64,000 nt of DNA from a virus, in the IMG/VR virus record IMGVR_UViG_3300026488_000024, positions 16,040-80,039 of that record; one strand, given 5' to 3'. The notes under the pieces are model-generated. The model saw nothing but the letters and a program-made list of their open reading frames with translations, had not been told where the DNA came from and searched no databases. The position numbers and the translations under genes are program-made. How positions within the stretch are numbered: the stretch's first letter is position 1; each line of letters begins with the position of its first letter. This document shows positions 1 to 64,000 of this stretch, piece after piece.

Positions 1-36
1 TATCAAGTAATCCAAAAAATTGAATATTGTGAATTT

Positions 37-64
37 AGCTCCCAGGGGTTAACCCCTGGGAGCT
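37..64 (+). terminator. Hairpin terminator upstream of the tail tube genes
   Basis: A perfect inverted repeat has arms of 12 bases (AGCTCCCAGGGG and its complement) around a TTAA loop and is followed by TTTTATTA. It probably ends a gene that lies before the window and isolates the tail tube genes that follow. Confidence 0.8.
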
Positions 65-92
65 TTTATTACTACGTGTAATAGGTGCCTCA

Positions 93-809
93 ATGCCGAA
101 TGTATTTAAAAATGTCTTAACTAGACAAGGTGGTGTTGATTGGTATAATGTCAATGGAAACTATGAACCGCAATATCAATTTGAACCTGCAGTAGCCGGA
201 TACTTTTTTGCATGGATTGAACATCTACCTCCTATTTCTCAAACTTTTCTATCTAACTATGATTTGGTGAATGTACAAGATCAACAAAATGCTGTTGCAA
301 CGTTAATACGCTCGGTAACGTTAGGTGATTGGACTTTAGATATTACAACATGGGATGGATTTCTGCAAATCAAAACGCCTGGTAAAATTCAGCAAACTAC
401 TAACATTACAATTCGCTTCATTGATTCACAATACATGTCACTTACAAAATTTTTTAGAGCATGGCATCAAGCAATAAGGCCTATTAGCTATGATATATAC
501 TCAAATGCAACTCCAGGATTAGTTGAAAGTTATGGTTCCGGATACAAAGCAAAATATAAAGCGAATATGGTTTTATTCACAACTGATCCACAGGTACATA
601 CAGTTACTTTTGCAATTGCTTTAATAGGAGTATGGCCTGTAAACGTACCTTTAGATATTTTTACAATAGATACTGGAAACGTTGAGCTATATACATTTAC
701 ACAACAATTATCAGTTGATTTTATCTTTTCAGATGAAGAATTAGAAAACAGATGTCAAAATCTACTTTCTACTTTATATGTCATGGATATCTATAAAAAA
801 GAACAGTAA
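93..809 (+). CDS. Tail tube protein paralogue (T4 gp19-like)
   Basis: This 238-residue protein is probably a tail tube or tube-related subunit. Near the C terminus, AIALIGVWPVNVPLDIFTID followed by a beta-rich end matches the GLWPTNV...TFEVTLALDYWE end of T4 gp19. The middle contains a strand-helix pattern (ITIRFIDSQYMSLTKFFRAW) equivalent to the gp19 segment before the GLWPTNV motif. The start has AGGTG six bases upstream. It lies 33 bases before a second gp19-like gene, to which it aligns along its length, so this looks like a duplication. It could be the minor tube protein, or a cap or adaptor comparable to T4 gp54. Unlike its neighbour it uses CGN arginine codons, which suggests lower expression. 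Confidence 0.7.
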   Translation: MPNVFKNVLTRQGGVDWYNVNGNYEPQYQFEPAVAGYFFAWIEHLPPISQTFLSNYDLVNVQDQQNAVATLIRSVTLGDWTLDITTWDGFLQIKTPGKIQQTTNITIRFIDSQYMSLTKFFRAWHQAIRPISYDIYSNATPGLVESYGSGYKAKYKANMVLFTTDPQVHTVTFAIALIGVWPVNVPLDIFTIDTGNVELYTFTQQLSVDFIFSDEELENRCQNLLSTLYVMDIYKKEQ

Positions 810-842
810 CTCTGGATCCTGAAAAGGGAGGAATTTTGAGTC

Positions 843-1622
843 ATGAAACTTTACGGTGATACAACTGCTTTAGGAGTTAGTAATTTTAATTCCTTAAACA
901 ACATTTTTAACAGGATTTTAGTAAGAGACGGATTGCAATATGAAGATGAACCTCTTGTTTCCGGTTATTTCTTCATAACCTGGAACCTACCAAAAACTAT
1001 CTTTACTGACAACCAAGACGATTCTCACGGTAAAATTACAAAAGATATTGCAGATAACATCTTCAACGTATTTAACACAAAAATCGATATTCCACAACCA
1101 ACAATTACTCAAGTTACTATTGATGGATTAGGTGGAACTTGGAACTCTGTTCCTGGAAGACTTGAAGTAGATAAAACATTTACCGTTGAGTTCTGGGAAA
1201 CTTTCAACGGTAGAGTAATGTCTGTTATTAGACAGTGGTTCTTCCAATTAAGATCCATGAGATCTGGAGCTGCAAGAGTTAAAGGTTTAAATCAACCAGC
1301 TTCTACTTCCTCTCCTTATGCTCAAGACTTATATAAAGGACAATGTTGGTGGTTTTTAACAGATCCAAATATTGACAGAATCATCTTTGCAATTGAATTT
1401 TTAGGAATCTGGCCAACAAACTTACCAATCAATATTTCTAACGATATTGCAACAAATGACAAAGTAATGCTTTCTTTAACCTTATCTTATGATAGATTCT
1501 TCTTCTACCCAAAAACAGTAACCCATTGTACAAACAACTATCTTAAAGCAAGATACGATCAAATGCTTGCAATTGAATCCGATCAAGGGGACAAGGTTGG
1601 TGGAGGAACAACTGCATCTTAA
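843..1622 (+). CDS. Probable major tail tube protein (T4 gp19-like)
   Basis: This 259-residue protein carries the same family signature as the preceding gene: AIEFLGIWPTNLPIN followed by an alternating beta end (MLSLTLSYDRFFFY), close to GLWPTNV of T4 gp19. The N-terminal LVSGYFFITW segment also matches its neighbour's VAGYFFAWIE. Arginine is encoded almost only by AGA, and a perfect terminator stands 15 bases after the stop. Both facts suggest strong expression on a short transcript, as expected for the repeated subunit of the tube inside a contractile sheath. A GGGAGG site lies 11 bases before the ATG. Family membership is quite sure; the 'major' status is inferred. Confidence 0.75.
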   Translation: MKLYGDTTALGVSNFNSLNNIFNRILVRDGLQYEDEPLVSGYFFITWNLPKTIFTDNQDDSHGKITKDIADNIFNVFNTKIDIPQPTITQVTIDGLGGTWNSVPGRLEVDKTFTVEFWETFNGRVMSVIRQWFFQLRSMRSGAARVKGLNQPASTSSPYAQDLYKGQCWWFLTDPNIDRIIFAIEFLGIWPTNLPINISNDIATNDKVMLSLTLSYDRFFFYPKTVTHCTNNYLKARYDQMLAIESDQGDKVGGGTTAS

Positions 1623-1636
1623 TTTTGATACATTGT

Positions 1637-1662
1637 GTAGGCCTGGAAGCTTCCAGGCCTAC
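1637..1662 (+). terminator. Terminator after the tail tube gene
   Basis: A perfect 26-base palindrome (GTAGGCCTGGAA, GC, and the complement) is followed by CTATTTTT. It directly follows the second tail tube gene and should end its transcript before the baseplate genes. Confidence 0.85.
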
Positions 1663-1692
1663 CTATTTTTACTCGCTGAACTACTTTTTTAG

Positions 1693-1700
1693 TATAAAAA
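1693..1700 (+). promoter_or_regulatory. Possible promoter -10 before the baseplate gene
   Basis: TATAAAAA lies between the terminator and the gp6-like gene, 22 bases before its ATG. It is one base from the TATAAATA element seen on the other strand. There is no independent support. Confidence 0.25.
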
Positions 1701-1722
1701 CTTTTTCAATGGGGTATACTAG

Positions 1723-4596
1723 ATGAATTTTACACCATATATTGAGCAGATAAAAGAAAACATTCTGGATAACTTTGAGAAAGCTATTGGCCAAAAGATT
1801 GATAGAAGTCCTTCTTCATTTATCTCAATTCTCGCGCATATCATTGCACTTGCTGATCAAAACGTTTTATTTTACTTGGCATACCTTTTTAATGAAACAA
1901 ATCTTCTAACTGCAACAATTCCTGATAATATTCTTAGAAATGCACGACTACTTGGATATAAACGTAAAAGAGCTGTTCCTGCATCGGGAACTGTATCGTT
2001 TTACATAAACATTGATCCTAGTCAAGATTTCGAAACCGTTATTTCTCCAAGTGAGCATTATTTTACATATGGAAATACTGTTTACTATCCAAAATACACC
2101 TACGTTATAAAGTATTATGCAGGTGATAAAAGTCTCGTTGTTTACTATATTGATGAAAATGAAAACTGGTTTTTAGGTACTGGACAATTTCAGCATATTG
2201 ATGGAAATACATATATTGTAGCAAATATTGAAGTAGTTCAAGAAGAATTTGATAAACATGAATTTACTGTAACCGATTATGCGGAAGGAGACTTTTACCG
2301 TCTCGTATTAAGGAAACCTGATTATTATGTAACTCAGTATAAAGTATATGTAAACGGCCAACTTATAAATGAGGTTGAGGATATTACATATGCAAATCCA
2401 AATGAGTACTGTTATGTAGTAGAAGAACTTGATACAACATGTCTCTTTGTATTCTCAAACGGAGTATTTGGCAAAAGAGTTAAACCTGGGGACACTGTTG
2501 AAATCCATGTTTATTATACTCGAGGATCTAAAGGTAACTGTCCCGAAAATTCTCTACAACTTGCAACTACATGTACAAACTTACTTACCGGCGAAATTCA
2601 CGATACTTTTTGTAAAAACTATGCATTTACAAATGGAAAAGACGAGGAAGATGTCTTTTCAGTTAAACGAAATGCATTATTATATTTTTACTCCAAAGAC
2701 AGAATTATCTCAGTAAATGACTTTGAAAATATTGCAAAAATTCTTAATTACGATGATGTAACTGCAACTTGGAATTACGCGTTAACTTTGCAAACCACTT
2801 TATATCCAGTTTTATACTACAATTTCAAACCGCTTAAAACTAATACAATTACACTAAAAAATGTACTACAAACAGAAATTCCTCAGGGATCAATTGTATA
2901 TACATTTGACAAAAAATATAATAGAGCTTCATTTATAGACTCCTCGCTCTTTACAGATACTCCTAACTACATTCAATTTAACGAATCTGGAGTAATACCG
3001 TTTGCATTACGTTACGATAGTAAGCTTAAAATCTTCAAGTATTATCGATATTTACATGGTATTTCATTACCATGGCATTTTCTAATTTCCAAACCTTCTG
3101 AAACGGATGGAGTTTCATTAATCCAACCTTCAACTCTGGCAATCCAATATAATCAGGGATACTATCAACATCAATTAACTTTACAATTTTTCTCATTAGA
3201 TTTAAGCGAGGAAAATTATCAAGATGATCTTGAAATTCATTTAGCACTCTATAATCAAGACACGGGTGAGTTAATTACGCAATTGGATAATTCTGACTAC
3301 AATATATCTTTTGATCCAAATGGTTTTATCTACATAAACTTTACAATTCCATCAAATCTTTTAAAGGAAAAAGTAAGATATAAATGGCAATGCTTGATTT
3401 TCTATAAGGGAGAACAACTTGTATCCGCATACATTGATAATATCCAATATATCTACGAATTCCCATATATTTGGAGCTATGTCGATGAATATACAGTATC
3501 CTATCTACAGTTGCAATATAATATTTACAGTACCGATCCAACAATTAAACCAGATAAATGCTTTTTATTTTTCACAAACAATGAACCTGAGGAAATTTCA
3601 GTATACTCTGACATGAAATTTGATCCAGATAACTATACGCATTATCTAATTACAACCAATTATGAGTATGCACAAAAGCAATATATTGTACTTGACTCAA
3701 ATTATTCCCTTGAGGAATCTAAAGAGTATTATCTATATCAGGCTGAGAATACTTATTTGTTTGATAGAAAAACCAACAAAATGATCCCTGTTGTTGAAGG
3801 GCAAGGAACTACCGTTACAATTATTGGTAATGTATATAAAGGAAACGTTGAAAGTTTTTATGCCGGTAGATTAAGAGTGCAATATCCAAAAATTGAGCTA
3901 AAAGAATACAAAGAAGTAGCTTTAGTTAAAGTTTTAAATATTGATCCTAGCATTTATATTGAAGCATTTAAAATCCCAGCTGACTTAAAAAATATTCCTA
4001 GTCAGAAGGCATATACAATTTATGGAGTACCAATTCTAGAAATTGGAGACTACTATACTCTAACTGCAACAAATAGCTTTGAAACAATTTACGCAACGTT
4101 TGATAAACTCTACTCTAACGCATATAGCAAACTACCATTTTCAACACAATGTATCCTTAGATTTGCAAAAACCTGGGGTTACATTTCAAATATACGCTTT
4201 AACTCTTATCGCTCACCAATTACATATGATCCTCAGGTAATCGATAGTACAAATATTGAATTACCCTTAAAACTTACCGTTACGCTTTTAATTGATCGTA
4301 ATTTCAAAGTTTCACTCTTGGATACTATTAAAAACGACCTGTTTGAATTTATGAAAACTAAATCAGGTTTTGATGCATCAATATATCGCGATGAAATTAG
4401 AAGCATTCTATTGAAATATCCTGGAGTTGTAGAGGTAGTAAATATTAGTTTACCATTTGATATAGTCTATAGATATAAGCTTGATGATGTTGCAAATCAA
4501 AAAGAATATGTGCCAGAATATATATCTATTCAAGATGTAAATGACATTGAAATTAAACTCCAACATATATATCGAGTAACGGAGGATTCTTGCTAA
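1723..4596 (+). CDS. Baseplate wedge protein, gp6 / baseplate-J-like
   Basis: This 957-residue protein starts with a helical segment (residues 1-70, containing ISILAHIIALADQNVLFYL) followed by LLGYKRKRAVPASGTVSFYI. That arrangement is typical of T4 gp6 and baseplate J proteins, which form the ring of wedges around the hub. The C terminus (VTLLIDRNFKVSLLDTIKND... and KYPGVVEVVNISLPF) matches the conserved end domain of the same family. The length is larger than T4 gp6 (660 residues) because of a beta-rich middle. It begins a run of large genes separated by 1-10 bases, so wedge partners probably follow. Confidence 0.75.
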   Translation: MNFTPYIEQIKENILDNFEKAIGQKIDRSPSSFISILAHIIALADQNVLFYLAYLFNETNLLTATIPDNILRNARLLGYKRKRAVPASGTVSFYINIDPSQDFETVISPSEHYFTYGNTVYYPKYTYVIKYYAGDKSLVVYYIDENENWFLGTGQFQHIDGNTYIVANIEVVQEEFDKHEFTVTDYAEGDFYRLVLRKPDYYVTQYKVYVNGQLINEVEDITYANPNEYCYVVEELDTTCLFVFSNGVFGKRVKPGDTVEIHVYYTRGSKGNCPENSLQLATTCTNLLTGEIHDTFCKNYAFTNGKDEEDVFSVKRNALLYFYSKDRIISVNDFENIAKILNYDDVTATWNYALTLQTTLYPVLYYNFKPLKTNTITLKNVLQTEIPQGSIVYTFDKKYNRASFIDSSLFTDTPNYIQFNESGVIPFALRYDSKLKIFKYYRYLHGISLPWHFLISKPSETDGVSLIQPSTLAIQYNQGYYQHQLTLQFFSLDLSEENYQDDLEIHLALYNQDTGELITQLDNSDYNISFDPNGFIYINFTIPSNLLKEKVRYKWQCLIFYKGEQLVSAYIDNIQYIYEFPYIWSYVDEYTVSYLQLQYNIYSTDPTIKPDKCFLFFTNNEPEEISVYSDMKFDPDNYTHYLITTNYEYAQKQYIVLDSNYSLEESKEYYLYQAENTYLFDRKTNKMIPVVEGQGTTVTIIGNVYKGNVESFYAGRLRVQYPKIELKEYKEVALVKVLNIDPSIYIEAFKIPADLKNIPSQKAYTIYGVPILEIGDYYTLTATNSFETIYATFDKLYSNAYSKLPFSTQCILRFAKTWGYISNIRFNSYRSPITYDPQVIDSTNIELPLKLTVTLLIDRNFKVSLLDTIKNDLFEFMKTKSGFDASIYRDEIRSILLKYPGVVEVVNISLPFDIVYRYKLDDVANQKEYVPEYISIQDVNDIEIKLQHIYRVTEDSC

Positions 4597-4597
4597 T

Positions 4598-7402
4598 ATG
4601 GTATTTGAGAAAGCTTTAAAACGCCTATTATTTCCATTTGATGAGAAATCTTTCTTTGAAGGCGATCCTAATGAAAGCTTATTTGAGGATTATTTAAATG
4701 CTCGAATCTTAGATATGCAAAAACAATTTATCCAACAATATCTCGATAATTACGATAGAAAATTCTCACTCACTCTCCCATTTCTCATATACCTATGGAT
4801 CTTTCTACTCAATTTAAAATACATTGAGAATCTGGATGATTTCTGCTACTTTTTATTCAGATACGTAATTCATAAAAATGATTTAGAAAATCGTATACCA
4901 ACCTACTTAATCAAACAATATGCCCAGTATTTTCGTAAATTCATAACGTCCTTCAAATTTTTACTTGCCAATGGAAACTTGTATAACGTGTATTCAAAAC
5001 ATAATCAGTTTTTTAAGAGAATTACATTACAAGAATTTTTCGTAGTGCTATTTAATGAGCTTTTAACCGAAGTATTAGGTAATAAATTGGATACTGACTT
5101 AATTGCATCTCATTACTGGGAATGTGTATCAAAATTTGCAGACTTTACATCAATTTCATTTTTGGACTACATTCAAATTTTTATGATTCATTTTTTAAAG
5201 CATCAGGCAAAATTTTTGAGTTCCGTTGATTATAATGAGTTTGTCTCCTACTTTGTAGGTACAAAACAAACTTCATACTATGCATCAATAGTTAAAAAGC
5301 TACTAGATGGACAGTATGATACTGACGTTGAAAAATTCATAGATTTTGCTAATGTATATCTACAGCTACCGTTTGAAAGGAAATTTAATTTTGATATAGA
5401 TGCATCTTCACTTCCTGCAATTAGCAATATCTTTTACAATGCACTGGAGTATTATAAATACTATCTTCAATTGCAGTATGATGAAAGCTTTACAATTTAT
5501 CTTACCGATAAGTTGAATTTATCGATTGACTCCAACATTTATGCAAGTAAAATAAACAACGATTTTCATTTCAAATATCTCCAAAGCCATTTTACATTTA
5601 ATCGCGAGTTATTCCAAAGAATAATATCTCGATACAAAGAATTACTAACTACAAAATTCATTGAGAATCTAGCGGATTATGGTGCAAAAGCAATCGCTAG
5701 CGCATATTATAATACTTTGATGGAAATGTTTCAGAATCCACATGTTTCACAACTACTTGAAAAATACAAAATCAATGTAAAAATTTTTACGCGGAAAATA
5801 AAAGAATATCTCTACTCGATATATCGTAATAAATTTTTAGCATTACTTGCAAATTCTATTTCTCTTGATACATTTATTTCATTTTTAGAAACAGGTAATC
5901 GTCAGTTTTTACAACAGTATAAAAAGGCAATAGAACGCATTGATAAGCTTATTAACGAAATTGATATTTCGTTTTATGAATTCGATGTAATTAAGGAGCT
6001 ATCAGATTTACTTTCAGGTTTCCAAAAGGTAAAATTTGAAAACGAAGCTAAATCCTATGCATACTACTTTGACTTATCACAATATAACAATACATTCATC
6101 TATAACAAAAATAATTTCTGGAAACACTATCGTTCCCAACTTGTTGCCTTCCTTAGAAAACATCTATACCAATTTATCACATACTTGGATTTTATATTTA
6201 CAATGTATTACTTTTTCACTCATAACTTCAAGAATTTTGCCGAAAATATCACTCGTCAATTAATTAATCACATTAATTATTTTCTCGATGTATTCATCAA
6301 GCAATTTCCAAATGAATATCATGATTTTATACACATGCTATTTGAAGCAGTTCTCGACAAAACTTTCCCAATTTACGGATATCAATTTAAACTATACTTT
6401 ACATGGCTTGCTTTAAGTTCATTTTTCTTTGATTTACCAACGTACAAAAACAAAAGTTTTCTCCAATTTCTTATATACGATGATTACACAAAACCTGTAA
6501 ATATTCGCGATGTAATTTATGCATCTATTGCAAGGAAGATTCCAGTTGTTTGTCAATCCTTAGATGTATCGCAAATTCAGTATGTTTTCAATAAAGCTTT
6601 CCTAGTACAACTTTATATTGATGAGCTTTTGAAAAATGATAATGTCTTCTACTATACAAACAATGAGAAGTATAAGATATACCCTATGCTACGAAAAATC
6701 TTTGTAAATAAAGATGCGTATTTAAGTCAAATTGACAATCAAGTAATTTATAGATGGCGACAAGCGGGATATTCTCTTGAGTATTTCTCATCAAGAGAAT
6801 TTGCAAATCTTGAAACTGTCTATGATTTTTCAAAGTGGAAGAAAATTTTTGGAATTTTCATGCATAACATTTCGATTTTAGATTTATTCCCAGATTACAC
6901 TTATCTTGATGTAATTGATAATAAATACTACTTGAAGCCAAAAATACTTACACTTTTAGATATCATTCAAATTATAGAGTATCAAACATATCTTTCAACC
7001 CTTATCCCAGAAGCATTAATTATCTACAATCTTTCACTTACCGAGCAGATTCGAATTTTACCAAATTCATTCAAGTATTTTATAAAAGATCCAACAATTT
7101 TGTATAACGATAAGTTTTTCGCAAGTCTTCATCAAAAATGTGATAAAACTTATCTTGCAAGTTTTATAGATGTTGAAAGTCTTAATGCATTATGCGATTC
7201 TGATTTTGAATTTTGGTATTTGTTGAGCTACATTCCCTATCACAGCTACATCTTTGCGCGTTACCTGAATATAGACGAAATTGTTGATAAATTCTTTATT
7301 TCCACCTTAAAATACAAAATAAAGGATATGTATAAAACAAAACTAATTCCGAATACTTTTTATGACTTTCTAATAAATGCATTTGTTAATTTAAATCCAT
7401 AG
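4598..7402 (+). CDS. Large unrecognised protein, probable baseplate wedge component
   Basis: This 934-residue protein is not recognised from sequence. It is rich in Phe, Tyr, Leu, Lys and Asn, appears largely helical, and has no signal peptide or clear membrane segment. It begins two bases after the gp6-like gene, with GGAGG 14 bases upstream, and ends just before a tail-associated gene, so the two are almost certainly translated from one message. T4 gp7 is also a very large wedge protein beside gp6, so a gp7-like role is possible. That rests on position and size only. Confidence 0.6.
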   Translation: MVFEKALKRLLFPFDEKSFFEGDPNESLFEDYLNARILDMQKQFIQQYLDNYDRKFSLTLPFLIYLWIFLLNLKYIENLDDFCYFLFRYVIHKNDLENRIPTYLIKQYAQYFRKFITSFKFLLANGNLYNVYSKHNQFFKRITLQEFFVVLFNELLTEVLGNKLDTDLIASHYWECVSKFADFTSISFLDYIQIFMIHFLKHQAKFLSSVDYNEFVSYFVGTKQTSYYASIVKKLLDGQYDTDVEKFIDFANVYLQLPFERKFNFDIDASSLPAISNIFYNALEYYKYYLQLQYDESFTIYLTDKLNLSIDSNIYASKINNDFHFKYLQSHFTFNRELFQRIISRYKELLTTKFIENLADYGAKAIASAYYNTLMEMFQNPHVSQLLEKYKINVKIFTRKIKEYLYSIYRNKFLALLANSISLDTFISFLETGNRQFLQQYKKAIERIDKLINEIDISFYEFDVIKELSDLLSGFQKVKFENEAKSYAYYFDLSQYNNTFIYNKNNFWKHYRSQLVAFLRKHLYQFITYLDFIFTMYYFFTHNFKNFAENITRQLINHINYFLDVFIKQFPNEYHDFIHMLFEAVLDKTFPIYGYQFKLYFTWLALSSFFFDLPTYKNKSFLQFLIYDDYTKPVNIRDVIYASIARKIPVVCQSLDVSQIQYVFNKAFLVQLYIDELLKNDNVFYYTNNEKYKIYPMLRKIFVNKDAYLSQIDNQVIYRWRQAGYSLEYFSSREFANLETVYDFSKWKKIFGIFMHNISILDLFPDYTYLDVIDNKYYLKPKILTLLDIIQIIEYQTYLSTLIPEALIIYNLSLTEQIRILPNSFKYFIKDPTILYNDKFFASLHQKCDKTYLASFIDVESLNALCDSDFEFWYLLSYIPYHSYIFARYLNIDEIVDKFFISTLKYKIKDMYKTKLIPNTFYDFLINAFVNLNP

Positions 7403-7412
7403 GCAGGTGGTT

Positions 7413-9455
7413 ATGCTTCAGCTTACACTAGATGCACTTAAAGCAAAACTCAGTGCATTCAAACAAGAGACAGCAAGCTTACAATCAATGATTGATGATT
7501 ACGATACCAGGATTAATGCAATTAATGATCAGCTCCAAGTGCTGAAAGCGCGTAATCTTACAAACACTGATTATTACAATGAATTACAGTCACAACTTAA
7601 ATCTCTCGAGCAAGAAAAATCTCAGCTTAAATCAAAATTAGATGATGTTTTAAATAAATACGATTCTACATTTAAAACTTATGAAAAGCTCGCCCAATTT
7701 AATCAATATATCGACTCGGTTGATAAAGCACTTGAAGAACTCGACTCGATATCCTTTCCAAAATATAATCCTTATCCTCCAGGAACTGATCTCCATAATG
7801 AATACGACAATCTATTACAATTGGCTGTTGATGCAAAAATTACTCAAACAAAACTGGATTTGCTAAAAAATGCAAAAGAGACTTTAGAAAAATATGTCGA
7901 TGATCCAAATCTAAGTCCCTATATAGCTCCAATTCTATCTCAATTGGATAGCCAAATAAACAGTTTGTCTTCAATGCTTGATAATACACTTGCACAATAC
8001 AAATCAAATTTGCAACGCTATAATACAGATTTCAACGAGCAAATCCTACAGAATCCTAATATTCCCGATTCTCTAATTCAAATGCTCCAAAATGTTTTAC
8101 CTTCGCCTGAAAACATATCGCTTTTAAATAAACAGGTGTATCTAAACGATAAACCGCTTTCTGAATATGCTACAACAGGTCCAATGTTAAGTGCTATTCC
8201 AAGTCCCGATTTAAAAATTATTCCTACTAAGACTGAACCAACGCATGGTTCACCAAGTGCTTCAAGTTCTGCTACAGATACTAGTGCTTACAACACTCCT
8301 GATACGAATACTACCTACGGATCTCCTGATTTACCCGGTAGTAATACGCTTTTACCATCAATTCCAAGAGCACATGCAGCAACGCAAAGTCCAACTGAAA
8401 ACATCTTAGCACAACCTGATGTTCTTACAAAGGCATCTACCAATTACTCTCAAATTCCATTACAAGAGGTAATATATGGACTTCCAGAAATTGTAGAGCT
8501 ACAGGTGTTGGGAGAGCAAATTCCATTTAAGTGGGATAATAATTTTGTTGTAGCTGAAATCTTTGTAGGAGAAATGAAATACAATGGATCCTCATCAATG
8601 CTTAACGCTTGGGACTTTGTTGACTATTCATCAAAATTCCTATCAATTGTAATGCAGATACTTAGTTATGCAGGAGTATCTCCTAGTAAAATAGGACATG
8701 CTCCATTTAAATTTGCACTACAACATTTCTCAGCCCAGGACGTAATTACGAATAGTTATGGAGAATCTACATTCCAAGAAGTGAATAATACAATTGGTTC
8801 ACTTGCTCGAGATTTTGCATATTTAAGTGGTGGTAATTGGGATGCATTTAAAAAGATGCTTTCCTCAAGTTTAAAGGAAATGTTTGGTCCTTTTGGAGAA
8901 GTTGCAACCTTTATGGGTTCAACTTTAGATAAGATATTAGGTGCAATTCCTATGACTTCCGAATTGCGTCAAAAATTTGCAAATTCTTTTGCAGGACAAT
9001 TGCTTTCTGGTAAAAGAGTTGACGTACCAAAAGTATGGCATGACTCTACATGTTCTATGACATACAATATGAAAATCAGATTAAGTGCATCAATTGAAAA
9101 TAGACAAGAGTTAATAGATATGGTAATTACGCCATTGACAATGCTTCTTGTTATGAGTGCTCCAAGGGCAGATAGAACTTATATGTATCGTTGGCCTTGG
9201 GTGTTGAATGTTAATATCAAAGGACATGGATATATTCCTATGGGAGTTGTAACAGAAATACAAGTATTACGTCCTGGTGATTTACAAATCTTTACACATC
9301 AAGGACGTTTTCTAAATATTGATGTCATCTTGAGTATCCAACCAATTTACAATACACTATTTACTTATACAGCATCCGGTTCTCCAGGATCTGCACGTTG
9401 GATGCTCACTGTCAACGAAATGATCAAGAAAATCGTTGAAGGTCTCAAATTATAG
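7413..9455 (+). CDS. Baseplate/tube-initiator protein with coiled coil and gp19-like end
   Basis: The protein has about 680 residues in three parts. Residues 1-200 form long heptad helices (coiled coil). Residues 265-340 are a Ser/Thr/Pro-rich linker. The C-terminal part from about 355 contains a segment starting at VPKVWHDSTCSMTYNMKIRL, then LVMSAPRADRTYMYRWPW and FTHQGRFLNIDVILSIQPIY. That pattern is typical of tube-initiator or cap proteins (T4 gp48/gp54 type) in large myoviruses. I infer that it joins the baseplate hub to the tail tube. The ATG at 7413 is preferred, but a GTG at 7407 is possible because AGGCAGGTGG overlaps both. Confidence 0.5.
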   Translation: MLQLTLDALKAKLSAFKQETASLQSMIDDYDTRINAINDQLQVLKARNLTNTDYYNELQSQLKSLEQEKSQLKSKLDDVLNKYDSTFKTYEKLAQFNQYIDSVDKALEELDSISFPKYNPYPPGTDLHNEYDNLLQLAVDAKITQTKLDLLKNAKETLEKYVDDPNLSPYIAPILSQLDSQINSLSSMLDNTLAQYKSNLQRYNTDFNEQILQNPNIPDSLIQMLQNVLPSPENISLLNKQVYLNDKPLSEYATTGPMLSAIPSPDLKIIPTKTEPTHGSPSASSSATDTSAYNTPDTNTTYGSPDLPGSNTLLPSIPRAHAATQSPTENILAQPDVLTKASTNYSQIPLQEVIYGLPEIVELQVLGEQIPFKWDNNFVVAEIFVGEMKYNGSSSMLNAWDFVDYSSKFLSIVMQILSYAGVSPSKIGHAPFKFALQHFSAQDVITNSYGESTFQEVNNTIGSLARDFAYLSGGNWDAFKKMLSSSLKEMFGPFGEVATFMGSTLDKILGAIPMTSELRQKFANSFAGQLLSGKRVDVPKVWHDSTCSMTYNMKIRLSASIENRQELIDMVITPLTMLLVMSAPRADRTYMYRWPWVLNVNIKGHGYIPMGVVTEIQVLRPGDLQIFTHQGRFLNIDVILSIQPIYNTLFTYTASGSPGSARWMLTVNEMIKKIVEGLKL

Positions 9456-9460
9456 ATCCG

Positions 9461-9468
9461 TCTAAATA
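9461..9468 (+). promoter_or_regulatory. Late-promoter-like element TCTAAATA
   Basis: GTCTAAATAAATATT follows the stop of the previous gene and lies about 90 bases before the next start. It shares GTCTAAATA with the element at 52,480 on the other strand and is one base from the T4 late promoter TATAAATA. It would serve the gene at 9,560, which has a 104-base leader. Confidence 0.4.
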
Positions 9469-9559
9469 AATATTGAGCAAATTCCCATAAAAAATTCCCA
9501 TGTTATCCAAAGTAAAAAGAAAATAGTTTTAAAGATGAGGAAAAAAGGAGGTGTGATAA

Positions 9560-11158
9560 ATGGTTACAGTAAACGGAAAGTACATTTACATTGAGGGTCC
9601 CATTTTATTCCAACAATTTATTTCAAAGTACAAGTTGTATTTTGCAGTTAGACTTTGGTTTATAAAACCAAAAATTAAGCTTCCAAATTATGCTGCAAAA
9701 TTATCCTTTGGCTTGTACTCAAATTTGGATACAAGTGTTCATGGTGATAAATTCATGCTCACTGCTTCCCTTGAGCAAGTATATGCATTTTATATTCAGC
9801 TTCAGAAACTCATAAATCAAAGTGACTCATATGCCACTTTAACTATTGTGAATAATCGCAAAAATCAAGAGGTAAGTATATCTTGCATTCATAAAAACTC
9901 TCATATTCTTTTCAAATTAAAGCAACGTAATTTAAGTAACAATAAAACCAATACCTACGAATTTGAAATAGATTTAATACAATTCCACTTGTTTGTAAGC
10001 ATGATATCTAGTTATATTGCAAATTACCCAGTACTTGTAAATCAATTTACATTAATTTCTCCTCTTCTACAAATGCTTGAAGTGTATTTTGATAAGAAAT
10101 TTGAAAATCTTCAATTATATGCTAAAGCAAAACAAACAACTGTTGATACAAACCCGATAATTCCGGCTATTTCAAATCCAGTAAATATAGAACCTATCAT
10201 TCCTCAAAATATCGTAAATAAACCCGAGGAACCAGAAATTCCGCAAATTAACGAAATTGTAAGTCCGAAGAATTCCAATGATGTAGAACCCGAAATTGAA
10301 CCCGAAATTCCTACAAATTTAATATCAGTAAATAGTAGTAGCCAGGAATCTAATGTAGATTCAGATTTTGATGCATTACCATTAAGCTTTCAAAAATTAA
10401 TTGATGAATGCGAGTCAAATAAGGAGGAGCCGCAACAGGCTCCTCCTACATTTGAAGATCAAGATGTATCTGATAACTTGAATACATTGAATGCTGAGGA
10501 AAAGCAAGAGACTAAAGACACTGAGGATTGGCAAGAGGTTTATTCATTTTTAGAAAGTCAAAATGTACCAAAATTAAAACAGGATATGCTTGCTGCATTG
10601 AATATTTACAATACAAAATGTTTGGATAAATTTCATTACGAATTTCAATTTGAAGAGTATTTTAAACCAAGTGATATTCTAGCTATCATCAGAGAAAACA
10701 ATATAACTCGTTTACCTACAATTATAACTCTACCAAAATTGGATTTTGAAAAAGCAAGTAAAATCCTTGACATCATTTGGAAAAATGTATCTACACAAGG
10801 ATACTATAACATCTCGTTGCTATCATACAACTTACTACTTCCGAATCTAGATATTCTCTTTCAAAACCTTGAGAAACTAACTGACAAACAAAAATTTGCA
10901 TTGTTTGCAGTTTTAGATACCTTAGGATACACTTCAAATTATCAAGCTGCAAATATTATTCGTCAAGCATTCAACGAAGGGCAAATATATGATGAATTAA
11001 TTGAGGAATTACTTTTAGATTTAAGTAAAACACTTACACTAAACTTCAACGAAAATATTCTTGAAATCATATATAAATACCTTGTTGAGAAAAAACCTCT
11101 TCCAAGTCATCTTATTCCGATATTTAAATTGCATTTTGCTACCAAGGACGGCGTTTAA
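9560..11158 (+). CDS. Unrecognised late protein with acidic linker
   Basis: This 532-residue protein is not recognised. Residues 1-185 look like a mixed alpha/beta domain. Residues 190-320 are a low-complexity Pro/Glu/Asn/Ser-rich linker (EPEIPQINEIV, EPEIEPEIPTN). The rest (about 325-532) is helical. AAAGGAGG lies eight bases before the start. A perfect 10-bp hairpin occurs within the linker (10,422-10,447). The last 20 bases overlap the end of the convergent gene on the other strand and no terminator separates them. A modular linker protein in this position could be a scaffold or assembly protein, but nothing in the sequence proves it. Confidence 0.65.
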   Translation: MVTVNGKYIYIEGPILFQQFISKYKLYFAVRLWFIKPKIKLPNYAAKLSFGLYSNLDTSVHGDKFMLTASLEQVYAFYIQLQKLINQSDSYATLTIVNNRKNQEVSISCIHKNSHILFKLKQRNLSNNKTNTYEFEIDLIQFHLFVSMISSYIANYPVLVNQFTLISPLLQMLEVYFDKKFENLQLYAKAKQTTVDTNPIIPAISNPVNIEPIIPQNIVNKPEEPEIPQINEIVSPKNSNDVEPEIEPEIPTNLISVNSSSQESNVDSDFDALPLSFQKLIDECESNKEEPQQAPPTFEDQDVSDNLNTLNAEEKQETKDTEDWQEVYSFLESQNVPKLKQDMLAALNIYNTKCLDKFHYEFQFEEYFKPSDILAIIRENNITRLPTIITLPKLDFEKASKILDIIWKNVSTQGYYNISLLSYNLLLPNLDILFQNLEKLTDKQKFALFAVLDTLGYTSNYQAANIIRQAFNEGQIYDELIEELLLDLSKTLTLNFNENILEIIYKYLVEKKPLPSHLIPIFKLHFATKDGV

Positions 11159-13466
11159 TTGCTTCAGCTAAATTTTCTGCAGCATATCTTAGTCTATCAA
11201 TTGAATCTAAATATCGTTGTCCCTCGTTAAATAGAAACTCAAGATATGCGCTATAAAATGCTTTGTAAAAGACTTTTAGTACTCCGAAGTAGTATGCAAA
11301 TACCTTTGGAGTTGGATTATTTGCAACTTCTAACGCGCATTTGAAATAGTAATTCCATACAAGCGATAGATGCCCCTCCCAGGGGCATTGGGCCCATACT
11401 TCCATTAATCCATTGTAAAGTGTAAATCTGAAAAAGTTGTTTGGATATCTGGGATCCTGAATCTTTAGATATTGATACTTTCTCTCGCGCCCAATAGTTT
11501 TAATATGCTCGTAAAATGTATCAAGTATTCGATAGTCCACATAATTATCGTAAATTCCATAGTATTTACGTAGCCATTTAGGAAACTTATCAGTTATCCT
11601 ATCTAAAAATGCATCAAATGTGTAATTGAAAAGATACTTAATGTCATTTGATTGCAAACGAATTACATCGTAGTAAAATTTGTAAGCTAAACCTGGATTT
11701 GGAGTTGGACATACTTTAGGACAAGAACCATTATAACGTGGAGGATCATCCCAGCCTCTACAGGGTATACACCATGGATCAATACATGGAGAAAATGGAG
11801 CTGAATACCATTGCCACAATTGCCAACCATATCTAGTAATTGCAGTTATATATCTGGAGATATTCTGAGTACACATTATATACAAAATATGAAATGTTGA
11901 TTTAAATAAATGTAAAGCAAATGAGCAAGGATACGGATAGCAGTTATAGGTAATGAAGTGGAGTTTCGTAATTGTATCCCAAACGTGTAGAATATACCAG
12001 TATCCTTCATCATTTGGAACTATTCTATATTTTGTATGAGCCTCACGCCAGTAATATATCATAGTATCAGTATCATATAAAAACCACTTGAGTGGAAAAG
12101 AGTAAAGTCTTGGATTTTCACTTGCTCCGTAATACCACTTGTATAAAGCCTTATAATATGCATCGTCATTGAATATAAGCCAGAGAATCATATGAATGAG
12201 GTTTACAGTATTTTTTCCAAGTTCAACTAAACCTGGAACCCAATTAAACCTTTGAATTTGATCTTTTAAAAAGGTAACTAACTCTTCATAATACTTGTAA
12301 TCATATTGCGTTTGCCAGTATCCAAGTTCATAGAAAATACGAAAGAGAATTAATGCAAACAATAGGTTTCGACTATCATAATTATCTGGATCCAAATCTG
12401 AAACCTGTAGATTCAATTGGAATCTATTTTTAAACTCATTGTATGCATTCTTTAATCGCTTTTTACCAATTTCCTGGAGTACTTTTAAAAACGAGTATAA
12501 ATAATAGTCACTTTCTTCATCTAAATCTATTTCAGTTGCTCTATAAACCTCATACTCATTATTAAAGGTATACTGATAGTTGCCATACAAATCAATTGCC
12601 TTTAGATTATCAAATTGCAAGTCATAATAAAACTTGAAGTATCCATAGTTTGTAGTTGGGTTTAAACGTTTCCAGTAAAACTCTTGTTTTGAAAGATTGA
12701 CATTTAAAACATTTGTTGCTTTTTTAACAACTGGGAAAATATCGAGACAAGTGCGTTTATTATCATCGACGATTCCTAAATCAAATACGTGATTTTCAAG
12801 GTATAATTTCAAGTAGGTTTGAAGCTCTGATTTAAAGTCGATAAAAAGTGGTTTTTGCATAAAATTGATTTGAATAGGCTGTGAGAAATCCTGAAGAATA
12901 TCAAACTTATAAAAGCAAACATTTGGTAAGATATTTGCTTTTGTTTCATCATCAAGATTATCCCAGTTGTTTTCAATGTATGCATATAATTCTTCACAAA
13001 GTCTATTTAAATTTTCAGGCAGTTTTATTTGTAGCAATTCTGCAAATTTTTTGAGAATTAGTAAATAACTTTGTATACTTAAATATGCCTTATCAAACTC
13101 AAAGTCACAATCTTGCAGTGTATTTCCTTTGAGCAAATTATTGTACTGTGTTATAAAGTAATTTAGGAAAACATCAGGATCTTCTTGAGACTGCAGGATT
13201 CTAACGCGAATATCCTCATTAATCACTTTAATACAATTTGCATTATCTGGAAATAATCTTGCCTCAATGACGTAGTCTAAATATGAGGAATAACGTTTTG
13301 GATCTGCATTTATATCTTGCGCAAATGATTTGAGATTAAATTGCTTAAAAATATATTTTGCGCATAAACTTGCTTCATAATCGTATAATCCAAATAGTGT
13401 AATACCTTTAGCATCGTAATCGTAATGCAGATATAAGTAGATTAGGATTTTAGTTTTCAAATCCAT
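11139..13466 (-). CDS. Large unrecognised protein with Cys-rich insert, antisense block
   Basis: This 775-residue protein is rich in Tyr, Trp, Phe and Asp and is not recognised. A short Cys/Pro-rich stretch near residues 565-590 (SPCIDPWCIPCRGW then SCPKVCP) could bind a metal or be disulfide-bonded. It is the last gene of a three-gene block that runs against the surrounding virion genes; its start overlaps the end of the upstream gene by 17 bases, and AGGA lies nine bases before the ATG. The composition resembles the large virion proteins nearby, so a structural role is likely. Its 3' end overlaps the 3' end of the + strand gene by 20 bases. Confidence 0.65.
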   Translation of the reverse strand: MDLKTKILIYLYLHYDYDAKGITLFGLYDYEASLCAKYIFKQFNLKSFAQDINADPKRYSSYLDYVIEARLFPDNANCIKVINEDIRVRILQSQEDPDVFLNYFITQYNNLLKGNTLQDCDFEFDKAYLSIQSYLLILKKFAELLQIKLPENLNRLCEELYAYIENNWDNLDDETKANILPNVCFYKFDILQDFSQPIQINFMQKPLFIDFKSELQTYLKLYLENHVFDLGIVDDNKRTCLDIFPVVKKATNVLNVNLSKQEFYWKRLNPTTNYGYFKFYYDLQFDNLKAIDLYGNYQYTFNNEYEVYRATEIDLDEESDYYLYSFLKVLQEIGKKRLKNAYNEFKNRFQLNLQVSDLDPDNYDSRNLLFALILFRIFYELGYWQTQYDYKYYEELVTFLKDQIQRFNWVPGLVELGKNTVNLIHMILWLIFNDDAYYKALYKWYYGASENPRLYSFPLKWFLYDTDTMIYYWREAHTKYRIVPNDEGYWYILHVWDTITKLHFITYNCYPYPCSFALHLFKSTFHILYIMCTQNISRYITAITRYGWQLWQWYSAPFSPCIDPWCIPCRGWDDPPRYNGSCPKVCPTPNPGLAYKFYYDVIRLQSNDIKYLFNYTFDAFLDRITDKFPKWLRKYYGIYDNYVDYRILDTFYEHIKTIGRERKYQYLKIQDPRYPNNFFRFTLYNGLMEVWAQCPWEGHLSLVWNYYFKCALEVANNPTPKVFAYYFGVLKVFYKAFYSAYLEFLFNEGQRYLDSIDRLRYAAENLAEAIKRRPW

Positions 13467-14574
13467 CGAGTAATTCCTGAGCTTTACCTTCTTTTATTTT
13501 TGGAACGAAATCTGGATGAACTAAAACAAGCTCTAGAAAACCTTTTCTAGAATCCACATTTTTAATTTTAAAATGAATTAGGCGATCGTCGATATATTTT
13601 TCAACGTTATCTAAAATAATTTCCTTTCCAGTTTGATATTCAACGTAATATATTTGTAGTTGATTAAGTGAGTAGTTTTTGAGAATGTTTTTAGATATAG
13701 ATAGTATGCATGGATCGTCAAAGTCAGTTGCTTGAAGTAAAGCAACTCCAAATTTACTTGGACGGTAGTTGTACCAGTATATATCGGAGTATGCAATTTG
13801 ATTTTCTACACCAAGTTCAAGTCTGATAATATCAAGCTTTGGACGGTAGCTAAAGTAAATTTCATTTGGTACATTAAACATGCACTCACATGCGCATTGA
13901 ATACGATACGTTGGTAATTCTTGTTCACCCATATAATTACTACCATCGGTAATATCAGTAATTCTAAAGAAAATCGAGTATGGCATTAAATACATATACA
14001 AATGCTGATTGTATTTATTTTCGTAACGAAATAGAAACTGAGGATGTTCAAGTAATGCATCCATTGGAATATCATATTTTGCAATGATGTCTTTTATTGC
14101 GTCTGTAAGATATATGTATCCAGGAATATTGTTGAAGTATTTGTAATATCGCGTAAATTTTCGGTAAAAGGCATTTAATGCGTCAATAATTTCAAAATGA
14201 GACTCTCCAAGGTAGAAGACATCAAACGTCATTCGATACATTAATGTAGTGTATAGAATTTCAAAGTCACCAAATTTTAAAATTCCCTTTTGAGGACGTA
14301 AGGCATAAGCAGTCATACGATTTCCAAAGCGCCATAAATTATTCACCTGCTCATCCAATGTATAAGAATTTGGCTGTAAGATAAGTAAAGGATATTGTAG
14401 AGCATACATATCTTGATTTAAACTTTTTTGATGTAACATTTGGATTGCTTTTTGATACGTTGTTACAACGAGTCGGTAAGGTTTTCTAGGACATACTTCT
14501 GCAAACTGTCTGAGAATAAACTGATACATGTTTATAAAAAAGTTATGTACAAACTTTGGGCTAAATGCTATCAT
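13450..14574 (-). CDS. Possible tail-completion protein (weak T4 gp15-like pattern)
   Basis: This is a 374-residue protein. The middle part (FDVFYLGESHFEIIDALNAF, then DITDGSNYMGEQELPTYRI and CMFNVPNEIYFS) recalls the order of elements in tail-sheath-stabiliser/terminator proteins of T4 gp15 type, where a helical segment is followed by a polar loop and a beta strand. The likeness is weak and by eye only. The QCACEC stretch holds three cysteines. It is translated with the 775-residue gene (overlapping ends). The start has only a weak GGTG site. Confidence 0.35.
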   Translation of the reverse strand: MIAFSPKFVHNFFINMYQFILRQFAEVCPRKPYRLVVTTYQKAIQMLHQKSLNQDMYALQYPLLILQPNSYTLDEQVNNLWRFGNRMTAYALRPQKGILKFGDFEILYTTLMYRMTFDVFYLGESHFEIIDALNAFYRKFTRYYKYFNNIPGYIYLTDAIKDIIAKYDIPMDALLEHPQFLFRYENKYNQHLYMYLMPYSIFFRITDITDGSNYMGEQELPTYRIQCACECMFNVPNEIYFSYRPKLDIIRLELGVENQIAYSDIYWYNYRPSKFGVALLQATDFDDPCILSISKNILKNYSLNQLQIYYVEYQTGKEIILDNVEKYIDDRLIHFKIKNVDSRKGFLELVLVHPDFVPKIKEGKAQELLDGFEN

Positions 14575-14603
14575 TGCTTTCTACACCACACTCACTTTTT
14601 TTT

Positions 14604-15131
14604 TTATTTTTCGTATACTTTCTCAAGTAAATTTTTTGGAAATCTAATTTTATAATCTGCAATTGTTTCTAAATACTCGATAGTATCATCAAGAATGTAG
14701 CAATCTAGAGCTACAGAATATGACACTTTTACATTGCTTTTATATGGAACCATTACTCTTTCGGCAATTATAAGAAACTGATTATTTTTAGAGAATACAT
14801 AAACGCTTAGCATATTCCTGAATTTCATATTGTTGCTTTGAATCGTTGACATAATGATTTCTTCATTTGCAACGAGATTTTCCTTATTGTATCCAGTATA
14901 CTGTCCATAAATTCTTAAATGTGTAGAATTTATAGTTTGAGTCTCAATGTTCCAAGCATTGCAGAGTTCTTTATATTCCTCTTCATTAAAGCATGGTACA
15001 AAGTTGCTTACCATATTGCTAAATTTACTTTTAACAAGTATTTCATAATCCAAACTTACTTTATTTAAAATGAACTCTATAATCAATCCATTGTATTTTC
15101 CAAGATACAGCGTATAGATACGTTTTTGCAT
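14604..15131 (-). CDS. Unrecognised protein, first gene of the antisense block
   Basis: This 175-residue protein has mixed alpha/beta composition and no recognised motif. It is the promoter-proximal gene of the block at 11.1-15.1 kb, read from a 72-base divergent spacer shared with the + strand gene at 15,204. AGAGGT lies about ten bases before the ATG. Confidence 0.7.
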   Translation of the reverse strand: MQKRIYTLYLGKYNGLIIEFILNKVSLDYEILVKSKFSNMVSNFVPCFNEEEYKELCNAWNIETQTINSTHLRIYGQYTGYNKENLVANEEIIMSTIQSNNMKFRNMLSVYVFSKNNQFLIIAERVMVPYKSNVKVSYSVALDCYILDDTIEYLETIADYKIRFPKNLLEKVYEK

Positions 15132-15203
15132 CTGTTGCGTACCTCTTTTCTTGCTTTAATTTTTTGGTTAAAAATAAAAAGAAAAAGGAGTGTTTGCGGC
15201 ATA

Positions 15204-16673
15204 ATGGGAGTTCCTGATTATATTACTGAAATTCAAAGTTGGCAACAATATAGTAGAGCGCAATTTTTAAAAGTTTATCTTGATGATTATTATGTACGAA
15301 ATATTGCTACTCTGATTATGCCATACAAGTATTTAACAATTTTCGATTGTACTCCGAAACTTATTGCAAATAATAAAATCGAATTTAGCCCTGGTTATTT
15401 ATACTTTGATGGGGCATTTATCAAAGTAAATGATTCATTTACTGTTCAATATTATACACGTGATGAACTTCGTCAAAAAACTGTTAATTTCTTCTATATC
15501 TATACGAATGCTAGATTTTGGTTACGTATTTTAATTAATAGTCGCCAAATTCCAGAAAAACAATATGTCAAGCTTGATTCAATTGTAATTCGAAATGATT
15601 TAGTTCCTTTTGTTTACAAGTGGGATCAATTAAAGTCTATGATTAAAGTTCTAAAAGGCGATGAATTTGTAGAGTTTAAAGATGATGGACTATATGTATA
15701 CTCTGGAAATGAAAATGTAATTTTGGAAATTAAATTTGATATCCTAAAGGCTCCACAATGGTTTTTTGGAATTACAGAACTTGGACTCAAATATTCTTCA
15801 ATCTTTCCTGCGCCATTTATTGGACTTTCCTATTCATACAACTACTTTCAATGGATTCGATATTTGAATCCAGGATTTGAAATAAAGCTTTCGACAAATT
15901 TTGATGACGGTTCATTATATTCATACTACAAGCCTTATCTTAATCTAAATCTGCTTGAATGCTTTTACAATGGTCCTCTGGATACTATGCAATCTATCGT
16001 TGCATATCGTAAACCAATGTTTGACTACATGACAAATATTTACAAAATATATGCTCGTCCATATACAATCCTAGATATCTATAGAGACTTACAAGAAGAC
16101 ACTTTTGATAAAATGATTTTGGCTACATTAATATGGTATCCAAATATCAAATGGCGAATTTATTATTATCAACCACATCTGCCCAGATTTCTTATGCACA
16201 TTCTATATCCACCTGGTAACATGCTTGATGAAGAAGTATATAAAGTCTTCAAGAAATCTATTACGAAACGTATTGTTACAAACGTTGGTACGCTATCACT
16301 TTTAAATTACGATATGGATTATCTGAAGGCTTACTTTGAAGATGAACCAAAAATTTTAAAACCTGGAATGATTATTACAAAAACTCTAACTATTGATAAA
16401 TGTAGGGAAGTAGCAATAGTTCCAGTATGTTCATTTAAATACATTTTGATTGTTGGTAATCAGTATAATCATGACATCATTTTCTTCCGTAATGTTGAAG
16501 TACCTACTCAGGTAAACATTACGTTAATTCCTCTTGAAAGTGGGCATTTTTATGGATTCTCAGTAATTTATAATCGCGATAGAATTATTCCAATTGAAGC
16601 AGTCCATATGAATTACACTGCACCTTTTGGTTCCACAAATAATCCGAAAATCCATGGAGTCGATATTAAATGA
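15204..16673 (+). CDS. Unrecognised virion protein, first of the fibre-region genes
   Basis: This 489-residue protein is beta-rich and aromatic. The ATG at 15,204 is chosen because AAAAAGGAG precedes it at 15,182-15,190; the open frame continues upstream but no better start is seen. Its stop overlaps the start of the next gene (ATGA), so the two are translationally coupled. The N-terminal third (KLIANNKIEFSPGYLYFDGA) has a baseplate- or fibre-like beta pattern. The role is inferred only from the neighbourhood. Confidence 0.65.
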   Translation: MGVPDYITEIQSWQQYSRAQFLKVYLDDYYVRNIATLIMPYKYLTIFDCTPKLIANNKIEFSPGYLYFDGAFIKVNDSFTVQYYTRDELRQKTVNFFYIYTNARFWLRILINSRQIPEKQYVKLDSIVIRNDLVPFVYKWDQLKSMIKVLKGDEFVEFKDDGLYVYSGNENVILEIKFDILKAPQWFFGITELGLKYSSIFPAPFIGLSYSYNYFQWIRYLNPGFEIKLSTNFDDGSLYSYYKPYLNLNLLECFYNGPLDTMQSIVAYRKPMFDYMTNIYKIYARPYTILDIYRDLQEDTFDKMILATLIWYPNIKWRIYYYQPHLPRFLMHILYPPGNMLDEEVYKVFKKSITKRIVTNVGTLSLLNYDMDYLKAYFEDEPKILKPGMIITKTLTIDKCREVAIVPVCSFKYILIVGNQYNHDIIFFRNVEVPTQVNITLIPLESGHFYGFSVIYNRDRIIPIEAVHMNYTAPFGSTNNPKIHGVDIK

Positions 16674-19081
16674 TATATGCTAGCAAGAGTTTAAAACTTG
16701 GTTTTAGAGTTTTATACAGAATAAAAGATTACCCAGTTGATTTCGGATTCTTCTTATCCGCATTAATGGATCCTTATCATAAATCTTGTCTTGCGGGACT
16801 AGGTTTAGATATTACTTCAAAAGGCTATCTTAGAGTTGATAATGGTACGTTTGCATACAATGGTTATGTTGTTGAATTCTTTGATCCTATTTACTTTGAT
16901 TTAACAAGTCTATATGACTCAAATACTCCTCTTGAGTTTGCATTAAATGATTATAAACCAGCATTATCAGTTAGATTTAATTTACCAGAAAACGAATTTG
17001 CATCAATAAAATACTTAAGAACCAAAGTAATTTTAAGTCCAAGCAATGAAGAAAAAGAAATTACATTAGACTTCAGAGATATTGATAATCTTGTATCGCT
17101 ATATAATACTCGTAACTGGGTTAAACTTGATCGAGAAAAAGACGTTGTAAAGCTTATAACTACACAGCATCTTAATGTAATTGAGGATCCAACTTTTACT
17201 TACGATAGTAACACAAATACATTTTACTTTACTGATGAAAACCAGGTGGATCGATTTGTAATTTCACTTGATACTAATTCAAATCAATTGTATGCAGGTG
17301 TAGTTTCAGTTTCGGATACAAAATTTACTTTATCTGGTAAACCTGAAACATATAAGGCATATATATCATTGGCTGATAATCTGGTAACCGATAATCTTTA
17401 TGGACTAAGGTTAATTGATAATCGACATCGAAATTATCATACTGCAGTCTTTACAATTGCTGATGACTTCTATCAAATCAAGGATATAAAGGAAATTTAT
17501 CTAGAGGCAGATGCGAGAACTTTACCTGCAGATAATCTAGGATTTTCGCTTTCACTTGATGGTGGTAAACATTGGATTGTTATTAACAATGTAGGTGCTC
17601 CAAATTACATTGGATATTGTGAAGATAATCCAGTTTTCGAAAAACCATATTCATTACAATTTATTAACGAGGAGTTACTTCCAAATCTTAAAGACTTTTT
17701 AATTTCCTGGTATATGTCGATTACTCCTAGAAAGTATGCAGTTACAATTCAATATGATTACGAAGCAAAAGAAATTCGGTTTTACTTGAAAGACAAGGAA
17801 TCCTTAACGCATGAAGATTTAATCTTAGGTTGTATATTACAGGAGCAAGGGCGTTATAAGATAACTTACCATGATTGGGAAATGCCCCGAATGATCCCTT
17901 ACGCCGAGTGGAAAGATGACAATGTATATACACTTCTTGAAACGTATGGTATTGATCCATTTAGTCAGCTAATTTACTACAATAATATTGTATCAGTAAA
18001 TAATGCACTCGCAAATACTTTGAATTTTGATTACGATGTATGCAAAGTTATTCTTCCAAAGAATACGCAAGATTACATTTTGGAAAATGGTTTTCTATAT
18101 GGACCACTTATCTGGCTCAGATACAATGGAAAGATGAAATTTACAATTGATCCACCACCAAATGCAAAATCTGTTATAGTTGATGTAGGCGCAGTGAATG
18201 GAGAATTCGATGTATATTTAAATGGACAAAGTATTCCCTTAAAATACGAAGTTCCTTTAAGAACGCGAAACATTCCTATTGAATTTGAAATCAAACCAAG
18301 AGTACCACAGGAGAACGTAGATACTGAGTTTCCATATCTTTTGACAAGTGTAAATGTGTATTTTAATACAGATCAAATCAATCTTAGAATTAATAACATT
18401 AATCACTACAAACGTCCGGTAATTGAATTCTTTGATATTGAACCTAAACATGTAGTTGTTTTCGATGACGATTTAGCTGAATTTCAACTTCCCGAATTTC
18501 CATTTAAGATTTCATATAGAGTATCAAATCCAAATGGACTTCCTGTAAGAGTATCATTATTTGCAGAAGATAATCTACTTTTATACACATCTGACGACCT
18601 TGAAGAATATAACGTTGGAGTTGTACTTCCAACAGCAAATCTGCAGTATTTTGATTCAAATACTAAAACAATTCCACTTACTTTTGAAGCATGTGACAAT
18701 AGCGCATGTACACGCTATAGCATAGGCTTAGAAGTTATACATCCAAAGGATTCACCAATAGGTTATGGAAAAATTCTAGGATTTGATTACTGTTGGATTT
18801 ACGATACGTTGGTTAAGTTTAATATCTCAGGTTATACTCCAATTCCAGTTGATTGGTTTGATATGCGTGTTAAAATAGTATTTGATACAAGTAAAGATGA
18901 AAATGATCCTGATAACTACACTGAATTTTCTTTAAAGGAAAATGCTTTCGAGTTCAAAGATATAGGGTACGCATATCCAAAAGCAGGAACGACTTATACT
19001 GCTAAAGCCGAATTACGAATTTATAGCGGTAAAAGATATAAGGTAATCGATACACGATACTTACCAGTCGAAATTCCATAA
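16670..19081 (+). CDS. Large beta-rich virion protein, possible fibre or adhesin
   Basis: This 803-residue protein is almost entirely beta-strand-like with Ig-like spacing in its second half (FPFKISYRVSNPNGLPVRVS, TFEACDNSACTRYSI). It is the first gene of the set with repeated Asp-Ser-Asn motifs and has three. It overlaps the preceding gene by four bases. A role as a tail fibre, baseplate periphery or capsid surface protein is likely, but no family is recognised. Confidence 0.6.
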   Translation: MIYASKSLKLGFRVLYRIKDYPVDFGFFLSALMDPYHKSCLAGLGLDITSKGYLRVDNGTFAYNGYVVEFFDPIYFDLTSLYDSNTPLEFALNDYKPALSVRFNLPENEFASIKYLRTKVILSPSNEEKEITLDFRDIDNLVSLYNTRNWVKLDREKDVVKLITTQHLNVIEDPTFTYDSNTNTFYFTDENQVDRFVISLDTNSNQLYAGVVSVSDTKFTLSGKPETYKAYISLADNLVTDNLYGLRLIDNRHRNYHTAVFTIADDFYQIKDIKEIYLEADARTLPADNLGFSLSLDGGKHWIVINNVGAPNYIGYCEDNPVFEKPYSLQFINEELLPNLKDFLISWYMSITPRKYAVTIQYDYEAKEIRFYLKDKESLTHEDLILGCILQEQGRYKITYHDWEMPRMIPYAEWKDDNVYTLLETYGIDPFSQLIYYNNIVSVNNALANTLNFDYDVCKVILPKNTQDYILENGFLYGPLIWLRYNGKMKFTIDPPPNAKSVIVDVGAVNGEFDVYLNGQSIPLKYEVPLRTRNIPIEFEIKPRVPQENVDTEFPYLLTSVNVYFNTDQINLRINNINHYKRPVIEFFDIEPKHVVVFDDDLAEFQLPEFPFKISYRVSNPNGLPVRVSLFAEDNLLLYTSDDLEEYNVGVVLPTANLQYFDSNTKTIPLTFEACDNSACTRYSIGLEVIHPKDSPIGYGKILGFDYCWIYDTLVKFNISGYTPIPVDWFDMRVKIVFDTSKDENDPDNYTEFSLKENAFEFKDIGYAYPKAGTTYTAKAELRIYSGKRYKVIDTRYLPVEIP

Positions 19082-19103
19082 TTCTTTTTGAGGTTGTATA
19101 AAA

Positions 19104-19397
19104 ATGGTTACTATTGCAAATTTAATGGAGAACTTATTTCCAAAGCGTATGCAAAACCTTGTAATTTATGCCAAAACTGAACCTCAAATTCTTACAGAAA
19201 ATCCGCGAAAGTCATACGTAATAAGAAATATGAATGAAAATAAGATTGCATTTCTTGGTGGCCCAAATGTAACACCTGAAACTGGATTTCCTCTTCTACC
19301 CGGTGAAGTACTTTATTTAAATACTGCAGCTGATATTTATGCAGTTGCCGAAGATGAAACAGAAGCAGTTGAACTTCGTGTAATTGTACTATACTAG
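19104..19397 (+). CDS. Small beta-sandwich virion protein
   Basis: This 97-residue protein has the pattern FLGGPNVTPETGFPLLPGEV followed by LYLNTAADIYAVAEDETEAVELRVI. That pattern (glycine-rich turn, 'G-P-L-x-P-G-E', then 'YA-A' and 'RV') is common in small phage decoration or fibre-base proteins. GAGGTTG lies 8-12 bases before the ATG. It sits 22 bases after the large beta-rich gene. Confidence 0.55.
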   Translation: MVTIANLMENLFPKRMQNLVIYAKTEPQILTENPRKSYVIRNMNENKIAFLGGPNVTPETGFPLLPGEVLYLNTAADIYAVAEDETEAVELRVIVLY

Positions 19398-19418
19398 AAA
19401 CGTAAGGAGGTAGCATGC

Positions 19419-19745
19419 ATGGAAGTTGAAGCGCCAAATATAGTATTAGAAATCAAAATTAATGGAAACGATGTTGAAATACTAACAAATGTTGATCGCT
19501 ATACATTAATTGGTATACTCGAAGCATTAAAGCATCAGCTTATAAACGAAACAGATGCAGCTTACGAAAAAGCAACTTCTGATAAATCCGAAACTAAAAA
19601 CGCATCCAAAGAAAATAAACCTAATGTAAAACAGGCAATTGAAGGTAAGCCAATTTATGGCGATCCAAATTTATTTAAAGTAGAGAAAGAGATTTCAGGT
19701 CAAATCTGCGATGTTATGAAAAAAATTGAATCCATAATAAAATAA
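19419..19745 (+). CDS. Small unrecognised protein
   Basis: This 108-residue protein has a beta-rich N-terminal half (EIKINGNDVEILTNVDRYTL), a helix, and then a Lys/Asn/Glu-rich charged segment. AAGGAGG lies eight bases before the ATG. It sits between two virion genes in one transcript. The function is unknown. Confidence 0.6.
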   Translation: MEVEAPNIVLEIKINGNDVEILTNVDRYTLIGILEALKHQLINETDAAYEKATSDKSETKNASKENKPNVKQAIEGKPIYGDPNLFKVEKEISGQICDVMKKIESIIK

Positions 19746-19784
19746 AAATGCCTTTGGTAAAATTTAAAGGAGGATTCGCAGGGA

Positions 19785-20891
19785 ATGAATTTAATTGCAT
19801 ATGGTGGAACATTTGTTTCTGCTAGAGATTTGTATGATAAAATTGTAGCCGCAATTGCAAATGTATTTTCAAAAGAGTGGGATATTACTATAATTGATGA
19901 TTCACATGCAGTTTTACATTCTCGAGGCGAAGGTGGCCTCGATGATATGTACTACATGATTGAGTATAACGGTGGTGAAGATTCTGTTTATATGAAAGGA
20001 ATGCAATTTTATGATTTCACAAACAATACTCCTTCAACATATGGGTTAACAAACTTACCTTTCTATGGAATCAAGAAGTTTGACTTATCCGTTTTTCCAG
20101 GATACTTCTGGATATACGGGAATGCAGACTATCTTCATATTTTCTACAGAGGTACAGGATCTTCAGCGGTTCCAGAGTATTTAATTCCAAAACTTATTAC
20201 CATTGGTAAATTCATTCCATCTTATTCACCAGCGGTAACTTGGGTAAATCAAGATGAAATTTTACCTGGAGTTAACGTAACTGTTAAAGTTAATAACGTA
20301 GCAATCTTTGAAGTAAACAGATATGTAACAATATCTGGTTTCAATACCTGGGAAAAGAGTTTAGTTGTAGCTATAGATGAAACAGCTTCTACTATTACTC
20401 TTGCATCTGTTGTAGAGCATCATCAAACCCTTTACGATGAAAATGGAAACATTGCAAATCCAATTATAATTGGAGAAATGGCTAAACCTTATTTCATTTT
20501 CCAAGACTCCTACTACAAACAAGGAGCAATTATTTGGGCATCTGCAATGGTTTTCCCTAGAATCTCAGGTAGAGCTTTAGGACTTAATGCTAAAGACTAT
20601 GGTACAAATCAGGGTTCAGGCGTTAGAGTAGATGTATTCAAAGCAGTGAGAACTCTTGCTGATGCATCCGCTTTAGATATGCTTAACTACGATAGATATC
20701 TCTTTGAATATTACCTCTATAAACTAGATGGAGATAACAGAGGATTCTACGGAAAATTACCATATCTATATGCAGTAGGAGCAAATGATATCAACTCTGA
20801 AACTACAATGATTTGTGATAATACATATCTTTATAGATGCTTCTATGTTTATGGACTTGGAATGAGTGCAGTTAGAGAATCTAACGCGTAA
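19785..20891 (+). CDS. Abundant virion protein (368 residues), unrecognised
   Basis: The protein has a beta-rich N-terminal two thirds, then a compact C-terminal domain with ASAMVFPRISGRALGLNAKD and YLFEYYLYKLDGDNRGFYG. Arginine is encoded almost only by AGA and a strong terminator stands five bases after the stop, both features shared with the tail tube gene at 843. I infer high expression and therefore a virion protein present in many copies, such as a decoration, collar or sheath-related protein. AAGGAGG lies 11 bases before the ATG. No family is recognised. Confidence 0.6.
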   Translation: MNLIAYGGTFVSARDLYDKIVAAIANVFSKEWDITIIDDSHAVLHSRGEGGLDDMYYMIEYNGGEDSVYMKGMQFYDFTNNTPSTYGLTNLPFYGIKKFDLSVFPGYFWIYGNADYLHIFYRGTGSSAVPEYLIPKLITIGKFIPSYSPAVTWVNQDEILPGVNVTVKVNNVAIFEVNRYVTISGFNTWEKSLVVAIDETASTITLASVVEHHQTLYDENGNIANPIIIGEMAKPYFIFQDSYYKQGAIIWASAMVFPRISGRALGLNAKDYGTNQGSGVRVDVFKAVRTLADASALDMLNYDRYLFEYYLYKLDGDNRGFYGKLPYLYAVGANDINSETTMICDNTYLYRCFYVYGLGMSAVRESNA

Positions 20892-20896
20892 TTCAA

Positions 20897-20924
20897 GCCA
20901 CCCTGGGGATATTCCCAGGGTGGC
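20897..20924 (+). terminator. Terminator after the 368-residue virion gene
   Basis: Stem GCCACCCTGGG pairs with CCCAGGGTGGC and is followed by CTTTTTG. It is the last clear terminator on this strand before 39.3 kb. Confidence 0.9.
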
Positions 20925-20950
20925 TTTTTGACTCGCAATTTTCCCAAACA

Positions 20951-20975
20951 TTAACATAGAAAAACTCTATGTTAA
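20951..20975 (+). promoter_or_regulatory. 5' leader hairpin
   Basis: Inverted repeat TTAACATAG / CTATGTTAA has a nine-base-pair stem and seven-base loop. It lies directly before AAAGGAG, the ribosome binding site of the 967-residue gene. It has no T-run, so it is more likely an mRNA-stabilising or translation-affecting hairpin, or an operator, than a terminator. Confidence 0.45.
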
Positions 20976-20995
20976 AAGGAGTTATAGTGTAGGCA

Positions 20996-23899
20996 ATGCA
21001 TGGTGATACAACTTACTTCCAACATGGTTATCCGTATACTCCAGATTTACCACGTATTAAAAAATATCATCCTTTACCAAAAGTTGAAAAATATATACGG
21101 GGAAAAATTTACCCGTTAACTAGATTTCATGGTATTCCTAATAAGCAGATTACTCATTTTTTTAAGCTTAAAGCGCAGCGTTTAGTTCCTATAAATTCCA
21201 AAACATATCCTCCGCTCAAGATAGGAAAACTTATTTCACTTTGTAACAGACGATACGATCGGCGTTTTACTTTTCCGCATTTATACATGAGTCCTTCGCT
21301 TCCTAACTTTCATAGACTCTTTTCAAGGGTGTATAATGGAGTTATCCAACCTCGTCTAATTTGTGCATTTGTCGATATGAATCTCTTTAAAAAAGTATTG
21401 CAAGAATTATTTGAACTTTCCGTTGAGTATCAATTTGTATGTATTCCCTATATTTACATTGATTTAGATCGCCCTTGTTTTAAAAGATGTCTCGAACCTG
21501 GACAAAACTCCTACATGATTTTAGATATCTCAGATTTATTTGACTGGATTGTTAGAAACTATAAGGCATTAGTAATCTCTAAAATTGAACGTGATCGTTT
21601 TGAAGCAGAATCAGAGTTGGAAGCATTTGTTGATATTCGTTGTCGTTCTGGTTTAACATATGGAGTAAGAGATCACGTTCCAAAGGGAACTGAATTAGTA
21701 TCTGGCCAATTAACTTTTCAATGCGATAACTGTCAAAGTAATATAATCCTTGATGGATATTTTCTTGCTCGTTTATGGGACTTTTTAACTCCACTTGATG
21801 AAATTGATATTCAACCAACAACACTTGTAAATTATACTAAAGTTTGGTTTTCCAATGAAATTCCCGAGCATGCAGTTTACGCTCCGCGTCTTAAAGAAAG
21901 ACTATTTTACAATTCTGATGATAACTTTACACGTTGGTATATTACTAGCATTACTGATTCCTGGTATTATTTTAGAGACAGTACATATATTGCATACAAT
22001 ACTAAAAAGAAAACAACTACTCTCCTAGAAATTGGTGAGATTATCGATGAATTCCACAAAGCAAAATTTAGACATGCCTCTCCATTGGCACCTCGAAGAA
22101 AAGAAGATCTCTATGTTGCAAATGCAATATTTACCTTCGATTTTCTCTATTTAAAACATTTGGACTACTATCATAGACGCTATCTATTTACACATGATCT
22201 TTTTTACCAGCATAGTATTCTCTACATTCATCCAATAATTCTACAAATTCCAATTGTTTTTAAGACAGGTAAAGAAGTTGAATTTGATATGGAATCTGAG
22301 ATTTCATTTTATTTTGTAGCTCCGCTAAGTAATGAATTTACTTGTGAATATGGAGTATTTGATGCTGGAACTACAGTTTACACTTCAGAATATGAAGATT
22401 TAAAACTTGATAGAAAGGTTTTTGAATATAGTGAAATACCTGATAAACATGCTCTATTTCAACAAGTATTTATAACACCAAAAACTCAATACCTACATAA
22501 ACGCTTTCTATTTTCTTGGGATTTCTGGTACAGTAGAACCGATTATAAAAATACACGTTATGTATTTTTATGGGATTTTCCTGATATCAAAAATCGTCAT
22601 GTTACATATTTTATAGACTTACCAGGACCGTCTTATCCTGCATTAGGTTCAATTATTCCATTTCCTAGTACATCTACAAGATATTACAATACACGCTATG
22701 ATAGAATTTTCCAATTCAAGAGAATTTATATAGAGCTTTTTGCTGGAAAACTTTTGACTTTTGAATTTCCATATATTGAAATTCACAAACGTTTATGTGA
22801 TTTAAAGTCATACTTTTGGAATATTAATAGAGCATTTACATTTGGAAAAGCTGATTATAAAAACCTAGATCCGATTAAAAGAGCATGGGAAGGTACATAC
22901 TGTACTGAATCATTTTGGCAACTTTATCTAGAAATATATGCTCCATTTTTAGGATTCTGGGGAACTTACAGAATCAATCAAATTGTTGATTACGTAAAAC
23001 AAAACTATCCACATTGGGGTTGGACTAAGAATCTTCCAAGCGATCCTGATAAAGCATATCAAGAAATTGTAAAGCATATCCCATGGGTTAACGATTGTTT
23101 ACCTAGATATTCTCAAGTTAAAAATCTCTTAATTCCTGGTAAAAAAATGTATAAGAATGCTCCTTTATTCTTACCTGGAATGCATGATGAATATTATGAT
23201 GCAACATTTTTCAAAGACGGACGTCCTTTTACATTACATAACTGGAAGCATTTAGATTGGGAAGAAATTTATCACATATGGCCTGATATGGGATTATATA
23301 TTCCAGTGCAACCATTAAGGGGTGGGCTTGGTGGAGGACTTCCGGAATATAAAAAAGGAAATTTAAAAGCATTGTGGTATATCAATTGTCCGTATACTCC
23401 AAGACATTACATTTATAGAAACTTTTTAATTGCTCCCATCTCACCTAGACACTATCTATATCCTATGGGTAAACGTGTTAAAATGTATTGCATCCATCTT
23501 AGAAATATCGTAGTCTACTGGGAGCAAAAGGCATGGTTAATCGATAAATTTCATATGCCTAATTTAGATGAAATTCATGTAAGGCAGCATCCTTATCGTT
23601 ACACGCGTCACACTAGATTCTTTACTGGTACTCGTGATTTTGGAATGTCTACCGTATTGCAATTTAGAAAATTATCTGCAGATACCCAAGAATTGCGAGT
23701 TTCATTACAAAGTAATCGCATATTAAATCCTTGGAAAGATATTGATGATACTAACCTTGAAATGTATAAACTTAAATTAAGCACTGACTATACTTACGAT
23801 TCAAATGCAAAAGATACATTGAATATAGAATTTGATGAACCTCAAGTTCAAGACTTATTTTTAGAATATTATAAACCGGAGTTAGATTCCAATGATTAG
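20996..23899 (+). CDS. Large unrecognised virion protein rich in His/Arg/Tyr
   Basis: This 967-residue protein has a very basic N-terminal 110 residues (KYHPLPKVEKYIRGKIYPL) and abundant Tyr, His and Arg throughout. A CDNCQS pair of cysteines lies near residue 248. It ends in ELDSND and shares Asp-Ser-Asn motifs with its neighbours. It is the first gene of an apparently unbroken operon to 39.3 kb and overlaps the following gene by eight bases. No family is recognised; a large tail or fibre component is likely by context. Confidence 0.6.
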   Translation: MHGDTTYFQHGYPYTPDLPRIKKYHPLPKVEKYIRGKIYPLTRFHGIPNKQITHFFKLKAQRLVPINSKTYPPLKIGKLISLCNRRYDRRFTFPHLYMSPSLPNFHRLFSRVYNGVIQPRLICAFVDMNLFKKVLQELFELSVEYQFVCIPYIYIDLDRPCFKRCLEPGQNSYMILDISDLFDWIVRNYKALVISKIERDRFEAESELEAFVDIRCRSGLTYGVRDHVPKGTELVSGQLTFQCDNCQSNIILDGYFLARLWDFLTPLDEIDIQPTTLVNYTKVWFSNEIPEHAVYAPRLKERLFYNSDDNFTRWYITSITDSWYYFRDSTYIAYNTKKKTTTLLEIGEIIDEFHKAKFRHASPLAPRRKEDLYVANAIFTFDFLYLKHLDYYHRRYLFTHDLFYQHSILYIHPIILQIPIVFKTGKEVEFDMESEISFYFVAPLSNEFTCEYGVFDAGTTVYTSEYEDLKLDRKVFEYSEIPDKHALFQQVFITPKTQYLHKRFLFSWDFWYSRTDYKNTRYVFLWDFPDIKNRHVTYFIDLPGPSYPALGSIIPFPSTSTRYYNTRYDRIFQFKRIYIELFAGKLLTFEFPYIEIHKRLCDLKSYFWNINRAFTFGKADYKNLDPIKRAWEGTYCTESFWQLYLEIYAPFLGFWGTYRINQIVDYVKQNYPHWGWTKNLPSDPDKAYQEIVKHIPWVNDCLPRYSQVKNLLIPGKKMYKNAPLFLPGMHDEYYDATFFKDGRPFTLHNWKHLDWEEIYHIWPDMGLYIPVQPLRGGLGGGLPEYKKGNLKALWYINCPYTPRHYIYRNFLIAPISPRHYLYPMGKRVKMYCIHLRNIVVYWEQKAWLIDKFHMPNLDEIHVRQHPYRYTRHTRFFTGTRDFGMSTVLQFRKLSADTQELRVSLQSNRILNPWKDIDDTNLEMYKLKLSTDYTYDSNAKDTLNIEFDEPQVQDLFLEYYKPELDSND

Positions 23900-25106
23900 A
23901 GCATACTTTACTCAGTATGGGTTAGAAGCAGTTAATCGCTCACTAACTGATGATGACTATCGAATCAAATTTGCAAAAATAAAGTTAAATGCTACTGCGC
24001 ATATCACTGATCCGATTATGGAAATTGATTTTAAAGCAACTGATATTCCTGCTCCATCTGTTGAAGGATATGTAAATAAGATTTACTATGACAAGGATAA
24101 TCATGGACTTGTCATTCAAGCAGTAGTACCTAGAGGACAACCTGAGGTTTACGTAAATGGATTTGGAATTTATGATGATGAAGATAATTTGCTAATTATA
24201 GGAGCATTTCCTTATGTATGGCGTTACCATACATTCTCAAATTTAAACGTATTTGTATTTGTCCCACTCTTTTCCAATATGGAAATTCCTGTTGATAAAA
24301 TCTTTATCAATCCCCCAGAAAATTACGTTGTATTGCAGACGCATATCTTTTCAGACTATGCATATAAATGGATTGTGAGACATGCGCTCCTACGTTCCGA
24401 CATTGTCTATAAAGTATTTAATGAAAACGATGAAGAAATTATTCCATGGCGTGCAAAATTAAATCCTGGTTATTTAGAGCTTGAATTTGAGCAGCCTACT
24501 AAAGGAAAAGTTGTTGTTATAGGATATGGAACCGCATGTACTGAAATTCCGAGTAATGATGAAACTGAAAATCCGCCAGATCTATTGTATACCCAGCGTA
24601 TTCCTGAGTATCCTTACGAATTCCTAATAAAAGATCAACTTCTTACAGAAACTCGTCTGACTTATACTTTAACTTCAGGAAACAAAACTTATTTCCTTGA
24701 GTTACTTAAGAATCTAAATAACGTCGTTACATTTGATAAAATCGAATATTTAAATCTAGCGCGTACTTTAATTTTTGCACCTACGGATAATACAGAGGCA
24801 TATTGTATTTTCAGATTTGAAAAACCAATTACTGGTATTAAAAACGTAAAGTTTATTTCAAAGGTTTCAACTGAAGAAAACTTGGTTTATAAAAGTGGAA
24901 TTGATTTCAAAGCATATCTTACAGATTCCAATTATGAACCTATAACTGATCCAATTTCATTGAATGCAATTCAGACGGTAGACTCGAATGTAGCATATTA
25001 TGGTTGCAAAATTGCAACAAGTACCAATTGGGTACGTTGCTATGGATTTTCACTTATAATGTCTGACGATACAATTTACGATGAGATTCCAAATGAGGTT
25101 TACTAA
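23892..25106 (+). CDS. Tail-fibre-like protein
   Basis: This is a 404-residue protein. Residues 1-150 (FTQYGLEAVNRSLTDDDYRI, FAKIKLNATAHITDP, IQAVVPRGQPEVYVNGFGIY) follow the layout of the phage tail-collar N-terminal domain, as in the clearer example at 31,956: small helix, 'KI-G' strand, then 'v-V-GFGIYDDEDNLL'. This domain attaches fibres to the baseplate. The C-terminal part is beta-rich and contains two Asp-Ser-Asn motifs. The start overlaps the end of the previous gene and the stop overlaps the next start. Confidence 0.55.
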   Translation: MIRAYFTQYGLEAVNRSLTDDDYRIKFAKIKLNATAHITDPIMEIDFKATDIPAPSVEGYVNKIYYDKDNHGLVIQAVVPRGQPEVYVNGFGIYDDEDNLLIIGAFPYVWRYHTFSNLNVFVFVPLFSNMEIPVDKIFINPPENYVVLQTHIFSDYAYKWIVRHALLRSDIVYKVFNENDEEIIPWRAKLNPGYLELEFEQPTKGKVVVIGYGTACTEIPSNDETENPPDLLYTQRIPEYPYEFLIKDQLLTETRLTYTLTSGNKTYFLELLKNLNNVVTFDKIEYLNLARTLIFAPTDNTEAYCIFRFEKPITGIKNVKFISKVSTEENLVYKSGIDFKAYLTDSNYEPITDPISLNAIQTVDSNVAYYGCKIATSTNWVRCYGFSLIMSDDTIYDEIPNEVY

Positions 25107-26962
25107 TGAAGTTTGGTCCTTGTGATCCTCAAGCTTTAAATAAAAAACAAAAGGTTTATAGAGCTTTCTTCTTAAAACCACAAGATTATAGAAATCTTGC
25201 ATTTGATAGACCAGATTATTCTGAACCAGTATTTTCCTATTGCTACAACATTATTGATATCTGTCCTAATATAACCTATGAAATATCAGTCCTCGATTCA
25301 AACTACGTGCATTTTGACTCAAATTGGACGGTTGATACAAACACCAAATGTCTCTACTACAATTTAACTGATTTAGGCTATTTTGAATCTTATACAATAA
25401 CTGGATACATGATGCAGCGCTATTTTGAATCTGAATTTCATACAACTACTACATTTATTGACTCGAATGGTTATCTGAATATTTACAACAATAAAACTCC
25501 AGTTATCGATCAATGGTCGTTGCACTACGTTTTTCGCGACTATCAAAAAATACATTTTATAGTGGAAAATTGGGGTTACGAATCGTTTTATACTATAATG
25601 GAAGCCGGTTCTTGGAGAGTATACTGGAATATTGGAATTAATGGGTTCTCAATCTATTTTGAAAAAGATAGAACTGAGTATTTACAGTTTATCATTGACT
25701 CCAATATTTCTATTGATGTTGGCCGTTTTGAATTTCTAATTGACAGCACTAGTATAAATCTTGGCATTTACAAGTGGGATGAAGATGAAAAGGAATTTGA
25801 TTCAGTAGCCTCCTATCGTTTCAAACGTTGTATTTTAGGAAATGAATCCGTTACGCAACTTTCATTTTCTCTTGCAACATTTGAACCAACTGACAAATAT
25901 GTGAAAATAAGTCCTATAACGGTTGAAAATAGTCGTATTTACTGTCCAACAAATTTTGATTCAAATGCAGAGTCTATTTCTTTGGACGTAACTATAAATA
26001 TTCCGTTGCAATTAATCTACAATACAAAATCGTCTTCATTGATTTTTTCATCTACTGACTCAGTCAGATTAAGACATGCCGAGCAAATTCTTATTGATAA
26101 TGAAGTATTTACATTAGGGGATATGCTTATTGATTATTACTTTATACCTAAGGATTATAGTATTACAGTTCACTTTAAAGACGTAAAATATGCATTTATT
26201 GATAAGTTTTACCTAATAAATCATGATTTACCAGGCGTTGAATTTTATTTTGGAAAGTCGACTCCTGATTCAAATATTACCATGGATGAGTTTATTATTA
26301 AAAACGTCTCAGATGAAACCAAATTATTGCTTGCAATAATAACTCCTCTCAAAGATAAATTTTACATGGATGAATTGACAAAAAGTAAATGTGGACGCTA
26401 TAAGCTATCTCGTATTACAAATTTTGGACAGTATTTCTTACGTCATGAAATTCTAGGATTAAGTAAACATGAACTTACCAATTTCGCATTTAAATTAATT
26501 ACAGGAACTGACTACTTTAAAAATGCATTCATAAATCAGAATATGGATTTGCAGTATTTACTTCTTGAGGAAAATACACATATGGGTTTACTACTTACGC
26601 CAGATAATGTAGAGTTTTGGAATACTACATTATTTGGTAAAGGAATTCTTTGGGAAATTGTAACGAAACAGTTATTTGAATATTACATTACTTTTCCTAT
26701 TACGATATATGGTGTTGAGGTTTTATATAGATACAATGGAGAGTATAAGGTTGTTGCACGTTCATTTTACAATAAACCTCAATTAATTCCTCCGGAAACC
26801 TACTTTACACTTAATTACTTTTTAAAATTTGGACATTATTATTATGACAGTTTAACTACAACTGAATTTAAACCTGAGTTAGACTCCAATGGATATCTAG
26901 ATTTACACTATGAAGATGCAGGAGAGCTTTTAATAATTCGCGATGATATTGAATTGAAATAA
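25106..26962 (+). CDS. Beta-rich fibre-like protein with seven Asp-Ser-Asn motifs
   Basis: This 618-residue protein is dominated by short strands and turns with seven DSN tripeptides, including LDSNYVHFDSNWTV and LDSNGYLDL near the C terminus. No catalytic motif is seen. The ATG overlaps the previous TAA by one base. It is probably a tail fibre or receptor-binding component. Confidence 0.55.
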   Translation: MKFGPCDPQALNKKQKVYRAFFLKPQDYRNLAFDRPDYSEPVFSYCYNIIDICPNITYEISVLDSNYVHFDSNWTVDTNTKCLYYNLTDLGYFESYTITGYMMQRYFESEFHTTTTFIDSNGYLNIYNNKTPVIDQWSLHYVFRDYQKIHFIVENWGYESFYTIMEAGSWRVYWNIGINGFSIYFEKDRTEYLQFIIDSNISIDVGRFEFLIDSTSINLGIYKWDEDEKEFDSVASYRFKRCILGNESVTQLSFSLATFEPTDKYVKISPITVENSRIYCPTNFDSNAESISLDVTINIPLQLIYNTKSSSLIFSSTDSVRLRHAEQILIDNEVFTLGDMLIDYYFIPKDYSITVHFKDVKYAFIDKFYLINHDLPGVEFYFGKSTPDSNITMDEFIIKNVSDETKLLLAIITPLKDKFYMDELTKSKCGRYKLSRITNFGQYFLRHEILGLSKHELTNFAFKLITGTDYFKNAFINQNMDLQYLLLEENTHMGLLLTPDNVEFWNTTLFGKGILWEIVTKQLFEYYITFPITIYGVEVLYRYNGEYKVVARSFYNKPQLIPPETYFTLNYFLKFGHYYYDSLTTTEFKPELDSNGYLDLHYEDAGELLIIRDDIELK

Positions 26963-29461
26963 GTGGAAAGGGTAGTTGTTTTAGAGATGTATTTTAAAGA
27001 AAGTGAAATTCCTGCATATCAAAAATTTATCACCGGATATAATTACGGCGAATACTTTACAGATTATCTACCAGATTTGATTGATGTTGCAATTTATTGT
27101 GCAGGTAGTCTTTGGAAACATTGGGAAACTCCAGAATATGATGCAAAAGTAGAACCTAGTTATTATACAACAGTCCCATATCGTATTGAGTATCCTTGGA
27201 ATCCATGTCATGAAGATTGGTATAACCCAAAAATGTCCTGGGAAGAAGCAATTATCACAGTCTTTCCAAAAACTGACGACTACATATTCAATCAATGCTA
27301 CTATCATCCTATAAAATACGAATCAGTATATCGTGAAAGGTTATTTTGGGACGTACCTTACAACTACAATACTGAAGAAAGCAAAAAATGGGATAAATAC
27401 GTAAATATTGAATACGAAACCTTATCTAGCTTTACCTATAACTTTCTAGTACCAGATACGCTTAATGTAGATGCAACTTTTGCAAATAATATTGGAAAAT
27501 GCTGTTTTAAGTATATTTCGGATCCAAGTAACTGGACTCCTATCTACGACTCAAATACTAAAACTGACTCAAATGGAAATTATATCGTTACATCAAATTC
27601 CAAGATTGTCGACTATAATTACAATACCCAGGTTCAGGTTCCAGTTTTTAAAATTGATGTTAGTAAACGACAAAAGCTAGATGAATTTTCAATTACCTTT
27701 ACTTTCCATGATATTCAAAGCAAAAACAATGAATTTAAAATTGACAGAAGAGGTATTTCTTATCGTATCTGGGCAGATACTAGTCCATTTAGTGCAGTAC
27801 TTCCATTTGAAACTGAAAAGAAATATATAGTTCAATTTGAATACCATTATGACAGTAATTATACTAAGCAGCTATATCTTTATTTACGCGATTCAAATAA
27901 CAATGCTCTTGCATATTCTCTAATTGAAAATCCCAAAAGCGTAACTACATTATCAATTTCTTTTGAAACCGATGATAAACTCAATTATCCACATTTTTTA
28001 AAAGATGACGCCTTATTATTTGAAATAATTGATTGCAGTTTAGAGCCTGAAGTTCATGTGCATCCTAGGATTGAACGCTACGTTCGTCCTATGCGAATGG
28101 CTGAATTTATGAAATTTGAATTTGAGTTTCTTAACGATGGAAAATACAACCCAAGTCATCTTAGAATTCTTTTTGTGAAATTCTGGAACCAAGGGTTTAT
28201 AACCTATAGAATTTTCTTAGATGGTTTGGATAACTTTCTCGATTTAGAATTTGAGGAAGAAAATGACGAATTTGTCGAAAAGTTTGTCTTAAATATGCTT
28301 CCTAACATTAAAGGAGTGGTTTTCGATAGCAATTTCATTAACAAAATGAAATTTGAATGGCGTATCTTTACAGATATCTACGTTTGGGCATATAATTTAC
28401 CAGTTACAGGTTCAAAGGATAAATATGGTTATCATATTCCAGTAACCACAAATATTAAAAACTGGGTATTAATTGGTTACGATATAGGAGCTGATCGTTA
28501 TAATATAACTGACTATTTTGAAGTAAATGTAGGAGATCGTTGGGTTCCTTGGAAGGAAATTAATTTTAGATTGCCATGTCCTGGTTATAAGACACGTGAT
28601 GGACGTTGGCATGATATACCTTGTAATTGCGGTGGAGATATATTTTATAGTTGCTACTCAGTATATACTCGTAAACTATTTACATTCATTCGTCCCATTG
28701 GTTATAGCCCTCATCTTAACAAAAACGTCATGCGCTTTTTAAAAGTGCTTGCGCAAAGTTTTAACATCAATGTTAAAATACGCCCTAGATACATTAGGTT
28801 ACTTAAACAAGCTAGCCCTCCAATTCTTGAGGTAACTAAAAAAGTATATCTGCAACCTAAATACCATACTAAATTTCGAGAAACCTTTGACATTGTATTT
28901 GCAAATAGATTTGATAAAGCATGGCAATCTGTAAGACGTATTGATTTTATCTACGAGTTTTTATTTGGACATAACACAGTAGGCTTTTACAACAAGTATA
29001 CAGATACATATTATCATTTCAGAGATAGAATTTTGTATACAAAGGACTTTGAAAATCCGATTAATCATACAAAGGTTTATAGACGTTACATACAATACTT
29101 ACCATTGTATATTATCGATGATTTCTCAGTAAGCGAATTCAAAATGTACTCCACGTTAATTCACTTTACTTTCGAAAACATTGAGTATCACTCTAATGCA
29201 AATCTTATACTTGAAGACGTTGTAAAATTACTTGAAGAATATAACTCTAAGTGGAAATCCAAAGAATATCCTCCAAAGTATCCCTATAAATGTCCCGATA
29301 TTTCCTATCATGTCCCACCATCAATAAATCGAGAACTTGCATTTAAATGGCCAAATGTACCATTTTCTCCTCAAATGTATGATAACTACTACTTTATTCC
29401 AGAAAATGAAAATTACTTTGCAAACATAATAACTCCATACCCTTCGGAGTATTCTGAATGA
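26963..29461 (+). CDS. Large fibre-like protein with Asp-Ser-Asn motifs
   Basis: This protein has up to 832 residues. The reading frame opens with GTG at 26,963 directly after the previous stop; ATG at 26,987, with GAAAGGG 13 bases upstream, is an equally good start. It carries five DSN motifs (for example YDSNTKTDSNGNY). A Cys-containing stretch (PCNCGGDIFYSCYSVYTRKL) lies near residue 555. It is basic and aromatic towards the C terminus. It overlaps the next gene by four bases. No family is recognised. Confidence 0.55.
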   Translation: MERVVVLEMYFKESEIPAYQKFITGYNYGEYFTDYLPDLIDVAIYCAGSLWKHWETPEYDAKVEPSYYTTVPYRIEYPWNPCHEDWYNPKMSWEEAIITVFPKTDDYIFNQCYYHPIKYESVYRERLFWDVPYNYNTEESKKWDKYVNIEYETLSSFTYNFLVPDTLNVDATFANNIGKCCFKYISDPSNWTPIYDSNTKTDSNGNYIVTSNSKIVDYNYNTQVQVPVFKIDVSKRQKLDEFSITFTFHDIQSKNNEFKIDRRGISYRIWADTSPFSAVLPFETEKKYIVQFEYHYDSNYTKQLYLYLRDSNNNALAYSLIENPKSVTTLSISFETDDKLNYPHFLKDDALLFEIIDCSLEPEVHVHPRIERYVRPMRMAEFMKFEFEFLNDGKYNPSHLRILFVKFWNQGFITYRIFLDGLDNFLDLEFEEENDEFVEKFVLNMLPNIKGVVFDSNFINKMKFEWRIFTDIYVWAYNLPVTGSKDKYGYHIPVTTNIKNWVLIGYDIGADRYNITDYFEVNVGDRWVPWKEINFRLPCPGYKTRDGRWHDIPCNCGGDIFYSCYSVYTRKLFTFIRPIGYSPHLNKNVMRFLKVLAQSFNINVKIRPRYIRLLKQASPPILEVTKKVYLQPKYHTKFRETFDIVFANRFDKAWQSVRRIDFIYEFLFGHNTVGFYNKYTDTYYHFRDRILYTKDFENPINHTKVYRRYIQYLPLYIIDDFSVSEFKMYSTLIHFTFENIEYHSNANLILEDVVKLLEEYNSKWKSKEYPPKYPYKCPDISYHVPPSINRELAFKWPNVPFSPQMYDNYYFIPENENYFANIITPYPSEYSE

Positions 29462-29841
29462 TAACAATTATTAACTATGCCAAACAAAAGAGACATCTAG
29501 AGGAAACGATTTTGGCAGCTGTTCAACTTGCACCGCTTGATTATGGCGTGAATATAAAACTTGATCCATGTGGATCTCCTCAATCATTTAACGTAACTGT
29601 TAAAGGTGAACCTGTATTATCCGTTGATTGTATGAAAGATTTTTACGGTCAAATCTATGGATACAAATTTGATGGAATGTACAATGGGGTTCAATATTTA
29701 AAAAGAGATATTGATTCTTATGCAATACAAGATGAAGCAACTCATGTAATGGAAACACTATATACTCAAGACTATATAGAAAAAATAAAAGCGGAGGTTT
29801 TAGGCGATGAAGAAGATACACAAGATAGTACCAGTTACTAA
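29458..29841 (+). CDS. Small unrecognised late protein
   Basis: This 127-residue protein has an N-terminal helix, beta strands in the middle and an acidic C terminus (EVLGDEEDTQ). It is coupled to the previous gene by a four-base overlap and its last 35 bases overlap the next gene. Confidence 0.6.
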   Translation: MITIINYAKQKRHLEETILAAVQLAPLDYGVNIKLDPCGSPQSFNVTVKGEPVLSVDCMKDFYGQIYGYKFDGMYNGVQYLKRDIDSYAIQDEATHVMETLYTQDYIEKIKAEVLGDEEDTQDSTSY

Positions 29842-30121
29842 TGCTAGAGTATCCTGGACTGATCCTGAAACACATGAAACCTACATTATTCCAAGTCAAG
29901 GAGTATACCTTGACGAACTTCCCGAACATGTGGTAAAATTCCTTCAAAAATTAAAACTTGTAAAAATTGTTGAAGTTGAGGAAGAAGAAGCTAAAAATAA
30001 ATTGAAAGAAGAACTTCAAAAATTAAATCCGTTTGCTTCTGAGAAAAAAGAAAAAGCAGTTAAACAAGATGCGCCAAATCATTTGACAATCGTAGCTGAA
30101 AAGAAAAATCCTGAAGCATAA
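29807..30121 (+). CDS. Small unrecognised late protein with charged tail
   Basis: This is a 104-residue protein. The first 50 residues form a small beta domain (VTNARVSWTDPETHETYIIP, GVYLDELPEHVVKFLQKL) of the sort found in small head- or tail-associated proteins; the rest is Lys/Glu-rich and helical. GGAGG lies inside the preceding gene, ten bases before the ATG. The 35-base overlap in another frame is unusual but both frames look coding. Confidence 0.6.
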   Translation: MKKIHKIVPVTNARVSWTDPETHETYIIPSQGVYLDELPEHVVKFLQKLKLVKIVEVEEEEAKNKLKEELQKLNPFASEKKEKAVKQDAPNHLTIVAEKKNPEA

Positions 30122-30141
30122 AAAAGTAGAGGCAAAAAGTT

Positions 30142-30765
30142 ATGAGTACTGCAACTCTCGAAAAAATCAAATTACCAATTGCCTCGGATACAGAAAAACT
30201 CGAAATCAAAAATGTTCATACTGACATTTATCTACCTTTATTTATTACGGAATTTGCCGATGAAAAACATTATACCAAATTTATAAAGAATGTAGAACGC
30301 GTTGTTCGTGCATCACTTGAATACAAAATGTGGCTTAAATTTTTACGTGAAAATTTGGGTATGACAAAGTGTGTATTTACTGGAGAAACTCTTGAAGAAA
30401 CTGATGATATCGAAATCCATCATCATCCCTTTACATTATATGACATTTGCAAAATTGTTGTAGATACTTATTTAAAACAAGGTAAACCATTTTGTACATT
30501 TACAATCGCTATGGAAGTTATTCAATTGCATTTTCAGTTAAATGTAGGTTTTGTACCGATTGCGGGCACTTTGCATAAAAAATTCCATAATGGTTATTTG
30601 GAAATTCCTCGCGAGTACATTTACGGAAATCCAAAATATCTAATTGACAATTATTACGTAACAGAATCGCTTATTGAAAAATATGAAAAGTATATGTCTG
30701 TTACTTTAGATGCAGATATCTATCAAAAATCCTGGAATCTAAAGGATAGCGAAGATGGTTTATAA
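30142..30765 (+). CDS. HNH-like protein conserved in large phages
   Basis: This is a 207-residue protein. C77-VFTGE, then IEIHHHPFTLYDI (H93-H95) and, after a helix, PIAGTLHKKFHNG (H145, H149) follow an HNH-type order: Cys/strand, His pair, helix, then a second His pair. Proteins with an 'IHHxPFTLYD...LHxxxHxG' pattern recur in large myoviruses as uncharacterised genes. Whether it cuts DNA or has kept only the zinc-binding fold cannot be told. It sits among fibre genes and overlaps the next gene by 11 bases. Confidence 0.5.
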   Translation: MSTATLEKIKLPIASDTEKLEIKNVHTDIYLPLFITEFADEKHYTKFIKNVERVVRASLEYKMWLKFLRENLGMTKCVFTGETLEETDDIEIHHHPFTLYDICKIVVDTYLKQGKPFCTFTIAMEVIQLHFQLNVGFVPIAGTLHKKFHNGYLEIPREYIYGNPKYLIDNYYVTESLIEKYEKYMSVTLDADIYQKSWNLKDSEDGL

Positions 30766-31951
30766 TAGATTTTACGTCAAAAGTAGACTCTATGAAACTC
30801 CAAACTATAAATTCTACGATCTACGAAATCTATTTTTGACAAGTCATGTATATTATGCACTTAAAGAAACTAGTACCGCCAGTTTACTCGAGAAAAACTA
30901 CTCTCTGGATATAATAGCATCACTTTTTTATTCAAGTACTGATGTAGACTATATTATCGCAACAATCTCAGGTTTCTCACGTTTTTATCTTGATGCACTC
31001 AATGAAAAAGAAATCTATTTACCTGATGAAACTCTAATTTCAGAAATTACCATTTTATACGATCAATTTTTCGACGACGTATATTATACTCAATTAACAT
31101 TTGATCCACAGGATACCTGGTTTACTAAACAAACTAGCTCAAGGAGTTCACTTTTTACTAAACTCCTAAATAAAGAGCTTATACTATATGATTTGAATTA
31201 CGAAGAAGTTGCAGGATTAATTTCGAACGATCCTGTGCAAATTTTCAACGTATACTTTAAGCAAAATAATATTCCAGCGTATGCCCAATGGAATACTAAT
31301 CGTTCAAAAATTGAAATTATTTCAACGGTTCCTTTAACATCATCAATTTTACTGCAACTGCTATTGAATGCAATTAAAAAATACAATGTGACAAAGTATC
31401 CGCTAGAGAATATAGTAATCCGTACTCAAACTCAACTTATGAGTCAGCTATATACTATCATCACGGATTACTCCTATAAAAGCGAAACCAATTATCTGCT
31501 TGAGGATATTCCAGAAAATAAATACGATATCTTAATAAACTACCTTTTACAAAAGTATCCAGATTTAAAATTGGCGCAATATGAATTTGTTGGTGATTGT
31601 TTGCATTTACGCTTTCTAAAAACAAGCGAAAGTTTACCTGCATTTCTACTTGAATTATACATGATAATTCGTCAGAAATATAAGCGGATTCGAGTTTACG
31701 TAATCCCAGCGTTAAATAAAGAGTTTTACATTGGAGCTCACTCCGATGTACTACAATTTTCACTGTTATGGAATGAAGATGATGTACTAAATGAAATTCT
31801 AAATTACCTAAGGGCTAAATATGGTAACTTTACACTTGAGGAAACTGATACTACAATTTACCTTACCAATGTTGAAAATCCAGAAAATATGCCACTGTTA
31901 TTATTAATTCTAAGCAAAATCTTTCAAAAACCAGTAATTAAAAAGGACTAA
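30755..31951 (+). CDS. Unrecognised protein with three tandem alpha/beta repeats
   Basis: This is a 398-residue protein. After an N-terminal helical part, three segments of about 70-80 residues (roughly 150-225, 240-315 and 325-398) share a layout: a helix with 'D...[IL]L..YL..KY', a strand pair, then a Leu-rich helix (LLQLLLNAIKKY; LPAFLLELYMIIRQKY; MPLLLLILSKIFQK). The function is unknown. Its place directly before the collar-fibre gene suggests a baseplate or fibre attachment role. Confidence 0.55.
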   Translation: MVYNRFYVKSRLYETPNYKFYDLRNLFLTSHVYYALKETSTASLLEKNYSLDIIASLFYSSTDVDYIIATISGFSRFYLDALNEKEIYLPDETLISEITILYDQFFDDVYYTQLTFDPQDTWFTKQTSSRSSLFTKLLNKELILYDLNYEEVAGLISNDPVQIFNVYFKQNNIPAYAQWNTNRSKIEIISTVPLTSSILLQLLLNAIKKYNVTKYPLENIVIRTQTQLMSQLYTIITDYSYKSETNYLLEDIPENKYDILINYLLQKYPDLKLAQYEFVGDCLHLRFLKTSESLPAFLLELYMIIRQKYKRIRVYVIPALNKEFYIGAHSDVLQFSLLWNEDDVLNEILNYLRAKYGNFTLEETDTTIYLTNVENPENMPLLLLILSKIFQKPVIKKD

Positions 31952-31955
31952 ATAA

Positions 31956-33875
31956 ATGGCAAATTTTGGAACTCTAATCCTAACCAATAAAGGGCGCGAG
32001 CTGATTGCAAAATCTATAGTTGAAGGATTTGATTTGCAATACTTGTATGGTAAAGTTGGTGATGGTATTTGGCCTGATAACATTGTACCTGAATTGCTTG
32101 AGGATTTAATTTCTCCAAAGGGTATTGCTAAATTTTTAACCTATCCTTACATTGAAGACAATGTTATACACTGCGAATTAGTATTTGATAATACAAATGT
32201 AACTGAGGGGTTTTATTTACGTGAATTTGGTATTTTTGTAAGAGATGAAAATGGCGAAGAAGTTTTGTTTGCAGTTGCTTATGACGATGAGCCTACATAC
32301 ATTCCGCCTTCCTCTAGTATGTATTTTGAGGAACGCTTTGAGCTTAAAATCCTCATAAGTAATACTTCAGATGTTAAAATCAAAGTTGCTCCTAGCAATA
32401 ACTTTGTAGTTGCCGACGATTTTAATCGTTTGGTTAATATTTGTAATAAATACGGAATTCAATGGAATGAAGGTTCATATATTCCGAAAATACAAAATTG
32501 TATTCTCTATTTGCCTATTGCTGACGAGTATGAATTAGGTACGCCCCTGGAGTACGATCCTTTAACAGGATATTACCAAAAGGCTCTAAATTACGAGAAT
32601 GTAAACTGGTATTACGTCGATAAAGATATTGTACAATTAACTGGTCCATTTCAAACTTTCGATACAAACTTATTAAACCTTCCCGCCAATACATTTTTAT
32701 ATCTCGATTCAAATGGATCGTATACTCCAAATGAAGTTGGAAAATATCCAATTGCATATTACTTACGCGACGGGATTATTTATACCTTCGGTCCTATTGC
32801 AAAACTTTCTTATTTCCTAGCAGATAAATATGCTAAAACTTATAGCGACAAAGTTGAGCAAGATTTATTAACTAATTTAGCAAATGTAAAAAGCGAATTA
32901 CAAACATCAATCGACAACCTAAATACAAAACTGGATACTGTTGATTTAAATCATACAAATACGGAAAATGTAATCTTTTCAAAAATTGAGGATTTGCAAT
33001 ATCAAATTATCGATATTAAGAATATTTTTGGAAGCTATGAGATTACAGTTGATAGTAATAATGCTGAGACATTTGATATAAACGAAGTTCTCTCAAAACC
33101 TTATAGCACAATTACAATCTATTTTGCAACAGATATAGCTTTTGAAAACCAAACAATTGTAGTTTCAAAGAAAAATGTATCACTTATCGGGCAATTAAAG
33201 AGCGATGGAACTATTCCTAACATTTCATTTTTAAACACTACAATTTCATGTACTGAAGGTAGCCTCACGCTTAAAAATATGAATCTGGATATCAAAAATT
33301 TAGCATCGCTTGATGTATTTGCATTTATTAATGCAGCGTATGCAAAAATTTATCTTGAAAACTTAAATATTCAATGTGGATATGAATATCTGGTAAATCT
33401 AAATGAAGACTCTCAAGTATACTTTAAGTATGTAAACTTACCAGTTGAAATTCCAGTTAAACTATGTAACATAGATACCTTTGCAAAAGTATATTTGGAA
33501 AACTATGAACCGTATACCTTTGTAGAAATTGATAGTAACGCAAACGAACCTAAACTAGATTCAAATGGCGATGTTATTGTCAATACATATTTCCTTTTAG
33601 ATTTATGTAGCGGCGTTACATATAGTGATTTAGGTGTTCCAACAAATATTCTGTATAAGGAAGTATATGTAGGAACACCTGAGGAAACAGTTTACGATTC
33701 TAATGCAACTACAGATTCAAACTCTACAACTACTGATTCCAATTCAAGTACTACGGACTCAAATTCTACAACCACTGACTCGAACTCTAGTACAACCGAT
33801 TCTAATGACGTAACTACGGATTCAAATTCTAGTACTATAGATTCAAATAGTACTACTACAGATTCTAACGCATAG
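31956..33875 (+). CDS. Tail-collar fibre protein with DSN-repeat tail
   Basis: This is a 639-residue protein. Residues 1-150 form a recognisable tail-collar fibre N-terminal domain (TLILTNKGRELIAKSIVEG, VGDGIWPDN, VTEGFYLREFGIFVRDENGE), the module that anchors side fibres to the baseplate in P2-like and many other phages. Residues 290-345 contain a short coiled coil, and 350-540 look like right-handed beta-helix rungs. The final 60 residues are a low-complexity Thr/Ser-Asp-Ser-Asn repeat. It is probably a fibre whose distal part contacts the host. Confidence 0.75.
   Translation: MANFGTLILTNKGRELIAKSIVEGFDLQYLYGKVGDGIWPDNIVPELLEDLISPKGIAKFLTYPYIEDNVIHCELVFDNTNVTEGFYLREFGIFVRDENGEEVLFAVAYDDEPTYIPPSSSMYFEERFELKILISNTSDVKIKVAPSNNFVVADDFNRLVNICNKYGIQWNEGSYIPKIQNCILYLPIADEYELGTPLEYDPLTGYYQKALNYENVNWYYVDKDIVQLTGPFQTFDTNLLNLPANTFLYLDSNGSYTPNEVGKYPIAYYLRDGIIYTFGPIAKLSYFLADKYAKTYSDKVEQDLLTNLANVKSELQTSIDNLNTKLDTVDLNHTNTENVIFSKIEDLQYQIIDIKNIFGSYEITVDSNNAETFDINEVLSKPYSTITIYFATDIAFENQTIVVSKKNVSLIGQLKSDGTIPNISFLNTTISCTEGSLTLKNMNLDIKNLASLDVFAFINAAYAKIYLENLNIQCGYEYLVNLNEDSQVYFKYVNLPVEIPVKLCNIDTFAKVYLENYEPYTFVEIDSNANEPKLDSNGDVIVNTYFLLDLCSGVTYSDLGVPTNILYKEVYVGTPEETVYDSNATTDSNSTTTDSNSSTTDSNSTTTDSNSSTTDSNDVTTDSNSSTIDSNSTTTDSNA
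33696..33872 (+). repeat. Coding repeat: Thr/Ser-Asp-Ser-Asn tail
   Basis: Nine Asp-Ser-Asn units, most spaced by three residues of Ser/Thr, end the collar fibre. At DNA level the units are variants of GATTCNAATTC with mixed synonymous codons (GAT/GAC, TCA/TCC/TCT), so the peptide rather than the DNA appears to be conserved. Confidence 0.85.
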
Positions 33876-33891
33876 TGCGAGGTAACTTAAT

Positions 33892-34452
33892 ATGCTTGAA
33901 GAAAATTATGTTTATGTAGGGGCATCGATTGGAATTTCTTTTGTTTCAAAACTGATTCGTTTATATCAATGGGGTTATCCATATACTCATATCTTTGTGA
34001 TTGATGATAGAGAACTTGAAAGTTTCGATGATTTATTTGATGGTTCAAAAATTGTGGTTTATGAAGCATTTCCAAAGAAAAATCCAAAACCTGGCTTTAA
34101 CAACGTATATCGCGATAAATTTAGCGCAATGCATTCAAAAAATACAAAGTATTCTGTCTTCAAACTAAATGTAAAAAACTACCATTATAAAAAAGCAATT
34201 TTTAAGGAACTTGATAGACATTTAGGTAAAAAATACGACTGGTTAGGAATTTTAGGATTTATTACACGTAATAAAAATCTTGAAGATCCCGATAAATTAT
34301 TTTGCTCGGAATATGCATTTATGTGTATAAATCCATATTTTAAACAAGCGCATAATAAACCATTATTGCGAGATACTAAACCCGCTGAAGTATCGCCAAG
34401 ACTCTTTCTAAAAATACCTTTTTTAGAATATGTGGGTGATGGAAAATGTTAG
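33892..34452 (+). CDS. Permuted papain-fold (NlpC/P60-superfamily, YiiX-like) enzyme
   Basis: This is a 186-residue protein. Y31-T-H33-IFVID and, 105 residues later, KLF-C138-SEYAF match the permuted papain fold (YiiX/YaeF type), in which the catalytic His precedes the Cys. The intervening EAFP, YDWLGILGF and GKKYDW segments also fit. Such enzymes cut amide bonds of peptidoglycan peptides or act on lipids. Lying between the fibre gene and the baseplate hub genes, it could help penetrate the cell envelope, but it has no signal peptide. GAGGT precedes the start; it overlaps the next gene by seven bases. Confidence 0.65.
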   Translation: MLEENYVYVGASIGISFVSKLIRLYQWGYPYTHIFVIDDRELESFDDLFDGSKIVVYEAFPKKNPKPGFNNVYRDKFSAMHSKNTKYSVFKLNVKNYHYKKAIFKELDRHLGKKYDWLGILGFITRNKNLEDPDKLFCSEYAFMCINPYFKQAHNKPLLRDTKPAEVSPRLFLKIPFLEYVGDGKC

Positions 34453-35468
34453 TATTAACATTTGAAGGCGAGAAATTTTACAACGGATTTGTAAATTATT
34501 TAGAAACAGTTTCCAAATATCAAGATGAATACGAAACTGTATTAAAATTACTCGAAAGAAAGTATATTAAAAATGTAAACCTAATTTATTTGCTTGTTGA
34601 TGATCCTGAGGTTGGAAAACTACTAACTCTAATACCTAATGCATATCTTGCACATAATTTAGCTATAGTATTTGATGAAGTTTTTCCAACAGATGCCTCA
34701 GACTTAAACAAACTCAAGTTAATTATTGAAGGAAAATCCACATTTACCTCATCAATATTTAGTAATCTTGCAATATCCATTTGGAGTACTGCTCCTTTTT
34801 ACTGGTGTATCGGAAAGGAAAACTACTGGACAGATACAGTGTATGACTCATTATATTTTGCAGCAGGTTTAATTGCAAATGCAATATATAAATTGGTAGT
34901 ACGTTTACAAGGTGATGAATATCGCGATAGAGAGCATTACGAGCAAATTTTAGCATTAACTATATTTTACTACTTCTACAGAATCTTTAAGCTTGGTTAT
35001 AATCAAGCTCTCGTATATACTGCAGATACGATCATTAGAAATAGCGAGTTGAAGCTAGATGTAGATATTACTGAATTCAAACTTGATAAATTTAAAGGAC
35101 GCGTTGACGTTTCAATTTTCTTAAGACGCTACACTTCTAAAAATATTACATCTTTATATGAACTGCTTGCGAATGCAGGATATCTAGTTGATCTACAGAC
35201 TAATAAAAACTTTTGGAGAGCACTTGCAAATATTTTGGGAGTTACAATTTTAAGAGTTCTACTGGTCTTTAAACATGGAAACTATAAACTTAATGCTTCA
35301 AGATTGGCATATCGTTGTATTAAGCTAGTTTTAGGAGATTATTTCCATTTGTATTCCGATTTTAGAACTATAAAACGTCTTTTAAATAAAGCATACATTG
35401 AGTATATTAAACGGGTATATCTATGGATAGGAAGATTCGAAAAAACTCTAAAGCAATTGTATCGTTAA
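34446..35468 (+). CDS. Unrecognised helical late protein
   Basis: This 340-residue protein is mostly helical with a basic C terminus and several hydrophobic helices (IFSNLAISIWSTAPFYWCIG; SLYFAAGLIANAIYKLVVRL), without a confident membrane prediction by eye. It overlaps the previous gene by seven and the next by 46 bases. The function is unknown. Confidence 0.6.
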   Translation: MLVLTFEGEKFYNGFVNYLETVSKYQDEYETVLKLLERKYIKNVNLIYLLVDDPEVGKLLTLIPNAYLAHNLAIVFDEVFPTDASDLNKLKLIIEGKSTFTSSIFSNLAISIWSTAPFYWCIGKENYWTDTVYDSLYFAAGLIANAIYKLVVRLQGDEYRDREHYEQILALTIFYYFYRIFKLGYNQALVYTADTIIRNSELKLDVDITEFKLDKFKGRVDVSIFLRRYTSKNITSLYELLANAGYLVDLQTNKNFWRALANILGVTILRVLLVFKHGNYKLNASRLAYRCIKLVLGDYFHLYSDFRTIKRLLNKAYIEYIKRVYLWIGRFEKTLKQLYR

Positions 35469-36580
35469 ATAGATTATCAGAGTTTAAAATACCAGACTTT
35501 AACTCACTTGTAAAAGATCTATTGATTAACCCTTTGAAGACTACGCTGGGACGAGTTTCAGCAGTACGTGTAATTCTCTATATTACGAGACTAGGAATTG
35601 TAATTGATACAGCATTTACAAATAAAGATTACATTGCGGGAATTGGGTTAATTATCCTAGTATTATCATTATCCTTCACCATTATTCCTATTTTAATTGC
35701 AAACAGAATTCATCATTTGGAAGATGCATTAACAACTGGCAATTATAAAGTATTACAAACACCAATTCTAAGATCAGGAACAGTTAGATCTATTATTGAT
35801 AGAATTTTAAAGAAGGCAATTAGTAATAAGTTAATTGCTCTCATTGTACGTCTAATTGTAAAAGGGCTTATTACATTCTACAACTATTGTACTCAGCGAA
35901 TTGTAGACAATCCATTTGTGCTTTTCATTTTTATGATGCTCTATGCTCCTATAAATGGTATAATGCTTTTGATTGCGAGACAGTTTGTAAATCTTGCAAA
36001 ACGTCAAGAACAAATCGCAATGCAACAATCTACACTTTTACGTATTACTCGAAGTTTTAATGAAAATATAATTGATGAAATTGTTGAGGCATACGATCAA
36101 CTTATTATTACATTTGGAAATGCAATAAAAGAGAGAATTCCAATTATTGGTAGATTTATTGCTGCAGTTCAACGTGTTTACTTGACATTAAAACGTAAAG
36201 TAGTTTCTCTTTTTCCAAAACGCTCTCTCACTGAAGCATTATATCCACTTCGCGAATTTATCGATATTAACCCAATTTCAATTCTACTTTCAATTCTCAA
36301 AAAATTGATAGGCTGGGCTCTACATAAGTTAAAACTTGGACTACTACTGGGTACTCTTATTGCATTAATGCTAAAAATTCCAGCAGTAAGAAATATTTTA
36401 TATCGTATACCAGGATTTGCAAGATTCTGGGGACAAATTCGTACTCAAGCGCAACGTTTCGTTACATATACGCGTCTAGATAAAATCATTGAACTTGGTA
36501 AGAAAATCGGTCAAGAATTGAAACAGCTCGCTATGCTAAATAAACTAACAAACCTTTTTAAAGGAGCTGAAGCTAAATGA
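35423..36580 (+). CDS. Membrane or membrane-inserting late protein
   Basis: This 385-residue protein is very basic and hydrophobic. Likely membrane segments are YIAGIGLIILVLSLSFTIIP (about 75-95), LFIFMMLYAPINGIMLLIA (about 170-190) and LKLGLLLGTLIALMLKI (about 300-320), separated by basic helices. It lies directly before the nuclease and spike genes, so it might be ejected with DNA or help form a channel in the host membrane. That is inference from composition and position. The start overlaps the previous gene by 46 bases. Confidence 0.5.
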   Translation: MDRKIRKNSKAIVSLNRLSEFKIPDFNSLVKDLLINPLKTTLGRVSAVRVILYITRLGIVIDTAFTNKDYIAGIGLIILVLSLSFTIIPILIANRIHHLEDALTTGNYKVLQTPILRSGTVRSIIDRILKKAISNKLIALIVRLIVKGLITFYNYCTQRIVDNPFVLFIFMMLYAPINGIMLLIARQFVNLAKRQEQIAMQQSTLLRITRSFNENIIDEIVEAYDQLIITFGNAIKERIPIIGRFIAAVQRVYLTLKRKVVSLFPKRSLTEALYPLREFIDINPISILLSILKKLIGWALHKLKLGLLLGTLIALMLKIPAVRNILYRIPGFARFWGQIRTQAQRFVTYTRLDKIIELGKKIGQELKQLAMLNKLTNLFKGAEAK

Positions 36581-36945
36581 ATTTCGAAGAATACTTGTAT
36601 GTTTACAAAGGAAAGGTTGTAAAGGTAGTTGATGGCGATACTATGGATATTGAATTTGATTTGGGATTTAACGTAAAGATTAAAGAGCGAGTTCGTATTA
36701 TCGGAATAAACACACCTGAAGTTTACGGAAAACATGCCTCTGAAATCGGCAAGGAGTTTAAAAAATTTGCACAATCTCTTTTAGAAAATCAAGAGGTTTA
36801 CGTTAAAACTTACAAAGATCGAAAAGGAAAATATGGTAGGTATCTTGCAGAAATTTATCTTGACAATATCAACTATATTGAATACTTAAAAGAATTCTGC
36901 ATGCAAATTGGATATCCATTTGAAGAAATTATTTACTCGGAGTAA
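36577..36945 (+). CDS. Staphylococcal-nuclease-like (thermonuclease) protein
   Basis: This is a 122-residue protein. It has the SNase-fold core: VVDGD21T, R40-IIGINTPE48 and DRKGKYGR88YLAE. These align with catalytic D21, R35, E43 and R87 of Staphylococcus nuclease. The calcium-ligand position D40 of the classic enzyme is N45 here (INTPE instead of IDTPE), a change seen in some homologues. No signal peptide is present. It is embedded between a membrane protein and the spike gene in the late operon, so it may be packaged in the virion or act on host DNA late. A GGAG site precedes the start, which overlaps the previous stop. Confidence 0.85.
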   Translation: MNFEEYLYVYKGKVVKVVDGDTMDIEFDLGFNVKIKERVRIIGINTPEVYGKHASEIGKEFKKFAQSLLENQEVYVKTYKDRKGKYGRYLAEIYLDNINYIEYLKEFCMQIGYPFEEIIYSE

Positions 36946-36951
36946 TAAATC

Positions 36952-38010
36952 ATGATTCATATGGATAAGGATTTTTATGCAAAGGGTGCAAATCTTGCAA
37001 ATCAACATGTACCGCATTTTAACAAGTTTTATCGAGGATATGTACTCGATGTACTCGATCATTATAACAACGGACGTGTTAAAGTATACATTCCAGAGCT
37101 AATGGCAATTAATCCTAAAATCAAGCCAAATAAAGATGGCATCTGGGTAAATCCTGTAACTCATATGGAAGGTCAACATCTTCCAACCTATAAAAACTTT
37201 TGGGTATTAGTTTACTTTGAAGACAATGATCCAAATAGAGGTTTTTATTTAGGAGCAATCCATTTAAATGACTGGCCATTACTTGAATTAAGAAAGGAGT
37301 CTAAGCGTAAGTATAGTGAATCATATATTAATGCATTTCCAGATAAATCAAAAACCTTACCTCCCGAGAAAAACAAAAAGAAAATTGAACTTGCTGCATG
37401 TGATTATGTAATGCTTAGAACTCCGCGAAGAGCACATTTTATCACTGCTGAAGATCATAAGGAAAATAAATTTATTGAAGCTAGAACTGGCGATAAAATT
37501 TACTTTACAATGCATGATACAAAAATATATGCTGAACTTCGTACAAAAGGACAAAACTGTCTTGTAATGGTTGATAAAGGTAAATGGGCAATTGGAAAAT
37601 TTAATCCAGAAACATTTATTACACTTGCAACTCCTAAAAACATTCATTTAACTTTTAAAGAGGAACGAGATTTAAGTGTATATGCGCACAAATCTTCAAG
37701 TACAATTTTTATGGACGGCAAAGCAAAAACCCATGCGTTTGTTTATCAAATGGGATCAGTACCTCGAGATAAATACAATAACCTAAAGTTACCATATCCT
37801 AATAATGAGTATGATGTCTGGTATCAATTCCGTTATGAAATGAACGATCAGAAATATCAGCAACTTTTACAGAAAGTTGAATCTATGGCAAAAACTGGAC
37901 AAGGCTTTTCAATTTTAGGAAAAACCAAAAAAACAAGAATGCATGCATATAGTGCTGAAGTAATATGCGATGGAAACTCAGGATTTGTACATTTAAATCC
38001 GAGGAGTTAG
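36952..38010 (+). CDS. Baseplate hub/central spike protein with gp5-like OB domain
   Basis: This is a 352-residue protein. The N-terminal segment GYVLDVLDHYNNGRVKVYIP, followed by KNFWVLVYFEDNDPNRGFYLGAIH, is the OB-fold start shared by T4 gp5 and P2 gpV spikes. From about residue 145 it continues as short beta repeats (VMLRTPRRAHFI, RTGDKIYFTMHDTKIYAEL, FITLATPKNIHLTFKEE), which fits a triple-stranded spike. There is no lysozyme domain. It would form the membrane-piercing tip of the tail. Confidence 0.7.
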   Translation: MIHMDKDFYAKGANLANQHVPHFNKFYRGYVLDVLDHYNNGRVKVYIPELMAINPKIKPNKDGIWVNPVTHMEGQHLPTYKNFWVLVYFEDNDPNRGFYLGAIHLNDWPLLELRKESKRKYSESYINAFPDKSKTLPPEKNKKKIELAACDYVMLRTPRRAHFITAEDHKENKFIEARTGDKIYFTMHDTKIYAELRTKGQNCLVMVDKGKWAIGKFNPETFITLATPKNIHLTFKEERDLSVYAHKSSSTIFMDGKAKTHAFVYQMGSVPRDKYNNLKLPYPNNEYDVWYQFRYEMNDQKYQQLLQKVESMAKTGQGFSILGKTKKTRMHAYSAEVICDGNSGFVHLNPRS

Positions 38011-38013
38011 TAT

Positions 38014-38952
38014 ATGAATATCAAAGTCGATAAATTACTAAAAAACACATTACAATTTCTTGATATACTTGAAAAAACCGATTTTAAACTTGATATTGGA
38101 TATTTACAGTTTAAGAATGCAGATGAAAAGCAGTTTTTCGAAGATCTTATAGCATCATTTTTATTAACAGTATTTACTATTCGTTTTTTAGATGAATCCA
38201 ATTTTGTTGAGGATAAAAAATTAAAAGCCTATATAAAAAAGGTAAACCAAAAGCTAACAAACGCAATCAAAAAACATGGGTTAAAGAAACTCGCATTCTT
38301 ATATGCTTTCATTCAATATATGTCTGCACAACTGGATAAAGAATACAAACGAATTCTTATAAAAGAAATAGAGCACCTAAAGAAATCCTTTTTAATTATC
38401 CAAGAAGAATTACAAAAGCTTGAACCTAAAATACGACTGAAGGATTCTCTGGATCTACTGGACGAAGGAATTACCGATGCCATTTTATCTATACTAGGAA
38501 AATTCGTAAAACATTTTCTACGTGTTGCAAACTTTTTACTTGAAGGTTGGTTAGAAATTATACGTCCGCTTAAAAAAGTTATAAATCGCATCCTTAAGAA
38601 ATATCAACAAATATCGCGTATGGTTGAAAAAGCAGCGCTTGATGTATTAACACCACTTCTCGAACCAATTTTTGGACAATATGCTAAAACCGCAGCATAT
38701 TTTGCATTCAATTTTATTAAAGCAAAATTTCTATTTCTACCAGGCTTTCTGAAAAATTCCCATGCGTTGTATATCAGTACCGTTTTAACCACAGTTAGAA
38801 ATACAGTTCAAAAACTAGAGGATATTAAATCTAAAGCTGAGAAAATTGAGGAATATGCATCGCTTGTTAAAACTGCAAACGCCTTAGCAAATATGGTTGA
38901 AGAAGCAGAAAAACTATCAGATGAGATACTAAAAGATTTTGAGGCAGCATAA
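38014..38952 (+). CDS. Unrecognised helical late protein
   Basis: This 312-residue protein is almost wholly helical and Lys/Leu-rich, with heptad-like stretches (residues 100-150 and 255-310). The middle (TAAYFAFNFIKAKFLFLPGF) is hydrophobic. GAGGAG lies six bases before the ATG. It could be a tape-measure-like, hub chaperone or injected protein. Function is not recognised. Confidence 0.55.
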   Translation: MNIKVDKLLKNTLQFLDILEKTDFKLDIGYLQFKNADEKQFFEDLIASFLLTVFTIRFLDESNFVEDKKLKAYIKKVNQKLTNAIKKHGLKKLAFLYAFIQYMSAQLDKEYKRILIKEIEHLKKSFLIIQEELQKLEPKIRLKDSLDLLDEGITDAILSILGKFVKHFLRVANFLLEGWLEIIRPLKKVINRILKKYQQISRMVEKAALDVLTPLLEPIFGQYAKTAAYFAFNFIKAKFLFLPGFLKNSHALYISTVLTTVRNTVQKLEDIKSKAEKIEEYASLVKTANALANMVEEAEKLSDEILKDFEAA

Positions 38953-38972
38953 AAAATATTTAGGAGGTATAC

Positions 38973-39278
38973 TTGATGGAAAGACTTGTAGTAATTGCAC
39001 TTGACAACTCTCAACCTGAAATTTACATTGGTAGATTGCGCCAGGAAACTGAAACTACACTAGAATTAACTCATGCTTTACAATTATTCCCAACAATGAG
39101 TGCATCTGGATCCTTCAAAGTAATTGCAGCTGCACTATATGGATCTTTTATTTGTAAAACGCTTCAAATAAATAAACAATATGTTAAGTGGATTGCATAT
39201 GATGTTGATGATAATATAAAACAGCTGTATGAAAATGCATATAAAGAATTTACTGAAAAGGTAAAATCCTTGGTGTAA
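38973..39278 (+). CDS. Small unrecognised late protein, last gene of the operon
   Basis: This 101-residue protein has a beta-rich first half (LVVIALDNSQPEIYIGRLRQ, TTLELTHALQLFP) and a C-terminal helix. TAGGAGG lies 11 bases before the ATG. It is followed by the convergent terminator. Confidence 0.65.
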   Translation: MMERLVVIALDNSQPEIYIGRLRQETETTLELTHALQLFPTMSASGSFKVIAAALYGSFICKTLQINKQYVKWIAYDVDDNIKQLYENAYKEFTEKVKSLV

Positions 39279-39307
39279 AAGCAAAAAAAAAAGAACGAGG
39301 AAAAAAT

Positions 39308-39332
39308 GGGGCTTCCCAAACTAGGAAGCCCC
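39308..39332. terminator. Bidirectional terminator between the two halves of the window
   Basis: Stem GGGGCTTCC / GGAAGCCCC lies between convergent genes. On the - strand it is followed by ATTTTTT, and on the + strand by TAATTT. It separates the late + strand operon from the - strand gene set. Confidence 0.85.
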
Positions 39333-39344
39333 TAATTTGACTCG

Positions 39345-39770
39345 CTAATTTGCTTGCATTTGAGTTTGTTGTTGCTGTTGTTGCAACATAAAAGCTTTTA
39401 GATCAAGTTCTACACTTTGAAATAGACTTGATAATAGAACCATAGCACGTTTTTCATCATCTTTAAAATACTCAAAAAGTTTTTTCGATAAGTTAGGTAA
39501 ATATCCATCATCTTCAATTTTCTCAATAATTGATAGCATGCATAAAGCATATTGCGATGCTAAACCTTTACCCAATGCAATCGTAGTTACAAATGCTGCA
39601 AATTGATCTAGGATTTCTTGACTTGACTTAATATCTTGAATACATTGCTTAAGTAGTTTTTCGCGTTCCTGAGGATCAAATGTTGAGAGAAATTGTTGTA
39701 CATACTTTTCAAAGAATTTCTCTGCTTGTGCTCTAAGTGCTTCAAGTTGTGCATTATTTCCACCTGTCAT
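39345..39770 (-). CDS. Unrecognised helical protein with Gln-rich tail
   Basis: This 141-residue protein is all-helical by composition and ends in a Gln-rich tail (LQQQQQQTQMQAN). AGGAGG precedes the ATG by 11 bases. It is the last gene of its operon; together with the genes at 40,030 and 40,436 it forms a group of small helical proteins that may be related or work together. Confidence 0.6.
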   Translation of the reverse strand: MTGGNNAQLEALRAQAEKFFEKYVQQFLSTFDPQEREKLLKQCIQDIKSSQEILDQFAAFVTTIALGKGLASQYALCMLSIIEKIEDDGYLPNLSKKLFEYFKDDEKRAMVLLSSLFQSVELDLKAFMLQQQQQQTQMQAN

Positions 39771-39798
39771 AATACAATATACCTCCTAGTTATTTTTT

Positions 39799-40014
39799 TT
39801 ATTTGCTGCAAATTATTTTTCTGATTTTCTCAACTTCCTCTTTTTCAAGTGTAGCATTAATTTCGATAATTTTACCAATTGGTGATTCTACTAGACGAAC
39901 GGTTCCTCTGTTTCCAATTATTCTTTTTAAATCGTCTAAAATTGGTTGGGCTTCTTTTGCATCTTTAAATACGCGACATGGATAGCGTATTATAAATACA
40001 TCTTTCTTTTGCAT
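39799..40014 (-). CDS. Small ferredoxin-fold-like protein
   Basis: This is a 71-residue protein. The order strand (DVFIIRYPC), helix (AKEAQPILDDLKRIIG), strand, strand (GKIIEINATL), helix (EEVEKIRKII) suggests a small beta-alpha-beta-beta-alpha fold. The second ATG (40,014) is preferred because AGGAGG would touch the first ATG. Confidence 0.6.
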   Translation of the reverse strand: MQKKDVFIIRYPCRVFKDAKEAQPILDDLKRIIGNRGTVRLVESPIGKIIEINATLEKEEVEKIRKIICSK

Positions 40015-40029
40015 AAGCATTTCCTCCTT

Positions 40030-40413
40030 TTAGCTGAAATTTGAAATTTCATGAAGTCGTTTCATGCGTTCGGGAATTGGATCAATTTGCGCAAGTGTAA
40101 GTAAATACATCAAAACATGAAATCTTTCTGCTTCACCTAGATTTTGCATTGCTTTATCTATTACATGTGATGCAAGAGTAAGAACAACTTGATCCTGCAT
40201 GGATTCATGCATATCCATACATTTTCCTATAAAGTAGAGTAGTCTTAAAACTTCTTGATACATTGTACATGCAAAAAGCATTATTTTTCTGAATTTTTCT
40301 TCATCTTTGGCAACTTCAAAAAGTAAGTCAATATTTCCACTTTGAGTTAAATCTGTAAATATCATAAACCCTTCATATGCCTGATCCATTAATTTTTCGA
40401 TATTTTCCTGCAT
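40030..40413 (-). CDS. Unrecognised helical protein
   Basis: This 127-residue protein is helical and Met-rich, with no recognised motif. AAGGAGG lies nine bases before the ATG. It is co-transcribed with the flanking helical genes. Confidence 0.6.
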   Translation of the reverse strand: MQENIEKLMDQAYEGFMIFTDLTQSGNIDLLFEVAKDEEKFRKIMLFACTMYQEVLRLLYFIGKCMDMHESMQDQVVLTLASHVIDKAMQNLGEAERFHVLMYLLTLAQIDPIPERMKRLHEISNFS

Positions 40414-40435
40414 AACACTTTACCTCCTTTTTATT

Positions 40436-40876
40436 TTAGTGAAAATGTTTACCTTGAGAGTCATCGTCATCGAAAAATTCATCAAAAGCAACATTCGGAT
40501 TTATATATTGTTGAAATCTATTTACAATCTTTTTAAGCAGTGTAGTCTTTATAAGAATTGCTTCGAGACACATTTCTACAAAAAGCTCTTTATCCAGAGT
40601 ACTTAACTCTTTGTACTTTTGTAGGATATCCTCAAGCGTAATTTTCTCGGGATCCTTACCAACCATTTTTATAATTGGAATGTGAATGTAAGGACTTAAC
40701 GTAAGCGCAGCAACAATTAAGTCTGATACAAATTGTATATCTTCAATTTTTTGAAAAACATCTAAATTCACTTGCTTTGAAATTTCAAGTACAACTTTTT
40801 TTGCAAGTTCGGGATCTTCAATAGGAATCAATTTAATTTGAGGAATTTTTTCGATGAGTTCTAGAAAGTTGTCCAT
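40436..40876 (-). CDS. Unrecognised helical protein with acidic C-terminal patch
   Basis: This is a 146-residue protein starting at MDNFLELIEK. This start is chosen because AAGGAGG lies nine bases upstream; the frame is open further. It is helical and ends in FDEFFDDDDSQGKHFH, an acidic patch followed by His residues. The function is unknown. Confidence 0.6.
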   Translation of the reverse strand: MDNFLELIEKIPQIKLIPIEDPELAKKVVLEISKQVNLDVFQKIEDIQFVSDLIVAALTLSPYIHIPIIKMVGKDPEKITLEDILQKYKELSTLDKELFVEMCLEAILIKTTLLKKIVNRFQQYINPNVAFDEFFDDDDSQGKHFH

Positions 40877-40898
40877 AGCATTATACCTCCTTCTTTTT

Positions 40899-41429
40899 TT
40901 ATTTTGGTAGATTTTGAAAGTTTGGTACATATATCATAAAATCTGGCGTTACAAAGATTTTAAATGGAATGTGTGGAAGTAAGTATCTATTGTAACGCCA
41001 TGTTGTAGCAATTACCTTTGGATAAGTTTTCAAAGCATATTGCAATGTAATTGGATTGTCATCAATTAAATAAGCATCTAGCTTTTTTGCAAAATCGACG
41101 CGTTTAATTGGATCAATCAAATCAAATTGAAAATCCAAAAATGTAATGTAGTCTTTTAAATATTGTAGCGTATCCTTGTAAATCGATTTGTCACGCGCCG
41201 ATACAAAGTACACTTTATATTTTTCTAGTGTTTTGAGAAATTCTAAAACTGATTTTGGGATTGGATTTTGCAACTGTACTTTGTGTACCTGTAGTATTTC
41301 ATCTTTTGAAATATTCCATTTATAGCTTACAGGATCCCAGTGGAATTTATCTGGATACAATTTATACGCATAATAAGAAAATGGTAAAATTGTGTTATCC
41401 AAGTCAATGACTATATTTTTCGTACTCAT
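40899..41429 (-). CDS. HAD-superfamily phosphatase
   Basis: This is a 176-residue protein. It has all the HAD motifs: I, IVID9-L-D11-NT; II, YFVS77AR; III, a Lys in PIKRVDFAKK (109-116); IV, YLIDDN (D123, D124). D9 would be the nucleophile. The size and small cap fit nucleotidase-like HAD enzymes (5'(3')-deoxyribonucleotidase type) or the phosphatase half of polynucleotide kinases; the substrate cannot be told. With the dUTPase and dCMP deaminase on this strand, a role in nucleotide metabolism is plausible. The ATG follows directly after the previous stop. Confidence 0.75.
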   Translation of the reverse strand: MSTKNIVIDLDNTILPFSYYAYKLYPDKFHWDPVSYKWNISKDEILQVHKVQLQNPIPKSVLEFLKTLEKYKVYFVSARDKSIYKDTLQYLKDYITFLDFQFDLIDPIKRVDFAKKLDAYLIDDNPITLQYALKTYPKVIATTWRYNRYLLPHIPFKIFVTPDFMIYVPNFQNLPK

Positions 41430-42038
41430 TTACAACCCCTCTCCATCTACAATTTTTTCAAAGTACTTTAGATTACATGCATTTACATTTTTCAATTTTT
41501 CTGAAAAGAGTCTCAATATTAAACTTTCCAAAATCTTGTAATCTCCTTTTAAACCTTTTTCAAATAAATGCAAATCATTTTCATCATTTACAACATGTTT
41601 ATACGTTTTCAAAGCATAATTACGCACATGCTTTGTATGTAAAAGTAACGAAAACAGAGATTTCCTCGTTTCGTAAACCAGTTTATCTAAAAATAGAATG
41701 ACTGGAAATAGTTTCTTTTCAGGTAGATAAAGCGAAACTGGAATCCGTTCTTTATCTGGATACAGCGAAATAAAGATAAGGTTTACGTTACGTCTAAATT
41801 TGTACAGTGGTAGTCTTTTAATGTCATTTATAATGTTGCAGTAGGTGAGAAATGCAAGCATGTAGATGCACGATGCATTTGCTTGCATCGTTGAAATACT
41901 CAGTGTATCTCTTTTCTTTTGTAGATAAGTGTAAAGATGCTCAATTACATTTTTTGCTTTAAGTTTTCCGTTTAATGCTCCGTATACTAGACATGTGAGA
42001 GTTTTGAGATTTTCAATTTTGTCAAGTTTGAAAGCCAT
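41430..42038 (-). CDS. Unrecognised small protein
   Basis: This 202-residue protein is basic and helical, with no recognised motif. AAGGAGG lies 12 bases before the ATG. Its stop abuts the start of the HAD gene, so the two are coupled. Confidence 0.6.
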   Translation of the reverse strand: MAFKLDKIENLKTLTCLVYGALNGKLKAKNVIEHLYTYLQKKRDTLSISTMQANASCIYMLAFLTYCNIINDIKRLPLYKFRRNVNLIFISLYPDKERIPVSLYLPEKKLFPVILFLDKLVYETRKSLFSLLLHTKHVRNYALKTYKHVVNDENDLHLFEKGLKGDYKILESLILRLFSEKLKNVNACNLKYFEKIVDGEGL

Positions 42039-42059
42039 TTTCTGAAATTACCTCCTTTT

Positions 42060-42923
42060 TTAGAAACTGCCTGTTACAAAAATCTGTATGTTATTTGTAT
42101 TTGATACTCTTAGTATTTCTTCCCATAGAGTTTTAAAAGTGGACGGCTGTACTAGGTTTTCAAGTTCATCTATAAAAGCATACCCATTTTGAATGCTATG
42201 AAGTGCAACAAATATGGATAGTGCATTTAGTGTTTCACTGCCCAGTATATTTACAGGAATCAAACGTTTTATCCCTTTTATATTGCAGTAAATTATATTG
42301 TCAATTACATATAAATCTTCAATTCTATTTTCCAGTTTCTTTAAAGCTTGTACGATTTTCTTTGTTTGCTTATGTTCTTGAATTTCTTTTAGTCTTTTTA
42401 TAATTTCAGGCATATTTACTCTTGGTGAAATGAAGATAGAATTTCTATACTCTCGGTTTTCTAGTTTTTTGAAATCTGAAGTTTCCCTTAAGCTTACATT
42501 TACAATATTTGGTTGCTCTACTTCTATTTCCCAGCATACTTTCATATTTTTCCGATTACAATTCTTGGAAATGATGTACTCCAAAATATAGCAGTAGGAG
42601 CCTATCAATTTAGGCTCCTTTTTTATACAAAGCTTTCTTCTTTCACCATTTTCTAAGTATCCGACAATTTCTATGCATTTTTCCGTATCCAGATTGTAAA
42701 ACATTGAGTCAAATACATCTCCGTTAATTTCTAGAAAGCCTCGCACTCTAGCAATATCCAATATACTATGGGGATACATGTAGTTGCACAGTAGATAAAT
42801 TGCTTCTAAAATTGAAGTCTTTATGCAAGTACTTTTTCCGTATATCAAGTTGATTTTTTGTAGATTATTGATTTCTAGATTGTCAACTCCTCTAAAATGC
42901 TGAATTTTTACTTGCTTGAGCAC
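42060..42923 (-). CDS. ABC/SMC-type ATPase (AAA15-like) with degenerate P-loop
   Basis: This is a 287-residue protein. The N terminus (KIQHFRGVDNLEI, then INLIYG29KSTCIKT36SILEAI) is the start of an OLD/RecF-type ATPase. The P-loop should read GxxxxGK[ST], but its second Gly is Ile34. A signature-like LGSETLNALS (227-236) and Walker B FID252E253LEN follow. The final FVTGSF lacks the switch His of the usual 'ITTHS' and the protein stops there. It starts with GTG, 12 bases after AGGAGG. It may be a regulator or a catalytically weak partner; it pairs with the gene just upstream. Confidence 0.65.
   Translation of the reverse strand: MLKQVKIQHFRGVDNLEINNLQKINLIYGKSTCIKTSILEAIYLLCNYMYPHSILDIARVRGFLEINGDVFDSMFYNLDTEKCIEIVGYLENGERRKLCIKKEPKLIGSYCYILEYIISKNCNRKNMKVCWEIEVEQPNIVNVSLRETSDFKKLENREYRNSIFISPRVNMPEIIKRLKEIQEHKQTKKIVQALKKLENRIEDLYVIDNIIYCNIKGIKRLIPVNILGSETLNALSIFVALHSIQNGYAFIDELENLVQPSTFKTLWEEILRVSNTNNIQIFVTGSF
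42596..42624 (+). terminator. Antisense terminator-like hairpin inside the ATPase gene
   Basis: AGGAGCCTA / TAGGCTCCT (nine-base-pair stem, six-base loop) is followed by TTTTTT on the + strand. It lies inside a - strand coding region and would stop transcription running opposite to the gene. Confidence 0.5.
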
Positions 42924-42939
42924 TTTTTCAAATCACCTC

Positions 42940-43443
42940 CTATTTTACAATATGTGCACTCAAAATAAATTCCTTTTCAAATGTAGATTTAGAGTCAATA
43001 AGTAAATACGGATAATCTATGTACCAGATGGTTTCTTCTTTAAATGGTAGAAGTTCATTTATTTCTTTTGGTTTTTTACGTAATCGTACTTTGTAGGTAT
43101 TTAGAAGCTTTAGAAGTTTACATGCATTATCTTCACTGTGTACTAAAATTCCAATTTCACCTGCAAGAATTTGCCCAATTACTTTTTTACTATTACTAGA
43201 TATTTTTTCTATAGATGCAATATTAGACTTCTTTTGTTTTTCTTCTTTTGCTGCAGTTTTAATTCCTCTAATCCTATAGCCTTTGGATTTAAGATACTCG
43301 ATTACTTGATTTAGGTTTTCTAGTTTCTTGATGTTTTCTAAATCCTCCTTTTGCACTGTGAAATATTTTTGTTTATCTCCATCAATTACAAGAATTCTGA
43401 TTTTACCATCTTTTGTAGTACCTTTACGATACACTTTGAGCAT
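42940..43443 (-). CDS. Unrecognised protein paired with the ATPase
   Basis: This is a 167-residue protein. The N terminus is beta-rich (MLKVYRKGTTKDGKIRILVI), a Lys/Ser-rich linker follows, and the C-terminal 70 residues (GEIGILVHSEDNACKLLKLL ... ETIWYIDYPYLLID) resemble a small domain found in several phage proteins with a 'vHcxteeeAxkLLkxL' pattern. It lies 16 bases upstream of the ATPase in the same transcript. It could be the ATPase's partner, but its function is unknown. Confidence 0.5.
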   Translation of the reverse strand: MLKVYRKGTTKDGKIRILVIDGDKQKYFTVQKEDLENIKKLENLNQVIEYLKSKGYRIRGIKTAAKEEKQKKSNIASIEKISSNSKKVIGQILAGEIGILVHSEDNACKLLKLLNTYKVRLRKKPKEINELLPFKEETIWYIDYPYLLIDSKSTFEKEFILSAHIVK

Positions 43444-43503
43444 ATTTAAAAATACCTCCTCTATTTTCTAAGGATATGTAAAGACATATTACAAGAGAAA
43501 ATA

Positions 43504-43519
43504 GCCGGGATTACCCGGC
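43504..43519 (-). terminator. Short terminator
   Basis: GCCGGG / CCCGGC with a four-base loop is followed on the - strand by CTATTTTC. It ends the operon that includes the 26-residue gene. Confidence 0.65.
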
Positions 43520-43522
43520 CAT

Positions 43523-43603
43523 CTAAAGAGCAAGTCCAACATAAAGCGTTGCAAATATTAGAATTAGTGTAACTACTGATTCAATCCACTCGTTCTTATT
43601 CAT
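43523..43603 (-). CDS. Tiny single-span membrane protein (26 residues)
   Basis: The peptide opens MNKNEWIESV and then forms a single hydrophobic segment (VVTLILIFATLYVGLAL). AAAAGGAG lies seven bases before the ATG inside the end of the preceding gene, whose stop the ATG overlaps. A terminator follows three bases after its stop. Size and position match the other tiny genes at operon ends. Confidence 0.6.
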   Translation of the reverse strand: MNKNEWIESVVTLILIFATLYVGLAL

Positions 43604-44150
43604 TTTCAATCTCCTTTTCTGTATTTTTGCTTGTAAGATAGAATGCGAGACTAGGTAAATCTACAACTGTAGTTTCCTTTTCTTTTATGTATTTAAGTAG
43701 AGTTTCAAGAATTTCGTACATAGAAAGAGAAGTTATAATTCCATTATTTTCTTGCACGTAATTTCTAATCCTTTTGATTTCCTCTTCTGTAAACTCTTTG
43801 TCTTTTTCAAATTCGAGAGCATAAAACATCAATCCAGTATTGTATTCGAAAACTAACTCTAAATATCCCTTTAAGTTTTCATCTAGATACACCCAGCCAA
43901 CAAATTTCTTTTCTACACGATACTTCATGTCGCTCATCTTATGCTTAAGCCTTTCTATTTGCATTTCCTTTTTATTTCCTGCAGAGCCTACAATATACCA
44001 CTTGCTTAGAGTTCTACTATCATAATCATACTTAAAACGATACCTCGTGTTACTATCTAAATACAAATCCATCATATCTGCTGCGCCATCTAATTCATAA
44101 ACAACAGATGCAGGCTGCTCAAAAAATATTGCTTTAATTTCGTGATGCAT
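43596..44150 (-). CDS. Unrecognised small protein
   Basis: This is a 184-residue protein starting at MHHEIKAIFF; this ATG has AGGAGG nine bases upstream, better than the TTG two codons before. It is an alpha/beta protein with beta strands in the first 120 residues and helices after. One DSN tripeptide occurs. The function is unknown. Confidence 0.6.
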   Translation of the reverse strand: MHHEIKAIFFEQPASVVYELDGAADMMDLYLDSNTRYRFKYDYDSRTLSKWYIVGSAGNKKEMQIERLKHKMSDMKYRVEKKFVGWVYLDENLKGYLELVFEYNTGLMFYALEFEKDKEFTEEEIKRIRNYVQENNGIITSLSMYEILETLLKYIKEKETTVVDLPSLAFYLTSKNTEKEIENE

Positions 44151-44177
44151 TTTCAACTACCTCCTTCTTTATTTTTT

Positions 44178-44768
44178 TTAGCATTTTTCAAATAAAACTG
44201 GGTATTCAAAGTTTTTCTTAAAGTGAGCATACAAAATATATGGCAAAATATTTACAGTTGCATTCATAAATATCAGATATTTATTGTCATTAAGATACTC
44301 GCTGAATTTTTCAATAAGAGCTTTAGTTGCACTAGAAATCTGTGCTTGAAAAACAATTGAATTTAAATTTGCATAAAATCTGATGAAGTCAATATAAGCT
44401 ACATCCGAGTGTATAACAAAATTTAACCTAAGAATGCTTTTGTATGATCTATATTCAAAATAAAACCAACCTACTCGTCTTTCCTCTTTATTATCGTAAA
44501 CAAGTAGAGTTTTATGAAAATCAGAATATTCCACATATAGAAAATCAAGCTTGTATTTGAGATATAGATTTTTGAGTACGTAGTGAAACTCATCAAGCGC
44601 TGCATCTAAAATAAGCTCGTATATTTTCTTGACATCTTCATACAATCGATTTAAATATTCATATACGCCATCGATTTTGGAAAGTATAGCATCTCTTTCT
44701 TCTACAAGCCAGTCTACAGTTGACATATATCTTTTTGCAGTCCCATAGTTACATAGCTCTGATGGCAT
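44178..44768 (-). CDS. Unrecognised small protein, possible member of a paralogous set
   Basis: This 196-residue protein has N-terminal helices, a beta-rich middle (KTLLVYDNKEERRVGWFYFE) and C-terminal helices. The layout recalls the genes at 51,194, 53,775 and 54,782. AGGAGG lies 12 bases before the ATG. Confidence 0.55.
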   Translation of the reverse strand: MPSELCNYGTAKRYMSTVDWLVEERDAILSKIDGVYEYLNRLYEDVKKIYELILDAALDEFHYVLKNLYLKYKLDFLYVEYSDFHKTLLVYDNKEERRVGWFYFEYRSYKSILRLNFVIHSDVAYIDFIRFYANLNSIVFQAQISSATKALIEKFSEYLNDNKYLIFMNATVNILPYILYAHFKKNFEYPVLFEKC

Positions 44769-44798
44769 TTTCTATAAATACCTCCTTTTTATTTTTCT

Positions 44799-45278
44799 TT
44801 ACCTATAGCATGCGTAAAAATCTAAATACAGCTCCTGTAGAAATTTTTCAATAGTTTCAAATTTAGCAGATACAGTTTTTATTAAAAGTACTGGATGCAG
44901 ATTTTGATGCTCCAGAATACGTAAAATTTCAAATGGAAAAGTCCTATAATTTTCTGTGACAAAAAGTTTTATATATTGCTCTTTGCCATTGTATTCAAAA
45001 AGTAGTCTTCTGTCGTCATATAAACTGAATTGTATACCTTTTAACTCCAAAGTATTTTTACTTGATATTTGTAAAAGAAATTTGTACTCTTTAACTACAT
45101 GTAGCAGGAGTTCATAGGAAAAGTAATTAGGAAATTTCCACTCTCTGAGATTTTCTTCAATTTTTAAATTGCATTTTCTTAGATTAACTACTTTTTCAAG
45201 TTTTGATGCAATTTTAGAGTAGTCCAAGTAATAAGTATTTTTAAGAGTGAGATAACGTCCGTCAAATTCAGCATACAT
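44799..45278 (-). CDS. Unrecognised small protein
   Basis: This 159-residue alpha/beta protein has a beta-rich centre (SLYDDRRLLFEYNGKEQYIK) and a C-terminal helix. TAGGAGG lies seven bases before the ATG. It is the first gene after the terminator at 45.3 kb. Confidence 0.6.
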   Translation of the reverse strand: MYAEFDGRYLTLKNTYYLDYSKIASKLEKVVNLRKCNLKIEENLREWKFPNYFSYELLLHVVKEYKFLLQISSKNTLELKGIQFSLYDDRRLLFEYNGKEQYIKLFVTENYRTFPFEILRILEHQNLHPVLLIKTVSAKFETIEKFLQELYLDFYACYR

Positions 45279-45311
45279 CTTTCACCTCCTACAAAATTAC
45301 GAGACAAAAAA

Positions 45312-45343
45312 GGATTCCCGGGCTTTACCTTACCCGGGAATCC
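45312..45343 (-). terminator. Strong terminator
   Basis: GGATTCCCGGG / CCCGGGAATCC is followed on the - strand by TTTTTTG. It ends the operon that closes with the gene at 45,355. Confidence 0.9.
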
Positions 45344-45354
45344 CTAAAACTCTT

Positions 45355-46107
45355 TTATCCTCTTTCCAAATAAACTTTTTCTACAAATGCTTTTGCATTT
45401 TCAAGTGTTTTATGGAAATTGGTTTTGTAGAATACATTGTATGATAATCTTTCTTGAGCATATATTTTATCGGATACAACATCTTTTATCGCAACGCGAA
45501 TATTATGTCTACGAGGAATTAAATGTAAAGCATACCATTTTCCTTTATATTGAATAAACTTGTATGGATAATGAAGAACTGCGCGATCGTAAAAGATTCT
45601 TACTGGGCATGAATTATCGATATAGGATCTTACAATTCTTCCACTTTTTGCAATTAGAAATGGAATGTTATCATAGTAAGCTGCAACAACATGGCTTGGA
45701 GTTCTTAATTTGAGAAGTGGATAAGTTATACTATGCTTCTTAAACGGTTCAATTTTGATACGGATTTTTTGAGAATCGAGAGATAGAGTTTCTACAATTT
45801 TCTTTTTCAATTTGAGGAAAGTTTGTTTTGAAAGTCTTTTTCTGCTATTTTTAATCATTTCACGGAATGCTTTTGAAAGTTCGTTTACAAGGGTATTACG
45901 TTTTGCATATGCATCTGCAAGTACGTAGTAGAATGCTGGAAGTCTTACACTTCCTGTTTCGTAAAGTACAAATGTAAAGAATTCATCGTAGCTCATTTTC
46001 TCTACAGGTTTTGTGAAGTTTTTAACAATGGTTACTGGTTGGTTTGCGCGAATTTTGTTTTGGAATGCAACAAATGAGAATCTGCTGAGTACTTCTAGTA
46101 CCTTCAT
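45355..46107 (-). CDS. Unrecognised basic protein
   Basis: This is a 250-residue protein. Residues 55-110 form basic helices; the C-terminal half is beta-rich (VVAAYYDNIPFLIAKSGRIV, YKFIQYKGKWYALHLIPRR). The high Lys/Arg content would suit nucleic-acid binding but no motif is recognised. AAGGAGG precedes the ATG. Confidence 0.6.
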   Translation of the reverse strand: MKVLEVLSRFSFVAFQNKIRANQPVTIVKNFTKPVEKMSYDEFFTFVLYETGSVRLPAFYYVLADAYAKRNTLVNELSKAFREMIKNSRKRLSKQTFLKLKKKIVETLSLDSQKIRIKIEPFKKHSITYPLLKLRTPSHVVAAYYDNIPFLIAKSGRIVRSYIDNSCPVRIFYDRAVLHYPYKFIQYKGKWYALHLIPRRHNIRVAIKDVVSDKIYAQERLSYNVFYKTNFHKTLENAKAFVEKVYLERG

Positions 46108-46151
46108 CTTACAATACCTCCTTCTTTATTTTTCTTTAGATTTTTTTGTTT

Positions 46152-46430
46152 TTAGCAATCTTTTAAACTCCAAAATCCATTTTTAATAAGATTCGCAATA
46201 TTTATTACTTCGTTTTGTTTTAGGTGATCTACAATGTACTTTATAAATGCTTCAACTTTATTTATGAACATCGGATATTGCATATCAACTTGCATTGTGT
46301 AGTTTATTTGCCGAGCGTGAATTTCAACTATACATCTTTTATATAAATCGGGATAAATCCTGATGTACAAATTACCAAAATCAATAATTGTCTGATTTTC
46401 ATCGCATACATAGAAAACTTGCAAATTCAT
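46152..46430 (-). CDS. Small unrecognised protein
   Basis: This 92-residue alpha/beta protein has no recognised motif. It starts seven bases after the dUTPase stop and lacks a clear ribosome binding site, so it probably depends on coupling. Confidence 0.55.
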   Translation of the reverse strand: MNLQVFYVCDENQTIIDFGNLYIRIYPDLYKRCIVEIHARQINYTMQVDMQYPMFINKVEAFIKYIVDHLKQNEVINIANLIKNGFWSLKDC

Positions 46431-46437
46431 TTTTCTA

Positions 46438-46950
46438 CTACTTTAAACCTGAACTTCCGAAACCTCCTAAGTTTCGATTGGTTGTAAAGAGTTCTACACC
46501 TACTTTTTCAAAGATATCTTCATCAACAAGAAGGTAAATTTGCTCAACATATTGTCTGCATACAAGTTGAGAAATTCTCATTCCTTTTTCTACCTTAAAC
46601 TCATTTTTACTATGATTTATTAGAATTGTACCAAGTTCGTTTCTGTAGTCCCAGTCTACAAAACCTGGAGCATTCAATACAGTAATTCCATGTTTTAATG
46701 CAAGTCCTGAACGTGGAACTACAAACCAGTCAAATCTAGAAACTATTTTAACTCCATTTGGTACAAGCTCCCAAGCTCCAGGTTTTAGTACAGTATCAGT
46801 TGTTGCTCTTAAATCAATACCATTGCTTTGATAGGAAATTTTTGGGATAAAATCTTCATGTTTACAAATAAAGAGCGCTACATTTTCGTTTTCAATTTCG
46901 TTTACAATACTTTCAAGTTCTTTTACATTTATAAACTTTGTTGCAATCAT
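46438..46950 (-). CDS. dut: dUTP pyrophosphatase
   Basis: This is a 170-residue enzyme that hydrolyses dUTP to dUMP and pyrophosphate. All five trimeric dUTPase motifs are present in order: NGIDLRA (1), PRSGLALKHGI (2), NAPGFVDWDYRNEL with its catalytic Asp (3), KGMRISQLV (4), and NRNLGGFGSSG (5). Motif 3 has Asn in place of the common Gly after Arg, probably harmless. The start is set at 46,950 because AAAGGAGG lies upstream of that ATG. An N-terminal extension of about 35 residues precedes motif 1. It would limit uracil incorporation and, with the dCMP deaminase, supply dUMP for dTMP synthesis. Confidence 0.9.
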   Translation of the reverse strand: MIATKFINVKELESIVNEIENENVALFICKHEDFIPKISYQSNGIDLRATTDTVLKPGAWELVPNGVKIVSRFDWFVVPRSGLALKHGITVLNAPGFVDWDYRNELGTILINHSKNEFKVEKGMRISQLVCRQYVEQIYLLVDEDIFEKVGVELFTTNRNLGGFGSSGLK

Positions 46951-46975
46951 AGCGCTACAAATACCTCCTTTATTT

Positions 46976-47290
46976 TTATTCAGATTTTGAAAATGCAGAT
47001 ACAACTAATCCTATTGCTGAAACGAGCATAAGCATAGGTAAAAGTCCTGTTACAAAAAAGAGTACTGGAATGTAGGTTAAAACATCGTTTTCAACATCTA
47101 ATTGCATAAGTAAGACATCAAGAGAAAATGGTACTCTTTTGTTTTCCACAAACTCTAAAATTGCTAAAGCAATTAATGCAATAACTATTGAAAGCACGTG
47201 AAAATAGATAAAGTACTTTAAATCTAGATAAAATGCGTAGAGTAGAAATATTGCAAAGAGTATCCGGGTTATTCTTTGCATAACTCCCAT
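46976..47290 (-). CDS. Small membrane protein, paralogue of the next gene upstream
   Basis: This is a 104-residue protein. Hydrophobic segments lie at residues 8-45 (probably two spans) and 75-98 (VLFFVTGLLPMLMLVSAIGL), with a polar loop between them. The C-terminal segment matches the LLLGLFPALLAIHGI end of the 135-residue protein at 47,316, so the two are probably paralogues. It could be involved in lysis, superinfection exclusion or membrane remodelling; nothing decides. Confidence 0.55.
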   Translation of the reverse strand: MGVMQRITRILFAIFLLYAFYLDLKYFIYFHVLSIVIALIALAILEFVENKRVPFSLDVLLMQLDVENDVLTYIPVLFFVTGLLPMLMLVSAIGLVVSAFSKSE

Positions 47291-47315
47291 TGTTTCTATT
47301 ACACCTCCTTATTTT

Positions 47316-47723
47316 TTATCGCATAAAAACTGAAATTCCATGAATTGCCAAGAGTGCTGGAAATAATCCTAAAAGTAAAGCAATTGAAGCAATCAATGCA
47401 GATACATCTTTAAGTACAATTGTTTTTGAAATACTTGGAATAATTATCTGAAATTCAATTAAAGAATTTTGCATTGTGAATACTGGTACAGCAATAATTT
47501 CCTCAATTTTCTTAACTGGCAAATCATCATTGATTTTCTGCAGATACTTATGAATTTCGTCAACTTGTATTTCTTCAACTTTACCACGTATCGCAAGTAT
47601 CATTATTCCAATAATCAACATCACTAAAAAGAAATGCATAAATTTGATGCTTAAAAATATTGCAATACTAATACATAATGCAGCATATATCAACTTTCCA
47701 ATAGTCTTTATAACCTTTTCCAT
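47316..47723 (-). CDS. Small membrane protein
   Basis: This is a 135-residue protein. Two spans lie at about residues 8-45, then a loop of about 60 residues, then a C-terminal span (ASIALLLGLFPALLAIHGIS). GGAGG lies eight bases before the ATG, inside the end of the RuvC-like gene, whose last 16 bases it overlaps. Confidence 0.55.
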   Translation of the reverse strand: MEKVIKTIGKLIYAALCISIAIFLSIKFMHFFLVMLIIGIMILAIRGKVEEIQVDEIHKYLQKINDDLPVKKIEEIIAVPVFTMQNSLIEFQIIIPSISKTIVLKDVSALIASIALLLGLFPALLAIHGISVFMR

Positions 47724-48610
47724 ATCGTTTCCTCCCAGTTCTTTACATACTTAAACTCGTATTCAGTGTTTGCTACTTTCTTAAAATCATTGAGGATTAT
47801 TGCTGTATCTGGAAAAGAAATTTTGAGTTCTTGTTTTAGATATTGATTGTAACCTTTGTACATATGATTCTTTGCAGCAACAATGTCTGCAAATAAGATT
47901 GAGTTATCTTCGCGTATAGTTAGTCGTTTTGAAATTCTTTTGATACTTTTACCATTATGTTTATCAATGATATTTGAGTCGCTTTCATCAATATATCTTA
48001 TCAAAATTTTGCTTTTTTGACACATATCAAGTAGAGGTTTATATAATTTTTTGAGATGGGAAATTGTTTTATCTTTTTCCTTTTTATGATTTTCGGATTT
48101 TAGAATATCACCGATAAATAAATAGCCAATTTTATGTAACTTCATGTACTTGATAAGTTTTGCAAAGAACTTATTTAACTCTTTCTCATTTTTGAAAAAG
48201 TAGAGTACTCCAATTTGAAATACATCGTCAACAAATGCAATACAATCAGTATTTACATCGATTGCAATGCAATTTCTAGATGGAGCATATATTTTTACAT
48301 TATTGTGAACAATATCAACTTTTAAATTCGCTTTAAAGTATTCGTTATACCTTTCCTCGATTTTCCACGTAAAGTGAAAATCTGATAAATCTAATTGTCC
48401 ACGTCCTGTATCAACAATTTTATTCCTGCCAACTTTTATAAACCCTTCGATTCTAAAGTAAGGAGTGAAAATTGGTTCTCTGGAATTTTTTCTCAAAACT
48501 ATTGCATCAGCATATGCTTCGGGAATTTCAAGTTCTTTAACATTTGGTTGTTTATAATAGGACTTTACGTAAGCTATATATTTTTGAGCATATAGATTTA
48601 CGTCAAGCAT
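47708..48610 (-). CDS. RuvC-like protein, distant TnpB/Cas12-type candidate (short form)
   Basis: This is a 300-residue protein. Three segments follow the order of RuvC motifs in TnpB/Cas12 proteins: CIAID118VNTDCIAFVD (I), YLFIGDIL (162-170, where the Glu of motif II would be) and ILFAD242IVAAKNHM (III, resembling 'DxNAAxN'). The equivalent segments of the 381-residue protein at 49,156 read LLAIDLGTLNPIAAV, ILLIGSVV and FTNKDIIAALNM. In motif II the expected Glu is replaced by Gly in both. No zinc-finger cysteines are seen. It could be a nuclease-inactive relative or an unrelated RNase-H-fold protein. GGAGG precedes the ATG. Confidence 0.4.
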   Translation of the reverse strand: MLDVNLYAQKYIAYVKSYYKQPNVKELEIPEAYADAIVLRKNSREPIFTPYFRIEGFIKVGRNKIVDTGRGQLDLSDFHFTWKIEERYNEYFKANLKVDIVHNNVKIYAPSRNCIAIDVNTDCIAFVDDVFQIGVLYFFKNEKELNKFFAKLIKYMKLHKIGYLFIGDILKSENHKKEKDKTISHLKKLYKPLLDMCQKSKILIRYIDESDSNIIDKHNGKSIKRISKRLTIREDNSILFADIVAAKNHMYKGYNQYLKQELKISFPDTAIILNDFKKVANTEYEFKYVKNWEETIWKRL

Positions 48611-48655
48611 TTTTAACCCACCTCCAATTAAAAGTAAAAAATGATTGAAAAGAAA

Positions 48656-48682
48656 GGGGCGGGTATATAAACTACCCGCCCC
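48656..48682 (-). terminator. Terminator after the tiny membrane gene
   Basis: GGGGCGGGTA / TACCCGCCCC is followed on the - strand by TTTCTTTTC. It separates the RuvC-like gene at 47,708 from the genes upstream. Confidence 0.85.
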
Positions 48683-48683
48683 A

Positions 48684-48785
48684 TTACAATCCCTCGGATA
48701 CTACAATACAAAGATTAATCACTGTCAGAATTACAATAAGCCAAAATAGAAGGCTAAGTAACTTATCTGCATATTTTTTACTCAT
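48684..48785 (-). CDS. Tiny single-span membrane protein (33 residues)
   Basis: The peptide opens MSKKYADKLL and continues as a single hydrophobic span (LLFWLIVILTVINLCIVV). It overlaps the stop of the previous gene and its own stop touches the following terminator. There is no good ribosome binding site, so translation would rely on coupling. It resembles the 26-residue gene at 43,523 in size, position and layout. Confidence 0.5.
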   Translation of the reverse strand: MSKKYADKLLSLLFWLIVILTVINLCIVVSEGL

Positions 48786-49116
48786 GTGGCTCAGGCTCAT
48801 TATTTGAACTTGAAGTACCCACTTTTCCTTTTGCAGATAAATACAATACTAGAAACGCTATAGTCTCCTCTGGACTTAATTCATCAAATGGTTTAGGAAT
48901 CGTAATTGGTTTATAAGGTAGCTCTACATTTGAAACAAATCCCTTAAACTTATCGAATCTAAAGTAATATACAGGTTCGTTGTTAAAATATCCGTATTTT
49001 CTAAGCAGGAACTCATAGTCAAGTATTTTATATTTCTTTGGATTTTTTGTATCTGCTTTAAAATCCTTGTGAGTTGTAAGAGGTTCAATCTTTTGGATTA
49101 TATAAACGTACTTCAT
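48778..49116 (-). CDS. Small unrecognised protein
   Basis: This 112-residue protein has beta-rich segments (KYVYIIQKIEPL, YYFRFDKFKGFVSNVE), a helix rich in Glu and Ala near residues 80-95, and a polar tail (SSNNEPEPHE). AAGGAGG precedes the ATG. It lies directly downstream of the larger RuvC-like gene. Confidence 0.6.
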   Translation of the reverse strand: MKYVYIIQKIEPLTTHKDFKADTKNPKKYKILDYEFLLRKYGYFNNEPVYYFRFDKFKGFVSNVELPYKPITIPKPFDELSPEETIAFLVLYLSAKGKVGTSSSNNEPEPHE

Positions 49117-49155
49117 CTTTCTATAAACCTCCTTTTTATATTTTTGGATTTTTTT

Positions 49156-50301
49156 TTAAATTGCCATGCAGTTGAGATTTACGTTGGGATTTTGTAAATT
49201 AAGCTCGTAATTTAAATGTCTAATTTCATCAATGTATGTATGAGTATCATTTCTTGTAAATTTTTCAATGTAATAGTTTTCAATGTCTCTATTTACGGAA
49301 AAAAGCATGTTTAATGCTGCAATTATATCTTTATTTGTAAAAACTAGTTTATTGCCTAGCTTTACATAAAGGCCCATTAATTCTTTGCTTGGATAGACTC
49401 TAGTTCCTAGAAAATATCTAGATGTATGCTGCTCTTCAACTGGTAGCCAATTAATTTGTGCTTCATCTAGGAAATTTAGAAGATATATTTTGATTGCATT
49501 TAATCTTGCAAAAGTTATAAACTTTTTGAATTCCTCGAAAGTCAACTCACTATATCTTGCTTTCTTCTTGACATTAATCAGCGTATCCTTGTAAACAACT
49601 GATCCAATTAGTAAAATATCATCTTTTTTCAAGTGGTTTTGAATAAAGTTTTCGTAAAGAATTTTGTAGAGTGTAAATACGTTATATTGCTTTCCTTGAT
49701 ACTCTGTATAAAAGAGTTTTTCTTTATGCTTGCGCAATGCTCCAAGTAAATCTCTTGTCATTAAATACTCATTGTATACTGCAACTAAATTTGCCTCGGG
49801 AATGTAGAATAAGTCTTGAAGTCCCTCGTATGAAAATCCTATAAATTTGCTATCTTCGATTTTCACTGCAGCAATTGGATTCAATGTACCTAAATCAATT
49901 GCAAGCAGATTTTCACTAATTCCTTTTGTAACCTCTAAAATTACGTCTTTGTATATTTGCATAAAGTAATTTAAGACATCATTTAGATTCTCAGCCTCGT
50001 ATACAAAAGAACCCAAGTGTATTTTATAGGTTTTGCGTTTAAATGAATAACGCAAGTATCCTTTGATTCCAGAAGGTTTTAAATCCTCAGTATTTACATA
50101 AAAGTAAATTTTCACCTTTTGATTAAGACGATAAATATTGCTTGCGTAAATATGCAAGTTGTACTTTTCATAATCTATATCTGCAAGGAAATTGAGAATA
50201 TTTCTTAACTCATGATCTGCCTCATAAAACTCCTTATAGGCATTAATGTATTTTGGTTTTATCTTGAGTTTCTTTGCAATAGTATCAAATGCTGTATACA
50301 T
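49156..50301 (-). CDS. RuvC-like protein, TnpB/Cas12-type candidate with altered motif II
   Basis: This 381-residue protein has the usual TnpB length. Residues 132-146 (LLAID136LGTLNPIAAV) match RuvC motif I; 321-332 (FTNKD325IIAALNML) match the 'DxNAAxN' motif III; between them, WLPVEEQHTSRYF resembles the TnpB 'vxpxyTS' segment before the zinc finger, but the four Cys are absent. At the motif II position (ILLIGSVV, 229-236) the catalytic Glu appears to be missing. The N-terminal 130 residues are of mixed type. If the family call is right, this would be a nuclease-dead or altered TnpB relative. No guide RNA or transposon end is evident nearby. GAGGAGG precedes the ATG. Confidence 0.45.
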   Translation of the reverse strand: MYTAFDTIAKKLKIKPKYINAYKEFYEADHELRNILNFLADIDYEKYNLHIYASNIYRLNQKVKIYFYVNTEDLKPSGIKGYLRYSFKRKTYKIHLGSFVYEAENLNDVLNYFMQIYKDVILEVTKGISENLLAIDLGTLNPIAAVKIEDSKFIGFSYEGLQDLFYIPEANLVAVYNEYLMTRDLLGALRKHKEKLFYTEYQGKQYNVFTLYKILYENFIQNHLKKDDILLIGSVVYKDTLINVKKKARYSELTFEEFKKFITFARLNAIKIYLLNFLDEAQINWLPVEEQHTSRYFLGTRVYPSKELMGLYVKLGNKLVFTNKDIIAALNMLFSVNRDIENYYIEKFTRNDTHTYIDEIRHLNYELNLQNPNVNLNCMAI

Positions 50302-50348
50302 AATCCACCTCCTCTTTAGTTTTTTTTTTTTGGAATTTTAGAAAATTG

Positions 50349-50376
50349 GAGATGGGAGCAATTAAGCTCCCATCTC
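50349..50376 (-). terminator. Terminator overlapping the end of the 268-residue gene
   Basis: GAGATGGGAGC / GCTCCCATCTC. The upstream arm, as transcribed, encodes the last residues of the gene at 50,362. The - strand continues CAATTTTC. Confidence 0.8.
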
Positions 50377-51168
50377 GCTTTGTTTTTGTAAGTAGTATTC
50401 AATTGCTGTCAAAAATTCTGCATTAATTGCATAATATTCTTCATCTAGATTTGAAAGTTTTTGTAAAACTTTATTTTGCTCTGTTTTGATTTTATTCAAA
50501 TACAAATCAAGGATTTTATCGTAGAATATAACTGATACTGAACTTGGAACTGAAACTCCAAGTTCATTTTCAATAAGCTCAATAATTCTATCAACAACTC
50601 TATTGATATGAGGTGTGTACTCATCGAATCCCAAATCTCCAGAAATTATTGCATCATACTTTTCATATTGATTGTAAAGCTCGTATGCTCTTTCAATTAA
50701 ATCAATTACGTAATTGATAACGTCTGGTTTGTATGTAGTTTTCTCTGCAACTTCGCTAAATGCATCTACGTATGCATTAATATATTTTCCGTAGCCATTT
50801 GTAAACCACTGTATAAATCCTCCGTTTCCCACTTGATAATTGAGAGTTGAAGTAAGAATTGCTAAACGTTCAAAATCATCTAATTTAGTGAGAGCTTCTC
50901 CAAAATCTTTTGAACGATTGTTTTCCCAAATGTCATATGCTCTCTTTACATATTTTTTGAGAACACTTTTTTCCTCATATTTTGATGCAATCTTTTCAAA
51001 TACCTTATTTTGGACATCATTAAAGCGTCTCTTTAAAAGTCCAATTGTAAACTCTGAAAAGATTAAGTCCTTTGGAAGATCTTTTGTAACCTCATCGATG
51101 TTGTAAAATACTGCAGATAAGATTTCATCGTTTTTAACGTCGTTGAGAAATGTTTCGAGAGTCTTCAT
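50362..51168 (-). CDS. DMP19 (DUF4375)-like protein
   Basis: This is a 268-residue protein. LTSTLNYQVGNGGFIQWFTN, followed by YGKYINAYVDAFSEV, matches the core of the DMP19/DUF4375 family ('E-V-NGGF-Q-F-N-SG-Y'). Members occur in bacteria and phages; some are thought to mimic DNA or bind histone-like proteins, but the function is not settled. The protein is longer than the typical domain, with added helices at the C terminus. AAGGAGG lies 11 bases before the ATG. Confidence 0.6.
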   Translation of the reverse strand: MKTLETFLNDVKNDEILSAVFYNIDEVTKDLPKDLIFSEFTIGLLKRRFNDVQNKVFEKIASKYEEKSVLKKYVKRAYDIWENNRSKDFGEALTKLDDFERLAILTSTLNYQVGNGGFIQWFTNGYGKYINAYVDAFSEVAEKTTYKPDVINYVIDLIERAYELYNQYEKYDAIISGDLGFDEYTPHINRVVDRIIELIENELGVSVPSSVSVIFYDKILDLYLNKIKTEQNKVLQKLSNLDEEYYAINAEFLTAIEYYLQKQSEMGA

Positions 51169-51193
51169 TTTTCACCTACCTCCTTTTTTATGA

Positions 51194-51811
51194 TTATGAG
51201 ATTTTGGGATCCAAAGAGTAAAGATAAGATTTAACAAGCTCCATATTCAAGCGAATTGGCAAATGTACTTTATATATGGGAATCTTTGAGATTGTAACCG
51301 TTGCAAGGAAATTATCTTCATCTGCAAGAATATGGATTTTTCCAGAAAGTTTGCCAAATAATGTGTATCTAATTTCCTTGGAAAGATTTGTAAGATCTAG
51401 AACTCTTTTGTTTGAGCATGTAAATAGTGAAAGTTTATATAAAAGTTGCAAGTGGAAATATGGATGAATTTTTGCTAAAACTGGCATATATGAAATGTAA
51501 TACATGTCATCTCCTGCGTCTCTTACATCTAGATTTACATATGTAAGAAAGTAATTTGGATCAATTTCCCTTATGCTATCGTCGGCAATTATGATGTCAC
51601 AAATGGGATAATTTTTGTAAAAGATTTTAACCACTTTGTTTTCGTATACAATTAAGCATGAATATTTTTGCATTTCGTAAAATTTGCAATCTGGTTCTAG
51701 GAAGTCCTTTGATGCTTTACAAAGTAGTCTCATAATTGTGATAAATTCTTGTAAACTCAATGATAAAGCGTCATGATAGTTAATTATTACTGGCATTTCA
51801 TCTATCATCAT
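51194..51811 (-). CDS. Unrecognised small protein, possible paralogous set
   Basis: This 205-residue protein has an N-terminal helix, a beta hairpin (YSCLIVYENKVVKIFYKNYP), helices in the middle and a beta-rich end (NFLATVTISKIPIYKVHLPI) plus a final helix. The order is similar in the proteins at 53,775 and 54,782. AGGAGG lies ten bases before the first of two ATGs. Confidence 0.55.
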   Translation of the reverse strand: MMIDEMPVIINYHDALSLSLQEFITIMRLLCKASKDFLEPDCKFYEMQKYSCLIVYENKVVKIFYKNYPICDIIIADDSIREIDPNYFLTYVNLDVRDAGDDMYYISYMPVLAKIHPYFHLQLLYKLSLFTCSNKRVLDLTNLSKEIRYTLFGKLSGKIHILADEDNFLATVTISKIPIYKVHLPIRLNMELVKSYLYSLDPKIS

Positions 51812-51839
51812 TTTCTCTCACCTCCTACTTATTTTTTTT

Positions 51840-52118
51840 TTAGTTTTGAAGTTTTTGCATCATTGAGTAGGGTAACTTATACTCCGCAGCCCAAATAAAA
51901 GATACATCGTATTTAAGAAGATTTATGAAGAATTCTTGATTTAGCATTTTGAATACTTGTTGCGTAAATTCATCATCTGATTTTGCTTGAATTGAAACTG
52001 TAAATGAACCTGTTTCCTTTTCCAAATCAATTTCAAAATCTACTTCAAATTGTACAAATCTTTCATTTTCATCATCGTCTACAATAAAAATAGTTGTACC
52101 AATTAACTTTGTAACCAT
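51840..52118 (-). CDS. Small unrecognised beta-rich protein
   Basis: This 92-residue protein opens with strands (LIGTTIFIVDDDENERFVQF, VDFEIDLEKETGSFTV) and ends with helices. AGGAGG precedes the ATG. The function is unknown. Confidence 0.6.
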   Translation of the reverse strand: MVTKLIGTTIFIVDDDENERFVQFEVDFEIDLEKETGSFTVSIQAKSDDEFTQQVFKMLNQEFFINLLKYDVSFIWAAEYKLPYSMMQKLQN

Positions 52119-52136
52119 TTCCTTTTACCTCCTTGT

Positions 52137-52451
52137 TTATTTTTCAACATTTTGACTGTAGCGCAAAATAATATCAATGTATCTAGTGTAGTCAGGTTCT
52201 TTTCCGGCAAGTTTATCTGCAATTCCAAGCAAGCAACATGTAAAAGCTAAATTGGAAATTCTATTGCTGTAACTATCGGAATTTTTCTGAGTCTGCAATT
52301 TTTTGAATACTGAACTTGAAAAGTCAAGGCATCTTTCAAAATCTTGACTTTTATATCCCGCATAATATCCTTGTCTACATAAGTTTTTAACTGATAGTTC
52401 ATCTGATTGCATCATGTTTGAAAGCATTAGTAGAAACATAAATGTTTTCAT
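52137..52451 (-). CDS. Small protein, first gene after a late-like promoter
   Basis: This is a 104-residue protein. The N terminus (MKTFMFLLMLSNMMQS) could be a weak signal peptide or a hydrophobic helix; the rest is helical with several Cys. GGAGG lies six bases before the ATG and a TCTAAATA element 29 bases upstream. Confidence 0.6.
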   Translation of the reverse strand: MKTFMFLLMLSNMMQSDELSVKNLCRQGYYAGYKSQDFERCLDFSSSVFKKLQTQKNSDSYSNRISNLAFTCCLLGIADKLAGKEPDYTRYIDIILRYSQNVEK

Positions 52452-52479
52452 TATACACCTCCAGTGAATTTTTGAAAAT

Positions 52480-52487
52480 TATTTAGA
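52480..52487 (-). promoter_or_regulatory. Late-promoter-like element, class A (TCTAAATA)
   Basis: On the - strand GTCTAAATAATTTTCAAAAA lies 29 bases before a gene and just after a terminator. It shares the extended flank TAATTTTC with the elements at 57,467 and 62,633. Confidence 0.6.
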
Positions 52488-52510
52488 CAGATTTTACGAA
52501 TAAAAAAGAA

Positions 52511-52544
52511 GGAGAGGGTACGGAGTGTTTACCGTACCCTCTCC
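52511..52544 (-). terminator. Strong terminator
   Basis: GGAGAGGGTACGG / CCGTACCCTCTCC, a 13-base-pair stem with an eight-base loop, is followed on the - strand by TTCTTTTTTA. Confidence 0.9.
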
Positions 52545-52548
52545 CCAT

Positions 52549-52914
52549 TTAAAGCATTATAAGCTTATCCAAATCCTTCATAACTTTTGCCTCAAGATTT
52601 ATATATCCATCCTTTGCAAGAGAGTCTGTAGCAGATTTAGGAATATAGCCAATGAATTTCTTACCATTACTGCATTTTACATAAAATACTCTTTCCTTGA
52701 CAAAAAATACATCGTATGTAATATTTGGACAAACTTTATGAGGCATTGTAAGTAAGTACGTTAGTTTTTCTATTGATACGTCCTCTGGTATAGCATAAAT
52801 TTGAGGCTCAAGATGGATATAGGAAGGAATCCAAGGGTTGCCTATATATTGCAACCCTTTTAAAATTGCAGAATATACATAGGAATCGTATATTTCTAAC
52901 GCTGGGATTCTCAT
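52549..52914 (-). CDS. Unrecognised small protein, last gene of its operon
   Basis: This 121-residue alpha/beta protein has a beta-rich C-terminal half (YDVFFVKERVFYVKCSNGKK). AGGAGG lies eight bases before the ATG, inside the previous gene, whose stop overlaps the ATG. Confidence 0.6.
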   Translation of the reverse strand: MRIPALEIYDSYVYSAILKGLQYIGNPWIPSYIHLEPQIYAIPEDVSIEKLTYLLTMPHKVCPNITYDVFFVKERVFYVKCSNGKKFIGYIPKSATDSLAKDGYINLEAKVMKDLDKLIML

Positions 52915-53211
52915 TTCTCACAACCTCCTTCTTTCTCATTTTTGCTAGATTTTAGGAATTCTCTATACCTTTTTAACTCCTTTAGTTTTTGATTGATAAC
53001 GTTTAACTCATCGAGAAGTTTCTGAATCTCTTGATGCATCGTTTTTGTGTCTTCTACGAGTTTTCGAAGTTCGTTTAGCATTAGATGAAGCTCCCGTTGT
53101 ATCATTAAGTTTTTGCAATTGCATTGTATTTGAATCGCAGACTTTTTCTGTAACTTGAATGACTCCATTTTTGTATAACTCTTTAAGCTTTTCCAGATCT
53201 AGATGTTGCAC
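52911..53211 (-). CDS. Small coiled-coil gene with an apparent frameshift
   Basis: A GTG at 53,211 with AAAGGAGG nine bases upstream opens a frame that reads LDLEKLKELYKNGVIQV and then QLQKLNDTT, both natural for this phage. After about residue 38 that frame turns into Arg/Lys/Ser-rich text and stops at 53,008. In the +1 frame from near 53,100 to 52,911 a clean coiled coil follows (RELHLMLNELRKLVEDT, LLDELNVINQKLKELKRY) and overlaps the next gene's start. One protein of about 100 residues made through a frameshift, or a frameshift mutation, fits better than two separate genes. An alternative ATG at 53,168 opens the second frame but has no ribosome binding site. Confidence 0.45.
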
Positions 53212-53731
53212 TTGTAGTAACCTCCTTTTGAGTGGTTTGTTTTGTTTTGGTTACAGTTTTTGTAACTGCAACCTTTGGCTTAGTTTCTTTTGTTGTTTTA
53301 AAAAGCTGTCTCAAAAGAGTACGTATCTCTTCAATTGATTGCTTAAGAGTTCTTACTCTAAAGTTTAAGCTAGAGTATTTATCTGCAATATTGCTGGTGT
53401 ATACATCAATTAAAGTATCGATTTTTCTTTGAAGTTGCTTGAGTTCAATTGAAAAACGATAGTCTCTAAATTTTACCGAATAGGTTGTACAATCAATTTC
53501 GAATCTACCAATTCCAGTGTAAAGTGTTAAGATTGTAGTGTGATCTTTGTTATCAATTGAGAATTCAAATGTTTCGAAATTTTTGTTGAGGTATTCGTTT
53601 AATTTTTGAAAGAGTTGAAGTTGTAAAGTTTGTAATTCGCATTCCAAATTATCTGCTTCAACAATAAGTTGTCTGTATTTTTCCTTTAACTCTTTGTAAA
53701 GTTTTAATTCAGTTGCAATAGAGTACTTCAT
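53183..53731 (-). CDS. Unrecognised coiled-coil protein with Thr/Lys tail
   Basis: This is a 182-residue protein. Helices with heptads (YKELKEKYRQLIVEADNLEC, LKQLQRKIDTLIDVYTS) flank a beta segment. The last 30 residues are Thr/Lys-rich (TKTVTKTKQTTQKEV). AGGAGG lies nine bases before the ATG. Its end overlaps the next gene and contains that gene's ribosome binding site. Confidence 0.6.
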   Translation of the reverse strand: MKYSIATELKLYKELKEKYRQLIVEADNLECELQTLQLQLFQKLNEYLNKNFETFEFSIDNKDHTTILTLYTGIGRFEIDCTTYSVKFRDYRFSIELKQLQRKIDTLIDVYTSNIADKYSSLNFRVRTLKQSIEEIRTLLRQLFKTTKETKPKVAVTKTVTKTKQTTQKEVTTSATSRSGKA

Positions 53732-53774
53732 GACAGTCTACCTCCTAATTTTTTTCTTGAGATTTTTTGAGAGT

Positions 53775-54422
53775 TTAGTCATACACAAAGTTTTCTTTAA
53801 GAATTAGAGATAAAGTGTTGTAAGAAATATCTCTTGGTAAAACTACATCTAAAAGTACAAAGTTTTCGTAGAGAATTTTTCCTAAAACTAAATTGTCTTT
53901 GGTTTCAACATTTAATTTGCATCCTGGAAATAGATTTAAAATATGTTGCGTTGCATAGATTTTATCAGGATAATTTTGGATATTTGGATTACGTCCGATA
54001 TTATGCATTTCAATTAATACATCGTATATAATGTGAGCGTTGAATTTTAAGAGTTCGTAGTATGCTAAAAACTTATATGAGTCTTGTAATGTAATTGTAA
54101 TAGGATGCAGTAGACTCTGATTTAACTTTTGCATTATAGCAGTATCATCAATCTCTAAAAATTTTTCGTAGTTAAATGTAAATTTGAAAATTTGTCTGTT
54201 TTGATTGTAAACATTGACAATTGCATCGTGATTAAACTCAATGTTGAATGCAATCTTATCAGAAACTGAAATTGTTGTAAATCTATTGATGCAGTGTAGA
54301 GCATGTGCAAGACGTTTTACAAATTTTTTGAATACTCTTGGAAAATCTAGATGAAATAGAGAATATGAGTGGAAATGGAAATAAGTTACTTTAATGTTGA
54401 AATCTAGAGATTGAGCATGCAT
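53775..54422 (-). CDS. Unrecognised small protein, possible paralogous set
   Basis: This 215-residue protein has a basic N-terminal helix region, strands (DKIAFNIEFNHDAIVNVYNQ), helices, then a C-terminal beta hairpin and helix (LNVETKDNLVLGKILYENFV, DISYNTLSLILKENF). The last part parallels the ends of the proteins at 51,194 and 54,782. GGAGG precedes the ATG. Confidence 0.55.
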   Translation of the reverse strand: MHAQSLDFNIKVTYFHFHSYSLFHLDFPRVFKKFVKRLAHALHCINRFTTISVSDKIAFNIEFNHDAIVNVYNQNRQIFKFTFNYEKFLEIDDTAIMQKLNQSLLHPITITLQDSYKFLAYYELLKFNAHIIYDVLIEMHNIGRNPNIQNYPDKIYATQHILNLFPGCKLNVETKDNLVLGKILYENFVLLDVVLPRDISYNTLSLILKENFVYD

Positions 54423-54446
54423 TATTTTTTACCTCCACTTGGTTTT

Positions 54447-54731
54447 TTATTTGCTGAGATTGAGAAATTCAATCATGTTTTCTGCAAAACTATGGGATAT
54501 ATATAGCTTTTCAATTTTTGATAGTTTACTTGAATCTATACCTTCTCTTTCAAGTATGAATTTGAAAAACGAATCATAATGTTTATCAAGCATATTTAAA
54601 AGATATTCGTCGTATACTCCAGATGTACTAAATCCAGTAATTTCAATGTAGCTATCCGGATAAATTGCACCTGTAATTGAAACTTGACAGTCTTCAAAAC
54701 AAAGTGTAAGCTCAAATTCTCTGTATTTCAT
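54447..54731 (-). CDS. Small unrecognised protein
   Basis: This is a 94-residue protein starting at MKYREFELTL. An upstream GTG (54,746) would leave no space for its ribosome binding site, so the ATG, with AAGGAG four bases before it, is preferred. Beta strands come first, followed by two helices. Confidence 0.6.
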   Translation of the reverse strand: MKYREFELTLCFEDCQVSITGAIYPDSYIEITGFSTSGVYDEYLLNMLDKHYDSFFKFILEREGIDSSKLSKIEKLYISHSFAENMIEFLNLSK

Positions 54732-54770
54732 TGTACTCCTTTTCACCTCCTTACTTTATTTAAGTAAGAG

Positions 54771-54793
54771 GAGGGGAGAGTTTACCTCCCCTC
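54771..54793 (-). terminator. Terminator overlapping the end of the 243-residue gene
   Basis: GAGGGGAG / CTCCCCTC with a seven-base loop; the right side covers the last codons of the gene at 54,782. The T-run is weak. Confidence 0.6.
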
Positions 54794-55513
54794 TTTGTAT
54801 TTAACAAGCTCATCTTTTACAATTATTTTTGATGTAGTTTTTAAGATTTTCATTAATTTCTTTTTGAGACATTCTTCGTCAACTGGTACATTCCAATTTC
54901 TCCACTCATTTACAAATTTTACACTACATACTGGGAGACCCATTTCAAAAACTATTTCTCTTCTTCCAAGTAAAATTGCACTAAAAGAATTACCCTCGCG
55001 TTTTGGATCAAGCATTTCTTCAATGTATATAGAAATTACATTTTCAAAAGTTTCTGGTTTTATCATTTTAACTGCATTTCTTTGCATTGAATTTCTAGCA
55101 TTAAGAGTTTTTGCAAGGATATGTGCAAAAATCATTGGATTTACTGCAAAGAGAAAGTTTGGAATGCAATAAAGTTTTGCGTATCCTAAATCTGCTTCAA
55201 AGTTTGATGAAATTAGTTTAAAGAGTTTGTTGTGGAATTTGAAAGTAAATTCTTTGTCATCAATTATTCTAGATTTGGTTGCAAGATCCATTGTTAAAAG
55301 TAATGCATCATTATATTCCACACGTACTCTATTTGTATCGCGATAGTATTTGTAAGTTATAGAGTCAACATGTTCTCTATAAAAATTACCTTTGAAATTA
55401 GTATTTAAAGCAGATTCAATAAATTCTCCAAGTTGCCAGAGAATTTGTACGAGACGTGTAATATGGATTACAAAGAATTCTGAAGTGAGTAAGAGATACT
55501 TAATTCTAACCAT
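54782..55513 (-). CDS. Unrecognised protein, possible paralogous set
   Basis: This 243-residue protein has an N-terminal helix, a beta hairpin (YYRDTNRVRVEYNDALLLTM), a central helical part with FLFAVNPMIFAHILAKTL, and a beta-rich segment (SFSAILLGRREIVFEM) before a basic C-terminal helix. The order parallels the 51,194 and 53,775 proteins. TAGGAGG lies eight bases before the ATG. Confidence 0.55.
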   Translation of the reverse strand: MVRIKYLLLTSEFFVIHITRLVQILWQLGEFIESALNTNFKGNFYREHVDSITYKYYRDTNRVRVEYNDALLLTMDLATKSRIIDDKEFTFKFHNKLFKLISSNFEADLGYAKLYCIPNFLFAVNPMIFAHILAKTLNARNSMQRNAVKMIKPETFENVISIYIEEMLDPKREGNSFSAILLGRREIVFEMGLPVCSVKFVNEWRNWNVPVDEECLKKKLMKILKTTSKIIVKDELVKYKEGR

Positions 55514-55534
55514 TTTCAGCTACCTCCTAGTTTT

Positions 55535-56152
55535 TTATTTTTTAACTATAATTTTTGAATTGCTTTCAGAGATATGCATGAGAGCATCTTCAATTCCTTC
55601 TAAAATTCTCTCGCTGTAGATTTTTGAGTATTTTGCAACTGTTTCTATGAAAACTGGAATAAGTTTTGTAATTCCTTTGAAATCTAGCAGAAACTCAGAA
55701 AAGTCTTCACATTCATTGCATTTGTGTTTATTTTTACAAATATCGCAAATGGTTGCATAATTTAAACTTGCAGCGCAAAGATTATATAAATATGCGGTAT
55801 ACAAACAATAGGGCATATTGAGAATTTTTGCAAATTCAAGTTTATCGTCTTTTAAAAATGCATTGATAAGTTTATCTGCGTTTGAAATCATTTTTGTAAA
55901 TATTTCGTCAAGACATGGATATAAAATGTAGAATCTGGAGTTTGCAAGAGAAACAATGCTGTAAAACTCCATAAAGTTTAAATCAAGTTTTCCAAGGATA
56001 ATATTGTCCTCGATATAGTATACGGATTTCCATTTATAATTTTGAATGCTTTTAGTTTCAGGATCGTAAATCACTTCCTTGATTTTTGGATGATAGGAAG
56101 TTGGTAAATCCTGACATAGAGTTTCTGAGATTTCAACAGTTAATTTCCGCAT
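55535..56152 (-). CDS. Unrecognised protein with Cys4 zinc-binding motif
   Basis: This is a 205-residue protein. TICDICKNKHKCNECEDF holds Cys-x2-Cys-x5-Cys-x2-Cys, a likely structural zinc site, near residues 135-150. Helices dominate around it. Metal knuckles of this kind often bind nucleic acid or protein partners; no family is recognised. AAGGAGG precedes the ATG. Confidence 0.55.
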   Translation of the reverse strand: MRKLTVEISETLCQDLPTSYHPKIKEVIYDPETKSIQNYKWKSVYYIEDNIILGKLDLNFMEFYSIVSLANSRFYILYPCLDEIFTKMISNADKLINAFLKDDKLEFAKILNMPYCLYTAYLYNLCAASLNYATICDICKNKHKCNECEDFSEFLLDFKGITKLIPVFIETVAKYSKIYSERILEGIEDALMHISESNSKIIVKK

Positions 56153-56179
56153 TCTTTCTTACCTCCTTGTAAAAAATGC

Positions 56180-56401
56180 TTAGATATTTGGAAGATAATC
56201 TATAATTTCGCATTGTCCATATTTTGCAAGAAATTCCTCTTGACTAATTTCCTTTTCCAAATCTAAGTCTACAAGTGGCGCAACGAAAAATCTATAATTG
56301 TCTCCTTCTTTGATAATTCTTACTCTACATGGTGGATCTGATTCTAAAACAAGTACACATGTTTTCAATGCATTTAGAGTAAGCAGTTCAATGATATTCA
56401 T
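56180..56401 (-). CDS. Small unrecognised protein
   Basis: This is a 73-residue protein of alpha/beta type (CRVRIIKEGDNYRFFVAPLV). AAGGAGG lies 14 bases before the ATG, a little far. The function is unknown. Confidence 0.55.
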   Translation of the reverse strand: MNIIELLTLNALKTCVLVLESDPPCRVRIIKEGDNYRFFVAPLVDLDLEKEISQEEFLAKYGQCEIIDYLPNI

Positions 56402-56432
56402 TTTTTCGGTATTATCCTCCTTCTTATTTTTT

Positions 56433-56957
56433 TTACTCTAGATGTGAAATATCATGTACACATTGTAAACAGATTTTACAAAACTTTTTGTTATCTTGAA
56501 GCATTTTGATTTTATTGATGATTTCCTTTGGATTTGTATTTTCTTGAAGCACTGTAAAAACATTGTGTATTTCTTTTAAAGCATCTAGACTTTCTATACA
56601 TTTACCTAGTTTGTCAAATACTTCATCTAGATTGTATTTTTGCAGTATTAACTTGTAATGACTTATAAGTCTTTGTGGATTCGTTTTATATAGAATTGGT
56701 ACTACTATTACCATATAGTATATGTATTGTAACTTGCTTTTACTAGAATATCCATAGCTTAGAGCATGGAAAATTCTGCGTGTAAATTCTGAAACATTTG
56801 CAGGTAAAATCAAATTGAGCTTATATGCATATTTTTCATTGCGTATGATTAAGAAGTTTTTGTAGACGTCAATAAAAGGATAATCATCTGGTAGACAATC
56901 TAAAAAATAAATCTTGAGTTCCTTGAGTAAATCTTTAACGTCCTTGCAGTAAATCAT
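56433..56957 (-). CDS. Unrecognised helical protein with C-terminal Cys cluster
   Basis: This 174-residue protein is helical and ends in KKFCKICLQCVHDISHLE, where Cys-x2-Cys-x2-Cys and two His could bind a metal. It follows a 145-base spacer with a perfect palindrome, so it is probably the first gene of a regulated operon. AGGAGG lies nine bases before the ATG. Confidence 0.55.
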   Translation of the reverse strand: MIYCKDVKDLLKELKIYFLDCLPDDYPFIDVYKNFLIIRNEKYAYKLNLILPANVSEFTRRIFHALSYGYSSKSKLQYIYYMVIVVPILYKTNPQRLISHYKLILQKYNLDEVFDKLGKCIESLDALKEIHNVFTVLQENTNPKEIINKIKMLQDNKKFCKICLQCVHDISHLE

Positions 56958-57031
56958 AGAGTTTTCCTCCTATAAAAATTGCTTGACTTTTAAAGCATCA
57001 TGATGTAAAATTTTACTAAGCAGATTTTTCT

Positions 57032-57049
57032 TGTGGAGACGTCTCCACA
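57032..57049. promoter_or_regulatory. Perfect 18-base palindrome, possible operator
   Basis: TGTGGAGACGTCTCCACA lies in the spacer between a terminator and the gene starting at 56,957. A perfect palindrome without loop or T-run suggests a dimeric repressor site rather than a terminator. Confidence 0.5.
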
Positions 57050-57072
57050 CCTGGAACTTGCAAAAAAGAAAT

Positions 57073-57097
57073 TGCGGGGATCATAAGGATCCCCGCA
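57073..57097 (-). terminator. Strong terminator
   Basis: TGCGGGGATC / GATCCCCGCA is followed on the - strand by ATTTCTTTTTT. It ends the short transcript of the gene at 57,103. Confidence 0.9.
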
Positions 57098-57102
57098 CCA
57101 AT

Positions 57103-57417
57103 TTATTCTAAAAACAATGGTTGCAATATTTCCTCCCCATTTTCTTTTAACAATGTCTCAATTTTTCGTCTGGAATCTCTAATCCATAGAATCATTGCAC
57201 ATGTATCTCTCTTTATCAAAATTGAATACTCATTTTTATGGTGTCTTCTTATTTTTCCAAGTACCTCATTGATTCTTAATCTAAATGTTGCATGATCGGA
57301 TGTCTTTTGTATTAAGAAACAATGTACTACTCCTGCTCTTGACATGTATCGTCTGTAGTCGTCAGATGCATTGATGAGAGCATTTAAAAACTTATCGTGA
57401 GAAATAGCTGTCACCAT
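57103..57417 (-). CDS. Small basic protein in a single-gene transcript
   Basis: This 104-residue helical protein has many Arg, Lys and His (VLGKIRRHHKNEYSILIKRD). It has its own late-like promoter 50 bases upstream and its own terminator. AAAGGAGG precedes the ATG. Composition fits a nucleic-acid-binding protein, but no motif is recognised. Confidence 0.65.
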   Translation of the reverse strand: MVTAISHDKFLNALINASDDYRRYMSRAGVVHCFLIQKTSDHATFRLRINEVLGKIRRHHKNEYSILIKRDTCAMILWIRDSRRKIETLLKENGEEILQPLFLE

Positions 57418-57466
57418 TTTTAACTTACCTCCTTTAAGATTTTTCCTTTGAGAAATTTTGGAAAAT

Positions 57467-57474
57467 TATTTATA
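57467..57474 (-). promoter_or_regulatory. Late-promoter-like element, class A (TATAAATA)
   Basis: The - strand reads GTATAAATAATTTTCCAAAA, identical to the T4 late promoter core TATAAATA, 50 bases before the gene starting at 57,417. The same extended sequence occurs at 62,633. Confidence 0.75.
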
Positions 57475-57519
57475 CAGGAAAAGAAATCTAAAAAAATGCA
57501 ATAGGAAAAGCTTTTAACG

Positions 57520-58131
57520 CTACACTAAATACAAATGTCTGGAGACTTTCTCATAGAGCTGCAGGAATTCATCATTGCGATTCCTGTAAAACTGACAAAG
57601 TTTCTCTACTTCTTGTTGCAAGCTATCGTCAAGACTATAATTGAATGCTAGATTTCCTGAAATCAAAACTGTATAGCTATTGTAAGTACGTAATTGATTG
57701 TACAATGCGTAATTCTCAAAATAATGAAACAATTGCTCTAAAAGATATGCATGAAACAAGGAGTGTTTAGCAATTTGAGGAATTACGAAATGATAGAAGT
57801 CTGTAATTACAATTGGTTGAGCTTTAAGAAATACTTCCAAAAGTGTATTATTGTTGAAACGAGTGTGCAAAATGTTACTAAGTGCAACAAATTGTTTGTA
57901 CTTTTCTAGTTTGTTGCAGACATCTGGATACTGAATGTAATCGATATGTTTGACTTTTTCTCTTTCGTGATTGTAGAATGAAATGTTTAAGACATCAAAG
58001 AGTTTTAATTTTGCAAAACGAAATAGTCTTTTCATAGTTGTCCTAGGAACCTCCTCCATTATTGATTTAAACTGATGCAATTCTGACTTAAACAAAACGT
58101 TTTGCAAATACAGAAGAGATTGATTGTTCAT
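57520..58131 (-). CDS. Unrecognised helical protein with uncertain start
   Basis: This protein has about 203 residues and is helical and aromatic (ALYNQLRTYNSYTVLISGNL). Several starts are possible: ATG at 58,131 (no ribosome binding site, but the N-terminal text looks coding), ATG at 58,059, or ATG at 58,035 with GGAGGAGG 14 bases upstream. The segment around the last two is one copy of a 19-base repeat whose other copy lies at 58,575. It is the last - strand gene before a 0.5-kb intergenic region. Confidence 0.55.
   Translation of the reverse strand: MNNQSLLYLQNVLFKSELHQFKSIMEEVPRTTMKRLFRFAKLKLFDVLNISFYNHEREKVKHIDYIQYPDVCNKLEKYKQFVALSNILHTRFNNNTLLEVFLKAQPIVITDFYHFVIPQIAKHSLFHAYLLEQLFHYFENYALYNQLRTYNSYTVLISGNLAFNYSLDDSLQQEVEKLCQFYRNRNDEFLQLYEKVSRHLYLV
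58039..58057. repeat. 19-base direct repeat, copy 1
   Basis: TGTCCTAGGAACCTCCTCC occurs here inside the 5' part of a gene and again at 58,575-58,593 in the same orientation. On the - strand it contains GGAGGAGG, and it includes the palindrome TCCTAGGA. Looser similarity continues past it on the - strand side (GGACA, then AAAAGA). Confidence 0.8.
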
Positions 58132-58303
58132 TACGTTTTGATGCAATCTGTATAACTAATTCTTAAGTAGAGTATAGAGAATTTTGTACATCTAATTTGT
58201 CTTTTCTAAATGATGTATAAAGATTGATTAAACGTTTTATTTGTTTTACTAGAAGATTAACTAAATGTTTTCTTATAAATCGATTAATCAGAAGATAAAC
58301 AAA

Positions 58304-58333
58304 TTTAATCGTTTAATCGTTTAATCGATTAAA
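58304..58333. repeat. Three tandem TTTAATCG units ending in a palindrome
   Basis: TTTAATCG is repeated three times without a spacer (58,304, 58,312, 58,320). The last unit forms the palindrome TTTAATCGATTAAA. Related words (CGATTAATC, AAACGATTAAT) lie on either side. The arrangement resembles iterons or clustered operator half-sites. Confidence 0.75.
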
Positions 58334-58574
58334 TTGCTTTATATCGATATATCTGATTATAACCAGATAATATCAGATTTTCATCAAATTAAACATAAAT
58401 AAACGATTAATAAGTAATCAAAATATAATTAAAATGCTCCCCCTTCAATAAATATTTAAGACAGTTTCCAGAGGACAACTTTTTTTTTCTTCACAGATAC
58501 AAAAGGACTTCTCGTATGTTTGCAATTACATGATGAATATCTGATTTTGCATCTGTCTAAATCTTTTATGAATG

Positions 58575-58593
58575 TGTCCTAGGAACCTCCTCC
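58575..58593. repeat. 19-base direct repeat, copy 2
   Basis: Second copy of TGTCCTAGGAACCTCCTCC, 536 bases from the first. No gene start follows on the - strand here. Confidence 0.8.
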
Positions 58594-58690
58594 TTCAGTC
58601 TACAGTAGTTGCAATTTTTTGGATTTTCTTGTACTCTCTTTTCTTTTGGAATTCTGCAAAAAAAGTAAAAAAAGTGAGGCTACCAAAGAA

Positions 58691-59260
58691 ATGCTAGTTT
58701 ATCCAGACACTCAAGAAAATTTGCATCCAAATGACATAAAGGATTATCTTGACATTTTGATTAAGCTTCCAAGTGAGTTTGTGTTTAAGTTGTTTCTTGG
58801 ATTCAACTATCCTTTTGGAGTTGATGAGTATGTCAATGCATTACGTAATGAATTTAGATTTCGTCAAGTAAAAATGATAATTGCTGCACTCATCATATAT
58901 GCTTTATCGCTACTTGCAAGTATTCAGTTTCCATCAACTGGAATAAATATCGTCCTTCTTCTTGTTGTAGTTTCCTTATTTGTAAAGTCAATTCTTGATG
59001 TACTTAAGTTTTCAAAATTTGAACAGGAACTCAATTACTTTAAAAGTGAAATACGTAAACTTAAAGAGCAAATTGAGTACTCAGAGGTTACGAGAATTAC
59101 AATTGATGGTAAAGTTGTAGGCTATGCATTTATCATCAAGGAAAAAGATAAAAGTCCAATTGTATTTGTTTACGTTTTGGATAAACATTTTGAGGATGTT
59201 ATCAAAGAGCAGCTAAAGAAGCTTTATCCAAATGCTCACATTTTCAAAATTTCAAAGTAA
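58691..59260 (+). CDS. Membrane protein, lone + strand gene
   Basis: The protein has about 189 residues. Two adjacent membrane spans (MIIAALIIYALSLLASIQF and INIVLLLVVVSLFVKSIL, about residues 60-105) are followed by a helix and a small C-terminal alpha/beta domain (VTRITIDGKVVGYAFIIKEK) that should face the cytoplasm. The ATG at 58,691 is chosen with a weak GAGG upstream; the frame is open back to TTG at 58,619. It is the only + strand gene after 39.3 kb and is read away from the AT-rich region. It could be an early membrane protein, for example in exclusion or lysis control. Confidence 0.6.
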   Translation: MLVYPDTQENLHPNDIKDYLDILIKLPSEFVFKLFLGFNYPFGVDEYVNALRNEFRFRQVKMIIAALIIYALSLLASIQFPSTGINIVLLLVVVSLFVKSILDVLKFSKFEQELNYFKSEIRKLKEQIEYSEVTRITIDGKVVGYAFIIKEKDKSPIVFVYVLDKHFEDVIKEQLKKLYPNAHIFKISK

Positions 59261-59289
59261 CTTTTTGTTGAACTACGAAAAAAAAGAAA

Positions 59290-59320
59290 GAGGGCTGGGA
59301 AAACTAAAATCCCAGCCCTC
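59290..59320. terminator. Bidirectional terminator
   Basis: GAGGGCTGGG / CCCAGCCCTC is followed on the + strand by TATTTTGT and on the - strand by TTTCTTTTTTTT. It lies between convergent genes. Confidence 0.85.
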
Positions 59321-59368
59321 TATTTTGTCTTGTAAAGTCTTTTATTTTCTTGCAAGGAAATTTGTATA

Positions 59369-59434
59369 TCATGTCGATAGAAAAGCAGTTCCATTTCCTA
59401 GTTGTCTTACAATGATGTCTTTTTCAGTTAGCAT
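59369..59434 (-). CDS. Candidate 21-residue peptide gene
   Basis: The peptide opens MLTEKDIIVRQLGNGT. AAAAGGAGG lies 12 bases before the ATG, directly after the dCMP deaminase gene, and a terminator follows its stop. There is no hydrophobic segment. The clear ribosome binding site is the main support. Confidence 0.45.
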   Translation of the reverse strand: MLTEKDIIVRQLGNGTAFLST

Positions 59435-59452
59435 TTTTCTACATACCTCCTT

Positions 59453-60145
59453 TTAGTTTTCCTCATCTAAAAGCGTCTTGTAATCAAAAACTTGAACTTT
59501 GTTAAGTTTAAAAAGTTCTAGTGAATCTTCATTCCACTTTTTATCCTTGTAATACTGTATATAGAATACGCGTTTGATTCCACTTGCAATAATTGCTTTT
59601 GCACAATCAATGCAAGGGAGATGAGTTACAAATATATCTGCCCCTTCTATTGGAATTCCGTATTTTACACATTGAGTTATTGCGTTAATTTCTGCATGTA
59701 TTTCGTATTTATTATGTATGAAATTCCAACGTGCAATAAGTTCATTAGGTGAATACATTTCATAGCTGTCAATGTCTTTTTCAATGTATGTATAGAGAGT
59801 CTTAAAAATTCTTTGCAAATGCTCCAAAGGGTATTTATAAAGCAGCGTTTCAATAATTGAAATATCCTTACTGTAGTTTGAAAAGACATTTGCATCAAAC
59901 GTATACATAAAGTTTTTTAGAGTTTTAAGAATTTCATCTTTTGGAATATTTGCATGCAGAAATTCTAGAAATTTTGTAAGCTCTAAACATTCAATCATAT
60001 TGCTTGGAGTACCGTTGTATCCAGTTGCAAGTATTCGTCTGTCTTTTACAATAATTGCTCCAACTTGTTTTTTATAGCATGTGGATAAAAGTGAAACTTC
60101 CCGTACAAGCTTTAAAAAGTACTTTAAAAACTTACGGGAATACAT
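59453..60145 (-). CDS. dCMP deaminase with a long insertion
   Basis: This 230-residue enzyme converts dCMP to dUMP. CYKKQVGAIIVKDRRILATG followed by YNGTPSNMIEC is the family's N-terminal core; H150-A-E152 supplies a zinc ligand and the catalytic Glu, and LPC178IDC181AKAI supplies the other two zinc ligands. Between the two halves there are about 95 residues of helices (54-146), where T4 Cd has a shorter zinc-binding loop; the protein is about 40 residues longer than usual. With the dUTPase it feeds dUMP to thymidylate synthesis. Confidence 0.85.
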   Translation of the reverse strand: MYSRKFLKYFLKLVREVSLLSTCYKKQVGAIIVKDRRILATGYNGTPSNMIECLELTKFLEFLHANIPKDEILKTLKNFMYTFDANVFSNYSKDISIIETLLYKYPLEHLQRIFKTLYTYIEKDIDSYEMYSPNELIARWNFIHNKYEIHAEINAITQCVKYGIPIEGADIFVTHLPCIDCAKAIIASGIKRVFYIQYYKDKKWNEDSLELFKLNKVQVFDYKTLLDEEN

Positions 60146-60163
60146 TTAAGATTTTTACCTCCT

Positions 60164-60337
60164 TTAGAAAAATAACTCAAATATTGGCTCAAATTTGCGA
60201 GCCTTATAGCTATTTCCTTTTCTACCACGTAAAATTATTGGTGGGTATTCCCACATGTAATGCTCTTTGTAGAGTTTTTCATTTTCTAAAATTTCAGCAA
60301 GTGGATCGTAGTTTGATCTTTTGTACATTTTTTTCAT
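60164..60337 (-). CDS. Small basic protein (57 residues)
   Basis: The protein begins MKKMYKRSNYDPLAEILEN and is Lys/Arg/Tyr-rich (LRGRKGNSYKARKFEPIFE). GGAGG lies eight bases before the ATG. It lies between the dCMP deaminase and the gene at 60,361, which it follows after a 23-base gap. The function is unknown. Confidence 0.65.
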   Translation of the reverse strand: MKKMYKRSNYDPLAEILENEKLYKEHYMWEYPPIILRGRKGNSYKARKFEPIFELFF

Positions 60338-60360
60338 CTTTTTAGCCTCCTTATTTTTTT

Positions 60361-60978
60361 TTATCGAGTGTACGTAAGTAAAATTTTCGGTTTTAATGTT
60401 TTCAGAAATGTTTCAACACGTTCAATTTCATTTTTATCTTTTCCAACTACTTGTATGTCAAATTTTTCCCTATTGCAATAGTAAATTTCGGTTATATTTT
60501 TTAGGTTGATTAACTCCTTGTACACTTTTAAGACTGTAAACAAATCTTCATCATGCGGATAAATATGTAGGTAAAAACGTTTGGTATTACTTGGTTGAAT
60601 TGGATTTGTTTTAACTATGTTATACATTTCATTTAGAATTTCAATTTGAAATTCAAGTTCGGATTTAGTGCAGTAATCGTAAATAAAGTACTTTTCTTGA
60701 AGTTCAACAATTACTGCAGGAGTTATTACGTCAAAATCTAAACGTACAAGTTTATTTGGTTGCAATGCAATATAGTCAAGTCTATATTTTTGAAACAGCG
60801 GAATAAGTTTTTCAAATATAGCAGGCGGAATTACATAAGTTTGATTGTAAGGTTTTGTAAGTTTATTTCCTTTGTAGCGTCTTCTTAAAAGTTTTTCAAA
60901 TTCGTCAATGTCATCTTTTAAAGCTTTGTACATAGAAACTACATTTGGAATCTCTTCAAATGGAATTCTTAATTCCAT
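60361..60978 (-). CDS. Unrecognised alpha/beta protein
   Basis: This 205-residue protein has an N-terminal helical part, then alternating strands and helices (LVRLDFDVITPAVIVELQ; FYLHIYPHDEDLFTVLKVYK; FDIQVVGKDKNEIERVETFL) that could be two or three small ferredoxin-like units. AAAGGAGG precedes the ATG. Confidence 0.6.
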   Translation of the reverse strand: MELRIPFEEIPNVVSMYKALKDDIDEFEKLLRRRYKGNKLTKPYNQTYVIPPAIFEKLIPLFQKYRLDYIALQPNKLVRLDFDVITPAVIVELQEKYFIYDYCTKSELEFQIEILNEMYNIVKTNPIQPSNTKRFYLHIYPHDEDLFTVLKVYKELINLKNITEIYYCNREKFDIQVVGKDKNEIERVETFLKTLKPKILLTYTR

Positions 60979-61023
60979 TTCTACAACCTCCTTTCTTTTA
61001 GATTTCTATGAAAAAAAAGAAAA

Positions 61024-61055
61024 GGTGGGGTAGAAAACAAGAAACCTACCCCACC
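61024..61055 (-). terminator. Terminator
   Basis: GGTGGGGTAG / CTACCCCACC is followed on the - strand by TTTTCTTTTTTTT. It follows the 39-residue gene. Confidence 0.85.
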
Positions 61056-61061
61056 CTATGC

Positions 61062-61181
61062 TTAACATTTTAACATTTGGGTTACAGGTGCAATGGGAGA
61101 TTTTATTTTAGCATCAATTACATGTCTTTTACTTCTAGAATTTTTGCGCAGAATCAAATAAGAATTACTTTGATTTTTCAT
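61062..61181 (-). CDS. Candidate 39-residue basic peptide gene
   Basis: The peptide begins MKNQSNSYLILRKNSRSK and is strongly basic. Its ATG overlaps the end of the preceding gene in another frame, and the terminator follows six bases after its stop. There is no clear ribosome binding site, so coupling would be needed. Confidence 0.45.
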   Translation of the reverse strand: MKNQSNSYLILRKNSRSKRHVIDAKIKSPIAPVTQMLKC

Positions 61182-61815
61182 TGCATGGAAACTTGATATT
61201 ACAAATATCCTTTAGATGAATGAATTTACCAAAAGATTCATCTAGTTTTAAAGTTGAGCGGCGTCTTTTATTTTGTATTGAGTTGTAGGCATTACAAATT
61301 GCAAGATAAATTATATTGTCATCTATGATATCCTGATGGTGATTGCATAAACTTTTTTCGAGGATTGTAATGAGAGTTTCATTTTTGTATTTTTGCACAA
61401 GGATTTTAAATTTACAACCACATGAAAATTTAAGTGTATAAGTTTTTGAAGACTTACCAACCACTAATTTTCCTTCATCTTCTTTATTTGATGGCTCAAT
61501 CCACTCCCACAAATTGCTCCCAACTTTCTTTGCATCTATTGCTTTAAGAAGTTTTTCAACTTTGTCCTTAACTTCTAGAAATTGATTTGCATTTACGCAT
61601 CTCTTTGAATATGTAATGCTTAAGAAATATATAGTGTAGTATGCAAATTTATAGGAACCAAGAGTAATTTTACACTCCTGATTATTATCAAAGTAAAATT
61701 CATTTATTTCTTTTTCAACTGTAACTCCAGGAAGAAAATCGTGATCAACTTCGTTATAGGAATTTCTACATGCAGTATTTAAGAGTTCTACAAGTTGTAA
61801 GTATGCATTGTTCAT
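61165..61815 (-). CDS. Unrecognised protein
   Basis: This 216-residue alpha/beta protein has several strands, a small Cys-containing segment (LKFSCGCKFKILVQKY) and a basic stretch NKRRRSTLKL. AAGGAGG precedes the ATG. The function is unknown. Confidence 0.6.
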   Translation of the reverse strand: MNNAYLQLVELLNTACRNSYNEVDHDFLPGVTVEKEINEFYFDNNQECKITLGSYKFAYYTIYFLSITYSKRCVNANQFLEVKDKVEKLLKAIDAKKVGSNLWEWIEPSNKEDEGKLVVGKSSKTYTLKFSCGCKFKILVQKYKNETLITILEKSLCNHHQDIIDDNIIYLAICNAYNSIQNKRRRSTLKLDESFGKFIHLKDICNIKFPCNEKSK

Positions 61816-61845
61816 TTTCTAATACCTCCTTCCTTTTTATTTTTT

Positions 61846-62199
61846 TTACACTGAGTAATCAATATCTATGATTTCTGCATCAACTAAAGCTTTTATGTAA
61901 TCGCGTTTTCCTTTGAAATACCTAATCCAACTTTCCTTTTCTTTGTCTGATTCATCTTTGAAAGTTTTATTTACGTACTTCTCAATTTCTTCGTCAGTAA
62001 TTGATGCAAGTTCTTGGAGAAACTCAAGTGGATCCTCTACAAAATCCCTCCAGTAGGATAAATCTTTTATCCACGCAAGATTACTCCAATTATACGAATC
62101 TCTAAAGTAGTAGTAGTTTTCATGCTTTTCAACAAATTCTTTTGCAGACTCTGGAAACTCAGGATCATACTCTGTAAAGATATAAATATCCGCTCCCAT
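61846..62199 (-). CDS. 'MGADI' family uncharacterised protein
   Basis: This is a 117-residue protein. MGADIYIFTEYDP at the N terminus, with YYFRDSYNWSNLAWIKDLSY, matches a recurrent uncharacterised family in phages and bacteria (MGADI start, 'Y-FRDSYN-SN-LW-L-SYW'). The C-terminal half is charged and helical. The function is unknown. AAGGAGG precedes the ATG. Confidence 0.6.
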   Translation of the reverse strand: MGADIYIFTEYDPEFPESAKEFVEKHENYYYFRDSYNWSNLAWIKDLSYWRDFVEDPLEFLQELASITDEEIEKYVNKTFKDESDKEKESWIRYFKGKRDYIKALVDAEIIDIDYSV

Positions 62200-62221
62200 C
62201 TTTAACCTACCTCCTTCTTTT

Positions 62222-62599
62222 TTATTTACAGATTATTTTTGCTTTAAGCTCTATTTTAAGTGTAGAATCTACATTTGATGCTTTCTCTGGTAAAATTGCC
62301 GCAATACCATTTTTTGTATAAACGACTTTGTATTTTGATTGCAGCATGTTTATAAGTTTACGCCAGAGAGTTGAAAGTGTTTTACATTTACGGTGCAAAA
62401 CCAAGTTTACCGAAATGTCTTTGAGTTCAATTATTTGAATAAACTCGTTGTTTGAAACCTCACAGTTTTTGCACGTTAATGCATATTCATTGATTGTTGC
62501 ATACTCCAAACAATCAGAATTCCAAAGCTCAAGTTTACATTTGAATCTTTTTCCAAATTTTTTAATGTCATTGACAATACTCCATGTTGAAAGTTTCAT
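62222..62599 (-). CDS. Unrecognised small protein, first gene of an operon
   Basis: This is a 125-residue protein with strands and five Cys (DCLEYATINEYALTCKNCEV). AAAGGAGG lies nine bases before the ATG. A class A late-like promoter lies 34 bases upstream, so this gene heads the operon running to 61.0 kb. Confidence 0.6.
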   Translation of the reverse strand: MKLSTWSIVNDIKKFGKRFKCKLELWNSDCLEYATINEYALTCKNCEVSNNEFIQIIELKDISVNLVLHRKCKTLSTLWRKLINMLQSKYKVVYTKNGIAAILPEKASNVDSTLKIELKAKIICK

Positions 62600-62632
62600 C
62601 TTTCTTACCTCCTTTAGAAAAATTTGGAAAAT

Positions 62633-62640
62633 TATTTATA
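62633..62640 (-). promoter_or_regulatory. Late-promoter-like element, class A (TATAAATA)
   Basis: The - strand reads GTATAAATAATTTTCCAAAT, nearly identical to the element at 57,467 over more than 20 bases, 34 bases before the gene at 62,599. Confidence 0.75.
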
Positions 62641-62747
62641 CAAAAATTTCGGATATAAAATGAGACGTTGTAAGATGTAGATTTTTTCGGTATTTTTTGA
62701 CTTCCTAGACTACATTTGCATAAATAAATAATGAAGACAAAAAAAAA

Positions 62748-62891
62748 TTATCTGTAGATGAGATACAAGATTACCAGGTTCCAAATTGCAACAATTAATG
62801 CAATGTAAATTAGAATCCTTCTTTTGAATGTCTTAAAATCGTGCTGTAATTGTGAAAGTTCTTTTTCAAGGTTATGTAGCTTTTTGTTCAT
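62748..62891 (-). CDS. Candidate 47-residue coiled-coil/membrane peptide
   Basis: Residues 1-25 form an amphipathic helix (NLEKELSQLQHDFKTFKRR) and residues 26-46 a membrane span (ILIYIALIVAIWNLVILYLI). This is a tail-anchored layout. There is no clear ribosome binding site. A run of T follows the stop on the - strand. Confidence 0.5.
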   Translation of the reverse strand: MNKKLHNLEKELSQLQHDFKTFKRRILIYIALIVAIWNLVILYLIYR

Positions 62892-62952
62892 TTGTTTTAC
62901 ACCAAGCAAAAAAAATCAATATTGCGTTAAAGTGGTTATTAGGCAAAAAAAA

Positions 62953-62978
62953 TCTCTCTCCCCGAAAGGGGAGAGAGA
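62953..62978 (-). terminator. Terminator after the 41-residue gene
   Basis: TCTCTCTCCCC / GGGGAGAGAGA with a GAAA/TTTC loop is followed on the - strand by TTTTTTTT. The stem abuts a second hairpin. Confidence 0.9.
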
Positions 62979-63016
62979 GGGAGTAGTGAAACTATTTTGG
63001 TAGCTTCACTACTCCC
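62979..63016. repeat. Second hairpin, overlapping the end of the 41-residue gene
   Basis: GGGAGTAGTGAA / TTCACTACTCCC, extendable to 16 base pairs with one mismatch, has no T-run. It covers the stop codon and directly abuts the terminator stem. Confidence 0.7.
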
Positions 63017-63117
63017 TTGATCTTTAAAGTTTCAGTACGTACTGGTTTTTTACCAGTACGTACTTTATAAGTGATTAGTAAATCGAGGTAAAGTTTTTGG
63101 AATTTAATTTTTTTCAT
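62992..63117 (-). CDS. Small basic protein (41 residues)
   Basis: The peptide begins MKKIKFQKLYLDLLITYK and is strongly basic. GAGGAGG lies six bases before the ATG and a class B late-like promoter 32 bases upstream. The middle (VRTGKKPVRT) is encoded by a perfect inverted repeat. It is the only protein gene in its transcript. Confidence 0.7.
   Translation of the reverse strand: MKKIKFQKLYLDLLITYKVRTGKKPVRTETLKIKGVVKLPK
63034..63064. repeat. Inverted repeat of a palindrome inside the 41-residue gene
   Basis: Arms AGTACGTACTGGT and ACCAGTACGTACT (13 base pairs) surround five T. Each arm carries the self-complementary AGTACGTACT, so the region can form one long hairpin or two dimer-binding sites. 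Confidence 0.75.
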
Positions 63118-63148
63118 TTCCAACCTCCTCTTTTTTATTTCGTCCTAT

Positions 63149-63156
63149 TATTTATA
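63149..63156 (-). promoter_or_regulatory. Late-promoter-like element, class B (TATAAATA)
   Basis: The - strand reads GAGTTGTATAAATAATAGGA, then CGAAATAAAAAAGAGGAGG. The core and flank nearly match the element at 63,981. Confidence 0.75.
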
Positions 63157-63157
63157 C

Positions 63158-63623
63158 AACTCGTACCGTTTAAAAAAAATAAAGCATTGAAACTAAAAAA
63201 CGTGTAGAAAGCAAAAAGAAAATACATATACTTGGAAATTAGTAGTTTTCTGTATTTCCATAATATGCGAAATCATCTTGGTATTTTAGATAGATTTTTT
63301 ACAGCATTTGGTTTTACGTTGAATAAGTTTTCCTAGTGCATGAATGGAAGGTGAAGTTGTTGGGTACCTGCTGTTTAGATAAAACGAGAGGATATTATGT
63401 GAGTTGATTTTACAATTTACCGCGATAAACTTTTATGCAGTGGTTTTAAAGTTTTGTGAAAATTTGATGTACAGTTTGTAAAAAAATAGTTTGTAATTGT
63501 TAGAAGATGAATGATGCGGAATAAGTTTTGGTAAAAAATCGAAATCTTAATGTTTGACAGATATTTCTTGCATGTTAGATTTATGAAAAAAAAAGATATT
63601 GGAGTTGTTTGTTAAAAAGAGAG
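63158..63623. other. Non-coding stretch of about 470 bases
   Basis: No reading frame with a ribosome binding site is seen on either strand; the longest frames are 20-30 codons without support. It lies between a terminator and the promoter of the 41-residue gene. Apart from runs of A and T, I see no clear structure. Confidence 0.5.
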
Positions 63624-63670
63624 AGAGAATGGGTGAGGGAGTTACTCCTCATCTCCCTCACCCATTCTCT
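63624..63670 (-). terminator. Terminator sharing an arm with a coding region
   Basis: An 18-base-pair stem (AGAGAATGGGTGAGGGAG and its complement) has an 11-base loop that includes the stop codon. The arm transcribed first encodes the end of the gene at 63,642. The - strand continues CTCTCTTTTTAAC. Confidence 0.85.
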
Positions 63671-63947
63671 TGCAAGTGCTCAAGAAGTTTAACGCTTCAA
63701 CGAAATCATCAAGCATTGTTACCCTATTTTCATTCTGTAAAATTGTCGCCAACTCCCACAATAACTTTTTAATTTGACGAATTGGCCCCTTATCTTCGAT
63801 CAAAATAGCTACAAATTCTACGCCAGCCTCGACTCTAACACCTGGCTGGCTCAATATATCTTTGAGTGCTGGAAATTTAAATAAAAAGTCCTGATATGTG
63901 ATTAGAAACCGAAAACAATTTTTTTCATATTTTACCAATTTAATCAT
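63642..63947 (-). CDS. Unrecognised small protein
   Basis: This 101-residue protein has a central strand-helix pattern (VRVEAGVEFVAILIEDKGPI) and a helical C terminus ending in acidic GEGDEE. GAGGAGG lies six bases before the ATG. It has its own class B promoter 33 bases upstream and its own terminator, so it is a single-gene transcript. Confidence 0.65.
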   Translation of the reverse strand: MIKLVKYEKNCFRFLITYQDFLFKFPALKDILSQPGVRVEAGVEFVAILIEDKGPIRQIKKLLWELATILQNENRVTMLDDFVEALNFLSTCKRMGEGDEE

Positions 63948-63980
63948 TTTTCTACCTCCTCCTCTTTTTTTTCGCCCTAT

Positions 63981-63988
63981 TATTTATA
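63981..63988 (-). promoter_or_regulatory. Late-promoter-like element, class B (TATAAATA)
   Basis: The - strand reads GAGTCGTATAAATAATAGGG, then CGAAAAAAAAGAGGAGG, nearly the same as at 63,149, 33 bases before the gene at 63,947. Confidence 0.75.
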
Positions 63989-64000
63989 CGACTCACCCTG

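Follow-up and report, generated by a model that had tools for sequence, protein, structure and literature searches.

Candidate non-catalytic, guide-free relatives of TnpB/Cas12 encoded by a jumbo phage

Two nearby proteins of a virus, P0001 and P0002, contain three short segments that resemble the RuvC motifs of TnpB and Cas12. This raises the questions of whether these proteins descend from TnpB-type nucleases and, if so, whether they still cut nucleic acids, whether they are still guided by RNA and why the virus keeps them. The stretch of DNA analyzed here, hereafter the window, is 64,000 nucleotides long and extends from base 16040 to base 80039 of a viral contig of 80 kb in IMG/VR. The two genes and their motifs in the window are as follows.

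49156..50301, minus strand: P0001, a 381-residue protein with an N-terminal domain (residues 1 to about 125) and a putative TnpB/Cas12-type RuvC domain (about 130-350)
49888..49905, minus strand: RuvC motif I of P0001, LAIDLG (D136; segment from residue 133)
49600..49617, minus strand: place of motif II in P0001, ILLIGS (G233; from residue 229), with VVYKD at residues 235-239 as the alternative register
49309..49332, minus strand: RuvC motif III of P0001, KDIIAALN (D325 and N331; segment from residue 324)
47708..48610, minus strand: P0002, a 300-residue protein with a shorter N-terminal part and a putative compact RuvC domain
48251..48268, minus strand: RuvC motif I of P0002, IAIDVN (D118)
48104..48121, minus strand: motif II of P0002, LFIGDI (E to G, G167)
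47867..47890, minus strand: RuvC motif III of P0002, ADIVAAKN (D242)

The sizes, strand, order and coordinates of both open reading frames were as reported in a first-pass annotation of the sequence, and the three segments that it had described were found in the same order in both proteins. Each gene has a strong Shine-Dalgarno sequence, GGAGGT. The spacings between the motifs of P0001 were 97 and 92 residues, which are inside the range of TnpB (median 84, 65-120, between motifs I and II; median 82, 68-96, between motifs II and III). The spacing between motifs I and II of P0002 was compressed to 49 residues, compared with at least 65 in TnpB. In an unaided MAFFT alignment, D136, D325 and N331 of P0001 were aligned with invariant residues of TnpB. 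The register of motif II in P0001 was ambiguous: MAFFT set VVYKD (E to K, K238) against IxIED, and in the AlphaFold model the strand ended at G233. The motif II Glu was absent from both proteins, being replaced by G167 in P0002 and by G233 or K238, depending on the register, in P0001. The Gly that had been proposed to be shared at this position is thus certain only for P0002. Likewise, the 'TS' segment noted previously in P0001 is present at residues 293-294 but may be there by chance, as the pairwise alignment of P0001 and P0002 places LDEAQIN and IDESDSN, respectively, where TnpB has [ND]PAxTS. The reported lack of zinc-finger Cys was borne out, given that the whole proteins contain only 1 (P0001) and 3 (P0002) Cys and no zinc-ribbon cysteines. 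Kinship between P0001 and P0002 was not demonstrable by pairwise alignment, in which the pair ranked fourth within the genome.

The virus that encodes the two proteins was also recovered in three sister contigs: IMGVR_3300026484_000524, which was 99.7% identical over 65 kb, IMGVR_3300026382_000010 (106 kb) and IMGVR_3300026484_000545 (77.8 kb). Taken as a whole, the contigs cover over 157 kb of a contractile-tailed phage (a jumbo myophage). Its multisubunit RNA polymerase genes form two sets, and its family-B DNA polymerase is fused with a uracil-DNA-glycosylase-type domain. It further encodes a T4-type terminase, an anaerobic ribonucleotide reductase, ThyX, QueC, QueD and a radical SAM protein similar to QueE. 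In addition, a FolE-like open reading frame was read by eye. The sheath protein shared only 24-31% identity with its counterparts in jumbo phages, among them PBS1/AR9 and phiR1-37. An IS607 element that looks live, comprising TnpA and an intact TnpB, is also present in this virus (L012:10274-12569). No genome match was obtained when this TnpB was used as a probe for the host.

P0001 and P0002 had no match in Pfam, PHROGs, NCBIfam or PADLOC, in a sequence search of the PDB, or among phages searched by tblastn. The zinc-ribbon profile PF07282 was silent on this contig, yet it found the true TnpB of the virus. A profile-profile comparison with TnpB, which had been suggested as a check, was run by hhalign and gave no significant match (probability 1-2.5). 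The local matches of both proteins fell on motif I or III, and other phage proteins reached equal scores through local zinc-finger matches. Searches for relatives in IMG/VR and phages returned only the sister contigs of the same virus, and those for P0001 in GTDB genomes and plasmids also returned only this virus. No relative was found on 50 IMG/VR contigs of phages with multisubunit RNA polymerases that were reached via the RNA polymerase beta' gene. Because no other homologue was found, the conservation of the motifs could be checked within one viral species only.

The resemblance was then assessed by scoring RuvC motifs I, II and III with position-specific matrices derived from 50 dereplicated TnpBs, and each protein received the score of its best collinear three-motif set within TnpB-like spacing. 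Among the 158 proteins of the virus, its own IS607 TnpB scored 59.8, P0002 27.0 and P0001 26.2, and the best of the 155 others reached 16.6. None of 5000 shuffles of P0001, and none of 5000 of P0002, reached the score of the protein itself. The best score among 413 non-TnpB control open reading frames from other phages was 20.0. When the Glu column was neutralized, the two proteins scored 28.2 and 29.7 versus 22.3 for the best of the 413 controls. The 269 proteins of AR9, phiR1-37 and YS40 scored at most 17.6, or 20.7 with the Glu column neutralized. As a positive control, the annotated TnpB of Thermus phage YS40 was recovered at 61.2. The three-motif resemblance of P0001 and P0002 to TnpB exceeds chance. 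These statistics support the earlier assignment of motifs I and III to the TnpB/Cas12 type of RuvC, and TnpB-type RuvC ancestry of both proteins is probable. Profile libraries miss such relatives; only the joint test of motifs and spacing detected P0001 and P0002.

Structure prediction of P0001, which had also been suggested as a check, gave a divided answer. The single-sequence AlphaFold model was poor (pLDDT 44.6): fair confidence was confined to residues 1-118, and no fold match was significant. A second run, with an alignment of P0002 and 24 TnpB RuvC segments, yielded a model with a pLDDT of 69.0 and a pTM of 0.54, in which pLDDT was 76-88 across most of the RuvC core. The order of its elements was that of TnpB: strand-strand-strand-helix-helix-strand-helix-strand-hairpin-helix. 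Its N-terminal part comprised just 4-5 strands and helices. In Foldseek searches with this model, Cas12f, Cas12o, Fanzor and Cas12k led the matches in the PDB (best E 3.6e-4), and TnpB/IS607 transposases led those among viral models (best E 3.2e-8; 27 at E<1e-3). The TM-scores normalized to the query were about 0.3, as would be expected if sharing is limited to the RuvC domain. By TM-score normalized to the target, small RuvC resolvases gave the best fit of all hits listed, at 0.53-0.62. Since TnpB sequences were in the alignment, the TnpB/Cas12f-like fold of the second model represents compatibility rather than independent proof.

P0001 and P0002 could instead come from another RNase H-fold family, for instance as dead RuvC-type resolvases or as binding proteins of some other RNase H-like kind, with convergence at two short motifs accounting for their likeness to TnpB. 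The lack of significant global profile matches, the fit of the resolvases among the hits listed and a motif I that resembles those of many RNase H and actin-like folds are all in line with such an origin. However, the D-x-x-A-A-x-N form of motif III is that of TnpB/Cas12, and the joint motif score was unmatched among 837 other proteins, which makes this origin unlikely. RuvC resolvases have D-x-x-D at motif III, without the TnpB-type Asn, and a Glu at motif II. A chance resemblance of the motifs in proteins of unrelated fold is somewhat less likely again: the absence of family-library matches and the failure of the single-sequence model of P0001 in the RuvC region would agree with it, but the scan statistics argue against it, as does the acceptance of the TnpB alignment by AlphaFold at a pLDDT of 76-88 in most of the core.

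If TnpB-type ancestry is accepted, P0001 and P0002 are very probably nuclease-dead, judging from their sequences. In ISDra2 TnpB, interference is abolished by E278A, which removes the motif II Glu, or by loss of D191 (PMC8612924). Because the catalytic Glu and the zinc ribbon are missing from both P0001 and P0002, the initial suggestion that they may be nuclease-inactive appears well founded.

Whether a guide RNA is retained was evaluated from the proteins and from their flanking DNA. The part of TnpB before motif I, which contains REC and WED, is about 170-280 residues long, with a 5th percentile of 172; P0001 and P0002 have only 135 and 117 residues there, respectively. The net charge of TnpB ranges from +3.5 to +12.3 per 100 residues. 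That of P0001 was +1.0 (-0.4 in the RuvC part), which equals the proteome median, and that of P0002 was +4.7 (+5.8 in the RuvC part), at the low end of the TnpB range. The non-coding space after the P0001 gene is 39 nt, and the stop codon of P0002 and the start of the following gene overlap. The 167-nt gap upstream of P0002 was rejected as the site of a guide RNA, as it is occupied by a 33-codon open reading frame and a terminator. The 3' ends of both genes folded no better than shuffled sequences (z +0.3 to +1.2), whereas z values of -1.5 to -3.4 were obtained for the 3' ends of five out of six true TnpBs, one of them the TnpB of this virus. An Rfam search gave no accepted match; the weak matches (E>=0.006), all far below the gathering scores, were rejected as chance. 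A repeat search of 39-64 kb for a CRISPR array found none, and the repeats present were like ribosome-binding sites or leaders. It is likely that P0001 and P0002 are not guided in cis, and a guide encoded elsewhere may exist.

These results bear on the first-pass suggestion that the two proteins work as RNA-guided regulators similar to TldR, which are dead, guide-bound TnpBs that block transcription of target genes. The RuvC-type motifs, the loss of the catalytic Glu and the moderately basic P0002 would suit this function, and TldR are phage-borne (PMC13418256). However, N-terminal parts shorter than those of 95% of TnpBs, the lost charge of P0001, the unstructured 3' ends, the lack of an Rfam match and the lack of non-coding space all point the other way, given that binding of guide RNA and DNA was preserved in TldR (PMC13418256). 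TldR-like regulation is therefore improbable for P0001 and P0002.

The surroundings of the two genes are composed of the following features.

50362..51168, minus strand: DMP19-like (DNA mimic) gene directly upstream of P0001 (PF14300, E=3.6e-8, 34.4 bits, curated cut-off 25)
48778..49116, minus strand: gene of a 112-residue orphan protein between P0001 and P0002, without a Pfam match
48684..48785, minus strand: 33-codon open reading frame with a hydrophobic stretch, read from the sequence as a possible small membrane peptide
48656..48682, minus strand: intrinsic terminator hairpin of 10 pairs, followed by a T tail, that separates P0002 from the P0001 group

The 33-codon frame fills the sole apparent non-coding gap, before P0002. 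A dUTPase gene is found downstream, and an AbiLi-like ATPase is encoded further along the same strand block. Blocks of small orphan genes are typical of host-takeover and counter-defense regions. Comparison of two assemblies revealed 3 synonymous and no non-synonymous codon differences in P0002, and 8 synonymous and 4 non-synonymous differences in the last 77 codons of P0001, where the replacements were C-terminal to motif III. Although the counts are small, this mainly synonymous change agrees with selection on P0001 and P0002 as proteins. The region at 48.1-49.4 kb carries 29 of the 179 differences found across 65 kb and is therefore a diverged allele or a recombinant patch. That P0001 and P0002 are decaying TnpB remnants of insertion sequences, heading for loss, is highly improbable: the live-looking IS607 element of this virus speaks for such decay, but the frames are intact with strong ribosome-binding sites, no IS ends or TnpA are nearby, and 11 synonymous differences stand against 4 non-synonymous ones, none of the latter in P0002. 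An actin-like ATPase reading of AIDLGT was rejected, as the P0002 domain after motif I appears too small.

The broader interpretation, that P0001 and P0002 are non-catalytic, exapted proteins of the TnpB type, is slightly better than an even bet. P0001 and P0002 would have descended, with great divergence, from the RuvC (RNase H-like) domain of TnpB/Cas12; they would have lost nuclease activity and be retained by the phage as ordinary proteins. As dead RuvC folds without a guide of their own, they could act only through binding, without cutting. The favored mechanism is that they would interfere with RuvC-type RNA-guided nucleases, either host Cas12/TnpB or the IS607 TnpB of the virus, or with the guide RNA or heteroduplex, as a decoy that would be produced before or during genome replication. 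Even so, such a specific role as decoy or inhibitor of RuvC-type RNA-guided nucleases is speculative and on balance doubtful. Even less likely is the generalization that guide-free dead RuvC proteins form a homologue-based class of decoys in counter-defense, beside the DNA mimic. Our best explanation as a whole, in which a jumbo phage keeps exapted, non-catalytic TnpB/Cas12-type RuvC-fold proteins, possibly as decoys or inhibitors, is accordingly put forward as tentative. Known TnpB exaptations, such as Cas12, TldR and Fanzor, retain guide RNA. If P0001 and P0002 are derived from TnpB, their RuvC domain would have survived the loss of nuclease activity, the zinc ribbon, the guide and part of the N-terminal lobe. 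In that case, the two proteins would be defined candidates as inhibitors of TnpB/Cas12 or as proteins that bind DNA or RNA without a guide.

Similar to the RuvC Holliday-junction resolvases of phages, P0001 is modeled with an RNase H core (target TM-score 0.53-0.62 among the hits listed). Different from these resolvases, however, P0001 and P0002 have another motif III, no Glu and an extra N-terminal domain. With TnpB of IS200/IS605 and IS607 (OrfB), they share the motif I Asp in an [IV]GxDxG context and D-x-x-A-A-x-N at motif III, in the same order. P0001 also shares the motif spacing and, when modeled with TnpB rows, the TnpB/Cas12f folds. Unlike TnpB, both lack the motif II Glu, the four-Cys zinc ribbon, a transposon setting and a structured guide RNA at the 3' end; both N-terminal parts are short and P0001 is not basic. 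TldR, like P0001 and P0002, are located in phage genomes. An inactivated RuvC of TnpB descent, as in TldR, is likely for P0001 and P0002. However, TldR keep guide-RNA and DNA binding, whereas P0001 and P0002 show no signal of a cis guide and are far more diverged. Cas12m and Cas12f also possess a RuvC domain, and Cas12f was the top structural match of the P0001 model built with TnpB rows. Compared with these effectors, P0001 and P0002 are much smaller, with no recognizable REC/WED and no CRISPR array nearby. The type V effector Cas12m binds without cutting (PMC11013384), which makes it an example of a RuvC effector that functions by binding rather than by cleavage.

Immediately upstream of the 381-aa gene (P0001) is a DMP19-like gene, whose protein had no match when it was searched by tblastn against the phage collection. 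Elsewhere in the window, the phage genome carries another gene that, judging by sequence similarity, encodes an abortive-infection-type ATPase.

Window 50362-51168, minus strand: DMP19-like DNA-mimic domain (PF14300, E=3.6e-8)
Window 42060-42923, minus strand: ATPase with a PADLOC AbiLi match (E=5e-45)

The strain differences between the window's contig and a sister contig were clustered around P0001 and the 300-aa gene (P0002), with 29 of the 179 found in 65 kb falling at window 48100-49400. This cluster represents either a diverged allele or local recombination.

Multisubunit RNA polymerase genes of the phage were found as two sets, at L023 and L024, on the sister contig G003. Their two beta' genes were 29% identical to each other, and pieces of beta were also present. 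A leader motif, TGTATAAATAATTTTCCAAAATTT, was repeated 5' of genes, whereas chance alone would give 0 copies of it. The motif is a promoter candidate, which a phage RNA polymerase would use.

Window 57453-57476, 62619-62642 and 52466-52489, minus strand: leader motif copies
Window 63147 and 63979, minus strand: leader motif copies as GTATAAATAAT
L025:551-3124, minus strand: DNA polymerase (B family) with a fused UDG-superfamily domain

The candidate promoter motif occurs in window 62600-63641, a stretch of about 1 kb in which the genome, packed elsewhere, has no long ORF. The inverted repeat CAGTACGTACTGG...CCAGTACGTACTG lies in the same stretch. Tail-region proteins (window 31956-33875, plus strand) carry long Asp-Ser-Asn (DSN) repeats, such as TTDSNSTTTDSNSS tails, and DSN was found again in many virion proteins of the same phage.

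Outside the window, on L005, L012 and L013, Pfam identified QueC and QueD together with a radical SAM gene that is QueE-like, and a FolE-like ORF was recognised by eye. Together they possibly constitute a preQ0 pathway, which suggests that the phage DNA has a 7-deazaguanine modification.

The same virus also possesses an IS607-type element, present on two sister contigs (G002 and, at L020, G003).

L012:10274-12569, sister contig G002: IS607-type element, TnpA and TnpB

Its TnpA is a serine recombinase (PF00239). The 3' end of its TnpB folded better than shuffled sequences (z -2.5), with a perfect 11-bp hairpin at the centre, and the 564-aa TnpB retains both the RuvC Glu and the zinc ribbon intact.
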